This document shows, piece after piece, positions 1 to 64,000 of a stretch of DNA of 64,000 nucleotides (position 1 is the stretch's first letter; each line of letters starts with the position of its first letter). The position numbers were made by a program, and so were the translations under genes. The DNA lies in the NCBI GenBank assembly GCA_963575645.1, contig OY754467.1:39615108-39679107 (forward strand), given 5' to 3'. The notes under the pieces are model-generated. The model ran no database searches. It saw nothing but the letters and a program-made list of their open reading frames with translations, and was not told the DNA's origin. This DNA comes from Xanthostigma xanthostigma (Eukaryota > Arthropoda > Insecta > Raphidioptera > Raphidiidae).

Positions 1-251
1 TGATCGGAGTTACCGTTCAAAAATTTTTGTCGGATGTACAAATTTTGAGTTATATTTTGCAACATTTTTCATTGATGCTCCGCTCTTATTGGTCGTAGCG
101 TTATATTTTTTAGCCTATACCCTTCCTCGAAAAATGGGCTATCCAGCAAAAAAAGTTTTTTTCAATTCGGACCAGTAGTTCCTGAGATTTGCGGGTTCAA
201 CCAACCAAACAAACAAACTCTTCAGCTTTATATATTAGTACCTATATAGAT
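1..251 (-). mobile_element. Helitron-like family A, copy 1 (cut by window edge)
   Basis: Non-coding interspersed repeat. It shares the body motifs TGATCGGAGTTACCGTTC, ATTGATGCTCCGCTC and TCAGCTTTATATATTAGTA with six other copies in the window. Read on the minus strand, family A starts near TCTATACTAATAT and ends GGGACCGCTAG followed by T, with a small CCCGG/CCGGG hairpin just before the end. That matches the TC...CTRR layout of Helitrons (compare the Lep1/HelMinu type). The CTAG end of this copy lies outside the window. Helitron assignment is inference; repeat status is certain. Confidence 0.75.
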
Positions 252-593
252 TTGAACGAATTTAACTATGTGACGAATTTTGTTGGAAACTTTTTTTTGA
301 AATGTTGGTTTGGATTACAGAAAAAAGCTATATATTTTCACTTTATTATCTCAAAGTCGGTTATTTAACAACCATCGGGAAGTCATTCCACTTCTGACTT
401 CACACGACGTACAGTGTACAACAAGGTGTTTTTTTTTTGGCTAGTGTTTAAGCATTGGACCTAAAAAAAATTCTCCCAAAATTTCAGCTTCCTAGATCAA
501 ACCTGTGAACGACGCAAACCGACGACGACGACTTTACTCAAACATTGATAGCTGGTTTAAATTTTTGGTAGCAGCATTTTATAGATAATTATC
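252..593. other. Unassigned AT-rich spacer
   Basis: Homopolymer runs and a short stretch of repeat-like text. I see no gene, RNA or element boundary. Confidence 0.5.
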
Positions 594-756
594 TAAATTT
601 CCCACAAAAAGGTCCTTAGTACTAAATCCGTGAATTCATTATTTTCAAATTAATCCAATAAATTTCCAATTTTTGTGAGAATGTTTAAACGAACATATCT
701 TTGAAAATAATGAATTCACGGATTTATTACTAAGTACCTTTTTTGTGGAAAATTTA
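594..756. repeat. Perfect-class hairpin, about 56-bp arms
   Basis: The arm at 594-649 (core AAATCCGTGAATTCATTATT) is repeated inverted at 700-756 with very few mismatches. The AT-rich loop is about 50 bp. It is probably a foldback MITE; the arms are too long and too alike for a typical microRNA precursor. No second copy was noticed. Confidence 0.8.
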
Positions 757-1359
757 ATTCTCTGCTAACAAAAGCACTTTCATGCCACGTGAATATTGCT
801 TTTTTTAGTTACGAGCTATACGTGAGTGAAATAACTGAAAAAATCAAATTTGTAAAAAGAAATAGCGTTTGATTTGGATCGTTTGAAAGTGTTATTTCGG
901 GGCGGTATCTGAGTAGGTAGCCTTCGGTAGATATACTTATCTTGACACATCCATATTTCACATTTATACATCAGACACATTCTTGACATTGAATTATCAA
1001 AACGGGTGGTTACCGACCGAATTTATAATTTCAGTTGATCATAACCTATTTTCATTCATAGTCGAGTAGCCCGAAGCCTTGTATTTTTAATTAAACATTT
1101 TAATACGTAGCTTTTCTTTTATTTTTAAACGACCGAATAAAATTGCCCTTTCCATGTAACTGTATTTGTGACAATAAAGAAAAACTGCTTATGTCGAATT
1201 TATTGTAAATTAATCACGGTCCGCTATTTCAACCGATTTATTATTTTTTTATTCAAGTTTTTTGCCCAAAGATATGTCATGACTGTTTTTCTTTTTGTCA
1301 TTATTGTATGAATTCTCATGTTTAACATGCTTACATATGAAATAGGTTTCATCGGAACT
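757..1359. other. Unassigned AT-rich spacer
   Basis: No open frame or repeat that I can relate to others in the window. Confidence 0.5.
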
Positions 1360-1715
1360 GTTTGGCATAAAAGCCCTTGCTCACGAGGCTGTTTTTTTCC
1401 GCTAGAATCGCTGCTGGAACTTGTACATGATAGAAATGACGTCACTGCGAGTTCCGTTGCGTGGTTACAAGCTAGATTTAAAAATTAGAACCGAGGATAT
1501 TTTTAGTGCTTGGTTCGCCGCTGACTTGAGTAAGAAACAATCAGAAAACAGTATCTTGTCACGTGGGAAAACGTCATAAGCAAACACGGCGTCATAGAGT
1601 GCGTTCTGTCCAGAGAAAATAACTGCGCGCATCCTAACTATATACAGATCCTGTTTTAAAACACGCTTCGTGTGAAGCCAACACATACAAACCGTCACAA
1701 AATCCAGCACGCTTT
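1360..1715 (+). mobile_element. Diverged Harbinger-type MITE (family G)
   Basis: It shares ordered motifs with the better copies at 9810, 16791 and 53228: CTCACGAGGCTG, AATGACGTCACTGCGAG, CAGTATCTTGTCACGTGGG, GTGCGTTCTGTCCAGAGA, CTTCGTGTGAAGCCA. The ends are too eroded to read a target duplication. The short open frames here are by-products of the repeat. Confidence 0.5.
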
Positions 1716-2283
1716 GAATCAAGCATCAAATCTAGCGGCAAAAGAAGAAACCTCGTGTGGCAACTCCGTAACGAGGAACCGCGAACGTGCATCTGCGAAT
1801 CGCACTTTATCTGAGCAAATAACATTTTAAAAAGAAGCGTTTAGAATAGTTTTTTTTGTAATAAAACTAGCGGTCCGTCCCGGTTCACCCCGATGCGATT
1901 GATATAATTCTGAATAAGTATTTCGTTTGCTGCCCGATGTCTGAACTATAATAGCTTTGAGCAAATTCTACCAGATTTGCTTCTGAACTAATAGCTTTGA
2001 GCGAATTCTATCAGATGTCGCTACTTGGTACTGAAACCGGTTTTTTTTGTTTGCTTCTGAACTAATAGCTTTGAGTAAATTCTATCAGATGTCGTTGGAT
2101 GTTACAAAAAAGTTTTTTTTGTGAAAACACCGTAATTTTGTACAAAATATTTAATGAAAACTATTCTATAGCGTAAGTTGCACTAAGCAAGACACATTTA
2201 AAAAATTTCATTAAAATCGGATCAGTAGTTTCGGAGATTAGCGCGGCCAAAATTGTGACAAAAGATTTTTATATACCTAAGTA

Positions 2284-2808
2284 CAGGTGGGCCAGAAAGG
2301 CGTGCGATTTTAAAAACACTCTTGCGTTTGAACCTTATGAGAGGGGGCTGCGCGGGTGGTGGAGTTGAGAAGCTCGGTTCTCGGAAATTTAGTCGCGATG
2401 GATCGATGATATCGATATTATCGGCTGATCGCTTGCGAGTCGATAGTCCAGGATTACGTTGAACTGAAGCTCTAACTTGTTCAATTGTGTCTTTCGTTCT
2501 TGTTGACCTGAGCGTCCCGCAAGCTTCTGTTTGAGAACCGAACCAGTTGCTTCGAACTTTCTGACCCACGATCGAATCATACTTTCCTTCGGACACTGAT
2601 TTAGGTCATGTAATCCAAACTCACGCCGAACAATAACGCACGAATCGCCATTTTAACGCAGAATGCACGTAGCGATCCGGTGAAGTGATCCATCGCGACT
2701 AAATTTCCGAGAACCGAGCTTCTCAACCCCACCACCCGCGCAGCCCCCTCTCATAAGGTTCAAACGCAAGAGTGTTTTTAAAATCGCACGCCTTTCTGGC
2801 CCACGCTT
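2284..2808 (-). mobile_element. Mariner-type DNA transposon derivative with ~118-bp TIRs
   Basis: The ends GTGGGCCAGAAAGGCGTGCG and its inverse are the start of inverted repeats of about 118 bp (about 2287-2404 and 2688-2804). I see a single mismatch between them. TA dinucleotides flank at 2282-2283 and 2809-2810, as in Tc1/mariner insertions. The interior keeps only an N-terminal HTH relic of a transposase-like protein. Nearly identical TIRs suggest a young insertion or recent correction. It sits inside the family D Helitron-like copy, so it is younger than that copy. Confidence 0.75.
2400..2648 (-). pseudogene. HTH (DUF4817-like) transposase N-terminus relic
   Basis: On the minus strand the frame reads VIVRREFGLHDLNQ, then MIRSWVRKFEATGSVLKQKL. 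After a +1/-1 shift near the AGRSG stretch the similarity resumes as RTKDTIEQVRASVQRNPGLS. This order matches the insect helix-turn-helix domain (DUF4817) seen in mariner-like elements: a WVKKFEETGSV-type helix, then TPENIERVREAV...NPRRSTRR. The catalytic DDD/DDE region is absent, so the element is non-autonomous. Only about 80 residues remain, against well over 300 in whole proteins of this class. Family recognition is by eye. Confidence 0.65.
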
Positions 2809-2818
2809 TATATAGATA

Positions 2819-3334
2819 GAAAAACATATTTACGAATTATTGCTTTTATTTCTCAGATAATTTTCGATATATTCGACGTCAGCGGTTTTGCGTTTTGGTC
2901 GTAGATTTTATAATATTAAATAATGTACGTTTATATATAGGTTAGGGTTGTATGTGTACATTGAATCACATGCAAACTTGCAATTCACTGCAGCAAAGCT
3001 CGTCAGACGCCATGTAACGTAACTATAGTTTAGACTTTTGAAGCTTTCAAACTTTTGTAATTTTGTACCACTCAATAAAAACCTAAAAAAAGTTACGTAA
3101 CCTATAGGTATATATACCCGGTAATAATAGTTTATGTATGTATTAAATGTAATCCGTTATTTTATGTGGGGGGTTGTGACATTATGAAAAAACGAGAGTC
3201 AGCAGCAAACACACGAGCCATAAAAACACTACGTTCGAGATACTTACTACATTTTTTGCACGTGCCTGTTTTTCACATCATAGCAATATATCTGACGGCA
3301 GGTGTCAACATCGTGGATGGCGATATTATATTTC
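2819..3334. other. Unassigned spacer
   Basis: Holds one 76-residue open frame on the plus strand with no recognisable domain. Nothing else supported. Confidence 0.45.
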
Positions 3335-3699
3335 ACTGGCGGTCCCGCCCGGTTTCACCCGGATGCAAAAGAACGAATGGAAGGGGAGGGACATGAGTAC
3401 ACACAATATTAGTTTACCGAGATGAATGTTGTGTCCAAATTTCATGATGTTCGGAGTGACCGTTCAAAAGTTCTTGTCGGGCGGACAAATTCTGAGTTAC
3501 AGTTTGCAACATTTTTCATTGATGCTCCGCTCCTATTGGTCGTAGCGTAATGTTATATAGCCTATAGCCTTACTCGATAAATGGACTATCCAACAAAAAA
3601 CAATTTTTTTTTCAATTCGAATCAGTAGTTTCAGAGATTACCGCATTCAACCAACCAACCAAACAAACAAAATATTCTGCTTTATATATTAATATAGAT
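3335..3699 (-). mobile_element. Helitron-like family A, copy 2 (near full length)
   Basis: Runs from the CTAG-type end (CTGGCGGTCCCGCCCGG, one base off) through GATGAATGTTGTGTCCAA and the TATAGCCTTACTCG motif to TATATTAATATAGA. Length about 365 bp, which sets the family length. Non-coding. Confidence 0.8.
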
Positions 3700-4340
3700 T
3701 TGCGTTCCTTACAAAAAATATGCCAGCCTTGTGTCGCTTTGCTGTCTTTTCTCACCTTATATAATTAAAGTGACAGATCGCTTTTGGAAACTACTGTTGG
3801 AATAAAATCGTATATGTATTTTTATTTAACTTTACGCACTAGTGCGAAACCGGAAAAAGTTTAACGTCTGCATAAAAATTGTGATTATAATAAAATTTTG
3901 GGTATTCAAACAGACATTTTTGACTTCTACTGTGTACAGGTTTTCACTTACAAGTTTTAAGTACTTTTATCGCATAGAGATCGTTTCATAACAAAATAAT
4001 TACGTCGAGAAAAACAATTGAATATCAATAACAAAACACTGTTCTGAACTTAAGCATCACGAAAAGTATAAAAGAAATCTTACCTATAAGTAGCTTTCAT
4101 ATAGTTTCTTATTTTCCATGCTTTAGTCGTGATTCGTGACTCACATTCTTTTATTTTTAGTGACATCGTTGTTTTTGTTTTGTTTAATAACATGATATTG
4201 ACTTTCAATGTTGCCAACTTAGAGGAATTTTTACTAAATGATGACATTTATGCATGTCATCTATTTTTACGTGGAATTGTTTTCCATTTAGTATACTGTG
4301 TCTTTGTTTTAATTTAGTCCTTCCAACGCCTTCACTGACG
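3700..4340. other. Unassigned AT-rich spacer
   Basis: Two overlapping short open frames of 62 and 73 residues, without motif or splice support. I treat them as chance. Confidence 0.45.
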
Positions 4341-4355
4341 TGGAAATGTAATGCG

Positions 4356-4439
4356 GTGGAGCCGAAGACTCCACTACTGCTTCGCGAGAAGCAGCTATTT
4401 GTTTCATCTCAATCGCGTGTGGAGCCGCCGGTAGCGGCT
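4356..4439. repeat. Three consecutive 6-bp-stem hairpins
   Basis: GTGGAG/CTCCAC (4356-4374), CTGCTT/AAGCAG (4377-4394) and AGCCGC/GCGGCT (4423-4439) are each perfect stems with 5-7 base loops. Downstream, CAAATCGGTCCAGCAGTTCC resembles Helitron-like or other interspersed repeat bodies. This may therefore be the structured end of an element rather than a host RNA. Confidence 0.6.
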
Positions 4440-4734
4440 AGTAGAGTATGTGGTTGCTTAATTGAGACGACTTAAATGTTTCATTCAAATCGGTCCAGCA
4501 GTTCCTTAAACAGTCGCAATCGTATGTTCGAACATATGTATGAAAAATTGAGAATCAGTTGTTTAAAATCGTCTGCTTTTGCATTATCAGATACAAAAAT
4601 TTATTGTAGTATTAGGGTTACAGTTAATTGATGGATTTATAATAAGAAAATAATATCGCAAAAATAAATATTGTATAGGGAATTACAATTTTTGCATCAT
4701 TATCATCGGGATAATACGTTATTAATAAATTATA

Positions 4735-5025
4735 CCAGCTGTGAGGTGTTTAAAGTTGCAGTATTTAAAAGAAAATGTTCGCATTTCCTCTACCAATTAC
4801 GTCACCGGGGGGCAGTGCATCCCAATAAAAATTGTGTTACAATACAAATCTGGAAGATCCTCGGTAAGATGTTTTTCCAGTAATATACAAGAAAGTAATA
4901 ATGTATAATTTAATTACTATACCAGATGTTTCAATCCGCTGCAGCATTTAAAATAAAAAAAATCCCCATTATCCCCACTTGTTGTGCCGGGGGCAATACA
5001 CCCCAATGATTATAAATCATTAGCG
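4735..5025. repeat. Diverged direct duplication, ~110-bp unit
   Basis: The segment 4735-4845 (ATACCAGCTGTGAGGTG, GCAGTATTTAAAAGAAAA, CGGGGGGCAGTGCATCCCAA) is repeated less exactly at 4917-5025 (ATACCAGATGTTTCAATC, GCAGCATTTAAAATAAAA, CGGGGGCAATACACCCCAA). It is an old tandem duplication of unknown origin. Confidence 0.6.
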
Positions 5026-5030
5026 CATTG

Positions 5031-6994
5031 CTAACACGTAAATTGGATTTAACAGTATTACACCATTTGTATAAATATTTCGTCGCTCTGCAGATGTAGG
5101 TATTTAACAGTTTTGACGCTTACGCGTTCAATTCATTAGCAGAGTAGGAACGCCCGAAGTTATTTTTCTGCCAGTACCAAGTTTATATTATTTTGTCATC
5201 TTCGACCGCGTCCAGTCTAATGTTCTACATGACATGACGGTTCACACAACATTGAATAATTATAGATTGCAACGTTTTCGTGAAATTAATTTCTTAACAT
5301 ATCTACTACAATAGTTACCTGTAGAATAAATATATAATGCACTTATACGCCTTACACTTTTTGTTGAATATTTTGACGTCCACCCAAAACAACGACAGAT
5401 GGCGCCCAATTGCACACACAATTTCCGCTAACTTTAATGTTTTACAACTATACACTTCATAAAAGGTTAATAGACAACTCATAAATAAGTTCACAAGAGC
5501 AAACTGTAGATGTAATACTCTACGTTTATAGGTGAGGTATTATGATCAATGTGGCAGCCATTATTATTTTATCAGACGAATAAATATTTATACCTCCGAA
5601 GTAAGACAGAATAGATTTATATCTGCAGTAAACATAATTATGTTTGGTGAATTGAATTATCGCTAATTATTCGGGGGAATAGCTACCTGAAGAACAAAAT
5701 ATGAACTGAATAAGTAACTACTTACGTTCGGTGAATATGGCCATTAGAGAAGTATTTGTGAAAAATTATGATTTAAGACAGTTCAGTAACAGAGATTTAA
5801 TTCAGTTTAATTTAATTGGATTGTATATTTTGTTATTGAGTATAGGATATATAAGAATTTAACTTTAAAGTCCCTTAGTAAGTAACTTATTATTTATCAA
5901 GTCACAGCATTATGTCTACATTATGTACCTAGATATCACTAGAAGTTAAATCATGTCATTTTTTTGATAAGATATAAAAATTTCATAAAAACTTCTTTTA
6001 TTGAATGATAAAATACTTTATCAATTGAAGTTTATTCTGTGACCAATGTTGACAAAGATTTGTTATTATTGTGTACATATTTAAAACTAGATTTCAAGAT
6101 TCGTCCGGGCAGATACTCAAGCCCAACAAATCTCGTATATCATTTTACTGTATCTCATATATGTAAGTAGTTATAGTTTATCCAACCTACCTCATTTAGA
6201 ATCAAACTGTCATAAATGTTACAATTATACTGATTATGAAGGGCTATTTTAGTTTATAGGGGGTACGTGCCAAAAATACTATACGTATCTAGTGCATAAT
6301 GGTATGAATTAAGTAACTACATAATATATATAAAAGAGCTACTATCTTTTCATTTTGAAGGTAGAAGAATCAGAATCTGACTTCATGCTGGACAAGATTT
6401 TTTGACCTTATACCATACCTCCTATTTTACATGAAAATAAAAAAAAATGTCGTTGCAATGAAAATATTAAAAACGTATACAAATTATTTCTGCAGGGAAA
6501 CAGATATGAACGTTTTTTATGTTGCAAAACAAATATTATAATTAAGAGAAGTTCATATTACCTATTTAAAACTGATAATATCATTTTTATGTCAGCTGAA
6601 TTATGTCTTCAGATTGTTTCGTATGATTGCATTGTTACAAATACGTGAGTAAAAACTATTAAATTAAAAAAAACGATGCCAAATTGTCTGTTTTTTTTTA
6701 ATAAAATACCAGCTTCGCCCGAATTAGTAGATTACCTATTAAAGATAGAAATATTATGCTGCAGCGATCTTTCTTATATAATAATAGCCGTATACTATTT
6801 ACTCGGCGTTGTTTTTTATTTATTATTCCTTTAATTAATTTATTCATTTTTAAGTAAATTAATAATTTATTAAATTACTTTCGCAATCAGAAGAAGTCTG
6901 CATGGGATACCCGTTCGCGCATGTATGCCCGCACGACATCGACTGCATTAAACTTTTCCTTCATCCTCACTTCGGTGCAATCAACAATTAGAAA
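5031..6994. other. Long AT-rich spacer
   Basis: About 2 kb without an open frame over 60 codons. I recognise no element, RNA or repeat shared with the rest of the window. Confidence 0.55.
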
Positions 6995-7145
6995 ACCCTA
7001 TCCCTATATCTAAAATCTCGCTAAAAATATCTGTAGCTAAAAATCTACTGGTTTTTAGGCTGTGTGTGCCCATGGATACGTTTTATTAGTGACCTTTAAA
7101 CTATAAAATAAATATAGTTAAAAAAACTAAAAAACATCCTTTTAT
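6995..7145 (-). repeat. Interspersed repeat family I, copy 1
   Basis: Matches the inverse of 55380-55525: CCCTATATCTAAAATCTC, GCTAAAAATCTACTGGTTTT and GTGACCTTTAAACTATAAAA. The boundary with the following foldback is not clear. Confidence 0.6.
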
Positions 7146-7981
7146 AGCACATCTCTCTAAAAAGTGAAAAATAATTATATTAGCAGAAAATAATAGTGAA
7201 CAAAAAATATATATATTAATACGCTAAGGTTAAAGATGTTTGCCTCCCTTTTTAGAAAAAACCTCACAATTTCTCCACACAAATTATATATCATTTTACA
7301 GATAATTGCTTGCTCTACTGACATCGACAACTAAAAAATTTATTATTGCTTTTGTTTTTGTAAATTAATTAAAATACAGCAACGCTGAACAACGTCTGCC
7401 ATCTAACGGCTTTAATTTTGAAACAACGTCAACACTTCGATCTGTCATCTAACCTTCATATTGTAATACAACAGACACAATACTGCATACTGCCATCTAA
7501 CGGCTTTAATTTTGAAACAGCGAGCAACGCTGAACAACGTCACAGCAATGCTGCATGGTGCCATCTGACGGCTTAGCTCAACGCTTTTGCTGCTTGCGCC
7601 TCTATATGACAATTTTAGTTAAATATCTCTTCGATCTGTCATCTGAGCTTTATATTGTAATATAACAAAAAGACGGACGTTATAACAGTGTGCAAAATTA
7701 GAAACGAATTGAATACCTGCAATCATATTTAAAAAATAATTTTGTAAAGTGATAATTATTATACTTATTTAGTGCGAATAATTCGCACAGTTCACACTAG
7801 TTAGTATTATTGTTAAAAAAGCGTGCCATATTTTCGTATATCGAGCGCCTCACGCTTTTTTCCCAATAATACTAATATTTTTTGTTCATTATTATTTTCT
7901 GCTTATATGAAGAATTATTTTTCACTGTAAAAACGTGTTTTTTAGTTTTTTTAAACTATATTTATTTTTCACTTTTTAATT
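7106..7981. repeat. Foldback element with ~115-bp arms and internal duplications
   Basis: The left arm (about 7106-7225; TTTTATAGCACATCTCTCTA, GCAGAAAATAATAGTGAACA) returns inverted at about 7868-7981. Sub-blocks of the arms are slightly rearranged. The interior (7380-7680) repeats CCATCTAACGGCTTTAATTT and GATCTGTCATCT blocks two to three times. A fragment of the same arm type is seen at 30766-30890. Non-coding, probably a MITE. Confidence 0.65.
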
Positions 7982-8254
7982 CGATGTGCTATAAAAAGGC
8001 TTGATTATTTTTGAGTAAAGATGGTTTAACTAATAGTCATAGAGAGGTTCTGAGTAGAGATGGAATACTGTTGATAATTAGACGATGTCCTTTTGAAATG
8101 GCTATATTTTAAGCAGTGGATCCATTTTCTACAATACTGTAGAAAATGTCCTTCTTCGACAGTTTATTATTATTATAATTATATTATATATTATTATAAT
8201 AATATATGATTGTGAAAAATAACTCTAATAATTTAGAGTGATGATGATCATTTT

Positions 8255-8512
8255 TCAATGTTGGAAGATTAAAAAGGAAGAATCCCGATGGCATAGGATC
8301 GATGAAACAAAGCAAATACTGAAGGTTTTTATTGCATTTTATTGTCTGACGTTTCGGAAATCTGTATGCCATCTTCGGAGAATCAATGCTGTCTGTTTTC
8401 TCAGTATTGTTGTTATGTATAAAATAACATAACAACAATACTGAGAAAACAGACAGCATTGATTCATCGATCCTATGCCACCAGGATTTTTCCTTTTTAA
8501 TCTTCCAATAAT
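8255..8512. mobile_element. Foldback with hammerhead-like core (Penelope/retrozyme-like)
   Basis: The outer arm 8255-8303 pairs with 8462-8512, and the inner arm 8380-8419 with 8425-8464 (AATCAATGCTGTCTGTTTTC). The left side carries an extra 75 bp. Within it, on the minus strand, CCGAAGATGG ... CCGAAACGTC resembles the hammerhead core CUGANGA ... GAAA, with one core change (C for U). Such cores are known in the terminal repeats of Penelope-like elements. Confidence 0.5.
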
Positions 8513-8697
8513 ATATTATTTAATTCTGGCGATCCTGATCAGGATAATGAGATGAACTTATCAAATTATTGTATTGTCACCGCGGTTCTCGATAAGTGTA
8601 CAAAGTGTAAATTAAATCTGTCCGTTTAAAGTGAGTCAAAATCGAGCCCAAAGGAGTCGGTTACAACGTAAGCGTGTTTACATGCAGGTGAAGCTAT

Positions 8698-8790
8698 ATA
8701 AAGCGTGTAATAAAACTATTTTCGATCAATTTAACCGAGAACCAAATTCCATAAGGTGTGTGCCGAATCCTTTAAAAAATTAGTGCAAAA
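8698..8790 (-). repeat. Short interspersed repeat shared with 55.4 and 56.2 kb
   Basis: TCGATCAATTTAACCGAGAA and CCATAAGGTGTGTGCC recur near 56160-56195 and, inverted, at 55372-55425. Adjoining 8570-8690 is unassigned. Confidence 0.5.
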
Positions 8791-8825
8791 AAGTAAATTT
8801 TAAAATAAGCTATGTTCGTTAACAA

Positions 8826-9183
8826 CAGTGCCGTAAATAGGGCGGTGCCACCGGTGCCCAGGCACAGGGCGTAGACTCTGGGGGGCGCAAGAATGGCCAG
8901 ACCAGGCAGGACTATTATTTTTTCGGTTTGCTCCTGATAAGTTCCCGCTGCGCCCCTAGTGCTCGATTCCATCACATACGTACCTACATGCCAGTATCAT
9001 CAAAAACATCTATTAAATTAGACAAAACACCAAGTTCCTTGTGCTTTATTTCATCACCCTGAATGAAATAAAGTAGGCCTATACATAACATTGCTCTAGG
9101 GTACCTATAATATCTAAAAAAAAAAACAAGGGCGCAGTTATAGAAGCTCGCACAGGGCGCAAAAAAGGCTATTTACGGCACTG
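8826..9183. mobile_element. hAT MITE with perfect 8-bp target duplication
   Basis: The terminal inverted repeats CAGTGCCGTAAATAG...CTATTTACGGCACTG bound a 358-bp element. GTTAACAA is present on both sides (8818-8825 and 9184-9191). An 8-bp duplication plus CAG...CTG ends fixes this as hAT. There is no transposase frame. A diverged relative is at 43520-43900. Confidence 0.9.
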
Positions 9184-9191
9184 GTTAACAA

Positions 9192-9806
9192 TAAATTTGG
9201 CTACTAAGAGTACCTAAAATAGGTAACAATTAGCCAATCTTGACACGAGTGCAATATGTAGGGGATGTTTGTTGAATCTTTTGGCCGCAACTGTAGCAGC
9301 TGTGACCGCCAACACGGTTGTTCATCGACCGGGCTTGTGTTAGGCCTAAACATTGCGCAGCACTCTCTACTGGGTTTGTGTAGTACTTCAACACGTTAGC
9401 AATAATATTTTTCATTTTCGTACGAAAATCTACTTTTTCTACCTGTAAACAAATTAAAAACGGTTAGTATTTGTGCCAGCGCCTAAAATTAACTCGCTTT
9501 CAAAAGAATTAATTAACTTCTTTTACAATTCCATGGAAAACATTCACATTTAAATACTGATAGTAAAATAATTAAAGGAAAAATGAGTTTTCTTTTCGTT
9601 TTGCAGTCACCTTCCCTAACCTACATTCACTTCGAAGTCAGCGTTGATAAATTACTATGACTAATAGCAGAGTCATCGGCTTCTAATGTTACTAATTAGA
9701 GAAGGTTATCGTATAAAGAAGAGAAATTTAAGTTTTATTCTTTTTACAGACATTCTGACTCCTTTCTTTCGATTCATATTTTTTTTTATTTTTTATTTGA
9801 CATTTC
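9192..9806. other. Unassigned spacer
   Basis: Two short open frames (61 and 80 residues) without motif. The second runs into the Harbinger-type MITE. Nothing else seen. Confidence 0.45.
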
Positions 9807-9809
9807 TTA

Positions 9810-10190
9810 AGGCCGCTGCACAAGAGTCTAGAAACACTGCTTGGACATCTGCTGGTCGGCAGGCTGGGTACGAGGCTGGAAATGACGTCACTGCGAGCTC
9901 GCCTGCTAGCTCACAAGATAAATTTTAAAATTAGAACAGGGACTATTTTTCCTTGTTAGGTCCGCTGCTAGGTATGAACAAGAACCAATCAGGGAGCAGT
10001 ATCTTGTCACGAGGGCGACTAGAACAAACGCCTACAAACAAACACTATGCCATAGTGTGTGTTCTGTTCAGAGACAATAAACATGCCCTTTTGTTACCGT
10101 TCTATCACTGCGCGCGCACCGGATCTACCTGCAGAGCAAGCTTGTAAAGACGTCTCGTGTGAAGCGAGCACATAATAGCAATTAAGAAAA
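9810..10190 (+). mobile_element. Harbinger-type MITE family G, copy 1 (right end lost)
   Basis: Starts AGGCCGCTGCACAAGAG after TTA (9807-9809). It keeps the internal blocks AATGACGTCACTGCGAGCTC, CCAATCAGGGAGCAG, CATAGTGTGTGTTCTGTTC and CACTGCGCGCGCACC. The far terminal repeat present in copies 16791 and 53228 is missing. Family H begins directly afterwards. Confidence 0.7.
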
Positions 10191-10192
10191 TT

Positions 10193-10520
10193 TAATACTG
10201 AGCATAGGAATAAAATCGCAATCGAACCATTTAAGGTGCAATCATTTACTTCTGTCTTTTTTTAAGCCGTAAGCACTGGCGTATCCAAGAGGGCAAAATA
10301 AAAGCTGGGTACGCCCATGTTAACGTCATAGAAAAAGACAAAGTTTTTGAAACAGAGATACTTTATTCAGATTGAATGCAAACACATTAATCAATCCTAT
10401 CATCGGAGAAATCAGGGAATTATATCGAAGAAAGAGACGCAGATGTATTCTCTCACTGCACATTGAGTAGTCAGTGGATAGACAATGATTCATATAGTAA
10501 ATTATTAAATATATGGATTT
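10193..10520 (+). repeat. Interspersed repeat family H, copy 1
   Basis: Blocks GAGCATAGGAATAAAATCGC, CACTGGCGTATCCAAGAGGG, AAAAAGACAAAGTTTTTGAA and GAAAGAGACGCAGATGTATT also occur at 63588-63965 and inverted at 41500-42035. Unlike those copies it lacks a roughly 40-bp segment between the GGCGTATCC and GTACGCCC motifs. Class unknown. Confidence 0.7.
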
Positions 10521-10592
10521 TAGATTGTGATCATATAATTGCAGGTTCCGCATAGATCAGGAGCAGAGTCTAATGTATTCAAACTCCTAGTC

Positions 10593-10680
10593 AGGGGCGG
10601 ATGGGCCTACAGGGATTTTGGAATTTTCCCAGTATAGGTCGGGGCCCGTCGAGGCCGGTAGGCCGATTACCTATATTAGT
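10593..10680 (+). mobile_element. hAT-like element end
   Basis: CAGGGGCGGATGGGCC has the CAGGGG-type hAT terminus and is followed by a short GGGATTTTGGAATTTTCCC hairpin. No matching right end or 8-bp duplication was found, so it is a fragment. Confidence 0.4.
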
Positions 10681-10699
10681 TTATATATTTTTTGTTTAC

Positions 10700-11454
10700 T
10701 ATAGAATGATTTTATTTTTTGATAGATATAATCCTAAGATAAAATTAATAATGCGTTTTTGTCTTTGTTGTAATAGCTCTCACAACCATAAGTTATCTTT
10801 TTTGCGGTAGCGAATAGAGTGTCGAACGCTCACTTTGTACAGGGTGGCAAAAACTAGCACTGGCTCCTTGTATGAAAAAAAACTAGTATTCATGACGAGA
10901 TCGGAATCTTACTTTCTTGTCCACGGTGGATACTTATGTCCACGGTAGACACAGTTCAGTTCGAAAAGCACGCCATTAAAACATATTATTCTCGATCGTG
11001 TACCTACATGGGGCGAAGTATACCTACTAACTTATACTAAGCTTATTTTTCAATTGTTCCACAACCAAATAAAAACTCCTTTTATACTTACCTAATTTTT
11101 TAGGGTTCTAAAACAGTTTTGATTATTCGTATTTTGCCAAATTCCGTCCGGCCCAAAATTCTACTGTAATTCGCTAACTAAAAAAATACCTATATATTTT
11201 ATAAAATAAAGTATAAAGTTTATTTTACTTACATTGTTTTTTATGTGCAAGTCTGTGAAATTCAGTGATTAATTATGCATAAATACATGTTCGCTGCATG
11301 TATATTGTATTTTATTTTAGTGCACATACATAATATACATGATGTTCTACAAATCGTCGGGCGAAAACAGAGCTGGCTCAGTCCAAAAACAGCATTTTAT
11401 CTTTAGACATCAAAACAAGCTACTTTGATAGTTCTGCTGTGTAAATGGGAAGGT
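10700..11454. other. Spacer with a palindromic GTCCACGGT pair
   Basis: At 10917-10952 GTCCACGGTGGATAC is followed by GTCCACGGTAGACAC. A similar pair occurs at 19782-19812. Otherwise AT-rich with no gene seen. Confidence 0.45.
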
Positions 11455-11469
11455 CAATTTAATATTTCC

Positions 11470-11818
11470 AGTACAACCGAGCGGATGGTGAGAGCATTAG
11501 ACTCGCATTCGGGAGGTACCGGGATCGAATCCCGGCGGAGGCAGATGTGGCTGGGACTATTTCCTATACTTCCTCTCGCCGAGAAACGGTAATTCCTGTA
11601 CCGGCCATCTTGTTGAGGTTTTCCGTGGTTTCCCTCAATAATTCCAGATAAATATCTAGATGGTTCCTTGGCCATGGCCTGCCAAACTCCTATGCTCAAA
11701 ATTTGCCTACCTTATCCCAATGTCCTAAAATTCCTTCATTCGCTCATTACTATTAACTAGTCGAAGTTCAAAAAATGTAGAAATAACGGGAAGCGTGTGG
11801 CAGATGGAAGACTTTCCT
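11470..11818 (+). mobile_element. tRNA-derived SINE
   Basis: The head at about 11480-11540 carries an A-box-like GGTGAGAGCATTAGAC and a B box inside GGGATCGAATCCCGG (consensus GGTTCGANTCC, one change). These are internal RNA polymerase III promoter elements. The body has CCTCTCGCCGAGAAACGG, GGTTTTCCGTGGTTTCCC and CCTTGGCCATGGCCTGCC. The anticodon arm does not fold cleanly, so I do not assign the parent tRNA. The apparent open frames here lie antisense and are by-products. Confidence 0.7.
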
Positions 11819-12062
11819 ACTTCCTCTCGCCGAAAAATGATAATTCCCGTACCGGCCATCTTGTCGAGGTTTTCCGTGGTTTCCCTCAATAATTACAGAT
11901 AAATATCGAGATGGTTCCTTGGCCATGGCCTGCCAAACTCCTATGCTCAAAATTTGCCTACCTTATCCCAATGTCCTAAAAATCCTTCATTCGCTTATTA
12001 CTATTAACTAGTCGAAGTTGAAAAAATGTATAGAAATAACGGGAAGCGTGTGGCAGATGGAA
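11819..12062 (+). repeat. Tandem duplicate of the SINE body, without the tRNA head
   Basis: Repeats 11568-11818 almost base for base, from CTTCCTCTCGCCGA to GGGAAGCGTGTGGCAGATGG, unit about 248 bp. A head-less second unit fits unequal exchange or replication slippage better than a fresh insertion. Confidence 0.85.
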
Positions 12063-12123
12063 AATAGTAATGGTGCGAATGGCGTCTGTTATGACACAAA
12101 GTCGAGAAACGAACGTTAGACAC

Positions 12124-12177
12124 ATTATTATTATTATTACAGTTTTGCACCCTCGTGAAACCGGGCCGGGCCGCTAG
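12124..12177 (+). mobile_element. Short ATT tract and a Helitron-like 3' end
   Basis: A run of ATT units is followed by CTCGTGAAACCGGGCCGGGC and then CGCTAG, T. This matches the CTAG-type terminus of families A-C with its hairpin. The rest of the element is missing. Confidence 0.5.
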
Positions 12178-12189
12178 TTAAATATAAAT

Positions 12190-12276
12190 TATGTTAACAT
12201 TCGCCTGTCACTGCGCGCGCACTAAACCCATCTACAAAGCCAGCGCCGGCAAAATTAGCGTCATGTGCAGCGACCT
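12190..12276. mobile_element. Remnant of a Harbinger-type MITE (family G)
   Basis: CACTGCGCGCGCAC and the end GTGCAGCGACCT followed by TTA (12277-12279) match family G. The middle is deleted. Confidence 0.5.
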
Positions 12277-12567
12277 TTAGAAAAGAAAAGATTGTAGTCA
12301 GTGAAATTTTTCTTTCCGGTAATTGGTCTGTTGTTTTTCACGTTGTTCACACTGTATAGAACAATGCATACTTTTGACTTTTGTTAATGCATTGTGTGCA
12401 GTCAAGGAGGAAACATAAAGTCAAGCCGTGATAAGATTGGCATAAATATCAAGAGTCATTTTATATCATCCGGTACACGATAAACCTATTATATTATGTA
12501 AACTGGTGCTATCCTTCACAACGGCGCGACATTGCCTCTGCTTTTGTCGACTTCTGAACAAAATTAC

Positions 12568-12720
12568 GTTTTTTTCATACCTTGATCGAAAGTACATACT
12601 TTCGGCATCAATTGTAAGGCAATAAGTCTAACATTTACGCATTGGTGGGATTACACGCACTGATGCGGGAAGTACGTACGTTCGGACGGCAGTAAAGAAA
12701 AAATCACCTATCAGCCGTTG
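12568..12720 (+). repeat. Interspersed repeat family E, copy 1 (partial)
   Basis: TCGATCGAAAGT-type start, CATCAATTGTAAGGCAATAA, GATTACACGCACTGATGCGG and GTTCGGACGGCAGTAAAG all recur at 60868-61020, where the element has a complementary right end. Here family A follows at once. Confidence 0.65.
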
Positions 12721-12724
12721 TGAG

Positions 12725-12947
12725 GCTATAGGCTATATAATATCACACTACGACCAATAGGAGCGGAATATCAATGAAAAATGTTACAAAATGTAACTGA
12801 AAATTTGTTTGTCCGACAAAAACTTTTGAACGGTAACTCCGATTATCATGAAATTTGGACACAACATTCATCTCGGTAAACTAAGATAAATGTGCGTACT
12901 CATGACCCCTTCCCATTCGTTCTTTTTCACCCGGGCGGGACCGCTAG
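12725..12947 (+). mobile_element. Helitron-like family A, copy 3 (5' truncated)
   Basis: Covers the body from GGCTATAGGCTATATAATAT to the end GCGGGACCGCTAG, followed by T. The TCTATACTAATAT start is missing, and family E abuts the break. Confidence 0.75.
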
Positions 12948-13390
12948 TAAATTATATAAACTAAAAGAAAAAATGTTAAAACACTTTTTTTATGAAATAA
13001 AAATACGAAATAATTTGACAACAAAATGAGACTTAATATTAAAAAAAAACGAGGGGTGCTTGATATCAATAGAGTTTGAATTTAGTACATGTGAAAGACG
13101 TAGGTATATTATATAGGAGTCCTTTCAAGTGTCACGCAAATTAACAGCTCTTGTGAAAAATACCAAATTTATATATTAGAAAAATTTGAAATACAGACAG
13201 GTTACCGCCAGGACTTGAATCTACCAATTTCGCGTTGGTTGATTTATCAGTACAGTAACTTATGGACAATCGTTGTTTTGAAATTCTATAATAAATGGTA
13301 TTTAAGGTAACAGAAATCACTGTATGCGAGAGTAGATTTAAAATCATTCATTACTAGCGATTTGTAAAAGTGAAGTCTTTATTTAAGGAG
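12948..13390. other. Unassigned spacer
   Basis: One 68-residue minus-strand open frame without recognisable content. Confidence 0.45.
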
Positions 13391-14107
13391 AGGAAGTACG
13401 AGCACGGTACCAAAAAAATGACTTGATTCTTTTTTCATATGAAGTGTAAATACGTCTGAACAAATTCTGAAAATTTGAGGGGGTTACACGATTATTTAAG
13501 TAAATAATTGACTTCAAAAGTAAGCACATTCAACATTGGTCTTATGGCAAAGCGACAGATCTGCGACATGTTTTAATAATTTTCACCCAAATTGGTCGAA
13601 GAAAATGAAAAAAAACTATCTAATTAAAAGTTAAGACCTTAATAAAGAAATTAAAAAAATAAAAAACCGTAGGGCCCGACTAGATTAAAAGACATTTAAT
13701 AAAACAGATCAGCTTTTCAGGAAAATTAGCTTGCGTTTGGTCTGCAGTGTTGCCGGCTCGTTTCAGAGATAATAAACGCAAGCTAATTTTCCTGAAAAGC
13801 TGATCTTTTTTATTAAATATCTTTTAATCTAGTCGGGCACCACGGTTTTTTATTTTTTTAATTTCTTTATTAATGTCTTATCTTTTAATTAGATTCTGCG
13901 ACATTTTTGGGGTAAAATGATTAAAACATGTCGTGGATTCGTCGCTTTGCCATAAGACCAATGTTAAATATGCTTCCTTTTGAAGTCAATTATTTATTTA
14001 AATAATCGGTTACCCTCCTCAAATTTTCAGAATTTGTTTAGGCGTATTTAAACTTCCTATAAAAAAAGTAATCAAGTCTTTTTTTGGTACCATGCTCAAA
14101 CTTCCTT
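13391..14107. repeat. Large foldback, ~345-bp arms, 35-bp loop
   Basis: The left arm 13391-13738 returns inverted at 13774-14107. Paired blocks include CATTGGTCTTATGGCAAAGC/GCTTTGCCATAAGACCAATG and GAAAATTAGCTTGCGTTT at the apex. Arm identity by eye is roughly 85-90 percent, with small indels. No coding frame. It could be a foldback MITE or an inverted duplication of a repeat. Confidence 0.85.
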
Positions 14108-14460
14108 ATTTTTGCCTTTTTTAGTTCAAAAAACGTTTTTAATTTTCTCAAAGTATAATTATATTTTTAAATGAAATGAGCTCTGAAATTCCCGAATAAA
14201 TTCAAGAAGTTGCGTTATAATATGCAGTCGTTTAAATGAAAGTAGTAACCTAATAATAGTAATATAGGTCTATAAATACATCCAAACATATGCTTTAGCA
14301 CTGGCATTTTGTTTCAATAACATCCATCTAACGTAAAACCCGCGCGATTCTAAGAAAAGTTAGTAGCCTGTTTCTGGTTACATTATTATCGCTATCAGCA
14401 CGAAAACCGCAGCATAAACAAAACATCAGACATCTAACATTAAATATATATCCCACCGAA

Positions 14461-14616
14461 AACATAAATGTGACAAAAAGAGCCAAGTTCGATACAAAGA
14501 ACAAGTGGCTTTGCTGAAAAAAGGAAGTGAGATCTAAGAGGATGGCAAGTTTCTTTTTTTCAACAAGGCCACTTGTTCTTTGTATTGAACTTGGCCCTTT
14601 TTTCACATTTATGTTT
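14461..14616. repeat. Hairpin, ~60-bp arms
   Basis: AACATAAATGTGACAAAAAG and AGAACAAGTGGCTTTGCTGA pair with the inverse ending at 14616. The loop is about 25-30 bp. The 92-residue open frame across it is not meaningful. Confidence 0.8.
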
Positions 14617-14821
14617 TTAATACTTATCAGTTATCACTACATATTATAAAACAAAGTCTCCCCACCGCATCTCTCTGAACGCGATAAACTCAAAAACTTC
14701 CGAATGGATTTTTATATATCTACGGTTTTCACCAATGGACGAAGTGATTAAAGAGAAAGGTTTATATGTACCTAATTCATTAATGTTTTGTGTAAATCTG
14801 TTAAAATATTACGATGATTCA

Positions 14822-15087
14822 AATCTTTGATTAACGTCTGAATAGAACTCTTCAAATAAATAAAATTGTCGACCAATTTTTCTCAGACCAATATATTGAC
14901 AAAAAATAATAAAACTACAAATCAAGATGACGTTTCATCCGGATTTGGATCTTCTTCAGAAATATCTAAAAAATATAAAAATTAATTAGTATTAAATTAT
15001 TTATTATCTAATAGAAATCACGAAATTTTTATTATTTTTTGTCAATATATTGGTCTGAGTAAAATTGGTCGACAATTTTATTTATTA
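14822..15087 (-). mobile_element. Hammerhead-bearing foldback (Penelope/retrozyme-like), copy 1
   Basis: Ends ATCTTTGATTAACGTCTGAA and AATTGTCGACCAATTTTTCT, with the latter returning inverted (AAAATTGGTCGACAATTTTA) at the right. Arms of about 70-80 bp flank a ribozyme-like core. Related copies are at 32722-33931, 44325-44545 and 44640-44850. No protein frame, so it is non-autonomous. Confidence 0.6.
14927..14959 (-). ncRNA. Hammerhead-ribozyme-like core
   Basis: The minus strand reads CTGAAGA, then stem II ATCC/GGAT around loop AAATCC, then GAAACGTC. The conserved hammerhead residues CUGANGA and GAAA are all present, followed by a GUC cleavage triplet as in minimal forms of Penelope-like elements. 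Helix III is very short, so single units may cleave poorly. Activity is inference. Confidence 0.5.
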
Positions 15088-15366
15088 TTAAGATGATTAT
15101 TGAAGAAAATCAGGCCGACTGGGAGCTTTCATCGAAAACGCTGCCTAATCCATTTGAGATATTATAACAAAACAATGTATAGTGGAATTGTTCCTCTTTT
15201 ATAGGTCTACAGAAAAGTCCGCGATGGCATATGGCTATTTTTTAAGGATAGTTTACTGTACCTGTTTTAATGTTAAACGCTTTTCGTGGATATCAATTTT
15301 GCAACGTAAGTCGACGAAAAGACGGTGGAAATCCATAAATTCGAGCGAAGCCGAACCGGGCCGCTA

Positions 15367-16137
15367 GTTATACATAAATATTATGATATCTAAACACAAT
15401 ATAATATCGTCAAATATCATACTTCATTATATCATAGTTGTATACCATAATCATTATATCACACGCCATATCTCAGCACCGACTAGACGCGAGTAGCCTT
15501 CGGACGACCGGCTGATGCATTCAGGATCGATTCTCGTCCGATACCCGGTTCGAAGCTTGTGAAATATGAAATACGTTATTTTGGCCCGTCTGTAACCCTC
15601 CAACTCCAAGCAAAGTTTTGAATCATCACACCGCACACGTGATTATAGTGATAGTACCTACTATCAAACAACCGTGAGTCAACCTAGCCACACCCAACCC
15701 CTAGCCTTCAACCGTATAGGATTTCATGCTTGAAAATTTTGCTTTGAGCTGGAGGTTTTAGAACCAGCCAAAATAACCCACTTTAATGATCAGTCAATCA
15801 ATGAATGCCCAAAATGTTGATTTTTGAACATTTGTATCTTGGTGAACTAGTTTCCAAGATTCTATACGTCCATAGGCCTAAGACTGTCCTAGGCCTATTG
15901 ACGTATGGAATTTCGAATATATTGTTTCTTTATGGTAACCGTAACCCCCTCTGAAAAAAATCTGTTCTAGCCTTGAAGATAAAAGGGAATCGAAAAGGAC
16001 TCTAAAATGGCTCGTGTAAACATAGCACAGTGCTTTACGAGAATATACTTGGCTGGCGCACCCCGTGCGCTATTAAAAAGGAGATTTTAAACGCAGTAGT
16101 AACGTTCATGAAAAAATACGGTTCTATTATAACTAAA
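15367..16137. repeat. Spacer with two inverted repeats
   Basis: Block 15570-15620 (CCTCCAACTCCAAGCAAAG) returns inverted at 15735-15785 with mismatches. A tighter hairpin of about 24-bp arms sits at 15859-15912 (TACGTCCATAGGCCTAAG against CCTAGGCCTATTGACGTA). Both look like small MITEs. The rest is unassigned. Confidence 0.6.
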
Positions 16138-16470
16138 CTAGCGGTCCCGTCTCTGTTTCACCCGGGTGCAAAATAACGAATGCGGGTAAGGGACATGAGT
16201 ACGCACGTTCATCTTAGGTTACCGAGATGAATGTTGTGTCCAAATTTCATGATGATCGGAGTTACCGTTCAAAAGTTTTTGTCGGACGGACAAATTGGGA
16301 GTTATATTTTGCAACATTTTCATTGATGCTCCGCTCCTATTGGTCGTAGCGTGATATTATATAACTTCCTCGATAAATGGACTATCCAACAAAAAAAAAT
16401 TCAATTCGAACCAGTAGTTCCTGAGATTAGCGCGTTCAACCAAACTCTTCAGCTTTATATATTAGTATAG
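16138..16470 (-). mobile_element. Helitron-like family A, copy 4 (near full length)
   Basis: Starts CTAGCGGTCCCGTCTC, keeps GATGATCGGAGTTACCG and ATTGATGCTCCGCTCCTATT, and ends TATATTAGTATAG. An A precedes the CTAG end, as expected for insertion between A and T. Confidence 0.8.
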
Positions 16471-16790
16471 CTTGGCGCCAAGCTCATTTTTTTTTATTTT
16501 TCGCTTTTTAGTGACTTTTTAAATTTATTTTTTTTTATTTTAGTTACTAGTTGTGGTCGTTGAAACCAGCTTGGAATCGAGATATTTTCAAAGCAGATTT
16601 TGATTTAACTCTTTGTCAAATAAATTGACACTTTTCATTTCTCTTCAACTACGTTTATACATAATTTACTCTTTTGATAAATAGAAAGAAATTTAAATAT
16701 TTAGAAATAAATATTGAACCTAAACAGAACTGTTTCCTTTCAGCTATGCGTTCTTAGATGTTTTATGTTTGCAAAGCCGTCTTATTCTTA

Positions 16791-17215
16791 ACGCCGCTAC
16801 ACACGAGGCTGGATTTGCCGCTAGATTCCTTGCTAGATTCGACTACTAGTTTTCTAGCGCTGGCTTTTTTAATTGCTATTATGTGCTCGCTTCACACAAG
16901 ACGTCTTTACAAGCTTGCTCTGCAGGTAGATTCGGTGCGCGCGCAGTGATAGAACGGTAACAAAAGTGCATGTTTATTGTCTCTGAGCAGTTACACACAC
17001 TATGGCATAGTGTTGGCTTGTGGGCGTTTGTTCAAGTCGCCCACGTGACAGGATACTGCTTCCTGATTGGTTCTTGCTCATACCTAGTAAGAAAAATAGC
17101 CCCTGTTTTTAAAACCTATCTTGTGAGCTAGCAGGCGAGCCCGCAGTGACGTCATTTCCAGCTTCTTACCCAGCAGAAGTCCAAGCAGTGTTTCTAGCCT
17201 CGTGTGCAGCGGCCT
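16791..17215 (-). mobile_element. Harbinger-type MITE family G, copy 2 (complete)
   Basis: The inverted ends ACGCCGCTACACACGAGGCT and AGCCTCGTGTGCAGCGGCCT are flanked by TTA on both sides (16788-16790, 17216-17218). A TWA duplication is diagnostic for PIF/Harbinger. Length 425 bp; internal blocks as in copies 9810 and 53228, inverted relative to 9810. No coding capacity. Confidence 0.85.
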
Positions 17216-17218
17216 TTA

Positions 17219-18544
17219 CCTATCGAAGGACCTGAAAACCCTCGCTTTCTTGTGAATATTATTGTGTAGCGCATGTGATATGTATGAAATGTTTGTTCGT
17301 GTGTATATAGGTTTAGTTATGTCACTTATATATTATTTATGTATGTATTAACACGAAAGTAAACATTTCGTCAGCAAAACGTGCATCGTCTTACTCACTC
17401 TTCAGCAATCAGCACCCTTTCATGTCAACAATACATCACTATATATATACGATTCTTTAACCGTTCCGCAACGACGCATTGATTGGCCAGAAAAATCTAA
17501 CTCCTCTAAGAATTTTTTAAATGTATGTACACATCTTTCAGGCGTTCCCGCCCGCCAAATTTCTGCTAAATTGACTTGGTGAAACGTCACGCAAATGATA
17601 TCAACTATAAACATCCTCCTTGGTCAGCTGTCAAAAATTTTGGGGACACAGTTTTTTGTACACACATTTAATAATGCAAAATTAAAAAGAAAATATTTTT
17701 GGAAGTTTTTTTTTACAAAAAAACGGTACTTATGATTTTACGAAATATTGTAGGTATATTAGAGTGTGAACGACTATTTTTCAAAATGTATCTTGCTAGA
17801 AAGATGCAACAGCTTTATTTTTTTTTTTAGTAAAAGATTTATTTTTAGGAAAAAAATACTTATCTGTAATAATTATCTTTTGTGTAGAATACAACCTATA
17901 AACTCAATTTCGCAAAAGCAAGAAAAGATGAATCACAACTGTCAAATAACTTTGTAAACTTAGTACAGTACTGGCTTAGGATTACATTTGAAAACACATT
18001 CCAGTTTATTGCTTTCCTTATGACTGTTGTATATAAAACTTTAAAAACTTCACAAATTATGCTAAACAAACAATGCCAACTGTATTTACGTATAACATGC
18101 ATTATTTAACTATCGTATCATTATGTGAATTTAAATTTGTTTACAAACTAAAACAAATTTAAATTATTTAATACAGCATAAGATGATTTTATTTTTCCCA
18201 TTTTTCAATGATCGGCAAACATTTATCAATACCGAAATGACGTAGATAATATTCAGCCTGTGATTGGCAGACTAGGACTACTATTTCACTATCTGTCCAA
18301 TTGAAAAGATAATTTATACCTATACATCTCTTTCTATAGATAAAGAAGGATGACTTTCAATTAAGGAAATGGAAAAATTGGTTTACATTATTTATTTATA
18401 ATACACGCACTGTTAAAAATGATAACATGAACGACCACTCATTGGTAAAAAAATAGACTCTGAATTTTACACTACTCGACACAGCTGAAGTGAAACTTCT
18501 CTAATCGCGTCGACTATAGACACCATAATATAGATAATATTAGT
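17219..18544. other. Unassigned spacer
   Basis: Several short open frames without domains. A 15-bp-arm palindrome AATTTAAATTTGTTT lies at 18128-18165. No gene supported. Confidence 0.5.
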
Positions 18545-18685
18545 ATACCAAGCGAATTGCCTGTTTATAACTCAATGTGCTGTGAATGAAGCATTAGGCA
18601 ACAAAGAACGAAAAAAAAATATATCTGTCTCTTTTTTCGAAGTCATTCCTTGGTTATTCCGACAATATATTATATAAGTATATCT
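18545..18685 (-). repeat. Family H fragment, diverged
   Basis: GCAACAAAGAACGAAAA, ATATATCTGTCTC and AGTCATTCCTTGGTTATTCC correspond to the right part of family H (compare 41555-41650). Confidence 0.5.
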
Positions 18686-18982
18686 CTCTTTATGAAAAGT
18701 TCCATGTCTTTATCTACAGATATTCACTTCTATGAATCGAACTTGCCCTACCGTGCGTAAAGAAATTTCACATAATAAATAACTTAGAAGGCGTTGCATT
18801 TCAGAAATATTCGAAACGGCATCCGTTTTTGAACAAATGCTATCTTTTAATTTCATTATTGTCATAAATAAAATTATCGACCAATTTTATTTTAAGACTG
18901 AACATACGCAATAATTATATTACCATGTTATACCGTGCAACAGAGAGAGATAACCGAAAGATGTTTGCTATCGGTTATATCA

Positions 18983-19350
18983 GATTGAATTTATTTCTAT
19001 ATAAATGTGTATAAAAAAACTGATTGGGCGAATTCTGTTGTACGAAATTTATGTAAAATTTTCTCCTCTTTCGTTTAAGACAGGTTTTGAACCGATCTGA
19101 TTTAAATTGAGCGAGTTATAAGCGAAAAACTTCGTTTTTTCTAAATTGCTCCCCTCTGGAGCAAAAATTCAAAAATCGGGCGACGTTAGGATCTAAGTTA
19201 CCCGGAGACAAATCGAACAAAAAAAAGTTTTTTAAAATCGGTTAAGTCGTTTGGGCTGTACGCTGGATACAAAATTCGGGATCACAGATTCACAGATTCA
19301 CAGACAAAGCGAGTACATATAGGCGCTTTAGCTTACGCTATTCGCGCCTA
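18983..19350 (+). repeat. Interspersed repeat family K, copy 1
   Basis: CTCCTCTTTCGTTTAAGAC, ACCGATCTGATTTAAATTGA and the upstream TATATAAATGTGTATAAAAA return inverted at 62405-62580. Further on, GGTTAAGTCGTTTGGGCTGT and GATTCACAGATTCACAGAC are typical of interspersed element tails. Confidence 0.55.
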
Positions 19351-19359
19351 AAAATAGCA

Positions 19360-20377
19360 GAAAATTTGTAGGGACCTTATGTCAACCGTTTGCACCTCGA
19401 TCCGACCCTGACGTCATCGGGGTATAAATGCAAGTTCTGAAAATTTTACTGTACATAAAACTTTCTTGAAGACAATCTCCACTTTAAAAACTCAGAATCC
19501 TTAACAATAGAAGTTGGATACAATCTTTTTTGTAAGGATGCGATAATAATCTCATTTTGTAGCTATTAGTACAAACAATAAAATATAATTTTTGGACAAT
19601 TTTTTTTTAAATTAGTAGTTCATATAAGCATGTCTTTTTTTGCATTAAATTATCTATTCAATTTGTCATGTATATTTTTTATGTTTGTTTAGGCATAACT
19701 CTGCGAGGCACTAGCTGATTAGAAAATTGTGTCTAATAATTAATTAATCTATCTGTCTAGGGTAGATACCGTTATATTTAAGGTGGACACAGTTATGTCC
19801 ACGGTGAACACAGTAACGTTGTTGTGTATTATTGAAATGTTTCAAAATGTAATTTTCAAAAGTATTTATAAAAAAAAACTTTTTTGATCTCATATACTTT
19901 TGTACCGCGCAGTCAGCGAAAAAATTAGAGGGAACAATGTTTGTAAGTCGGACTAAGAAAAAAATCAAGCGAATATAGTTTTTGAAAAAAATGATTTTTT
20001 GATTGCCGTCGGAATTTGTTACGCCACACGATTATTAAAATATTTGTGTGACCCCTAATATTATAATTGAAACTCTTACGGAAAACTTTGCTGAAAATAT
20101 AATGCACGAAATAAATGACAGAAATTAAATTATATTTTCCAGGAAATCGTTTTTTTTTTTAAATTGTATTTAATGATCTCTTGTCAAGTCTTTTGTAAAT
20201 AACTCAGTTTTATTTTTGAACTCGACAGGGAAATATTCTTTAAATTGAACGGCGGTGAATATTTTACAGAAGTTTGAAATATTTTTTAAGTATGTAGAGA
20301 GAAGTATTTGATTCTTTAAAAAGTTAAAATCTTATTTGTATAAGAATTTCAAACCTCAACTTTCAATGTCTTATATA
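19360..20377. other. Unassigned AT-rich spacer
   Basis: Holds the second GTCCACGGT palindrome pair (19782-19812) and short frames of 60-74 residues with no recognisable motif. Confidence 0.45.
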
Positions 20378-20445
20378 TTTCTTAAAAAGCTTTAATATTA
20401 TGTAAAGAATATCTTAAAAAGCTTTAATACTATGTAAAGAGATAT
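20378..20445. repeat. Two tandem ~31-bp units
   Basis: CTTAAAAAGCTTTAATATTA then TGTAAAGAATAT is followed by a near-identical second unit. Confidence 0.8.
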
Positions 20446-22530
20446 CAGTGCCTCACGTTTTCACAAAAACTGAGACATTGTTACTTTTAATGTACATTTT
20501 TTTTCAATTTCAAAAATATTCTGCTTCTAACGTGTACAATAATTTGGAAAATGCGCAAATACCAATTTAGAAATAATTATTCTTATACAGTAAACCCTCA
20601 TATAATACCGTATTGTTCCAATATAACCCTTTGTAGTGCAAAATCGTGTGATACGGTACTTAGAAACAACACAGAAAGGGGACAGGCTTTATTTTGTTAA
20701 CTGCCAGAAACTATAAAAACAGACCTAGTCATTACATAATTCTCAATTAATAACTTTCCAATTACATACTAACAGTTTGCTCGGTGTACAGACAATTATT
20801 TTTACCGATAACTATAGTGAAACGTGGAAGTATACGAAAAGCATATCGGTACACGCATTTAGATTATATTGATTTATTGCAAGAGAAAAAGTGCATCTCA
20901 ATTTCCATTTTATTAAATGTTCGGAAAAAATTCCAGCCAATTGGGCGACGGGACCATTCCAACTTCAAAACTGTTGACATTTGATTATAATAAAGAAAAT
21001 AAAATTTCTGATATCGCGTGAGGTGACGCGGGTAATGGCTAGTATTCAATATATTTTTCAAATTCAGACGTTAATCAAAGATTTCAATATGATATTTAAC
21101 ATTACAGCTCTATTTAAATACCTAAAAGAAATAAACAAATATAAAGAAATTTAATGGAATATTGAAAATAGATAATAATAAATTAATATACATACCTACA
21201 TATAAATTGTACTTACCTGAAATCTGAATATGTTACTTATTTAATATTTATACTTATTACTTACCATATTATGTATTTGTTTTTGCGATAATGGCCTTAG
21301 TTGCTGATTCGCTTATTTTGTTTTTAAAATAAAAAAAAAAAAAAAAATATGATATTTGCTATTCGTTGCCATGGTTACCTACATAATATGTTCACGTCAT
21401 GTAAAAATTAATCAATGCATGCCTAACTAGTTTATTTCTGACAGATCTATATAAAACAAAAGAGCGGCTGTCTTTTTTTTATTTTCCAAATATTTCCGAA
21501 ATTATAAAGTTTAGAAAAAAAAAATTAACGAAACTTTCTTGAAAATATAAATAGAATAATAAGCCGTTATGAAAAGTGTACCATTATTATATAAAAACAC
21601 CGTTATAGTATATATCTCTTCTGCGCATGCGCCGTTTTTCCCCAAAAACAATAGGGCTCTACCAAAATCCCAAAATTTGGTTTCAATCCGCTTATCCGTT
21701 TGACCGGTATCGTGTTCACAAACTAACAGACTCACCGACTAACAGACGCACAGAGTTTTTCCAAAAATATGTTTTTTGGATTCGGGGGACCTCAATACGA
21801 AAAGATATTGTAAAATTTTTTAAAAGTGATCTTTGACTTAAACTAGTACCATTCCCCACTAATTGTGGGTTGGAATGGTAAAATAGCAACAAAATAGTTG
21901 TACTAATTACAATAATGAAAATACTCAAACATGCCATTCTGAAACAGCTGATACACTGGAATGCGCTCACACAGTAGTACCAACTGTATAATAATGGAAT
22001 TTCAGGCAAGACGTTCCCACTAGCCAATTCCTCTGAAAACTACCGCATTATGCAATGCTTTTTCACAGCTCAAATTGCTCGTAACATTGGCAATGACGTG
22101 TTAGTCCTACTCCTATGCTCTACTATATGAGAGTTTCCCCTTGTCCTGCTTCTTCCGGTTCTACCAGACGAACTTCCTTGAGGATATCTAAATTGACGTT
22201 CACAGAAACGAAGCCGCGGAATCAGGCTATAGTTAATTAGTGTCAGTAAGATGCGAATCCAACGGCAACGTGAATAATGTCTCTAAGCTTATGAATATGA
22301 TTTATGAATTATCCCTTGATGGGTGTATCCTACAATAGTATCTAGAGAGCAACCAGTGAGAATTCACCATCTCACTTCTCTATAGTTTCTACTTTCTACC
22401 TACACGATACCCTGCTGAGTTAGTTTTAAAATAACACTCCGCCAGGGTTGACAAAATCATGATTTTTACAATTTAAATTAAATGAGTGTTTTTTTGTTCA
22501 AAACGTGTATTTAATCTACGAATAATGCAA
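20446..22530. other. Mostly unassigned spacer with element fragments
   Basis: TACAGTAAACCCTCATATAA at 20588 resembles a pogo/Tigger end without a partner. A Penelope-type foldback fragment lies near 21065 (CAGACGTTAATCAAAGATTT). CCAAAATTTGGTTTCAATCC at 21673 recurs inverted near 62855. Block 22025-22145 is shared with 26545-26665. A 103-residue minus-strand frame (21716-22027) has no domain I recognise. Confidence 0.45.
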
Positions 22531-23119
22531 ATCCAAATCTTCTTGGCTTCCGGGCTTGTATGCCGTGGTCCATTGGTATTACTACCTGACGTTTCGTCTG
22601 CAACTGCGGTAGACATTATCAAAAGACGTGTGGTAGCGGGCAAAGTGGTACTTCTAGGCTTCTCACATGTAAGTGTGTCGACAAGTGTGGTACTTCCGTT
22701 TTTTTATGATCAGCGTGCTCGTGTTCTCTACTCGGTCGTTGTATGCTCTTCTGTGATTGGTCGTTCCATTCAGTGGGTTGGTATTGCACAGTGCTGGTGT
22801 CCAGGTTTTACTTAGATTCAAACCTTCATCTTTGCGGTTGAGTAAAACCTGGACACCAGCACTGTGCAATACCAACCCACTGATGGGAACGACCAAACAC
22901 AGAAGAGCATACTACGACCGAGTAGAGAACATGAGCACGCTGACCATAAAAGACGGAAGTACCGCACTTGTCGACACACTTACCTGTGAGCTGCCTAGAA
23001 GGACACTTTGCCCGCTACCACATCGCTTTGATAATGTCTACCGCAGTTGTAGACGAAACGTCAGGTAGTAATACCCATGGGCCATGGCATACAAGCCTGC
23101 AAACCAAGAAGATTTGGAT
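22531..23119. mobile_element. 590-bp foldback with hammerhead-like cores in both arms
   Basis: Arms 22531-22811 and 22842-23119 are inverted copies around a 30-bp loop (apex CCAGGTTTTAC/GTAAAACCTGG). Each arm carries GTCT...AGAC forming stem II, followed by GAAACGTC, and preceded by TTGATAA where a hammerhead has CUGANGA. It is probably two opposed terminal repeats of a Penelope-like element or a retrozyme pair. Four overlapping short frames of 77-109 residues arise from the repeat and show no reverse transcriptase or GIY-YIG motif. Confidence 0.65.
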
Positions 23120-23730
23120 CAATACCGGCCGTGAAAGCCTATACACTACGAATTGTGTATCTAAAAAATATGTATACTATTGTATACTTGTACTTGTTTA
23201 AAAGAACGACTGAACCGATTGTGATAAAAAAATATTCGGTTCCTAATCACTCTTCGATTGAGACCATAACGAAGTTGATATAAATTGGTATTTGCTAACT
23301 TTTGTGTAGAATATACTTTATTGCAGTCTTTCTGTTTAAAAAAAGAACCCGCTGAACTGATTTTGACAATTTTTTAGATACCTAATGTTGATGTTAATAC
23401 TCTTCGATACCATTTTTTATTCGCGAGATTTCGTTCTGGAAAGAAAAGACGTACGTACCACATACAACGCATAAAACACTGTGTTGACGTTGAAAATTTG
23501 TTAATAACTTTTTATTTTTATTTTCGGACCCATTACAATTACTTCTCGATATACTGGGAAGTTAAAAATAGAAAAATAGAGTCGGCAACCAATGGATTAA
23601 ATATGCCAACCCTGCAGAACAATATATATCTTTTCCAGTTTGTTTTCTTCTTCTTTTGAATATCTTAAACATATGTATTTTTGTTTTTATTTCGAGGGCT
23701 AACTCTGCCCGCTAGTTTTTAATTAAATTA
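23120..23730. other. Spacer with interspersed-repeat-like text
   Basis: AAGAACGACTGAACCGATTG and GAACCCGCTGAACTGATTTT are phrases typical of Helitron-like bodies. TGCCCGCTAG followed by T near 23706-23716 looks like another CTAG terminus. Boundaries cannot be fixed. Confidence 0.4.
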
Positions 23731-23777
23731 TTAATGCAAATCGTTTTTCATTGGACTAATAATTCTTTTTTTTACAG

Positions 23778-23832
23778 GTACGGAAGACGTTTTTTGTTCA
23801 ACTTTTTGTGGTTTAATGCCCAGTATATTAAC
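23778..23832 (+). other. Candidate orphan exon (55 bp)
   Basis: It is preceded by GGACTAATAATTC (branch-point-like), a T run and ACAG, and followed by GTGAGT. Between them one frame is open and reads YGRRFLFNFLWFNAQYIN. The size is one base plus 18 codons, so it would shift phase. I cannot name the protein, and I see no partner exon nearby. Good splice signals also arise by chance in AT-rich DNA, so this is tentative. Confidence 0.25.
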
Positions 23833-23994
23833 GTGAGTATTATTTGTTTACATATACTTTTCATCAATATTGACAAGAAAGGATATAATTCCCGTACATT
23901 TTTAGAAATGAGCAAACATATAGTAACAAAGTCATTCAAATAAATATTCGTTTATCGTAAAACTCACATTTTTCGTGTGATCAAATTATTTAAC

Positions 23995-24235
23995 ATAGTG
24001 GCCTGGTCTGGCTTCGCCCGAATTTGTAGATTGCCACTGTTTTTTCGTCGACTTGCAAAATTGACCTCCACGAAAAGCGCTTTTATTTTAACGCGATAAT
24101 ATATAGCCTATGTCCATCCTGAAGATCCATTCTAAATATTGGTGAAATCGGAAATCTGCAGATGAGTAGTTTCGGAGATTACAGGCTCCTATATCCAAAC
24201 TTACATACTTTACCTCTTTATAATCTTAGTATAGA
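23995..24235 (-). mobile_element. Helitron-like family B, copy 1
   Basis: Has GGCTTCGCCCGAATTTGTAG, the GTTTTTTCGTCGACTTGCAA module, TATAGCCTATGTCCATCCTG and the end TTAGTATAGATT. Family B shares its CTAG-side 110 bp with family C. Confidence 0.75.
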
Positions 24236-24454
24236 TTAAAATCAACGAGAACTTTTGCTTTAATTAATTCATAATAATAATAATAATATATCGTTTCTGT
24301 TCCAACCTGAATAACTCTTCAGAGTTTATTTTTGGATACTAATAACTATATTCAATTAATCGATTCACTGAATGTGTTGATATGAAATATATCCTTAAAT
24401 CTCGATGCGTTGATGTTGTTAAAATATCGATTTGTTGGGTTCATCGATATATTC

Positions 24455-24800
24455 CAGGGGTCGGAAACCTTTTGAGACGGAAGAGCCAAAAGTTACAATT
24501 TACAAAAATTCCCAGTTTTTAAAGAGCCACTAAACATTTTCCTTTCAGTATTATAGTATTTGCTTATATAGGTATAATATATAATATTATATCCGAGGAC
24601 GACACGTCGCGACGGGGGCGGGGCGGGTGAGACGCGAGTGGAAATGGCTCAGAGATAGACATAGTACTCATGGATCAATTGGACGATTTTTAAGGGTTTA
24701 TATAATAAAATAATTATTTTTTGCGTATGGAACTGGAGAACCGCAACTTTACATCAAAAGAGCCGCATGCGGCTCGCGAGCCGCAGGTTGCCGAGCCCTA
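24455..24800. mobile_element. hAT MITE with 8-bp target duplication
   Basis: Ends CAGGGGTCGGAAACCTTTTG and GGTTGCCGAGCCCTA, flanked by ATATATTC on both sides (24447-24454, 24801-24808). Length 346 bp. The interior includes AAAGAGCCACTAAAC and AAGAGCCGCATGCGGCTCGC, typical of non-autonomous hAT families. No transposase. Confidence 0.9.
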
Positions 24801-24814
24801 ATATATTCTAATAG

Positions 24815-25250
24815 AATTGATATTTTTAGTGTTCCGTGAAAAATGGCATCCTTATGGGAATAACTTCAGTGTCCGTCCGTCCGTCACAGGCGATTTTCTG
24901 TGAAACTATTTGATGTAAAATTTTGAAATTTGTCACCGAGATAGAGTGTGATGACCCAATTACATAAGTGAAGTATAAAACGTTGAATTTTGATTTTGGG
25001 GGTCAACTTATGGGGGGGGGGGGGTAGAAAAAAACATTTTTTTCTGGGTCATCATGTAGGGTGTCAAATGAAAGCTTATCGAATCACGAATTCAACAATA
25101 TATCTTTTTCATTTTTTTAAAACTCTTTTCGGAAAAAAACGGTTAAAAATGATGCCCCCCGCCCTTATCACCGTCAGGATCGCCCAGAAAAATCTGTAAA
25201 AACATTAATCACCATTGAAAACTAGGTGTAGATTGAAATTTCTTGTTGTA
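24815..25250. other. Repeat-like tract with GTCC runs and a G run
   Basis: GTGTCCGTCCGTCCGTCACA, a 14-base G run near 25012 and GGTCATCATGTAGGGTGTCA give the feel of an interspersed element common in insects. No second copy here. The 69-residue frame is not convincing. Confidence 0.35.
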
Positions 25251-25935
25251 AAAAAAACGACTGAAGTAAAACTTCTTCCTGCCATAATTTGTTATTATTC
25301 ACCCGAAAATTCACAAAATTTGAACTTAAAATGAATTTACAATTTTATTCACTTTAAATATTTAATGTATTGAACAAAATATTACTTTATAAAATTGTTC
25401 AAGAACGAAATGAAATGATGAAATAATCAAGAAATCACTGTTTTCAACCCTACGCTGACACATCCCTTGAATTTTGTAAACCAACCTTTACACTTCCATA
25501 ATTATATTATAATAGTGTATTGAATGCGTGGTACAGTATGTGTCATACTACTGGCTGTCATTCAACGCTGGGCCTGTCATATAGCTTCTGACAGATTAGC
25601 CTATACAAAATGTATACCCTGCGTTATGCTATTTGTGTGTGTGTGTGTGAGCGTGTGCGCCATAAGGCCCTGTCCTATCGCATCGGTCACAGAGAGATTG
25701 GTTCGATTCTGTTTGTTCACTGTTATCGTAGCCATATGCAGCGTTCTAAATAATACTGTTTTCATCTTTTCAATGCATATCTGCATAACATAATGTGATC
25801 AGAAATTATTGATCCGTTTTAACTTGGCCGTTTGGGCGAATTATTATGTTCGTATTTCGGTCGTTTGGGCATCTCATTGTCATTTTGTTTGTCCCACAAT
25901 CACAGCCAAATAGTTTAGTCAAATTTTTTTCAATT

Positions 25936-26532
25936 TACTGTAATTCGCATAGAGGTGAAAATTGGTACAAGCCTTAAGCACACTATAACAAATAAAATAT
26001 CAAAAGTCCCTACCGACCCTACATCTGATTCAAATTTTATTCAAGGTCAAAGGTCGAAAATATCAGTTTTTTGCACTTTTCTCGTAAACGGTAAATGTTA
26101 TCTAAAAATAGGTCGGACAAAAGTTGTAGATTATGCAAATGTCTACAAAAACTGTTCTTATATTTTTTTTCTACGAATCACTATTCCTGAGATATGGGAC
26201 CAAAATGTTTATGTACGTATTTATCAAAAATAACGTTAAATATTAATATGCATCTTTGTACTTTCGATGTATGAAATCACCATTTCAAAAGAATGATGAT
26301 TCGTAGAGAAAAAAAGTATGAGAAATTTTTTTGTAGACAATTGCATGATCTACAACTTTTGTCTGACCTATTTTTAGATAACATTTACCGTTTACGAGAA
26401 AAGTGCAAAAATCGATACTTTTAACCTTTGACCTTGTATAATTTTTTTAGCAGATGTAGGATCGGTGGGGACTTTCGATATTTCAATTTGTACCTGAAAC
26501 CTGTACCAATTTTCAGCTCTATAAGCAAAGTA
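25936..26532. repeat. Foldback, ~245-bp arms, 115-bp loop
   Basis: Arms 25936-26181 and 26297-26532 pair: GTGAAAATTGGTACAAG against its inverse, GGTCAAAGGTCGAAAATATC, CTAAAAATAGGTCGGACAAA, and CTACGAATCA at the apex. The frames of 92 and 78 residues are repeat translations. Confidence 0.85.
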
Positions 26533-26544
26533 CTTCAAACCGAG

Positions 26545-26665
26545 GCGTTGCCATTCGCCATCCTCTGAAAACGACTGCATCATAGACGATGCTTTTTCAC
26601 AGTGTTTGTTCTTAACATTGGCAAGCACATGTTTTACTATGGGAATTTCCCTGCTTCTACGAGTG
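26545..26665. repeat. Repeat shared with 22025-22145
   Basis: CCTCTGAAAACGACTGCATC, GATGCTTTTTCACAG, AACATTGGCAA and CCCTGCTTCT recur in order at both sites. It directly follows the foldback above and may belong to the same element. Confidence 0.55.
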
Positions 26666-26725
26666 GAGCTCCCATAATTTTTGATAGATTTCTATCAAGT
26701 CTACTGTACTTCTCGACGAAAATAT

Positions 26726-27346
26726 TGTAACAAAACTGTTATAGTCCGCGGTGGAAATTATTCATTTACAATAATAAACGTTTAACAAACAGTTAACACA
26801 CAAACGAAAGCGTACTTCTTTAACTAAACAGTAATAATAAGTAATAACGTTAACAGAAACAAAATAACGACAGTTCCAAATAATAATAAAAGACTAAGTA
26901 ACAGAGAATATAGAGTCACTAAATTATGTACACAAAATATTTACAACACACAAACACAACAAAGTTTATCTAGTATACTTATTCACACTTGTCTATTAAC
27001 TATATTCACACGATTGTTTACAAAAAGTGATTTATGTAAAAGCAGATTTATATAATTGCACTCAATGGTTTACACACACCAAAGTTTATTTATCTTCACA
27101 GTATAACTGAATGATTTATGTCGCAACGCCAGAGCACATGAACAACTGACTCATGCCAGCGACCCGCTCGTATTTTATAGCTTCGATCTCCGCCTGATCG
27201 AATCTTCTAGAAGGGCCGAGAACCTCCCTTTACGTGAATTGGCTTCTCCAGGCAATTCTATGAAGGTCGGGTTTTCTTTGCTACCTCTTTTCCATTGTAG
27301 AAGATTCTACAGAACCCCTAGTCGTCCTAACAGGGAACGCGCAGCA
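26726..27346 (-). mobile_element. Probable solo LTR (Gypsy-like), fossil
   Basis: Ends TGTAACAAAACTG and CGCGCAGCA (TG...CA), with ATAT on both sides (26722-26725, 27347-27350). A 4-bp duplication suits the Gypsy group. The layout reads best on the minus strand: heat-shock-element-like GAATCTTCTAGAA near 27200-27212, then a CTATAAAATA box (27171-27180), then a TCAGT initiator about 31 bases on (27145-27149), then an AATAAA signal in the ATAAATAAACTTTGG stretch near 27090. No internal retroviral region is present, as expected of a solo LTR. Age and family are estimates. Confidence 0.6.
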
Positions 27347-27477
27347 ATATTATTATAGATATTAAACTGAACAATTCCGACGCAGATAACACTGACTTTT
27401 GGGTGGCCTAGAAAAATCGACATCATGAATATCTGTTCTTCCGGTGACTTTGACACATCAAGAAAAACATTCTAGAG

Positions 27478-27764
27478 CAGGGATGGCCACAACGCGACAC
27501 ATAAGCCGCTTGTAAATATGACAGCGTAGTGTGTATCTATACAAAAAAAAAAGATATCGGTAAATATTCATAATTTATAAATTTAGGGGGGCGCTAACTT
27601 GTCGGGGCTCCCTCTATCGTCAATCGGGCACGTCCACTGTCCAGTCTAGCGGAGATAGCTGTAGTTCGTGGTGGAGTGAACATGACTTGGAAAGGTGATT
27701 TCGTATAATTTATACCTACCTTGATTATTGTGATTCACGAAGACCTTATTGTTGGCCATCCCTG
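27478..27764. mobile_element. hAT-like MITE
   Basis: The inverted ends CAGGGATGGCCACAA and TTGTTGGCCATCCCTG bound 287 bp. The flanks TTCTAGAG and TTTTAAGA are only loosely alike, so the duplication has eroded. Confidence 0.7.
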
Positions 27765-28202
27765 TTTTAAGAGTTTGGAATAGTGCGGGTCAAAAGAACA
27801 ATTGTGACCTGGTCGATTGATCATCGAACCCATTCACTCTCATTGGGTTTGTGCCTACAACTATTGACTTAGAGAATGGACTAAGCTAAGTCTGTCAGAA
27901 AAAGCGTCACAAAGAAAAAAAGGAGATGAGCTATTTTGTTTACAAATCATTAAATATGCCAAATCTCTAATTTTTTTGGGATGTCCTGTCGCCAAAAGTA
28001 TTGCAGCCTCTTGGGCTTATTGTAAGCTTCCAATATCTTATATCGCCCGAATCAGTATTCTCGTCCCTTCTACTATATACCATGACTTGACTGGTTTATT
28101 TAGTCTTTTGGTGGCCCATCCGGTTTTTTTAGGCTTCTGTGTCCATATTATGTAGTTTCAATATTTTTCTATATTGCACACTGCGTTCCAGAATCTTATA
28201 AG
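27765..28202. other. Unassigned spacer
   Basis: No open frame, repeat partner or RNA noticed. Confidence 0.5.
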
Positions 28203-28210
28203 TCTTACAT

Positions 28211-28498
28211 CAGGGGTGCCAGACTGATTTTTCTAAAGGGCCATTTATAAGATTTAGTGTGTGTTAGCGGGCCAGACTCCAAATTAAAAACTAAAACACA
28301 TACTAAATTAAAATCTTTATTTAGTTTAAATCAATTTTCATACAAAGGTAATAAAAACGATAAATTATCGTGAGCTTGAGGACTCAGACACCTAAAGGTC
28401 TCTTGTTCTTGATAAGCTCAATGATGTCAGGTGTCTAAAATTCTCACTGGATAGATTCCGGTCGCGGGCCGTATTGAGATGGCTTGAGGGCCAAATGC
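28211..28498 (-). mobile_element. hAT element, one end only
   Basis: Starts CAGGGGTGCCAGACTGATTT. It runs through GTTAGCGGGCCAGACTCC and AGGTCTCTTGTTCTTGATAA to GGCTTGAGGGCC, where it stops short of the second end. Same family, opposite orientation, as 30369-30757. Confidence 0.7.
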
Positions 28499-28559
28499 CA
28501 GGTAAATAAAAAATTACCAATATTGTAATTGAAGAGAGACGAAAATTGGCAGCTACTTT

Positions 28560-28930
28560 ATTACACCTCTCTCACACCAGTCAAACGATCTCCATTTTCA
28601 ACGCATTACTGGGATGGGGAATGCACAGTCCATCCTCCTCTATGTCAATGCAAACCGGGTATTACAGCATAGTGCTGTGTGTACTGATATAAGAAAGAGA
28701 GAGAGAGAGAGAGAGAACATTTATCGCGGTCGGCCGTGTTTCGAAGACAAAACAAAGAACCGCACCACGCATTGTGCGGCCGCGGGCAACGAGTTCCTCC
28801 TGCTGTGCCCTTGCCGTCCGAAGCCGTGCTCCGCGGAATTAATCCGAAATTACCTACGACAGGCGCACCTCACTTGTTTATAGCTCTCTCACTTTGTTGT
28901 GGCTCTCTCGTTCCACGTGTGTTACGTAAG
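28560..28930 (+). promoter_or_regulatory. GC-rich, CpG-containing patch with GA repeat and 5' splice-like end
   Basis: It stands out from the AT-rich surroundings. It has a run of about ten GA units (28687-28711), a GCGGCCGC site and many CpGs to about 28840, a CACGTG E-box near 28915, and GTTAC followed by GTAAGT at 28921-28930. Two overlapping open frames of 88-89 residues cover it; neither resembles a known domain. It could be a promoter and first exon of an unannotated gene, or a non-AT-rich element fragment. Confidence 0.25.
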
Positions 28931-29025
28931 TTAATTATGAAAACACAATATCACTATAGTTTTTCCTGCGGCTTCACTCACGTGAATTTTAAGTTTATTT
29001 AGCTTGACCTCGTATATTTGTTTAT

Positions 29026-29369
29026 AGCAGTCCCGCCCAGTTTCACCCGGGTGCAAAAGAACAAATGGGGGGAAATACATGAGTACGCACATTCATCTTA
29101 GTTTACCGAGATGAATGTTGTGTCCAAATTTCATGATGATCGAAGTTATCGTTCAAAAGTATTTGTCGGACGGACAAATTTTTAGTTACATTTTGCAACA
29201 TTTTACATTGATGCTCCGCTCCTATTGGTCGTAGTGTGATATTATATAGCCTATAGCCTTCCTCGATAAATGGACTATCCAACAAAAAAAAATTCAATTT
29301 GAACCAGTAGTTCCTGAAATTAGCGCGTTCAACCAAACAAACTCTTCAGCTTTATATATTAGTATAGAT
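29026..29369 (-). mobile_element. Helitron-like family A, copy 5 (near full length)
   Basis: Begins AGCAGTCCCGCCCAGTTTCA, contains GTTTACCGAGATGAATGTTG and GATGCTCCGCTCCTATTGG, and ends ATTAGTATAGA followed by T. The 77-residue minus frame is a by-product. Confidence 0.8.
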
Positions 29370-29571
29370 ATAAATAATTATGTTTGTTTCAAATCTTGCG
29401 ACAGCTTTTTCAACTACTTCCCGTTATCCGATTGAGTTGAAATTTTGCATACGTATGTAGTTTCGATGACAATACAATGTTATAATGACTAACTGACCGG
29501 TCCGACTTTCGTCAGGATGCAAATCGCACTTTTAATAAAGCACACTAAATACTTAAAAACAAAAAAAAATA

Positions 29572-29862
29572 TTTTAAAGTTAAACGGTTATTGTACAATC
29601 GATATTGTACGGAAAATTAGAAAATAATTATGAGTCACCATAGGGGGCTTTTATAAAACTGAAATAAAATCGTGGGGGGCATTTATGATCGAAGAAGATA
29701 GTCGAAAGCTATACACGATTTCCAATCACAAACAAATGGAAGTTTTCTACTAAATGCGCCCCACGATTTTATGTTAGTTTAATCAAAGCCCACTGTGTTG
29801 ACTGATAATTATTTTCGAGTTTTTAGTACATCATTGTATAATAAAACCGTTTAACTTAAATA
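29572..29862. repeat. Foldback, ~115-bp arms
   Basis: AGTTAAACGGTTATTGTACA and ATAAAATCGTGGGGGGCATT pair with the inverse at 29750-29862. The loop is about 62 bp. Likely MITE. Confidence 0.8.
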
Positions 29863-30360
29863 GCTTTTTTACGTACTTTATTTCTTCACGGAACTGTCTA
29901 AAGTGCTCGGACAATATGATAGGGCAACGGCATCTCTGACCTGTGTATGTGAGGCTAACTTACGCCCATTGAGGGGCCTCCGCACAATTGTCCCTCTAAA
30001 TGCTGATTCAGAGAATAACGCGCCGTTGTTGTTAGCAAAACCTCTAAAGACTGTTCTTAATCCTCGTAAAAGCTGAGCGTAAAATAATACTAACTGATCG
30101 TCCATGCACGAGTTTAACATAGCAACGTTAAGAACAAAAGCCATTCGTTTTCGTATTGCTTGTTACACAGTCATGGCTTATTGTTCAGTAAATCCTGAAA
30201 CTATTTTGTAAATTTATTCTAAATAAAATTGTAGTTTAAATAAAACTTAAACAACACTTTTTTATGAACAAAAAAAATGCAACATAATTTGACAACATTA
30301 GCTTTAATATAAAAATCTACCTTTTACAAACAGCTATTATTGAAAAATGTATGAATAGTG
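29863..30360. other. Unassigned spacer with an 88-residue minus-strand frame
   Basis: The frame 29878-30144 is not within any repeat I recognised (its start reads MAFVLNVAMLNSCMDDQ). No domain is recognisable and codon context cannot be judged. Probably chance. Confidence 0.2.
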
Positions 30361-30368
30361 ATATAGAG

Positions 30369-30757
30369 CAGTGATGTCAAAGATACGGCCCGCGGGCCTC
30401 ATCCGGCCCTCAAGCCATCTCAATACGGCCCGCGGGCCTCATCCGGCCCTCAAGCCATCTCAATACGGCCTACGGCTAGAATCTATCCAGTGAGGATTCC
30501 AATTTATTCTGAAAATACCTAACTATCTCAAATATGACACCTGACATCAATGATATTATCAAAAACAAGAGACCTCCGGTGTCTGGATCCTTAAACTCAA
30601 GATGATTTACCCTTTTTAATACCTTTATATGAAAATTGATTGAAACCAAATAAATGAAGATTTTAATTTAGTATGTGTTTTTAATTTAAAGTCTGGCCCG
30701 CTAACACACCCTAAATTTTACAAATGGCCCTTTAGAAAAATCAGTCTGACCCCCGCG
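30369..30757 (+). mobile_element. hAT element with 8-bp target duplication
   Basis: ATATAGAG flanks both sides (30361-30368, 30758-30765). Ends CAGTGATGTCAAAG and CAGTCTGACCCCC. An internal 46-bp unit around ATACGGCCCGCGGGCCTCAT is tandemly doubled. Same family as 28211-28498. Confidence 0.8.
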
Positions 30758-30765
30758 ATATAGAG

Positions 30766-30890
30766 CACCTCACTTTTTTTTATATTTAAGTCAATTTTAG
30801 TGTCTAATTATTGGGTATTTTTTTTAATTCGTAAAAACGTGTTTTTTCTAGTTTTTTAAACCATAATTTTATTTTTTGTGTTTTAGTCTT
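30766..30890 (+). repeat. Arm fragment of the 7.1-8.0 kb foldback family
   Basis: AGCACCTCACTTTTTTTTA and CGTAAAAACGTGTTTTTTCT resemble 7845-7960. Confidence 0.45.
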
Positions 30891-31814
30891 ATAAAAATTA
30901 TAAAACTAAAAGACAAATCGGAACTACACATGTGTGCAAAATTTCAACGCAAACGGTCAACGAGAAGAGGGTGAAAATTTAAGGGTACGATTAGCACTCG
31001 GACGAAGCCGGATCGATCAGCTAGTTATCATAATATTGTATTGTCATCGGAACTACACACTTGTGCAAAATTTCAACTCAATCGTGTAACGGGAAGTTGA
31101 TTTAAAATCAATTCCAAAATTTGTATCGAACCAACAAGAAAACGAGTTAATAAAAACGTTTTAAAATAATAACAAACCGTGAGGATGAAGTAGAACCGTC
31201 TCTCCGAAATCCTGCCTTCGAGAAAAGGTAACTTGAATAGTCTATTTTTTCAAAATAAAGTAAAATCAGTAAACTAAAGTTTTTCGACAATGCCAAAAAG
31301 GGGTGCATGTTTTCAGTATATAATAATTTTCCACTTGCGAAAATCTGCATTTATTAAGATTACAACATAAAAATAGCATTTTCTCGAAAACAGGGTTTTG
31401 GACGTAAGATTGTTCCGCATTCACCCAGCGAAATATGCTGCAATCAGCAAGTCAGCGGTCGAGATCTCTAACATCGAGGTACTTTAAAAGGTGTAAAAAA
31501 ACTAGTGTTTTGTAAAAGCTGAAAGGTGCAATGTTAAAACCTTGAATGTAATTTACAAAAAAAAACAATCAGACCACGCTTGGATCGAACTACTGTTCTG
31601 TGGATCGAACAGACCGAGTCAGCAATAGGTAGAAGTTTGGAACTTTATGATTTCACTTACGTGTTTTCAAGTTTTTAATCTCTACATTTTACCTCTTTTT
31701 TCTGATTGGTCTACCACGAAGTGAGATTGAAAGGGAAACTGAAAATATGCTTCCTAACGTACATTTTGCGTAGTTGGAAACACAGAAAACCAGAATCAGG
31801 TATATATTTTTAAT
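30891..31814. other. Unassigned spacer
   Basis: TGTGCAAAATTTCAACGC and GGACGAAGCCGGATCGATCA followed by CTAG suggest an eroded Helitron-like end near 31023. A 67-residue minus frame shows no domain. Confidence 0.4.
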
Positions 31815-31975
31815 CAAATCTTTGATTAACGTCTGATTAGTATACTCTTCAATAATAGTATATTGTGCGACTAGTGAGAGAAGGAGAAGATTTCATGAGC
31901 GTGAAATTTGCCGCACGAGCGTAGCGAGTGCGGTAACACGCGAGTGGAATGTTCTTCTTCGATCAATGGTCTGTA
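31815..31975. mobile_element. Penelope-type fragment joined to MITE family F, copy 1
   Basis: AATCTTTGATTAACGTCTGA (31817-31836) is the start of the hammerhead-bearing foldback family. From 31856 the text ATAGTATATTGTGCGACTAG through CGAGCGTAGCGAGTGCGG to TCTTCGATCAATGGTC matches the inverse of 60678-60802. Confidence 0.6.
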
Positions 31976-32034
31976 TATTGTATAATGGTTTATATATTAT
32001 AATAGATGTAAAAAACCTCCGTCTTATTGTATAA

Positions 32035-32261
32035 CTAGCGGCCCGGTCCCACTTCTTCCGAATTTCTAGATTGTCACCGTTTTTTCGTCAGCTTGCAAAA
32101 TCAGTCTCCACGAAAAGCGCTTTTATTTTAACGCGATAATATATAACCTATGTCCATCCTGAAGGTCCATTCTAAATATTGGTGAAAAAAAATTGAAATC
32201 GGATGAGTAGTTTCGGAATCCAAACGTACAAACTTTACCTCTTTATAATAAGTACACCTAG
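32035..32261 (-). mobile_element. Helitron-like family B, copy 2
   Basis: Starts CTAGCGGCCCGGTCCC after an A and carries CCACGAAAAGCGCTTTTATT and TATAACCTATGTCCATCCTG. It ends in an eroded CTTTATAATAAGTACACCTA stretch. Confidence 0.75.
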
Positions 32262-32717
32262 ATCACAAAAGCGAACACTGTTCCTCAATATGTATACATG
32301 CTCAGCTAAACTTTTGCACCGTATAATGAATAATTCAAATTCGAACCACTAATGTGAATTACAAGTGCAAATCAAATACAACACGCTTTCCGGTGTTAGA
32401 GAATATCAAAAATGAACTGCATGTAGTGTGTATCCTACGAGTATATATGTATTTGATCCGCTTCTGCTGAAACCGTTGAATGCGGCAATGGATGTGGATT
32501 ATATAATATCTAATGATCGTATTTGTAACTCAATACGTTCATCTTCTCCTATAGTATCTCTTTCTCTCTCCCTGCTTCTTTTTTTAACAAGTATGAAAAA
32601 TTACATCAGAAATAGTTGATTTTTATTAAATTTGTATTTTCCCTTTTTTGTTGTACAAATGTTTTAAATGATTAAATATTTTGACATAAAATAAGTCCTC
32701 TCGTAATGCAAATAACT
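32262..32717. other. Unassigned spacer
   Basis: A 63-residue open frame without motif. Nothing else seen. Confidence 0.45.
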
Positions 32718-32803
32718 ATTTCAAATCTTTGATTAACGTCTGAATAGAACTCTTCAAATGAATAAAATTATCGACCAATTTTTCTCAGACCATATATATT
32801 GAC

Positions 32804-33280
32804 AAAAACTTTTTAACAAAAAAATTAAACCGCCGAAAAACTGAAAAGCAAAAAATAATAAATCTTTTTATTTAACTAAGTTCTATTTAAGTAGTTGAAC
32901 GTATGTGACAGTCTAGTATATCTAAGTAATTTTGAGTCGGCGTCAACAATCCTTGCGTTCACGAAGTTAATGTCAGCGACAGAGCCCGAACGGGCACACA
33001 CTGAGGGCACACGTCTTTGCGAGTGGTCGTGTGGAGAGCGCATGTTTGGAATGTTAATGTTTATCGCTGGAGATTTCACGTATCATTGTTAATTTGATTT
33101 GGTTATTTCTTTTAGTGATCTTTTGTTCATTGATTGTTTGACGCCGACTCAAAATTACTTAGATATACTAGACTGTCACATACGTTCAACTACTTAAATA
33201 GAACTTAGTTAAATAACAAGATTTATTATTTTTTGCTTTTCAGTTTTTCGGCGGTTTAATTTTTTTGTTAAAAAGTTTTT
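32804..33280. repeat. Nested foldback, 143-bp arms
   Basis: Arms 32804-32946 and 33138-33280 are almost perfect inverses (TTAAACCGCCGAAAAACTG, GTAGTTGAACGTATGTGACA, TTTTGAGTCGGCGTCAA). The central 191 bp is richer in GC (GCCCGAACGGGCACACACTG). High arm identity suggests a young element. Short frames over it are not genes. Confidence 0.85.
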
Positions 33281-33299
33281 ATTTTATAGTTTTTTGTGG

Positions 33300-33725
33300 C
33301 TATATAATTTATAATTGTAATACACAACTCAGCATGAAAATCTGTGAGTGAACAATAAATCACCCCTTTTTTCCCACCCTTAGGGTAGGAATTTTTTTCA
33401 AATTTATATAAGACTAACCTCGAGGTATACCCTATCCAATAAAAAAATAATTATCAAAATCGGACTACTCTGTAAAAAGTTATGTGAGGTCATACATTAC
33501 AATTAATGAGTGAACAATCAATCATCCCCTGTTTTCCTACCCTTAGGGTTGGAATTTTTTTACCAAATTTATATGGGACCAACTTCGGGGTATACCCTTT
33601 CAAACAAAAAAATAATTATCAAAATCGGACTACTCTGTAAAAAGTTATGCGTGGTCATACATAAAAAAAAAAAAAATATACGCGTCGACTTGAGAACCTC
33701 CTCCGTTTTTGTTTTTCGTCGGTTA
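33300..33725 (-). mobile_element. Interspersed element family M with internal ~163-bp duplication
   Basis: On the minus strand it begins TTAACCGACGAAAAACAAAA and GGAGGAGGTTCTCAAG, a start common in insect genomes. The block CCCACCCTTAGGGTAGGAAT ... AATCGGACTACTCTGTAAAA occurs twice (33355-33497, 33518-33662). Non-coding. Confidence 0.6.
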
Positions 33726-33760
33726 AAAAATAATAAAAATACAAATCAATATAACACAGG

Positions 33761-33794
33761 ATGACGTTTCGATCCGGATTTGGATCTTCTTCAG
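33761..33794 (-). ncRNA. Hammerhead-ribozyme-like core, best match
   Basis: The minus strand reads CTGAAGA, stem II GATCC/GGATC with loop AAATCC, then GAAACGTC. All invariant core positions are kept and stem II is a perfect 5 bp. It is homologous to 14927-14959 and, in eroded form, 44428-44459. Flanking helix I complementarity is weak by eye, so in vivo cleavage is uncertain. Confidence 0.55.
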
Positions 33795-34030
33795 AAATAT
33801 CTAAAAAATATAAAAATTAATTAGTATTAAGTTATTTATTAACTAATTATATTGATTTGTATTTTTATTATTTTTTGTCAATATATATAGTCTGAGAAAA
33901 ATTGGTCGACAATTTTATTCATTCAAATAACTATTTCTTTACTAGTTTACTTGAAAACTGCAAAATGACTACCGCTAGACCGATTTAAAAAAAAATTCTT
34001 TCTGATTATAAGTACGTTAATACCCTAAAG

Positions 34031-34270
34031 CAGTGATTTCCAAAGTGGGGGCGATACCGCCCCCTGGTGGGTGCTGCAGTGATCCAGGGGGGCGGTGATG
34101 GCCATAGGTGCATTTTGGGGGTGATGAATTCTGAGCTCAATAAATAGTTTCATATTTTCAAACTTCAATGTTTCTATTTAAATTAAAAAAAAAGAATATT
34201 TTCCAGGGGGCGCTTAGTAATATTTTTTCTGGAAAGGGGGCGGTAGGCCATATAAGTTTGGGAACCACTG
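34031..34270. mobile_element. hAT MITE, 240 bp
   Basis: CAGTGATTTCCAAAGTGGGG and GTTTGGGAACCACTG are inverted ends. The flanks CCCTAAAG and CCCTAACT (34023-34030, 34271-34278) agree at six of eight bases. Confidence 0.85.
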
Positions 34271-34278
34271 CCCTAACT

Positions 34279-35362
34279 TAATCGATATCATTTTTTATTC
34301 TATAGAGATGCCGCTTATAGAAAGAAATGACCACTTACGTACGTACATACACATAGAGAGGGGGGGGGAGAGAGATTTTCAAAAACAGTGTAAAAATAGT
34401 TCCAGACCTTGAAACAAAAATATTTGTTAAAATTTTTGATTTCGATTTTCGAACCAATTAGTGGGTAGTTAAAAATTGCATTCACTGCTGCAGTAACGCT
34501 TTATAAAAAATTGGCATCCTTTCGATAATAGGTATAATTTATAAATAATTATTAAATGCGGAAATGGCCGCGTCTGTGTGTTAGTAGCGACGCGCAGGTG
34601 GTGTATCATATTTTATAAAATGCACACATATACGTGTTGTGTACGGTTGTTTGCTATAATCATCATTTGCTACAGATAATCTATTAATTAGCAGGTCACT
34701 TATCTTTTAGTTCTCATCTTTGACAAAGGAAATTTAGGCGTTTTGTTTCTCAACCGTAATTATTACGTTTCTATATTATGTGTTTATTATACACCTAGAT
34801 ATATAAATTGGGCGTAAAACATTTGAGTTTTAAAATTAATATTTTTCTAAGATACATACATTTTCATTTATTATTATTCTTTTTAAATACAGTAGAACTC
34901 GTGTATTTTCAACTTCTCTTTCATCCAGACTTCGTGGTAGCAGAGAAGAGATACTGTATAGAAGTTTATTTCTAATGGAACAGTGTGGCCGGAAATTTTA
35001 CTTTGTGTTGTTTCTGTTAGATGACCGAACGATCGATACTTAGTGTCGGCGTACAGGGGGAGTAAATTTGAGCGAGAAAATAAATATAAGAAATTCATAA
35101 ATTTCGGTCGACTTTTTTCTTTTTAATTAATAAAAACTTGTGAAAAATGCAACGACTAGGGTGTAAAGCTGGAATTATTAATTATCGCCACCTGGCTTCC
35201 GAAGCCTGACTGCACCACACCGCCATTTTGACAATTGGAGTGGAAACTGCGCTTTGGGGTGATCGCCAAATATAACACAGGATTGAACTTCTATACAGTC
35301 TCTATTCTCTAGTGTTAGTTATAGATCAATCGGAAAAACGTTTATGAATTTGATGTGAAAAG
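34279..35362. other. Unassigned spacer
   Basis: Includes a GA/G run near 34357 and TACAGTAGAACTCGTGTA at 34891, a pogo/Tigger-type terminus without a clear partner. The stretch 35140-35280 is less AT-rich and contains AAAATGGCGGTGTGG on the minus strand. No gene supported. Confidence 0.4.
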
Positions 35363-35683
35363 TTAACTAGCAAGCAATGACTGTGCAACGTAGGAGGAGA
35401 TAATAATAATTATAATATTAGTATGTAGATTTAAATAGAATATAACACAATAAAATTTGGATGAATCAAGACGAATCCTTCCTATAATTTTGATCACGAG
35501 ATTGAAAATTTTGTGTTTTATTTTATTTTCAATTTTATATAAAGACCAAATGTTGGTGTCCCCGACGTGGCTAAAAAAGTCGTGTTTAATCCAACGCACA
35601 CAAACGTAACATCGTCCCATAAAAGTGTCGCGCCAATTCCACGGTCTTACTCCATTAGATGCTTCACATAAAAATTGATTCAA
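35363..35683 (-). CDS. Uncharacterised 106-residue open frame, doubtful
   Basis: The longest frame outside recognised repeats. It starts MNQFLCEASNGVRPWNWRD and ends in an isoleucine-rich stretch. I recognise no domain, signal peptide or splice-supported extension. The C-terminal half comes from AT-rich low-complexity DNA, which argues for chance. The N-terminal 50 residues look more protein-like. Confidence 0.12.
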   Translation of the reverse strand: MNQFLCEASNGVRPWNWRDTFMGRCYVCVRWIKHDFFSHVGDTNIWSLYKIENKIKHKIFNLVIKIIGRIRLDSSKFYCVIFYLNLHTNIIIIIISSYVAQSLLAS

Positions 35684-35976
35684 ATCTAAGTATCGCCTTT
35701 GTTTTTTATATACGGACCAGGTGCTTTTTTTGCATTATTAATATTGAATGAAGGTATTGCATTGTAAAAGAATCGAACTGTCGAGAAAAGTTAAACACTA
35801 CCTACATCACAGCTGCCAATTATTATTTTTATCTGTTAACTTCATAATTTCCACCACCAGTGCTTTTTAATTGCAAATTTGCATGTGCAAAATTAAATTT
35901 ATGGATGTCTGCAACTTTTGTAAGTGCAGATAGAGTATGTGATAAAAGTCCATTGTCTTAAACCAAGAATTATTCC

Positions 35977-36573
35977 TATATGGTTGCCAGGCCCTAAGAT
36001 ACAAAAGCCGGACTCGGCACTGCATTAGCCCGGACATTTTGCCCTAAAACCGTACATACGTTTCTAAAGCCTGACATCACATTTATAATAAAAAAAAACT
36101 CTGGTAGGTAGGTACGTATTAAAGTTGTGTATTAATTATTATTATATTTTAATAGTGAATCACAGTTTTGTTACAAAATTAGCAACATTCAAATAACAGT
36201 ACCCTACCTACCTATTATCATTTATATTTTGTATTTATACGTATGATATTGATAAAGTGGAAAATGTTCAGTCTTCTGTAGACTATTAGTATAGAATATA
36301 GATTAATAAAAAAAAAACAAACAAACAAATATAGCTCTCTTTTAACAAAAAAAATATAAAAATTTTTGTTAACCAAATAAAAAATATATCAATTATTTTG
36401 GATAAAAACAATAAGATCTTTATTAAAAAATAACAATTTCAAACACTTGAAAAATATCATAAAGCTTATAATTAAAAATACACAGACCAAAAGCTTAACA
36501 ATAGCCGGACAGGTCGGACACTATCTTAAAAAGCCGGACATGTCCGGTTAAAGCCGGACACCTGGCAAGCCTA
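35977..36573. mobile_element. hAT-like element, ~597 bp
   Basis: Ends GGTTGCCAGGCCC and CACCTGGCAAGCCTA. The flanks ATTATTCC and ATTATACC match at seven of eight. Sub-terminal AGCCGGACATGTCCGGTT repeats. The interior is AT-rich and non-coding. Confidence 0.75.
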
Positions 36574-36604
36574 ATTATACCGAGCTCCCGAAGTGCGCGT
36601 TATA

Positions 36605-36650
36605 CTAGTGGCCCGGCCCGGCTTCGTCCGGATTTGTAGATTACCTATAT
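36605..36650 (-). mobile_element. Family B/C terminal module, fragment
   Basis: CTAGTGGCCCGGCCCGGCTT then CGTCCGGATTTGTAGATTAC is only the CTAG-side module of the Helitron-like families. Confidence 0.55.
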
Positions 36651-36832
36651 TAAATATAAATATATTATACTGATTATTATATAACTAGCCGTCCCGCCCG
36701 ATTTTAGCCGGGTGCAAAAGAATGAATGGGGAAGGAAGGGACATGAGTACACACATTCATCGTAGTTTTCCGAGAAGAATGTTGTGTCCAAATTTCATGA
36801 TGATCGGAGTTACCGTTCAAAAGTTTTTGTCG

Positions 36833-37101
36833 ATAAAGAGCAGTATTTAAACTTTTTTTAACTAATATTTTTTTTAAATGAATTAAATAAAATTAAAATA
36901 AATTTAAATGTATAAGCCTTAGAAGAAAGCAATGTAAAAAATAAAAAATAAATAAAAATATATTCACCCAACGTGGGGCTCGAACCCACGACTCTGATAT
37001 TGACAGTCGCATGCGCTACCGATTGATCTACCTGAGGTTGTGTTCATTCATCACTAATTTGAGTATATCTAGTCAGTGCATTTCACATGAATAGAAGCTT
37101 A
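36833..37101 (-). mobile_element. tRNA-headed SINE-like insertion
   Basis: On the minus strand a tRNA-like head (37037-36965) is followed by an AT-rich region rich in AAAT and AAATA units down to 36840, as in a short SINE with an A-rich tail. It lies wholly inside a Helitron-like copy, so it is younger than that copy. No target duplication could be fixed. Confidence 0.5.
36965..37037 (-). tRNA. tRNA-Lys-like sequence, probable SINE head or pseudogene
   Basis: 73 bases. The D-arm region is TAGATCAATCGGTAGCGCA and the T arm is the perfect GTGGG TTCGAGC CCCAC. The 3' acceptor strand is GTTGGGT, with discriminator G. From the T arm on it matches eukaryotic tRNA-Lys closely. The anticodon loop CTGTCAA would give GTC (Asp), and the anticodon stem and acceptor stem are badly mismatched. 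A working tRNA is therefore unlikely. Both internal polymerase III boxes are kept. Confidence 0.55.
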
Positions 37102-37301
37102 TTTTTGAGATACTTTTTGCAACATTTTTCATTAAAGCTCCGCTCCTAATGGTCGTAGCGTAATATTATATAGCCTATAGCCTTCCTCGGTAAATGGGCT
37201 ATCCAACAAAAAAAAAATGTATTCAATTTGAACCAGTAGTTCCTGAGATTAGCGCGTTCAAACAAACAAACAAACTCTTCAGCTTTATATATTAGTATAG
37301 A

Positions 37302-37700
37302 TAATAGCGTACCCGGTAGGCAAACGGTCAGTTATGAACGAAACGCTCATCATTTAATATAAAGAAATGAAATTTTATGCTCACGAACTTTTGTTACTTA
37401 CTTGTAATATGTACTTTTGTTTAACTACATATAATATTCTGTATTTATGTAAAAATAACTGGTTTGCAAATACTATCTAAATTTAGTCAGTGCCCTAGTT
37501 TGGTATAATAAATGGTGCATAATCTTTATGAATCAACGTCCCTTCGAGCGTTTTGTTGATTTGAGATTTGACACAGCTACTAATTAATTCGATTTTAATA
37601 TTAAATTACCAACATTTATTTGAATTTTATACATCAGAAATTAAATGCAACAAAAACGAGAAATGTAATACAAAATGATATTTAAATCTCTATATAAAAA
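37302..37700. other. Unassigned spacer
   Basis: AT-rich, nothing recognised. Confidence 0.5.
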
Positions 37701-37930
37701 CTAGCGGCCCATCCCGGTTTCAGCCGGGTGCGATAAATATAATATTGCGAAATGTATTTCGTTTGCGGCCCGGCGTCTGAACTAATAGCTTTGAGCAAAT
37801 TCTACCAGATTTGCTTCTGAACTAATAGCTTTGAACGAATTCTAAAAGATTTTGCTACTTATGGTACTAAAGCAGTTTTTTTTTGTTTGCTTCTGAACTA
37901 ATAACTTTGAGTAAATTCTGTGATATATAG
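37701..37930 (-). mobile_element. Helitron-like family D, copy 2 (short)
   Basis: CTAGCGGCCCATCCCGGTTT with three TCTGAACTAATAGCTTTGAG-type repeats, then a jump to GTGATATATAGATA. The usual GCACCAAGCAAGACAC body is missing. Confidence 0.65.
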
Positions 37931-39689
37931 ATACTCGTATCTCTGAAACCGCTTAGCTAGTAACGTGAAACTCGGGGAAAATATATATTCTTCTTTAACA
38001 TTAAAGACATACATGTTCAGTGGTTTTTTGAGGGCAAAAAAATTCCCAAACGGAGAGAAATTGTACCTACTATCACTCTAGAATGAGCGAAACGTTCATA
38101 TCCAAAATTTTATCCGAACGTGTTTTCTTTTACACCTTATAAACAGAATGAAAAAACATTTGAACAAATAAACATTCCTTAAATTATTGAGGCTTCTTGA
38201 TGCCTAAATATTAAATCGATATATTGTTATAACGTTTTAATTTAATATTCTCTTTGACGTAATCATATCGATATAATCGTTTTTATGATCCGTAATAAAA
38301 ATGATAAAATTATTAAGAGCACCAACTGCAAGGTTAAATAATGTACATATATAATGGCAGGTGGTCTAATTACAAAAAAAAAACGTAACAAATTAATATT
38401 TGTCAGTTAATTTATTATTTTGACGTAGGCATATGAAAAATCATTGAGAATGTTATTTAATGTAAAATTTCGGGTTGTATTCGTAATTTTAATCTATTTG
38501 CTAAGAAACGGTCATCTATTTAGAACTAACTGCGAGCACGGTTCTGTGCGGATACAATCTTTAAATAGCTATTAGAATATAGCAGTGCGAAATCCGGTAT
38601 TAGAAATGTATACCCTCATCTGTTATTTGATGATTACAAAGGTTAGGTATATATTATAGTTAGACAATATATTATACATTGATAAATCACACACGGGTTG
38701 CCTAGCTAAATCGCTAAGTCTATCATACCAAGCTTCATCTTCATTTATTGGAACAAAACTAATTACGGATAACTTATCAATGGATAAAATATTGAAATTT
38801 TAAATTTTTTTCTGATGATACAATTGAATTTTTCATTTTGACGTTTTTGTGAAATTGTGTTATTTTTTTTCCATATCATAAAAAATACAATTAATCTGTA
38901 CACATATTTGTTAAAAATTCAAGAATATGTGTCTTCAAGGCTTACTTACGTTTCTTTTCCTGTTTGCTCATTAATAATAGAAATACTGTGACCAAACAAT
39001 CGTATTTCTGAGAAAAATTGATCGTTTATCGATTCGTGTCTCATACAAACCACGTATGACGTAAAACGTGATAGGTATGTTCTTCACAAGGCGTGAACTG
39101 TGCAGGTGTAGATTGTAGAAACTTACAAAATAATAGGTTAATTAAAGACCAATAAATTTTCCCACGTTCAAATATAATGATTATACAGACCAAGTAAAAA
39201 AATATGATTTCCTAATCTACATGCGAAAATCCTCACACTTCATGTTACTTTTTCTTATCGATTGTTTGATTCTCATAAATAGGCCAATAAAATGACGAAG
39301 TCAATTTCCACTGATCCGAAAATTAGAAGAACTTGTCCATATTACAATATTGAATTTTGACAAGATACAAGCAACAAACTAATGAAACGCAGTTTTTTAA
39401 CAAGTTTCAATTATCGCACGAAGGTGCAATTTTGACAGATTGTGCATCATACTTGTATAAATGTTCCCTCAATTTTTCACCCTTTTTCGATTTTGGGGAA
39501 ATGTTGAGGGTCAAATCATCTTAATTTTACTGGCCTAAAACTAAAGATAAATTTTTTGTTGGATCCTCCATTTTTAATTTCAGTGCAAACAAAGCAAATA
39601 ACAATGCTATTATCCTTTTGATTAAACTTCTTCCGAAGAAATCGTTTTTTATAAACTCACAATCAAAATTAACACATCACTCGATTGTT
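37931..39689. other. Long AT-rich spacer
   Basis: No open frame of note and no repeat partner in the window. I see nothing to annotate. Confidence 0.5.
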
Positions 39690-40292
39690 CTGTTATATTT
39701 TTAATGGAAAGAACAATTGTGGGAGTCGCAGCTAATTCTTCCCCAGAACGCCAAATGGTTTCCTCGCAGAGATATTTCAAGTAACACATCATCTTCAAGA
39801 CTTCGTCATATACCCCTTTCACAAGCAGCTGGTGATTTCAAAACTTACAAATACAGCAAACTTGGATGGGAAAAGAATTCTTGTGAGCCCTTCAAACAGG
39901 CTTAGAGAGGACTTGATCAAACTCAGTAGACCTAAACTCAGGAAAGTGGTTGGGCTCTTAACCGGCCATGCACTCCTGAGAAAGCATCTACACACGATGG
40001 GGATACGTCAGGAATCGACACAGTGTAGATATTGCGAAATGGAGAACGAAACAGCCAACCATCTGCTGTTCGAATGCGAGGCCCTAGCCTACAGGAGAAC
40101 AACCATCTTTGGATACATTGATGAGAGTGGAATAATTTCTCAGGACAATCTAGTCACCAATTTCCAGAGTTCATGAGAAGATGTAAACTATTGGAGGATT
40201 AGATAGAGGTCAAGGAGGAGCACAAAAAATTCTTCTTAATAACGGGTTATTAAGCCATAACCCCTAATTTATTCATTCATTCATTCAAAACT
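39690..40292 (+). mobile_element. LINE 3' end (I/R1/jockey-type C-terminus)
   Basis: The recognised frame (39832-40176) holds LSRPKLRKVVGLLTGHALL, then CRYCEMENETANHLLFEC, a CX2CX7HX4C zinc-knuckle-like motif. This is the C-terminal region found after the reverse transcriptase (and RNase H, when present) in insect I/R1/jockey-type LINEs. The upstream part lies in another frame (39717-39905), so at least one frameshift separates them, and stops follow. The 3' end has ATTC units (40271-40288), as expected for a target-primed insertion. 5' truncated; no catalytic domain remains. Confidence 0.8.
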
Positions 40293-41230
40293 CAATTATA
40301 TTTGAAAATGACTTCTGGAAGCTGAACAATAAATCAACGTTGTAATGTAAACTAGATGTCTATCATTAGGCTCCGTGGAAATAGGACACACTGTATGTAT
40401 ATATGCAATATACATATATATATTTTGCTGTTACGTGGGTACATACGTAATACCATGATCTCAGCAGGGTTTCGCATTAGGACAAGGTCTTATGTATGTT
40501 AAATAATGTCCAAACCCATGAAAAGACGCTCTCGACAAGAGGCAAGATTTATTTTCAAAATAAAAAAAAAATTAATTGGTTTATTTAGATTTTGACGATC
40601 TCAAGCAGCAGCTTCACGACACTTTCTTAAGAAAATGCTTTCAAGCGTGTAAAATTTTACGGTTTCCTCAAAACTAAATCTGGAAATCTTTCTTCAAGTA
40701 CCTTCCTCGTGGTTTTCAGTCATAATTTGTATAATATAGACTTCTTACTTTGCCCTGTTGAGAAACGGGGTGCTGTTCATTTTGATTGAAAATCAATACA
40801 ATAATATACCAGAAAACCTTTTCAACTCCTGTATCCGCAAAATTTCGTTCCTTATCCTAATTTTCTTGTCGTGCTTCTATAATATTAAGCTAAGCGTGCG
40901 GACGTAGTAAACCTTATAATCGTGATGATTAATACCTCAAAAGAGCTGCTCCAATAATAATGTTTAGCCATTCCAACTCCATAAATGATACTAATGTAAG
41001 TCAAAATTCACTTTTAATAATTTTAAATTATATATTTTCCATACTTGAGGTCGCCATGGTACAAAAAATCTCTTCTTCTGTTCGTCAGCACTATTCCGAT
41101 CAAACGAGGAAGCGAACCGAAAATAAATTTTTGGTAGGATGTTTGTAACCTAATTAGGAACAAATCATTGAAACTAAAAACGAATGTCATTGATATTTAT
41201 TATATTATCTCAAAAAGGTATCCCTATTTT
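40293..41230. other. Unassigned spacer
   Basis: A short plus-strand frame (40960-41148, 62 residues) lacks motifs. Otherwise AT-rich. Confidence 0.45.
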
Positions 41231-41232
41231 TA

Positions 41233-41488
41233 ACGTTGGTATAGTCCCGTCGCCTAATTGGCAAACATTTCTAAGTTTTATGTAAGACAAGCCGTTCTTT
41301 GGCAGTATTCCCGTGCAACTAAACTTCCTTACTTATTGACCTCGAATCTTCAGCGAGTCTAGATGTTTTTTATATCATGTCAAATATCAGTATTTTTGGA
41401 ATTGGACTGGTTCCGTCGCAAACATTTCCAAGTTTTAAGTAAGTCGCTCTTCGTCAGTATTGCCGTTCAACTAAACTTCCTTACTTGA
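41233..41488. repeat. Direct duplication, ~100-bp unit, 160-bp spacing
   Basis: GGCAAACATTTCTAAGTTTT and CGTGCAACTAAACTTCCTTA recur as GCAAACATTTCCAAGTTTTA and CGTTCAACTAAACTTCCTTA. Confidence 0.7.
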
Positions 41489-41499
41489 ATGATCACCAT

Positions 41500-42035
41500 G
41501 TATTTAATAATTTACTATATGAATCATTGTCCATCTACTCAATGTGCGGAGAGTGAATGCAACAAAGCGTATCGAAAATATATCTGCGTCTCCTTCTGCG
41601 ATGTAATTCCCTGATTTATCCGATGATATGATTGGTTGATGTACTTGCATCATATATTAAATAATTTACTATATGAATCATTGTCCATCTACTCAGTGTG
41701 CGGTGAGTGAATGCAACAAGGCGTATCGAAAATATATCTGCGTCTGTTTCTGCGATGTAATTCCCTGATTTCTCCGATGATAAGATTGGTTGATATAGGT
41801 ACTTGCATTCATTTTGATTAAAGTATCTCTGTTTCAAAAACTTTGTCTTTTTCTATGACGTTAACATGGGCGTACCCAGCTTTTGGCCCAGGAGGGAGCA
41901 AATTAGAAATTTCTTAAACCGGGTCCCCAGTGCTTGTTTGGCCCTCCTGAATACGCCAGTGCTTACGGCGTAAAAAAAGACAGAAGTTTACGTTTGCACC
42001 CTATTGGTTCTATTGCGATTTTATTCCTATGCTCA
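41500..42035 (-). repeat. Family H, copy 2, with internal 163-bp tandem duplication
   Basis: The segment 41500-41660 repeats at 41663-41823 (GAATCATTGTCCATCTACTC, AATATATCTGCGTCT, GATGTAATTCCCTGATTT). The remainder to 42035 mirrors 63588-63780 inverted, including GGCGTACCCAGCTTTTGGCC and the ATACGCCAGTGCTTACGGCG block. Confidence 0.75.
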
Positions 42036-42446
42036 GTATAGATAAAAGTATATGATGATCGCGAATCCTCCGCGAGTCGGTGTTCTGACTTCAGCTCAAA
42101 TAATAACTGCGATACACAACTTCGCATCAGGCTCTACTGACGTAACACGGGGAGGATGCTCACTTTCCCTGCGTCTCACTTTTGGTATCTCTCGTACGAC
42201 TGACAACCTTACAAGTTCTGGTTGTACCAACTGAACTCCACACAATAATATCCACATACATGTATTCCTTTGGTGGTAATGTAATATACTCAAGAGAACC
42301 GGTTTTGTGGCATTAAATTAAAATTAATGCTTGAACCGAGATCGGCGTTAGAAGACACTGCTCGCTTATAACCAGAACATTTCGTAACTACTATGTAATC
42401 TTTAATATGTGGGCGTATCCTATTAAAACACATTTTAAAATCAAAC
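42036..42446. other. Unassigned spacer, moderately GC-rich at 42060-42240
   Basis: Overlapping short frames on both strands (60 and 65 residues). No domain or promoter I can defend. Confidence 0.35.
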
Positions 42447-42448
42447 TA

Positions 42449-42938
42449 CAGTGTAAACTCTATATAGCGACACTCAAGAGAATGTGCACTTTGTGGCGTT
42501 ATTGAGAGTTGTCGTTAAACGGAGCGAAGAAATAATCCATGAATATTTTTCTATTGCGCGTATTAATAAAAATTTTTCTTCAATACACAAAGATTTTCTT
42601 TTACTCGCCATGTTCACAATTTGCAAGTTTGTGGGCAACTAAGAAAATGATAACTTATCGATAAGCAGCTGAGCTAAACAGATGAAAGATAATCCCGATA
42701 AACAAAAGAACTTTCTTGGAATCTTCGGTACGCATGATGCGGACACAAAGCAACAAAATAACGAACCATTATTGTTTATTGTTTAATGATAACGTATTGT
42801 TGACGTTATTTAGAGTTTTTGTGTCGTTATTTAGAGTGTATTGTATGAGCAGCAAGGTACACCAACTAGAGTTAAGTAATTTCGACGTTTTAACGACTTT
42901 GTCGTTATATCGAGTTACGTTAAATAGAATTTACACTG
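42449..42938. mobile_element. Pogo/Tigger-like MITE
   Basis: The ends CAGTGTAAACTCTATATAGC and AGAATTTACACTG are inverted and flanked by TA (42447-42448, 42939-42940), the mariner/pogo target. Sub-terminal GTCGTTATATCGAGTTACG mirrors the left side. Length 490 bp. The 82-residue frame is not transposase-like. Confidence 0.75.
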
Positions 42939-42940
42939 TA

Positions 42941-43519
42941 ATTGTTATTTGTGCTGCGTTTTAATTTTTTTTTTTCATGTGAATTGTAGAAAAACCAGGG
43001 ATCTCGGAAACCGTAATTCGGAATTTATAACTTGATTTTTCGTTACAAAATTTTGTATATATTGTGCTTTATTAATCACTTCGTCACCAAATATTTTATA
43101 AATCAAAGTTCATCGCGTGAGTTTGTATGTATGTCCGCTAGAAACACGACAACTAATGAACGGATTTCAACGCGGTTTTTGCCATTCGATAGCATGTTTC
43201 TTAAGGAATGTTTAGCGGTATAATAACGGTTCGTATAGTTCTTAAAAGTTAAGATAGAATTATGTTTTTTCCAAATTTTACTCTAAAATAGTCGGTCAGT
43301 TGATGTTCAGATTTAAAGTATAATAGGTATCAACTTTTGTAAAGCTACTGTAAAATCGATATTGACTGCTGCAAAACTACGGGGAATACTAATAAATTAT
43401 AAATTTGCGTTGTATATTTAAAATGTTTCATTTGTAATATAAACAAGTTTTCCGGTCTGGAATCGTTCGGTATTATCAGTGTTGCCAGATCCGGTCTTTT
43501 AAAAAGCGGTAGCGCCATC
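42941..43519. other. Spacer with an interspersed-element-like body
   Basis: 43100-43250 reads GTTTGTATGTATGTCCGCTA and CTAATGAACGGATTTCAACG, phrases typical of non-coding interspersed repeats. Ends not found. The 63-residue frame is discounted. Confidence 0.35.
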
Positions 43520-43900
43520 CAGAGCCGGAACTAGGCCCAAAAAAGACCTCAAAAAGGTCGAAAATTCGCAATATATAATTGTCTTTCAACAACTTTTTGG
43601 GAACCTGTCTGAAAATAGTACACCACCTCCCCCCTCCCTACTACTGTCCTACCAACATAGGAGCTAACAAAAGAACAAGAAAAATATACATAAATTAAAA
43701 AAAAATGTTCGTAGAAATCAGTAAAAACAGACCTACGTAAAAATATTCAGCTCCCTCTAAAATTTGTTTTTCTGGTTATACTACTGTATAAAACTATTAT
43801 TTTGGGGAAATAAGTACCTTTATATAATTTATAAAATTTAGTGTAGGGGGCCCAGTGATGAGGTCTTCCCAGGGCCTCAAAAAAGTTAGTTACGGCGCTG
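43520..43900. mobile_element. Diverged hAT MITE related to 8826-9183
   Basis: Ends CAGAGCCGGAACTAGG and GTTAGTTACGGCGCTG resemble CAGTGCCGTAAATAG. The flanking eight bases no longer match, so the copy is old or rearranged. Confidence 0.5.
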
Positions 43901-44324
43901 GTGTCGCGTAAACACAACAGTAGATTAAAAAAAAAACACTAGATTCAAATTAGTTTACAAAAAGTATATAATTTACTTTTAGCACTTGCACAAATTCATT
44001 ACTTATAGTCAGTTTTGACAGGTTCTGTTTCAGACTCACTACCAAAATCTTCATCACTCTGCTAAGATGTCATTACAATAAATTATATCTTTTTTAAACT
44101 AAAACATTAGAAGAATATTAGTAGGTATATAAAATTCTTGACACTTAATTATGTTGACTTACTTGCTTAGCTGCGTAAGATAATTATTTTTCTGAATATA
44201 AACAATAATATTTACATGTATGAAAAACACAAATACTATTTAGTATCAAGGAGGTGTTTTGGAGGTACCCTCCCCCCATCCGAAATGCTTTAGCCAACCC
44301 ACCGTTTTATACATACTTAAAATC
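43901..44324. other. Unassigned spacer
   Basis: AT-rich, no signal noticed. Confidence 0.5.
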
Positions 44325-44545
44325 TTTGATTAACGTCTGATTAGAATTCTTCAATAAATAAAATTATCGACCAATTTTTCAGACAAATTTGCAAAAAATA
44401 TAATTATATTTCAATAAATTTACGTTTCTGAAGAAGATCCAAATCTGGACCGAAATGTAAATATATTGAATTTATCTATATTTTTTGTCATCATAATTGT
44501 CTGAAAAATTGGTAGATAATTTTATTTATTGAAGTATATTTTTAA
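44325..44545 (+). mobile_element. Hammerhead-bearing foldback, copy 3
   Basis: AATCTTTGATTAACGTCTGA and TCGACCAATTTTTCAGACAA open the element, and the inverse TTGTCTGAAAAATTGGTAGA closes it. The core at 44428-44459 reads CTGAAGA ... GAAA with a weaker stem II. Confidence 0.6.
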
Positions 44546-44639
44546 TTACATTCTTCAGAACCATTAAACGTAAATGTCTGTTTATTATGCAAAAGGTATC
44601 TATGTGAAAGATAAGTTCATGTCTGAAAAGCATACTGGT

Positions 44640-44850
44640 TGTTGAGCGTCTATATTAACAAAAATAAATAATAATAATTCAGTACATTAACGTTCCGGTC
44701 CGGATTTGGACCTCCTTCAGAATTGAGCTAAAAAAATACAAAAAACAAACGCTTAAGTATTGAATTATTATTATTATATTATTTTTGTTAATATAATTGT
44801 CTGAAAAATTGGTCGATAATTTTATTTATTGAATACTTATATTTAAATAT
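44640..44850 (-). mobile_element. Hammerhead-bearing foldback, copy 4 (eroded)
   Basis: Arms around ATTAACAAAAATAAATAATA and its inverse. On the minus strand the core reads CTGAAGG with stem GGTCC/GGACC and then GGAACGT, two core changes. Confidence 0.5.
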
Positions 44851-44955
44851 ATGGGATTTGTGATACGATAATTGGATTTCACGGTTTCTGTATAAGTAAA
44901 ATCGTAATATAATGATTTGTTAATAAATTAAATGAATCATTAAACTCTTTCGTCG

Positions 44956-44997
44956 AAATGCACTCTTACGCGTCGCGCGCGACGAGACGGTGCATTT
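44956..44997. repeat. GC-rich interrupted palindrome
   Basis: AAATGCAC ... CGTCGCG, CGCGACG ... GTGCATTT within AT-rich DNA. The central CGTCGCGCGCGACG is a perfect 14-bp palindrome. Confidence 0.8.
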
Positions 44998-45099
44998 TAA
45001 TTAAATTTGTATTTGTGTTCAATTATAAAATATGTTTATATTAAAATAAAGTTATTACTTATTGTGTCTGGTCCAGAGCTACCAATGAAAACCAGGGCT

Positions 45100-45355
45100 T
45101 TTAAGATGCATCAGTGAATTATCACCGTTTATTGACATTTGACACAGCCTCAGGTTACCATTCAAATATGCCTGGGATATTGGAATGTCACAATGTGACA
45201 GGAGCGTTTTGTATAACTTAAAGGTGCATCATTGAATCTACACTCTACATTGCCACAGCTGGATATTGCATATGAAACGCCTCAGATAACTATTTAGATA
45301 TGTCTGGGATATTGGAATGTCACAATGTGACAGGAGCGTTTTGGATAACTTAACA
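45100..45355. repeat. Two ~130-bp tandem units, each with a TGTCACA palindrome
   Basis: GGGATATTGGAATGTCACAA then TGTGACAGGAGCGTTTTG occurs at 45173-45213 and 45305-45345, 132 bp apart. Each holds TGTCACA-A-TGTGACA. The 5' halves of the units have diverged more than these 3' halves. Confidence 0.75.
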
Positions 45356-45404
45356 CATATTGAATACTAATCGTTCGTTTGTTTTAATGGATAATGTGCG
45401 TCTT

Positions 45405-45830
45405 GATCCCCCGATAAATTTATCCTTCAACGTAATATCCCCCGACAAAATATCTTGACTAAATATCCTACGGGCAAAATATCCCCCGATATAAAAACAA
45501 TTACGGAGTCGTGTCGATGCGATGGCGTTTTTTTTTGCACAGTGAAAAAAGGAAGGCGTTTGAGGGGAGTTCTTTAAAAAACAATTACGGGGTCGTGTCG
45601 ATAGGATGGCGTTTTTTGCGCAGTGAAAAGGGGAGGGCGGGTGAGTTCTTTTAAAAACAATTACCGGGACGTGTCGATGCGATGGCGTTTTTTTTGCGCA
45701 GTGAAAAAGGAAGGGCGTTTGGAAAGAGCTCTTTAAAAACAAGTACATGTATACAAAGTGAGATAGTAATTCTTCTACACCAGTTTTGCCGATAGGATAT
45801 TTTGTCCGTAGGATATTTTGTCAGGGGATG
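45405..45830. mobile_element. MITE-like element enclosing an ~80-bp minisatellite
   Basis: Left: repeated AATATCCTACGGGCAAAATA and AATATCCCCCGACAAAATAT. Right: the inverse GGATATTTTGTCCGTAGGAT and TATTTTGTCAGGGGATG. Between, about 45494-45740, three units of ACAATTACGG ... GTGTCGATGCGATGGCG ... TTCTTTAAAA run in tandem. The 132-residue minus frame only translates these units. Confidence 0.65.
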
Positions 45831-46539
45831 AAAACGCGCGGAATCGTTTTAATCCTATGCGCATTCTTTTGTTACTCTTTTTTGGTTGGTCGAATAATAT
45901 GATTACGTCATACGTATACGACATGCGCATTGCGCAGTGCGCACAGATGCATGCAAATCGAATGCTGCAGATCAAAAGTTATTTAATGAGTAATTTTACA
46001 GTGTGCTAAAGCGAAGTGCACGGGCTAATAAAATTGATTATAAAATATTCATCATTATTGCAAATTGTGTGTGTCATCTGAAATCGCCACATCAAATCAC
46101 AAATACAACAGTTTTAAAATATTGACAATGTAAATTATTATCATTAATTATTACACATACATTCAAAATGAGAACAAACATAATTAGAAGGTATAGCATT
46201 TCACAGCTCATAAAATTACGTACAAAACTGTAAAATATATTATCGCGATCAAATTACATACAGGAAACGGGCCCACGTATTGTTTTATGTGTTTTTATAT
46301 TTTTATTCAGCATTTATAGCATTGCGAATATATATATTCATACAAATAATAGCCTTTTTTTAGATTTTTTTAGTGTACTAATCTACGTCACGCTATTTTT
46401 GTGTTCTTTTCGACCCTTCCTTATGTTACCTTGTCACAATCTTGCAAATCCCTTTCCCTAATATACCTCGCCTAATTTATTAAAGAAGCATTTTTTTTTT
46501 CAGATATTATTTTATATTTAAAAAAAAAGTTATTCAAGA
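45831..46539. other. Unassigned spacer
   Basis: Short frames on both strands at 45775-46009. AT-rich beyond. Confidence 0.45.
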
Positions 46540-47103
46540 CAAAGGTTAATGTGTATAATTCATTAATGTTTTGTGTAAATTGGTTGAAATATGATGATGA
46601 TTGTCGAAAAAATCAAGTCGACTAGGAGCTTTCATCTAAAACGCTGCCTATTATGGCGTATTGGCGATATACTTATTATGCAAAAAAAGAATAATTAGAC
46701 TGATGTCGTTTTCAAATTATAAGTAGAGACTCTTGCCGCCCTCTGTTTAAAAAACACCAAATTTTAACAGTCATTTCTTTATATGTTTATAATTGTTTAA
46801 CGTATGTTAAATCAAATCAAAAGTTAGCGACACTACTTGTCATTTTCTACGAAATAATGATCAGCTAACAATTTCGAAGCACCATTTAAATCTGTTTGCT
46901 AAAGGCCCAAATTCTATGCCTATAAAACTATATAATCAATTGACTAATGTTAAATCTATTAATAGTCTATCTTGTTTTAAACGGACCATCAAACGTCTCT
47001 TAATTCAGCACACCTTTTATTCCATTCAGGAATTTTTTACTACCTCATTGTAATTTCTATGTTTGACTTGTTCCACACATTTATGTCAACGGAATAAATA
47101 AAC

Positions 47104-47134
<31 letters not shown>

Positions 47135-47285
47135 AATGGGTGGAATTGTTCCTCTTTTATAGGTCTACAGAAAAGTCCGCGATGGCATGTCTATTTTTTA
47201 AGGATAGCTTACTATAGCCTTTTTAATGTTCAGCGCTTTTCGTGGATATCAATTTTGCAACATTAAAATCGATTCATGTATTTGA
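46540..47285 (+). mobile_element. Helitron-like family C, copy 2, split by a LINE end
   Basis: Left part 46540-46672 (AATTCATTAATGTTTTGTGT, GAGCTTTCATCTAAAACGCT) and right part 47140-47285 (GGTGGAATTGTTCCTCTTTT, CTACAGAAAAGTCCGCGATG) match 14740-14820 and 15100-15300. The CTAG terminus is missing. Confidence 0.65.
46680..47138 (+). mobile_element. LINE 3' end (CR1/jockey-type reverse transcriptase C-terminus)
   Basis: The frame ending at 47053 reads HHLNLFAKGPNSMPIKLYNQ, then LTNVKSIN, then FKRTIKRLLIQHTFYSIQEF and a stop. This LYNxLP...FKxxLKxxLL...FYSxxEF pattern is the usual C-terminus of CR1/jockey-group reverse transcriptases. The catalytic FADD box lies upstream and is lost. A 3' UTR and an ATT microsatellite (47109-47134) follow, as in target-primed insertions. 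It sits inside family C. Confidence 0.75.
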
Positions 47286-47320
47286 AAAGGAAACGAACGT
47301 GCCGAAATGTATGTATATCA

Positions 47321-47543
47321 TCTATACCAATATTATAAAGAGGTACGATTTGTAAGATTGGATGTAGGAGGTAACCTCTGAAACTACTTATCCGATTTTA
47401 AAATGTTTTTAGAATGGACCCTAAAGATGGGCATAGGCTATATATTATCGCGTTAAAACAAAAGCGCTCTTCGTGGAGACTAATGTAAGTCGACGAAAAA
47501 ACGGTGGCAAACAAATTCGAGCAAATCCGGATCAGGCCGCTAG
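47321..47543 (+). mobile_element. Helitron-like family B, copy 3 (both termini intact)
   Basis: Starts TCTATACCAATATTATAAAG after an A (47320) and ends GGCCGCTAG before a T (47544). This gives the clearest TC...CTAG ends and A^T insertion in the window. Confidence 0.8.
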
Positions 47544-49044
47544 TAACAATCTCTCTTTTCAATTTGTGAAATAGGTATTGTGAACAACAAGGTATTCTGA
47601 AGACCAGGAGGTTGTTTTTAGCGATGTACTACACGAAACTCCAACTTCCAAGATTTTTTCCTTCGTCGGTGAGACTGCCTGACGTTCTCTCTGTCATTTC
47701 TCTTCATGTAATAATGATGCCTCAATATAACAGACTGACAAATCCTTCCTGTTGTACGCATCTCATTCTATCATGTGTATTTATGTTGTTCGTCTTTATC
47801 TTACACACATAGACACGTTTCCTTTGACTTGGGTTCTGTTAAGGCTGTCTTTTTTTATTTTAACCCTTGCACACGCTACGTTCGGCAACCAGTTTTGATG
47901 TTCTATCTTTGTTCTATCAATAGCTTAGTTCTCTTCTACGTTTTACGCGTGAATTGAACCGATATCGTTCTGAATAAGAAATTAAATGAATATTTGATGT
48001 TGCAAAAGTCTTTTTTTAACAATAAATTTCGAAGATTGTGAAATAGATGTATAGAAACCACGAAACTAGATGAGGAATTTCACGTGTAAGATTGATTAAA
48101 TGAGTGCTCCTAAAATTTTAGGCGCCGCCGTAACGACCTGAAAATTTCGCGTCTGGGATTTGTTGTATGTACTACCTATCCAGGCGTGGGTATGGTCAAG
48201 ATATTTTTGTTTATAAAAACAGAGGTTATGATAAAGTAGGTATTATCTCATTTTTTGAGAGATATGTTTGGGTACCTATTTTTTGAGAGGATTAAATGTT
48301 TATAAATGACATCTTTTGAAAAAAATGTCCCCAAGTATTTTTCTAATTTCCAGGAAACAATTTTCTTATTAAAAAATACTAAAACGATTTAAAATGGGAT
48401 TTTTGGTTGATTTTTTACTAAATCTGATCTTACATACGAAGAGATTTAAATGGTATAATATAATAAAGAGCAGTCTAGACATTCAGTTTTATTTTAGAAT
48501 CTACTTAGGTTTACGTAGAAAAAAAATAGATTTAAAAGCATTCATAATCATGCAAATTTTACATCTAAAGTAGGAAGTAGTGTTATTAAATAAATCTGTT
48601 GTCTTCATTTCTCAACAACTTAAAAAAAAAATGTAAAAATGTTTTTAATCTCCAGCATTTCATGTTGTTTTTACGACATTTAACTCTAAATCTTAACTCG
48701 TTTCTTTTTCCACTCCACGGCACTTAAACGTATTTCTTTCTCTATCTTTTTTATTTGGTGAAATAACTCCTGAAAGGATTAAATTACTGTCATCTTTCCT
48801 CATATAGTTAGCCCGTATAGGTCTGTTTCTTTCCATCGTATGTCGTGTCAATCGTGCAACAGCCGTCCTTGTTCTTCTTTAGGCAACGTGTCGGTTCTGT
48901 TCTTTTGTAGACTGGAACTATGGAACGTGACTGTTACAAAAGAGAATATGCCAGGTTTTTGTGCCCGCGCGGTCCGTACGTTTCAGTGTCACGGAGAACG
49001 GAGACGGGACGACTAACGTCAGTGACGTAGCAACTGGCTCTCTT
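47544..49044. other. Unassigned spacer
   Basis: Two overlapping frames of 60-66 residues at 47612-47957 lack motifs. The stretch 48840-49040 is less AT-rich and leads into the minisatellite. Confidence 0.45.
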
Positions 49045-49556
49045 AAGACAACCTCACTGGAATTTTCCTTGCCTCATCTACCCAACAAACCCGGTAGACT
49101 TGACTAGAAGACTCTAAAGACAACCCCGCTGGCCGCTGAAATTTGTCTTGCCCCATCTACTCAACAAAGTTGGGAACCGCAACAGAGGAAGGCTCTTTAA
49201 AGACAACCTCGCCGAAATTTTCCTTGCCTCATCTACCCAACAAACCCGGTAGACTTGACTGGAAGACTCTAAAGACACTTCCGCTGGCTGCTGAAATTTG
49301 TCTTGCCCTATCTATTCAACAAATCCGGAAGACGCAACAGAAGAAGGCTCTTTAAAGACAACCTCGCCGAAATTTTCCTTGCCTCGTCTACCCAACAAAC
49401 CCGGTAGACTTGACTGGAAGACTCTAGAGACAACCCCACTGGCCGCTGAAATTTGTCTTGCCCCATCTACTCACCAAACCCGGAAGACGCAACAGAGGAA
49501 GGCTCTTTAAAGACAACCTCACCGAAATTTTCCTTGCCTCATTTACCCAATAAACC
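49045..49556. repeat. Dimeric minisatellite, 155-bp higher-order unit x3.3
   Basis: AAAGACAACCTCGCCGAAAT and CCCGGTAGACTTGACTGGAA recur at 49199, 49354 and 49509 (first, diverged unit at 49047). Each 155-bp unit contains two related halves of about 73 and 82 bp, e.g. TTCCTTGCCTCATCTACCCA versus TTGTCTTGCCCCATCTACTC. 155 is not a multiple of three, and the two 70-residue frames each end after one unit, so coding is unlikely. Confidence 0.9.
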
Positions 49557-49980
49557 CTTTCTTTTCGATAACTTTGTTTATAGACCTGTTTAAAACTAGA
49601 TTCTGATGATCATCATGCGAATTTTATTACTTAAAAGTATAGTTAAATCTCGTGATAAAATTGGATCTGCTAAGATGCGATCTCGAAAAACTAGGAAACG
49701 CCTCCAAACAAAGAACGTAATTGCTGGAAATATGCAGGTTCGAAACTACCTATGTTTACTCTAAACAAGCTCAGCGAAACTTTTTTTACCAAATATCTGG
49801 CACGTTAATCGAGTGTAAACGATTCCCGGATGCTTCGCCACTGATATCGCGTGTCTCTCTTTCTCTGTCTCTGCGAGATTGTGCCCTCTGAGCTCGCGAC
49901 GCACTTACACACGGAAAATAAACGCGCGCACACACAAATGCACGTGTAAATACCTCTCGTATTTTTTACATTAATTCTTT
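49557..49980. other. Unassigned spacer
   Basis: Nothing recognised. Confidence 0.5.
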
Positions 49981-50304
49981 GCTAATATATAAAGCTGAAG
50001 AGTTTGTTTGGTTGAACGCGCTAATCTCAGGAGCTAAGTACTGGTTCGATTTGAATTTTTTTTGTTGGATAGCTCATTTATCGAGGAAGGCTATGGGCTA
50101 TATAATATCACGCTACTGCCAATAGGAGCGCAGTATCAATGTAACTCAAAATTTGTCCGCCCGAAAAAAACTTGAACTGTAACTCCGATCATCATAAAAT
50201 TTGCACACAACATTCATCTCGGTAAACTAAGATGAATGTGCGTACTCATGTCTCTCCCCCTATTCGTTCTTTTGCATCCGGGTGAAACCAGGCGGGACCG
50301 CTAG
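49981..50304 (+). mobile_element. Helitron-like family A, copy 7
   Basis: CTAATATATAAAGCTGAAGA to GCGGGACCGCTAG before T. The TCTATA start is eroded. Confidence 0.8.
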
Positions 50305-50433
50305 TAGGTATATATACGTGATATAGACTTAATGCATATATAAATAGTAGCTTTTGCTTGCGGTTTCGCTTGCGTGAATGAAGATTTTGCCCGAAGTTTA
50401 AGGGCACTGCGGAAATGGGATCAAATTATATAA

Positions 50434-50812
50434 CTAGACTATTGCGATCCGTCCCGGTTTCACCCGGGTGCGATAGATATAATTATGCAAATTGTATTTC
50501 GTTTGCGGCCCGGCGTCTGAACTAATAGCTTTGAGCGAATTCTATCAGATGTCGCTACTTGGTACTAAAACAGTTTTTTTGCTTGCTTCTGAACTAATAG
50601 CCTTGCGTAAATTTATCAGATGTCGTTACATGTTACTAAAAGTTTAAAACAGTTTTTTTTTAAAGACACCATAATTTTGTACAAAATATTTAATAAAAAC
50701 TATCCTATAGCGTAAGTTGGACCAAGCAAGACACATTTACAAAATTTCATTGAAATCGGTTCAGTGGTTTCGGAGATTAGCGCGACGAACATCGTGACAC
50801 GAGATTTTTTTA
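50434..50812 (-). mobile_element. Helitron-like family D, copy 3
   Basis: Terminal module with an insertion (CTAGACTATTGCGATCCGTC), CTGAACTAATAGCTTTGAGC repeats, AAGTTGGACCAAGCAAGACA, and CGAGATTTTT at the far end. Confidence 0.7.
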
Positions 50813-51102
50813 AGAATTTCATTTGATTTTTTATTTGTAGTTTACAGTAGTTGAGAAAGTCAAAATAAATTGACAAAACGTACGATAAGTTAATTTAACA
50901 TCAAGTTATCTTTTATCTAAATACCTGCGATTTTTCTTAATTAACTTGATATTTTTATAATGACGAATCTTAATGCTTACGGGTGTATTGGACAATAATA
51001 AATCTATTCTAATTAAATCTACCATAAAATATTACTAAAAAAAAGAACTTTTTAAAGACAAGGTTTTATTGAGATGTATACTGAAAAGGAAAAAATAATC
51101 TA
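50813..51102. other. Unassigned AT-rich spacer
   Basis: ATCAAGTTATCTTTTATC and TAATTAACTTGAT form a loose inverted pair. Nothing else. Confidence 0.4.
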
Positions 51103-51597
51103 TATACCTACTAATATTACAAAGAAGTAAAGTTTGTGAGTTTGGATATAGGAGGTAATTTCCGAAACTATACTCATCCGATCTCAAAATTTTTTTCCCC
51201 AATATTTAGAATGGACCTTCAGAGCGGTTGTAGGCTATATATTATTATCTATACCAGGCCTGGGCAAATGGCGACCCGCGGTAGAATTTTCTCCAGCCCG
51301 CGAAGCATTTCATAAATGATTATTAAAAGCACAAATATTACTGTTTGCCAATATAAATTGGCGCATAAAAAGAATATTAGAAAAATATTAAATAGTGTTT
51401 GAAAACTTGAAATTGTTGTTTGAAATGAACTAATACTTAAAGTTAGAAAAAGAAATTCTTTGGCCCGCAGTCATATTTTCATCCGCAATGTGGCCCGACG
51501 ATCAAAAGATTTGCCCACCCCTGATCTATACTAATGTTATAAAGAGATAAAGTTTGTAAGTTTAGATGTAGGAGCGAAGCCGGATCGGGCCGCTATT
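51103..51597 (+). mobile_element. Two partial Helitron-like family B copies flanking a hAT MITE
   Basis: The first part 51103-51246 covers the family B start to GGCTATATATTATT. The second (51524-51597) restarts at ATCTATACTAATGTTATAAA and jumps from GATGTAGGA to GCGAAGCCGGATCGGGCCGC, an internal deletion. Confidence 0.65.
51255..51523. mobile_element. hAT MITE with perfect 8-bp target duplication
   Basis: CAGGCCTGGGCAAA and TTTGCCCACCCCTG ends, flanked by ATCTATAC on both sides (51247-51254, 51524-51531). It used the first bases of a family B copy as its target. Confidence 0.9.
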
Positions 51598-51622
51598 TTT
51601 AATAATTTAGGATCATAATTAT

Positions 51623-51791
51623 AGGTTTGTTCCAAGCAGCCAGAGAACAGTAACAGAGTCGTCCCCGTCTTGCGCAGTAGCTAAAGCGAAACTGTTTATA
51701 CCGATATTGGAGCTACTGCGCTAGACAGTCTTGCGCAGTAGCAAGACTGTGACGGTTGTGTTACCGTTCTCTGAATGCTTTGAACAAACCT
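51623..51791. mobile_element. Small MITE with ~36-bp TIRs
   Basis: AGGTTTGTTCCAAGCAGCCA and the inverse of TGCTTTGAACAAACCT. Internally CTTGCGCAGTAGC occurs three times in both orientations, forming hairpins. Confidence 0.8.
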
Positions 51792-52507
51792 TATAAAAAC
51801 ATTAGCTGTATCGAAGAATCTCGTTAGAGATTCTTTTCTGTGCTAAATGCCGACGAATCTCTAACGTATTCTTATACATTGATTTTGCCTGTTATTCTAT
51901 GATCGTTTATTATAGTCACAACCATTCGATGCTCTGTATACGCCACTGGTTTCAGCATCAATCAGGAAATTAAAAAGTTGCTCTTATATGTCGCATGGCG
52001 TACAGCAACTTTATTTTGAACATTACATAATACGCACAAGTTGTACGGAGTTTGTGATTACTAAGTTTCTGACTTGATGCTCGAACAGTAGACAGAATTA
52101 GAAATTATCAGCTAGTTTTGAGAGGCAATCTCTCTAACTTTGTTTGAGAACTGTTTCAAATATAGCTACCTACGTGTATGCTACAGGATGTATGATAATA
52201 GTAGATTGTGTATCTAGTGTCGTAACGGGTTATATTACATTATATTTAAATTTTAAAACGTGACTTACCGAGTTTTAACCATTTACCCGAGCCGTTACAC
52301 CATTACGCATAACATTTTTTTGCACGTATCTACTATAAAATGATTATTATTAGCCATTGAAATAATATTGCAGTAAATAAAAATCTTTCTCATTGTTTAT
52401 TATTTTAAAACACTAGCAAGTCCAGTATAAATAGAGAAACTACATTCTTGTAGTGTCGTTATTAAAATATTAGCTCTCGCAGGTAGTCGATTCTGCGGTG
52501 TATTGTG
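51792..52507. other. Unassigned spacer with a short hairpin
   Basis: AGAATCTCGTTAGAGATTCT at 51814-51833 is a hairpin. GAATCTCTAACG recurs about 30 bases on. Otherwise nothing. Confidence 0.45.
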
Positions 52508-52636
52508 CTATATATAAGAGAAATCGCAAAATTAACTGTCGTGGGCACTGTAGAGTAATGTAACTCAGCCAATGCGAAATTGGTTGTTTCGGGTTCAAGT
52601 CCCGACAGTGACATTTAAATTTTTCTTATATATAAG
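52508..52636 (+). repeat. tRNA-like sequence inside a 17-bp inverted repeat
   Basis: The inverted repeats CTATATATAAGAGAAAT (52508-52524) and ATTTTTCTTATATATAAG (52619-52636) enclose 52538-52612. That core has a B-box-like GGGTTCAAGTCCC with a T-arm-like stem (TCGGG/CCCGA) and an anticodon-arm-like stem GCCAA/TTGGT. An ACTGTCG/CGACAGT pairing competes with a cloverleaf. No good acceptor stem and no U33. It is a tRNA pseudogene or a tRNA-containing MITE rather than a working tRNA. Confidence 0.45.
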
Positions 52637-53109
52637 CCTTCTAAAAATATTATGACGATAATAGTTTAATATTATGCTTTCACTAATTCAGTGAAAAAAT
52701 ATGCTGTAACTGGAATTTAATCGTAATGATTATTATTAGCAATTACTATAAAATATCTGGTTTTCACTTAATTTTCAAAACTTGTGACATTTCAATTTTG
52801 AGCAAGTTCACGTCTAATCGTAATGCTGTTAAACATATTTACTATGGAAATGGTAGTGCGCAAAACATTTATTTTTTTACGCAATTTTACAACGCTAGTG
52901 TTAAATGCGTCGTTTCACAAGCGCTACACGGGTAAGGAAAATGTATGTATTTTATAGATTTTAAACGTCACATCTCGTCAAACTTTAACCCAATGCAACA
53001 CTAGAATACAATCTACAGTTACTTTACGTTTTAAGGGTCGTTTTTCTCGAACAATATTTTCTACTTTGTCGCCATCCTTCCGTTTCCGCATGAAAGTGAA
53101 AAGGATATA
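52637..53109. other. Unassigned spacer
   Basis: AACGTCACATCTCGTCAAAC near 52967 is like the 60-kb tandem repeats. The 69-residue frame is not recognisable. Confidence 0.4.
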
Positions 53110-53664
53110 CAGTAAAACTTCAAGTTGTCTACCTCTGTAACTTGGCCATCTTCCAAAATTTACAACTTTCGCATGGAATTATACGAAATGCAATTACTCT
53201 TAGTTGACGACATCTAGCTTTTGGTTAAGTCCGCTGCACACGAGGCTGGATTTACCGCTAGGTTTTTTCTAGCGCTGGTTTTCTTAATTGCTATTATGTG
53301 CTCGCTTCACACGAGACGTCTTTAGAAGCTTGCTCTGCTCTCTGCAGGTAGATTCGGTCACACAATGGCATAGTGTTTGTTTGTGGGCGTTTGTTCACGT
53401 GACCAAGATACTGCTTCCTGATTGGTTCTTGCTCATACCTAGTAGCGGCGGCCTAGTAAGAAAAATAGGCCCTGTTCTAATTTTAAAATCTATCTTGTGA
53501 GCTAGCAGGCGAGCACGCAGTGACGTCATTTCCAACTTCTTACCCAGCCTACCAGCCAGCAGAAGTTCAAGCAGGGTTTCTAGCAGGGTTTCTAGCCTCG
53601 TGTGCAGCGGCCTTTACATTATAATGATGGGTCTGTAATTGGCCAACATACACGGGTTTCACTG
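53110..53664. mobile_element. Pogo-like element interrupted by a Harbinger-type MITE
   Basis: CAGTAAAACTTCAAGTTGTC ... TAACTTGGCCA and TTGGCCAACATACACGGGTT...CACTG are inverted ends, flanked by TA (53108-53109, 53665-53666). Net length without the insert is about 166 bp. Confidence 0.65.
53228..53613 (-). mobile_element. Harbinger-type MITE family G, copy 3 (complete)
   Basis: AGTCCGCTGCACACGAGGCT and AGCCTCGTGTGCAGCGGCCT ends, with TTA on both sides (53225-53227, 53614-53616). Same family as 16791. A local GCAGGGTTTCTA doubling sits near the right end. Nested in the pogo-like element. Confidence 0.85.
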
Positions 53665-53977
53665 TAATAGCAGACACAAATTTTCAAATGTTTAGCCTTA
53701 ATTCTTCTTGGAATTACGACTTGTTTGTATGTGTTAACCTCCGGCCTTATTATATAAAGTAAACACTATACGAATGCCAGTAAATTACGGGCATTATGGC
53801 ACTGATGAAATTAATAGTGTTAAATAAATATCTCATAAAATTGTGCTTGCTTGTGGTTAGTGAGAGATGTAAACTGTACGATGTGTCCATTAATTAATGG
53901 CCACTTTATAGACACACTAGCGGCCCGGTTCGGCTTCGCTCGAATTTCTAGATTGCAGCCGTTTTTTCGTCGACTTA

Positions 53978-54545
53978 GGCCGTTTGTCCACCGCCGCCGT
54001 CACTGGGACGTCACCGAGAACGAGATGACGGCGCCGATTTAGCGATACATACATTTACTATGGCCATGTGTCCACCGCACGCCCGTCACCCGAGCGCCGT
54101 CATCCCGGCCGCCGATGTTTCGAGTAGTTCGGCGTGACCGCTAGAACTCGGCACGGTTTTATGACGGGCCGATGTGCCGGCAATACAAAACACGTTTGTT
54201 CTTGTCCACATACTACCGTCGCACCGCGCCGTTCGCCCGGTTTTTGTTTTGTCTATCATAAAATTTGTAAAAAAATGGCCAACAAATTCAAATACGATAT
54301 TTATACATTAATTGAACTTGTAGAGAGTAAAGACTGTTTGTGGGATAAAACAAAGGATGTATCCAAAGATAAAATTTTGAGAAAAAATGCGTGGCGCGAA
54401 GTTTGCGTCTTTTTGGAGCCCAACTTTGAAAATATGGAGCAGGAAAGCGGTGGACACACGATCGCAACACATCATCTAAACTCTCGGCCCGAAGTAATCT
54501 CGTTCTCGGTGACGTCCCGGTGACGGCGGCGGTGGACAAACGGCC
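53978..54545 (+). mobile_element. PIF/Harbinger element with MADF remnant
   Basis: Ends GGCCGTTTGTCCACCGCCGC and its inverse form about 48-bp TIRs with a single mismatch. TTA flanks both sides (53975-53977, 54546-54548). Length 568 bp. It is much richer in GC than its host. Sub-terminal copies of GTCCACCGC lie at 54070-54085 and, inverted, near 54450. The element has no DDE transposase but keeps the start of a DNA-binding companion protein. Harbinger elements typically encode both. Confidence 0.85.
54275..54523 (+). pseudogene. Partial MADF-domain protein of a Harbinger element
   Basis: From the ATG at 54275 the frame reads 82 residues. Residues 9-45 (LIELVESKDCLWDKTKD ... KNAWREVCVFLEP) match the first half of the MADF (Myb/SANT-like) domain: the LI..V...P.LWD helix and the AW..I helix. 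The second half, including the KRW..LR..Y helix, is missing; an internal deletion fuses the frame into the right sub-terminal DNA. The upstream open stretch from 54134 is TIR-proximal repeat, so I prefer the inner ATG (AAAAATGG context). In whole elements this protein binds DNA and aids the transposase. Confidence 0.65.
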
Positions 54546-54939
54546 TTACGTTGCAAAATTTATATCCACGAAAAGCGCTTAACTTTAAAATGGGTATATA
54601 GTGAACTATCCTTAAAAGATAGACATAGGCCATCAGGAACTTTTCGGTAGACCTATCAAAGAGGAACAATTATTCCGCCATACATTGTTTTGTTATATCT
54701 CAAAGGAATTAGGTAGCGTTTTCGATGAAAGCTTACAGTCGGCTTGATTTTTTCCAACATCTTCAACAATCATCGTCATATTTCAACCAATTTATACAAA
54801 ACTGAATTATACACATACACTTTTCTTTTGAATCATCCTGTCCATTGGTGAACGCTGTATGAAAATCCGTTCGGTAGTTTTTGAGTTTATCGCGTTCATA
54901 CTGACTAACAGACGCGGCGGGGGAACTTTGTTTTATAAC

Positions 54940-55200
54940 AGGACGGAATAAAAAAGCCTGTTCGAGAAGATAGTAGCGCAAGCGCATATTTAAAAGACCA
55001 GCAGCCAGCAACGACTGTCAGTCGGTCGCCTGCAATTTCTGTACAGTCGTGCTGAAGCAATCTAGTGTGCTAGTGATGTGTCGTTTTCATTAATTAATTT
55101 GCATTAAAAAAACTACTTGAAAACAGCACATTACGAAATCTCCACAAAAATAATGTCTAGTGTGCGAAATCGTGCAAGTATAGCGAATTTAATCGACTGA
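54940..55200 (+). promoter_or_regulatory. Core-promoter-like patch with short open frame
   Basis: CATATTTAAAAG (54985-54996, TATA-like) is followed about 33 bases later by TGTCAGTCGGTCG (TCAGT initiator, 55018-55022). AGTCGTG (55045-55051) then resembles a downstream promoter element, about two bases off its usual place. ATAATGTCTAGTGTGCGAAA at 55150 opens a 15-codon frame (MSSVRNRASIANLID). This could be the 5' end of a retroelement or of an unrecognised gene. Confidence 0.3.
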
Positions 55201-55364
55201 AAACCATACATTGGAGGAGGAACGCCATTCTGGAAATCAGGGCTGATTCATAAATTGTGCGGTGAAAAAAATTCAACAGATCAAACAGACTTGAATAGTC
55301 ACTATCCTAAAATATGAAAAAAAATCGGCAGAAAAATTTGTATACCCGCCACTGGCGAATTAAA

Positions 55365-55525
55365 GGACCCCGCACAAACCTTATGGGATTTGGTACTCGG
55401 ATAAATTGATCTAAAATGGTTATATTTTATAGTTTAAAGGTCACTAAGAAAAAGTGTCCGCATGGGCGCATAGCCTAAAAACCAATACATTTTTAGCTAC
55501 AAATATGATAAGAGAGATTTTAGAT
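55365..55525 (+). repeat. Interspersed repeat family I, copy 2
   Basis: CACAAACCTTATGGGATTTG, GGTCACTAAGAAAAAGTGTC, GCATAGCCTAAAAACCAATA and GAGATTTTAGATATAGGGAT match, inverted, 6995-7145 and 8698-8790. Confidence 0.6.
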
Positions 55526-55799
55526 ATAGGGATTAGGGATATCCATTGAATTAACAAACATGTTCCATGAGCAACTTTTGTGCTTTTTTAGAACTAGAAA
55601 AATAGTCGAAAACTAGGTAATAGTAGAAGGTGTCATCCTGTATAAATTAATAATGTCATATTTGGATTCAGCGCACTAGAAAACATATTTCTATTATTCT
55701 ATTTTTCGTAGTGACTTTTAAACTATTTAGAATTTTTAATTTGTTAACTATATCTACAGTATTTTTATTATAAATTGTGTTTTATTTTATAAACAAAAC

Positions 55800-56160
55800 A
55801 TGCATTACTTTAACAGAAGAAGCAATGCGTATAATGTTCGTGATTACAAGAATATTGCACATAAAAATAGTACTTTAACAGTACTTAACAATATAGTACA
55901 TATAAATTCAATAGTTCGAATTTGTAACAAATTACCTTCAACAATTTTGGAAATGAATGATCAAAAAATAAAAAAAAAAACAAACTCTAAAGAAAATATT
56001 TTTAAGCGAAGTATTATACTCTGTTGATAAATATTTTAATATATAATCTGTATCGTAACATGTCTTAATTTTAAGTTTATGTAATTGTATCGGACGCATT
56101 CAATACTGCTTGGCAAACACATGAATAAAGACAATTTATTATTATTATTATTATAAAATA
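55800..56160 (+). mobile_element. LINE 3' end (CR1/jockey-type), second example
   Basis: A 75-residue frame contains NNIVHINSIVRICNKLPSTI, the NxLP motif seen near the C-terminus of such reverse transcriptases, and ends at 56027. The 3' UTR and ATT units (56136-56153) follow. The frame is weaker than that at 46907. It is 5' truncated. Confidence 0.55.
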
Positions 56161-56579
56161 AAACCATTTTCGATCAATTTAACCGAGAACCATCCTTTCA
56201 TAGTATGCACTCGTTGTGAACAAACCTTAATCATTGATTATGTAACTGCTATAAAATTTGGAATAAATGCATAATGATTGCTCTGCGCCGTGATAGTCAT
56301 AAAACAGTTTTAATTGAAAAAACATACATTGTTTTTAAATATACGGTTAAATTGAGGGAAATTGCGCAGAAGTACACGGACGATATGCTGTTTTCCCGGG
56401 CGTCGTATCTCTGATGCACAACATTTTTATTAAAACTGTGCAACATTTGTGATTTCGTGAATTTGTGGATTTCGTATTAAAGTTTCCAAAGTTTTCTGTA
56501 AGTACATATCATTGTGTATCACTTTTTCTTTTAATGTTGCGTTCATTTTGAAACATGACAAATAAAAATACATTAAATT
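56155..56579. other. Spacer with a short repeat shared with 8.7 kb
   Basis: TCGATCAATTTAACCGAGAA at 56173. The rest is unassigned. Confidence 0.4.
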
Positions 56580-56813
56580 ACCGTTTTTTTCGGACTATAA
56601 GACGCACCTTTTTACATAGAAAAATGGACTCAAATTTTGGGTGAGTCTTATGGTTCAAAGGTAACATTAAAACATTTTTTTCAATAAATCGTCTCTAAAT
56701 TTAACAAAAAATAAAAATTTAGATCCGAAAGTAACATTAAAATATATTTTTCTAAAAATCATTTTATAAATTTGAGCCTTGAGGTGCGTCTTGTAGTCCG
56801 AAAAATACGGTAC
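56580..56813. mobile_element. MITE with 28-bp TIRs (ACCGTATTTTTCGGACTATA type)
   Basis: ACCGTTTTTTTCGGACTATA then AGACGCACC is matched by GGTGCGTCTTGTAGTCCGAA then AAATACGGT. A duplicated AAAGTAACATTAAAA block lies inside. Superfamily not assigned; the same terminal motif is widespread in animals. Confidence 0.8.
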
Positions 56814-57169
56814 ACTGATCAAAGTTGTATAAAGTTTAAAAAAAGATTTTTACTCGGATTTTTTAACACAGCGAGTAATTCAATAAATATGAACATGTTT
56901 TCTACTTAATACATTAATTAACGATTATCTGACGTTTGAACAAAAATTATCAGCGGATTTTACGTCGCATTAGCTATGGATTATTAATAAAAAATCATCA
57001 ATATATCGGTTCAGTGTAATTTTCCCTTCTCTTTAAATTCGTGTTTTCTCGCGTTAACAAAATTAGAAATGCTTTTGTATTTCTTACTTTGTACCTTAAA
57101 TTCATGAAACAGAAATTATTCCGTTACAGTTTTCATAAGGATTCGGGTTTTTTAATTAAAATATAAATA
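56814..57169. other. Unassigned AT-rich spacer
   Basis: Nothing recognised. Confidence 0.5.
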
Positions 57170-57532
57170 CTAGCGGTCCGTCCCGGGTGCAAAATGTATT
57201 TCGTTTGCGACCTGACGTCTGAACTTTGAGCAAATTCTATCATATTTACTTCCGAACTAACAGCTTTGAGCAAATTCTAACATATGTCGCTACTTGGTAC
57301 TAAAACAGTTCTTTTAGTTTGCTTCTGAACTAATAGCTTTGAAAAAATTCTAACAGATGTCGTTACATGTTACTAAAACATTTTTTTGAGAAAATATCTT
57401 AATTTTGTACAAAATATTTAATGAAAACTATAAGTTGCACCAAGCAAGACACATTTACAAAATCTCATTAAAATCGGTTCAGTGGTTTCGGAGAATAGCG
57501 CGGTCAAAATTGTAACACGAGATTTTTATTAC
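57170..57532 (-). mobile_element. Helitron-like family D, copy 4
   Basis: CTAGCGGTCCGTCCCGGG, two to three CTGAACTAATAGCTTTGA repeats, AAGTTGCACCAAGCAAGACA and CGAGATTTTTATTAC. Confidence 0.75.
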
Positions 57533-57785
57533 TTATATTGCAGATTTTGACAGCTCCGTGCAATAATTTGTTTTCCAAAATACACAAATCCACCTGTGAA
57601 TGAATCACTTTATCATCGACTTAAGTGGATAAAAACAACATTCGACAGTAAACTGTTTTACTGACAGAGACAAACAAACTGTCGCGGCGTTTTTATATGC
57701 AATAATTGTCATTATTATTTTAATTAATAACGATAGTATTCGAATTTTGCGTATATATGTTGTCATTCGAAGGTAATATTTTTTA

Positions 57786-58015
57786 TCTATAGTAATAATT
57801 ATAAAGAGGTAAAGTTTATAAGTTCGAATGTAGGAGGTAATCTCCGAAACTACTCATCCGATTTCAATTTTTTTTTACCAATATATAGAATGTACCTTCA
57901 AGATGGACACAGGTTATATATTATCGCGTTCAAATAAAAGCACTGTCATGGAAACCAATTTTGAAACGTATGTCGAAAAACGATGCAGTTTATTAATTCA
58001 GGCAAAGCCAGACGT
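57786..58015 (+). mobile_element. Helitron-like family B, copy 5
   Basis: TCTATAGTAATAATTATAAA after A. Body GAAACTACTCATCCGATTTC; the CTAG end is eroded to CAAAGCCAGACG. The 67-residue frame is a by-product. Confidence 0.65.
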
Positions 58016-58148
58016 AATTATTAATATAGATTACATAGGTATTATATTTTATTTAAATGCTAAATTGTTCAAACAAAAACGTTTAGAGACGTTGATTTTG
58101 ACATAAATTTATCTCAAAACTTGTATCGATAACTCGCGATCAAATGCT

Positions 58149-58176
58149 TTTATTGAAAATATATATTTTCAATAAA
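58149..58176. repeat. Perfect 28-bp palindrome
   Basis: TTTATTGAAAATAT and its exact inverse. It presents AATAAA on both strands. Confidence 0.85.
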
Positions 58177-58234
58177 GTGCGTATATAATGCAACACAATA
58201 ACTAGAATAATATTGTAACATTGAAGTTTTGTAT

Positions 58235-58440
58235 AAGGGGGAAGAGACGGGGGACGTCGGGAAAGCTCACGACTGCTACATAAACCGTAGTGCTTCGCCC
58301 CCGCCCTCCCTCTCGCTCCGACGTCTGGTCGAGAGGCCCGATGCGAGGGCGTCGTGACCGTCTGACGAGATGCTAGCTGCTGTGCACCCCCGCCGCCCCC
58401 ATTTACTTGAGTGAATCATCCCCCAACGTGCACCCCTACA
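58235..58440. other. GC-rich patch
   Basis: Includes GGGGGACGTCGGGAAAG, CGCCCCCGCCCTCCC and CACCCCCGCCGCCCCC in AT-rich surroundings. No frame, TIR or RNA fold I can defend. It could be a CpG-rich regulatory tract or the end of an unrecognised element. Confidence 0.35.
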
Positions 58441-58466
58441 TCACAAAGGCCTTGCTTAAGCGTATA

Positions 58467-59225
58467 CCGGATGTTTCAAAAAGATCGGACAATAGAGTAT
58501 TTGACTCTTATTTTTAAATTGTCTTTAAATATTCATATCATAGTATTAGCCCACAGTAAATTTGTATTTTACTTAAATGGAATCGTTTTACAGAATAATA
58601 TTGCACTCAAAATTTTAAATATCTATATTAATTAAATTTCATTGAGATAATTGTTTCCCAAAACAGGGATTTTTTAAATATTTAAAAATAAACTATTTGA
58701 ATTAACTACATTATTAACGACTTAGGTTACTAAGGTAGTTAGGGAGCTAGTTTACTCATGGCATGTCACTGCGTGAAGTAAAATGCAGTGGGCGGAGTGG
58801 AAGATTTCACGTACACTTCACTACTCTTAAAGCTCATACTTTGATAAAACTCGGTTCAGTTGGTTGCTCCACCTCCATACTCACACCGATACATCTCGTG
58901 GCTCGTAATCGAGAAAGGGTTCACATAAAACATAGAATAGAATAGACTTTTTATTCTATGAGTTGCCACAACAACATAGAATAAGTCAAATTTAAAATGA
59001 CGCAAAAAACAAAAAAAAAAAAACGAAAAACCGGAAGATGTTCAAAATACTCATCACCTAAAACAGTGAGGGGTGTATTAGTTCCTACGTCACTAATTTA
59101 GCCAATAAACAAAAATATAGTTTCAACGCAGTGTTTATAACTACATTTTAATTTTTTTTTTTGTTTTGATAAGAACATATATACATACTATAATATAGCC
59201 AACCGAACATTTTTGAAACACTCTG
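58467..59225. mobile_element. Mariner-like element, ~759 bp
   Basis: CCGGATGTTTCAAAAAGATC (after TA, 58465-58466) and GAACATTTTTGAAACACTCT...G (before TA, 59226-59227) are imperfect inverted ends of the GTGTTTCAAAAA type. The interior holds GCATGTCACTGCGTGAAGTA and an A-run; an ATAGAATAGAATAGAC tract near 58935 may be a minus-strand LINE tail. No transposase frame. Confidence 0.5.
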
Positions 59226-59334
59226 TACATATATCGCTCTGCTTTCGAAAACTCAGCATGCTTTGTAGCGCGTTGATCTAAGACGATTTAACGAAGAATG
59301 TACATATTTTGATTTTTTTTTTAATTTCAAAAAT

Positions 59335-59985
59335 CGTCGGCGAGTTTTACAGTCACACGACTCAAAATAACATTGCTCCTTGGATCCACAGTCTATTTTT
59401 TGTCCTACACGCTATGAAATAACGGATTATGTCTTAATTTCCTGTATTTTCAATATGTTAGACATTTCACTTGTATAGCAAACTTAACTTCATTAATGTA
59501 TAGTATAGACACTGTAACTAACCACAGGCGGATTTACAAATGTGCCGCCTATAGACTGAACCAAATCGCCGCTTACACTGACGAAAAATTTGATAATTTC
59601 AAATAAATATATTTAAATGATTCCAATTTAAATTATTTAAACAACGTCAAAATTGAATCTAAAAAAATGTGTTTAAAATAATGAAATGCAGTTTTTTTTA
59701 CAATTTTTTTTTCGATTCAAATTGTGTACGGGACGATTATTTTTTTCAGCCTATAGGCGAGTGCGACACATTTGTAAATCCGTCTTTGATACAGTATCTT
59801 TACTATTCATTATTGGAGTTAAGTTTGTTACACAAGTGAAATGCCAAAAATATTGAAAATACGGGAAATAAAGACAGAAGCCGCTATTTTATAGCGTGTA
59901 GGACAAAAAATAGAGTGTGTATCCAAGGCGCAATGCTATTTTGACTCGTGTGACTTTTAAACTCGTCGACGCTCCTTTAATTTAA
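59335..59985. repeat. Foldback with a second MITE in its loop
   Basis: The outer arm 59345-59500 (CTATTTTTTGTCCTACACGC, CCTGTATTTTCAATA) pairs with 59800-59985. The loop holds 59525-59790, bounded by CAGGCGGATTTACAAATGTG and its near-inverse CACATTTGTAAATCCGTC, itself a MITE. Confidence 0.75.
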
Positions 59986-60095
59986 CGTCACACCTCGTCG
60001 GAAATATATGTCAAAATATTTTGACTCGTGTGACTTTTAAACTCGTCAACGTTCGTTAAATTTAACGTCACACTTCGTCGGAAATATATGTCAAA
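59938..60095. repeat. Two tandem 79-bp units
   Basis: ATTTTGACTCGTGTGACTTT ... TCGTCGGAAATATATGTCAA occurs twice in a row with few changes. The first unit is also the end of the foldback arm. Confidence 0.85.
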
Positions 60096-60677
60096 AACGC
60101 CCTACGTACAAAATCTATTATAATATAATATTGTTCGCTCAACAACAATATTTCACAAGTCCAAACAATATAAGAACCAGGAAGCACTCAAGCCAGTTCG
60201 CCTGTCTCGATATACAGCTTCTATACGCATCAGATAATACATACATACATACCTATATATTTTACTTACAGAGTAGTAGTGTAACAAATATTCGCATTCA
60301 CGTAATTCATACGAGAATATTTTGCGAATATTAATATCAGAAAAAAAATCATTTTATTCAACACGCGTGAGTAATATATAATTTCGGGGCCCTGCTAAAT
60401 TCGGGAGAAATAATAAATTACTTCATGTTGACGCCTAGAGTGCTAATAATGAGCCGAAACTTTACGATAATGTATTACTGAATAGTTTCTGAACCAATAC
60501 GAACGCGGTAGCGATTTGTATATATGAAAACAGCATCGCAATTCAGCGAAAGTCAGGGCCATCTTGCGTGCTTTGAGGGCGGTGGGTACGTCAATCAATG
60601 AAGTGATTTATTATTTTTCCCTCTTTTATCAGGGCCCGGATTACATATTACTCGTGCTAGTTGAATAAAGTATTATG
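60096..60677. other. Unassigned spacer
   Basis: A 67-residue frame without motif. CATA units near 60237. Confidence 0.45.
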
Positions 60678-60802
60678 TCCGACCATTGATCGAAGGAGAA
60701 TATTCCACTCGCGTGTTACCGCACTCGCTACGCTCGTGCGGCAAATTTCACGCTCATGGAATCTTCTCCTTCTCTCACTAGTCGCACAATATACTATTTT
60801 TT
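60678..60802 (-). mobile_element. MITE family F, copy 2
   Basis: GACCATTGATCGAAGGAGAA, CCGCACTCGCTACGCTCG, and CTCACTAGTCGCACAATATA mirror 31856-31975. Confidence 0.7.
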
Positions 60803-60867
60803 AATGTGAAAATAATATTAAATAAGACAAAAAATAATAATTTACTAGCTTTTTTATTAAAAAACTT

Positions 60868-61196
60868 TTTTCTTCATACCTCGATCGAAAGTCCATACTT
60901 TCCGCATCAATTGTAAGACAGAAACTCAAACATTTACTCCTTGGTTGGATTACACGCACCCATGCGGGAAGTTGGTACGTTCGAGCGGTAGTAAAGCAAA
61001 AATAACCATTCAACTATTGTTACGATGTCGTTTCTACAGCAACCCTATTACATTTTAGCTAATAGTAGCGAACAGCTGTCATTCGTGTTTTTACGTATAA
61101 CCTCAAAGCTTCGTGCTTGGAATTTATCTGTGTTTTTATGTAATTAATTAATTAATGTATTTAATAGGCGTGCTTACGACCGAGGTATATGAAGAA
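60868..61196. mobile_element. MITE family E, copy 2 (both ends)
   Basis: Left TCTTCATACCTCGATCG and right CGACCGAGGTATATGAAGA are inverted ends. The first 150 bp match 12568-12720. Confidence 0.7.
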
Positions 61197-61202
61197 AAAT
61201 AG

Positions 61203-61322
61203 TACACACTCGCACTGGCCGAAAGTGTGATCTTTGCTCTGCGCGTCATGATGCTCTCGGCTTCGTCTCAGGCTTCATGGCGCGCAGGGCAAGAATATCA
61301 CACCCTAGTGGTGTAATATACT
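61203..61322. repeat. Hairpin element, ~40-bp arms
   Basis: AAAGTGTGATCTTTGCTCTG then CGCGTCATGA pairs with CATGGCGCGCAGGGCAAGAA then TATCACACC. The outer AGTACAC/GTAATATACT ends recall family F. Confidence 0.65.
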
Positions 61323-61515
61323 ATCTCTGACCCCTTTTTAAAAAATAACCTAAACATTAGGTGCCTAATAGGCTTTAGACTCAGTATTAATAATTAACCT
61401 AGTACCCAGAACAACTACAAATTTTTTAGCTGTGCGGACAAGTAACGCTAGATTTGAAAACTGATATCGGCGACAGATATTCGCATTCGCGAATGTCTAA
61501 AAATTGACATTCGTT

Positions 61516-61984
61516 TAGATATGAGCGCCGCGCCGGCGCGCCGTCGCCGCCGACGATTCCCTCCCGCCGCCGCCGCCGTGAAAATGTAACGGCGCGCCGA
61601 GCGAAAAGGCATATGTTTAAATGATCAGAAAATGTTATAACATATTTTTAAAGACTACTTTATATTTTTTTATGACTTAAAAGAAACATCTTTGTTTTCT
61701 CTAAGATTTATTTTCTTGTTAATTGTTATTAGAACTTTATGACAACGTTGATTTTTTTCTGCCAATCGAAGTGCCAAAAATATTTTAGTTCTAGGCTAGA
61801 AACCATTTCCTTATAAAAATAATTTGTGTTAAATAAATAATAATTCTGATTGTTAAACTACATGTTTTGTTTTATATGTATCCTGCCCATCATTAAAAAA
61901 TGCTCCTGAGGTCACGCCGCCGCCGCCGACCTCAAAAAGTCGGCGCGCCGCCGCCGCTCCTTTACCCATCGGCGCTCATATCTA
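61516..61984. mobile_element. hAT MITE with GC-rich ends and 8-bp target duplication
   Basis: TAGATATGAGCGCCG and CGGCGCTCATATCTA ends, flanked by CATTCGTT on both sides (61508-61515, 61985-61992). The sub-terminal 100 bp on each side is made of GCCGCCGCCG and CGGCGCGCCG blocks; the middle is AT-rich. The 65-residue frame at the right end is not a gene. Confidence 0.85.
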
Positions 61985-61992
61985 CATTCGTT

Positions 61993-62404
61993 ACGTCACT
62001 AGTAAGTAGAGAAAACCCGGCAACGCGTTCGAGGATGTTTCGTCTGTCAGTTCCCGTTTTTTCTTCCCTCGTTCCCTGTTTCAATACAAGCGTGTAATAT
62101 TTTACGATGTTGCCCGAACACATTTTTCCGTTACATTCTTATAACCGTGTTGTGAAAACTTCTTAACGGCCTGTTACAGCAATAAATATGTATTACAAAT
62201 ATGTACATACATTTTCTATTGTTGACGCTAAACAGAATTGTGCTTATAAATGTTTTTTTTTTCATATTTTTGTTTAAATCTTTTTGACGTGATAACGTCT
62301 TATAAATTGATGAATCACCAATATTATAAATTGATAAAACACCGGCTGCATGTTCGAAAAAGTGTAACGTAACGTTCCTAACGTTCCGCCTGACTCTGTG
62401 CGTG
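61993..62404. other. Unassigned spacer
   Basis: A 98-residue minus frame (62131-62427) with no recognisable domain; its start region is moderately GC-rich. Otherwise nothing. Confidence 0.3.
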
Positions 62405-62580
62405 CTTTTTGCTAATTTCTCGCTCAATTTAAATCAGATCGGTTTGAAACCAGTCTTAAACGAAAGAGGAGAACATTTTACATAGATTTTGTATAACAGA
62501 ATTTGCCTAAACAGTTTTTTTATACAAATTTATATAGAAAAATATTTTATACAAATTTATATAGAAAAATAGCTGTATAA
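62405..62580 (-). repeat. Family K, copy 2, with a doubled 25-bp block
   Basis: TCAATTTAAATCAGATCGGT and GTCTTAAACGAAAGAGGAGA mirror 19060-19110. ATACAAATTTATATAGAAAA occurs twice at 62522-62572. Confidence 0.65.
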
Positions 62581-63587
62581 ATGCAATGTTGTGTAATGCA
62601 TGGCGCGACGCGGTCGGTTGTCTTTGTTTGCCGTACATGGAAATTAGAAGCAAACGTATGTCTTGTCTTAACATGAAAACAGCTGCATTTCTAATGTTTA
62701 ATTCAATTTTTTGACATTAGTATATTGTGAAATGCAAAGCCTGCTAAGTTAAGTATTGGAATAACTAATTATTATTAGAACATAATACTTTGTAAGTTGC
62801 AAACGTCACTTTTGACATTTCTTTTTATTCCGACACCAAGGATAAGCGGATTGAAACCAAATTTTGGGAGGTTTAGGTTATGTATTACGGAATACGTTAT
62901 CGCGTAAAACTATCGTCCGTAAACCGACTTTACAGACAACCATTTTTTAGTCGCTTTGTTCGATTCGATAAAAATACGGAAGGAAAAGTTTTTATTAAAA
63001 CTTATAATCTTTGAAAATTTCTGATGCTTATATTTCTTGTGTAGAATCAGTTTCCTTAGTATTGATATTTGCAAAGGTTAGGGAAGAATAAAATAATAAA
63101 AATCATTTTATTTAATATTATATTTTTATTTAAAAGTGTTGGAGTGTGTTCAAGACGACGATACAGTTTCAACTAACTAATGAAGGATACGAAAATTGTA
63201 TATTTAGGTTTATTTCTATATTCCCTTTTTAGCTCATTTATTTTAGTGTCACGTCATAATTATTTATTTAATTTATGGGTTCAAATGCCATAACTTGACT
63301 GAAAAAGGGATCAGACATAAACAATATTCTGTGTGTATAGGTGCATAAATATATCGCATATTTGTGTATTATTTTTATCAAGTTTTATATTTTGTCTCTA
63401 AATTCAATACTTAGAACTTTATAAAAAGATTATACAGGCTGCTTGTAACATTTTTGACACTTACTATTCGCACCCGCTGTGGTTTTACCACGAAATCATA
63501 ACCAGGAGAATCAGCTCGAGCGGTAGCGGTGGACTAAACCAATATAATATGGCGACAGCTACTGGGTAACGCGTATACTTTTATTCC
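62581..63587. other. Unassigned spacer
   Basis: AAGCGGATTGAAACCAAATT near 62845 is the inverse of a phrase at 21673. No gene seen. Confidence 0.45.
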
Positions 63588-63965
63588 ATACTGAGCATAG
63601 GAATAAAATCGCAATCGAACCATTAGGGTGCAAACATATACTTCTGTCTTTTTTTACGCCATAAACATTGGCGTATCCAGGAGGGCAAAACAAGCACGGG
63701 GAACCCTAATTAGCTCTCTCCTAAGCCAAAAGCTGGGGTACGCCCATGTTAACGTCACAGAAAAAGACAAGGTTTTTGAAACAGAGTTACTTTATTCAGA
63801 TTGAATGCAAGTACATCAACCAATCCATATCATCGGAGAAATCAGGGAATTACATCGAAGAAAGAGACGCAAATATATTTTCGATATACGCTTTGTTGCG
63901 TTCACTCACCGCACACTGAGTAGATAGGCAATGATTCATATAGTTAATTAATAGATATATGGTGA
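63588..63965 (+). repeat. Family H, copy 3
   Basis: GAGCATAGGAATAAAATCGC, TTGGCGTATCCAGGAGGGCA, AGCTGGGGTACGCCCATGTT, CATCGAAGAAAGAGACGCAA and CACCGCACACTGAGTAGATA. Best copy of the family in the window. Confidence 0.75.
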
Positions 63966-64000
63966 AGTTAAACAACTTTGGTAACTATGACGAAAACAGG

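Follow-up and report, generated by a model that had tools for sequence, protein, structure and literature searches.

The four hammerhead-bearing foldbacks (at 14822, 32722, 44325 and 44640) of the window, i.e. the whole stretch of 64 000 nucleotides analysed here, are very probably solo insertions of inverted pseudo-LTRs (pLTRs) of a GIY-YIG-type Penelope-like retrotransposon (PLE). A large dispersed hammerhead family, that of these four foldbacks (hereafter family A), would thereby be traced to solo PLE pLTR insertions, with the reading frames in the same genome (623 Mb in 28 contigs were searched, the window lying on contig C4).

Anatomy of the window elements

The sequence-only reading had noticed the order of a hammerhead core in four related foldbacks, and this is borne out both by the sequence at 33763–33794 and by a covariance model, R1 (described below), that matches all four. 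On the minus strand, 33763–33794 reads CTGAAGA, A, GATCC, AAATCC, GGATC, GAAA and CGTC; the extra A that separates CTGAAGA from stem II was absent from the first reading. The copy at 14929–14959 (minus strand) has the same order with stem II short of one C, and the cores at 44421–44465 (plus strand; GAAATGTA) and 44682–44727 (minus strand; CTGAAGG, GGAACGTT) are eroded. A type I hammerhead is defined by the invariant core CUGANGA...GAAA and an NUH cut site. Both are present at 33763–33794 and 14929–14959 and neither eroded copy has this combination, so that the earlier count of two intact and two eroded copies is right for the core. The elements are laid out as follows:

32709–32722, no strand: left target-site duplication (TSD), CAAATAACTATTTC, identical to the 14 bases at 33924–33937, with a possible overlap between its last bases and the end of the element
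32724–33927, minus strand: whole element, very probably a solo head-to-head pLTR insertion of a PLE, later split (arm and tail alignment)
32724–32752, minus strand: optional 29-nt PLE tail at the 3′ end of the sense strand (tail match)
32753–32808, minus strand: first piece of the 3′ arm; with the tail, 94–95% identical over 71–78 nt to the leaders of L115 and L117
32809–33724, no strand: nested insertion (approx. 0.9 kb) in the 3′ arm, which stops and resumes in register (placed by eye, within a few bases)
33725–33762, minus strand: remainder of the 3′ arm, opening with the 3′ strand of stem I (sequence; alignment to other copies)
33763–33794, minus strand: hammerhead core with CTGAAGA, extra A, GATCC/GGATC, GAAA, palindromic stem III ACGT and C17 (R1)
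33846–33927, plus strand: inverted 5′ arm, tail-less (sequence and arm alignment)
33924–33937, no strand: right TSD, 14 bp, repeat of CAAATAACTATTTC
14822–15090, minus strand: second family-A element, 269 bp, no insertion, tail at the left end only, hammerhead at 14929–14959
44321–44838, no strand: compound family-A locus with two copies, hammerheads at 44421–44465 (plus) and 44682–44727 (minus)

The predicted cut site falls between 33763 and 33762, just before the 3′ strand of stem I. A unit size of approximately 220–270 bp had been proposed for all copies, which is wrong for the element at 32722: it spans 32724–33927, owing to the insertion of approximately 0.9 kb that splits its 3′ arm. The same insertion explains why the left end had been placed at 32722 and yet the core 1 kb away. 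The element at 14822–15090 is flanked by the duplication TATTACGATGATT/TATTAAGATGATT. At the compound locus, the outer ends have ATACTTA (7 bp) in common and the inner pairing 44321–44533 showed no convincing duplication; 44321–44838 is probably one family-A copy nested within another.

Several further features were observed in the window. The ends of the insertion at 32809–33724 resemble, by eye, short inverted repeats (TTAAACCGCCGAAAAAC / GTTTTTCGTCGGTTAA); it holds a 143-bp foldback with 99% identity, together with direct, diverged repeats of a longer unit, and the foldback at 32804–33280 lies mostly within it. A lone relic of the PLE tail, with two mismatches, occurs at 21058–21083 (plus strand), where no adjoining arm end was found. 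A tRNA-Ser (cga) was predicted by ARAGORN at 52544–52613.

Penelope-like frames and the hammerhead class

The foldbacks had been read as inverted arms with no protein, hence as a non-autonomous ribozyme family. This part did not survive the genome-wide comparison, in which they appear as PLE pLTR ends, an option that the first reading had set aside. Indeed, among 12 PLE upstream regions, the family-A arm and tail stand directly before the coding frame in L115, L117 and L119, the frames so preceded being at C6:37065474 (L117), C8:33812414 and C1:49488121. The window arms are 94–97% identical, over 64–91 nt, to the PLE leaders of L115 and L117, in both of which 28 nt separate the tail end from the start codon. 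The family-A hammerhead is found in L117 alone of the three leaders, since L115 and L119 stop short inside the arm. Hammerheads precede PLE frames in L111, L112, L113 and L117; in six of the 12 regions (L110, L114, L116, L118, L120 and L121), neither a hammerhead match nor a family-A arm was found. In L117 and L012, the C-terminus of a PLE frame lies just upstream of the hammerhead, which identifies the hammerhead segment as a pLTR; in L117, a single hammerhead has an ORF end upstream and an ORF start downstream. The arm and tail were also considered as a translated PLE N-terminus, a possibility rejected because the frame begins at a start codon 28 nt past the tail and is closed upstream of that codon or in the tail itself.

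On the protein side, five of 12 GIY-YIG loci, in four places (L065, L066, L068/L070 and L069), carry hammerheads of the same layout, as does L071. Pfam detected RVT_1 and GIY-YIG domains in the ORFs of L071 and L069, and matched neither RT nor GIY-YIG in the L122 frame (653 aa), a family-A partner. A piece of the family-A partner protein aligns to that of L071 with 33% identity over 555 aa (E 2e-67), both domains being covered; since L071 has RT and GIY-YIG, we infer that the partner has them too. Stops interrupt the match in two of the three partner frames (C6, one TAA; C8, one TAG and one TAA). The genome is rich in PLEs, with 75 scored matches to one PLE frame among 1250 candidates, tandem arrays included. 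L071 itself comprises a 300-bp direct repeat and inverted copies. In the window, tblastn with frame pieces of L071, L069 and L065 found no PLE coding relic (best E 0.35). As a separate observation, G000:C7:24097535-24111362 contains five tandem PLE frames of equal score, spaced 3097 bp apart.

Whether these cores belong to the hammerhead class was addressed by pattern, by model and by covariation. A core pattern search of the 64-kb window gave two matches against none in 100 shuffles, the two counting as one event because they are homologous. Genome-wide, CTGANGA..GAAACGTC was matched 6422 times and its reversed control 99 times. The former count spans several families, and most of the 100 matches listed are family A by stem II; this excess shows large repeat families and does not demonstrate a ribozyme. 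No hammerhead was reported by Rfam in the window, at the gathering threshold or at E ≤ 10. The same was true, at E ≤ 10, of ten loci that contain hammerhead-like sites, among them four with RT/GIY-YIG frames (L065, L068, L069 and L071). The covariance-model hit that had been called for was thus not obtained with Rfam, in the window or in the ten loci. This negative has little weight, as hammerheads beside PLE frames were missed likewise. The many miRNA matches that Rfam returned for the window and the ten loci are taken to be long foldbacks being matched.

We therefore turn to model R1, which was trained on 19 sequences from other families of the same genome, none from family A, drawn from PLE loci found via GIY-YIG and from pattern matches with other stem II sequences. 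Its alignment has 19 rows, 18 of them distinct, with near-identical copies kept, and covers approximately ten families by judgement. The copy at 33763–33794 scored 29.1 bits (E 4.1e-6, model positions 7–39 of 45), and the two eroded copies 22.6 and 21.2 bits (E 4e-4 and 1e-3). The match at 14922–14966 scored 15.8 bits (E 0.05) and, taken alone, is inseparable from other weak matches (0.026, 0.14 and 0.41); all these E-values are rough, and the list up to E 10 comprised 33 matches. Two other sites in the window were matched:

8341–8385, minus strand: hammerhead of another family (as in L044), with an eroded core, CCGAAGA (R1 35.1 bits, E 5.8e-8), a match expected since its family (L044, L036) is in the training set
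22581–22629, minus strand: weak hammerhead-like site (R1 E 0.026 and 0.14 with its partner at 23022–23069, plus strand)

The surroundings of both sites are themselves folded. Window positions 8261–8508 form a nested foldback with arms at 8261–8313/8456–8508 and 8375–8418/8427–8470 and with Rfam miRNA matches; 22531–23119 is a large foldback with several nested arms, in which the weak sites at 22581–22629 and 23022–23069 stand head to head.

Covariation supports both stems. Over 24 sites, some of them related (L036 with L044, and two from family B), stem I, formed between the sequence preceding CUGA and that following the cut site, had on average 2.67 paired bases against 1.23 with swapped partners, and stem II 4.1 against 2.0; in either case, none of 5000 swaps did as well. 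In the 19-row alignment, 86.4% of stem I and II cells were paired (48.1% shuffled), 68 cells were changed on both sides (21.9 shuffled) and the covariation score was 0.957 (0.209 shuffled; slid controls at most 0.221). On two of the five measures the alignment did no better than its shuffles, namely pairs changed on both sides (8 versus 7.7) and further pair types (24 versus 21.9). RNAalifold, unaided, returned the same two stems, stem I having three pairs and stem II five. These results, with the R1 matches to the window copies, support the assignment of the cores to a genuine hammerhead class, in which stems I and II covary over approximately ten otherwise unrelated families, and show that the genome contains a hammerhead class that Rfam did not report.

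Conversely, the motif might be fortuitous, or without ribozyme function, in a DNA foldback element. The silence of Rfam even at E ≤ 10 and the weak stem I of family A are what such a view would draw on, but it is hardly credible given a core common to some ten otherwise unrelated families with covarying stems, and given that R1, blind to family A, matches all four window copies. Against it also stands the count of CTGATGATG..CGAAAC, with 1799 matches against 16 when G8 is changed to C, most of the 100 matches listed coming from one repeat family. The classical layout lacking the extra base (CTGATGAG..CGAAAC) is rare here, with 54 matches against 22 for its reversed control.

Membership of the class is one matter and activity of family A another. 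Next to the core, stem I of its main form consists of a single contiguous pair, with a bulged AGA/TCT helix further out (by eye); its L055 subfamily has three contiguous pairs. Stem II is paired in 76–98% of 54 copies, position by position; these copies were picked by exact core, so that core constancy is uninformative there. Over 22 distinct stem II strings, own halves scored 0.836 against 0.806 for swapped ones, 34 of 2000 swaps being as good, and one C-G to T-A change that keeps the pairing occurs in four copies. The conservation of stem II expected in other copies was thus found across families, whereas within family A covariation is slight. Among 32 family-A copies picked by overall similarity, with no exact core required, CTGA is replaced by CTAA in two, the G of GAAA is missing from one, and a further copy shows a G-to-T change within CTGAAGA. 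Owing to the weak stem I, the slight covariation and the E of 0.05 at 14929, ribozyme activity of family A is doubtful, and the family may be inactive.

A single extra base lies between A9 and stem II, which the site sets chosen with the CTGATGATG pattern carry by design. It is also present on the GIY-YIG side (L065, L066, L068, L069 and L071) and before PLE frames (L111, L112, L113 and L117), as U in seven of these nine loci and as A in L113 and L117. With U, A9-U-G10.1 reads AUG. In family A the base is A in 53 of 54 copies, so that this AUG is missing from the window family, and the family-A PLE frame starts further on, at MSKQISGF. Stem III is self-complementary in several families (ACGU in family A, ACAUGU and ACGAUCGU by script; ACUAGU in L069 and L100 by eye), and the script found none in L096 and L102. 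Given its extra base and palindromic stem III (ACGU), any action of the family-A hammerhead would be as a dimer.

One tail per insertion and the proposed mechanism

Each scored family-A insertion appears to carry its tail at one end only. As scored, 50 of 51 end pairings had exactly one tail; once two L018 pairings are dropped, one outer end and one only bears the 29-nt tail in 49 of 49 elements. These pairings bridge two elements; they were removed with the result already in view, and one was the sole tail-less pairing. Pairing of left and right ends and calling of tails made no use of the hammerhead, and tail scores are bimodal (30–58 versus 8–18). The scope of the rule is family A: most scored loci were found via the core or via the stretch 33690–33900, and the 49 elements omit family-A copies with no partner end within 1.3 kb. 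A single intact hammerhead is present in 35 elements, of which 23 have the tail at the hammerhead-strand end and 12 have it at the inverted end; eight of the 49 have two hammerheads and six have no intact one. A TSD score of at least 10 was reached by 43 of the 49 elements, against one of 580 swapped flanks. TSD length varies, the commonest exact length being 13 bp (20/49).

This anatomy bears on the idea of a separate non-autonomous ribozyme family, retrozyme- or MITE-like, whose short RNAs would be cut by the hammerhead, circularised and copied in trans. A short template is suggested by the 164–468 bp of 47 of the 49 elements (20 loci, L072–L091, are short stretches that limit element size there), copies are in the thousands, and another family, at L039, has a 216-bp × 3 tandem array with a hammerhead. 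We nevertheless hold such a family to be very improbable. In the scored family-A elements, the inner halves stand head to head, and the tandem hammerhead-bounded units of retrozymes were not found; the insertions run through the predicted cleavage site, so that the template was uncleaved. The equal terminal inverted repeats and fixed TSD of MITEs or foldback DNA transposons are likewise lacking, the ends being unequal in 49 of 49 elements and the TSD variable. Moreover, the arm and tail belong to PLEs that have a reading frame, and a part of this frame is present in L012.

The L039 array (3062–3718) is a separate observation. Its three 216-bp units bear hammerheads with a long stem I, ACT/AGT plus GCATTT/AAATGC by eye, and it is a candidate retrozyme-like array.

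For the foldbacks as PLE insertions, we lean towards a scheme in which both target strands are primed, each from a different start site; it is reconstructed from finished insertions rather than from intermediates. The PLE protein would cut both target strands and prime reverse transcription on each, one strand being primed at the distal (outer) start site, which would leave the tail, and the other at the proximal (inner) start site, which would leave none. The template would be short leader RNAs, two molecules, whose two short cDNAs would join head to head into a palindrome of 160–470 bp. The hammerhead would be part of the PLE leader RNA and, as the insertions run through its cleavage site, would be uncut in the RNAs copied. 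If so, the one-tail rule offers a countable, testable signature of two-strand target priming by PLEs.

Several of these steps have counterparts in an anole PLE (PMC11167929). In vitro, cutting and extension occur on both strands of the target; reverse transcription begins at two start sites whose interval is the optional 30–40 bp tail, and insertion persists in hammerhead mutants. The hammerhead cleaves only with protein added, and no RNA ends were seen at its site. The start site of the anole enzyme in vitro is alike on both strands, so that this alone does not predict the one-tail rule. The later steps of PLE insertion are left there for validation. For rotifer PLEs, PMC3846280 describes inverted pLTRs of which one bears a 31-bp tail, as well as TSDs of 8–10 bp.

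For head-to-head arms, the same rotifer work proposes an origin by self-priming on an antisense template, in place of priming on both target strands, which we consider rather unlikely here. It would suit L071, where 3863–7014 is a perfect 1576-bp head-to-head palindrome with no spacer, beside an open PLE frame of 804 aa, and also the finding that, in 43 of 46 cases, the similarity between the two arms of an element exceeds the mean similarity to arms of other elements. Fold-back copying should however repeat one outer end, and the ends differ in 49 of 49 elements. Arm identity within an element is 96.5% (91.9% between elements), short of the 100% expected, and an arm's own partner is among its three closest arms in 17 of 46 cases only; later mutation explains part of both shortfalls.

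Within two-strand priming, the one-tail rule could reflect an asymmetric dimeric integration complex, in which two RNAs joined by the palindromic stem III would each prime one strand from its own start site. We regard this extension as improbable. Were it true, the hammerhead would serve PLEs first as an RNA dimer link, with cutting secondary, and the link would account for the self-complementary stem III kept in PLE hammerheads.

Comparison with known systems

PLEs with minimal hammerheads in their pLTRs were described by Cervera and de la Pena (2014) and Lunse, Weinberg and Breaker (2017), as related in PMC7761336, PMC6155905 and PMC11167929. PLE hammerheads, tails and inverted pLTRs are already known (PMC7761336, PMC6155905, PMC3846280 and PMC8969392). 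PMC7761336 places most minimal hammerheads of animal genomes in dispersed non-coding DNA and calls their role in PLEs ‘still a mystery’. In the literature searched, of which the texts were available in part and whose coverage stopped short of Lunse 2017, Cervera 2014 and Craig 2021, we found no statement of the exactly-one-tail rule, which may nevertheless be in print.

With the hammerhead PLEs, the window family shares a minimal type I hammerhead with no real helix III, sited in a pLTR, thousands of dispersed copies, RT and GIY-YIG domains, direct or inverted pLTRs, an optional tail of approximately 30 bp and a TSD. It differs from them in the strict single tail of the scored family, in a tail set outside the ORF, 28 nt ahead of the start codon, where theirs lies inside it, and in the extra base before stem II, which is A (AAG). 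Its commonest exact TSD of 13 bp also differs from the 8–10 bp of rotifer PLEs (PMC3846280).

The anole PLE, PAc (a Poseidon element of Anolis), likewise has a tail between two RT start sites and a hammerhead at the start of its coding region (PMC11167929). Its start codon is placed at the start of stem II (PMC11167929), the position of the AUG in many of the PLE hammerheads found here. PAc was studied in vitro, and the section consulted reports neither a one-tail rule nor solo insertions with head-to-head arms.

Metazoan non-LTR retrozymes resemble family A in their type I hammerhead and small, AT-rich, non-coding unit (PMC7229834). They are tandem repeats processed into circles (PMC7229834), whereas the family-A arms face each other head to head, were copied from uncut RNA and derive from an element with an ORF. 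The L039 array is a better retrozyme candidate than family A.

De la Pena and Flores reportedly described, in 2001, a viroid hammerhead with an extra nucleotide in its core. The viroid is reportedly chrysanthemum chlorotic mottle viroid, in which the extra base follows A9. Its hammerhead shares with the present ones a single extra nucleotide between A9 and stem II, in a viroid and not in a retroelement.
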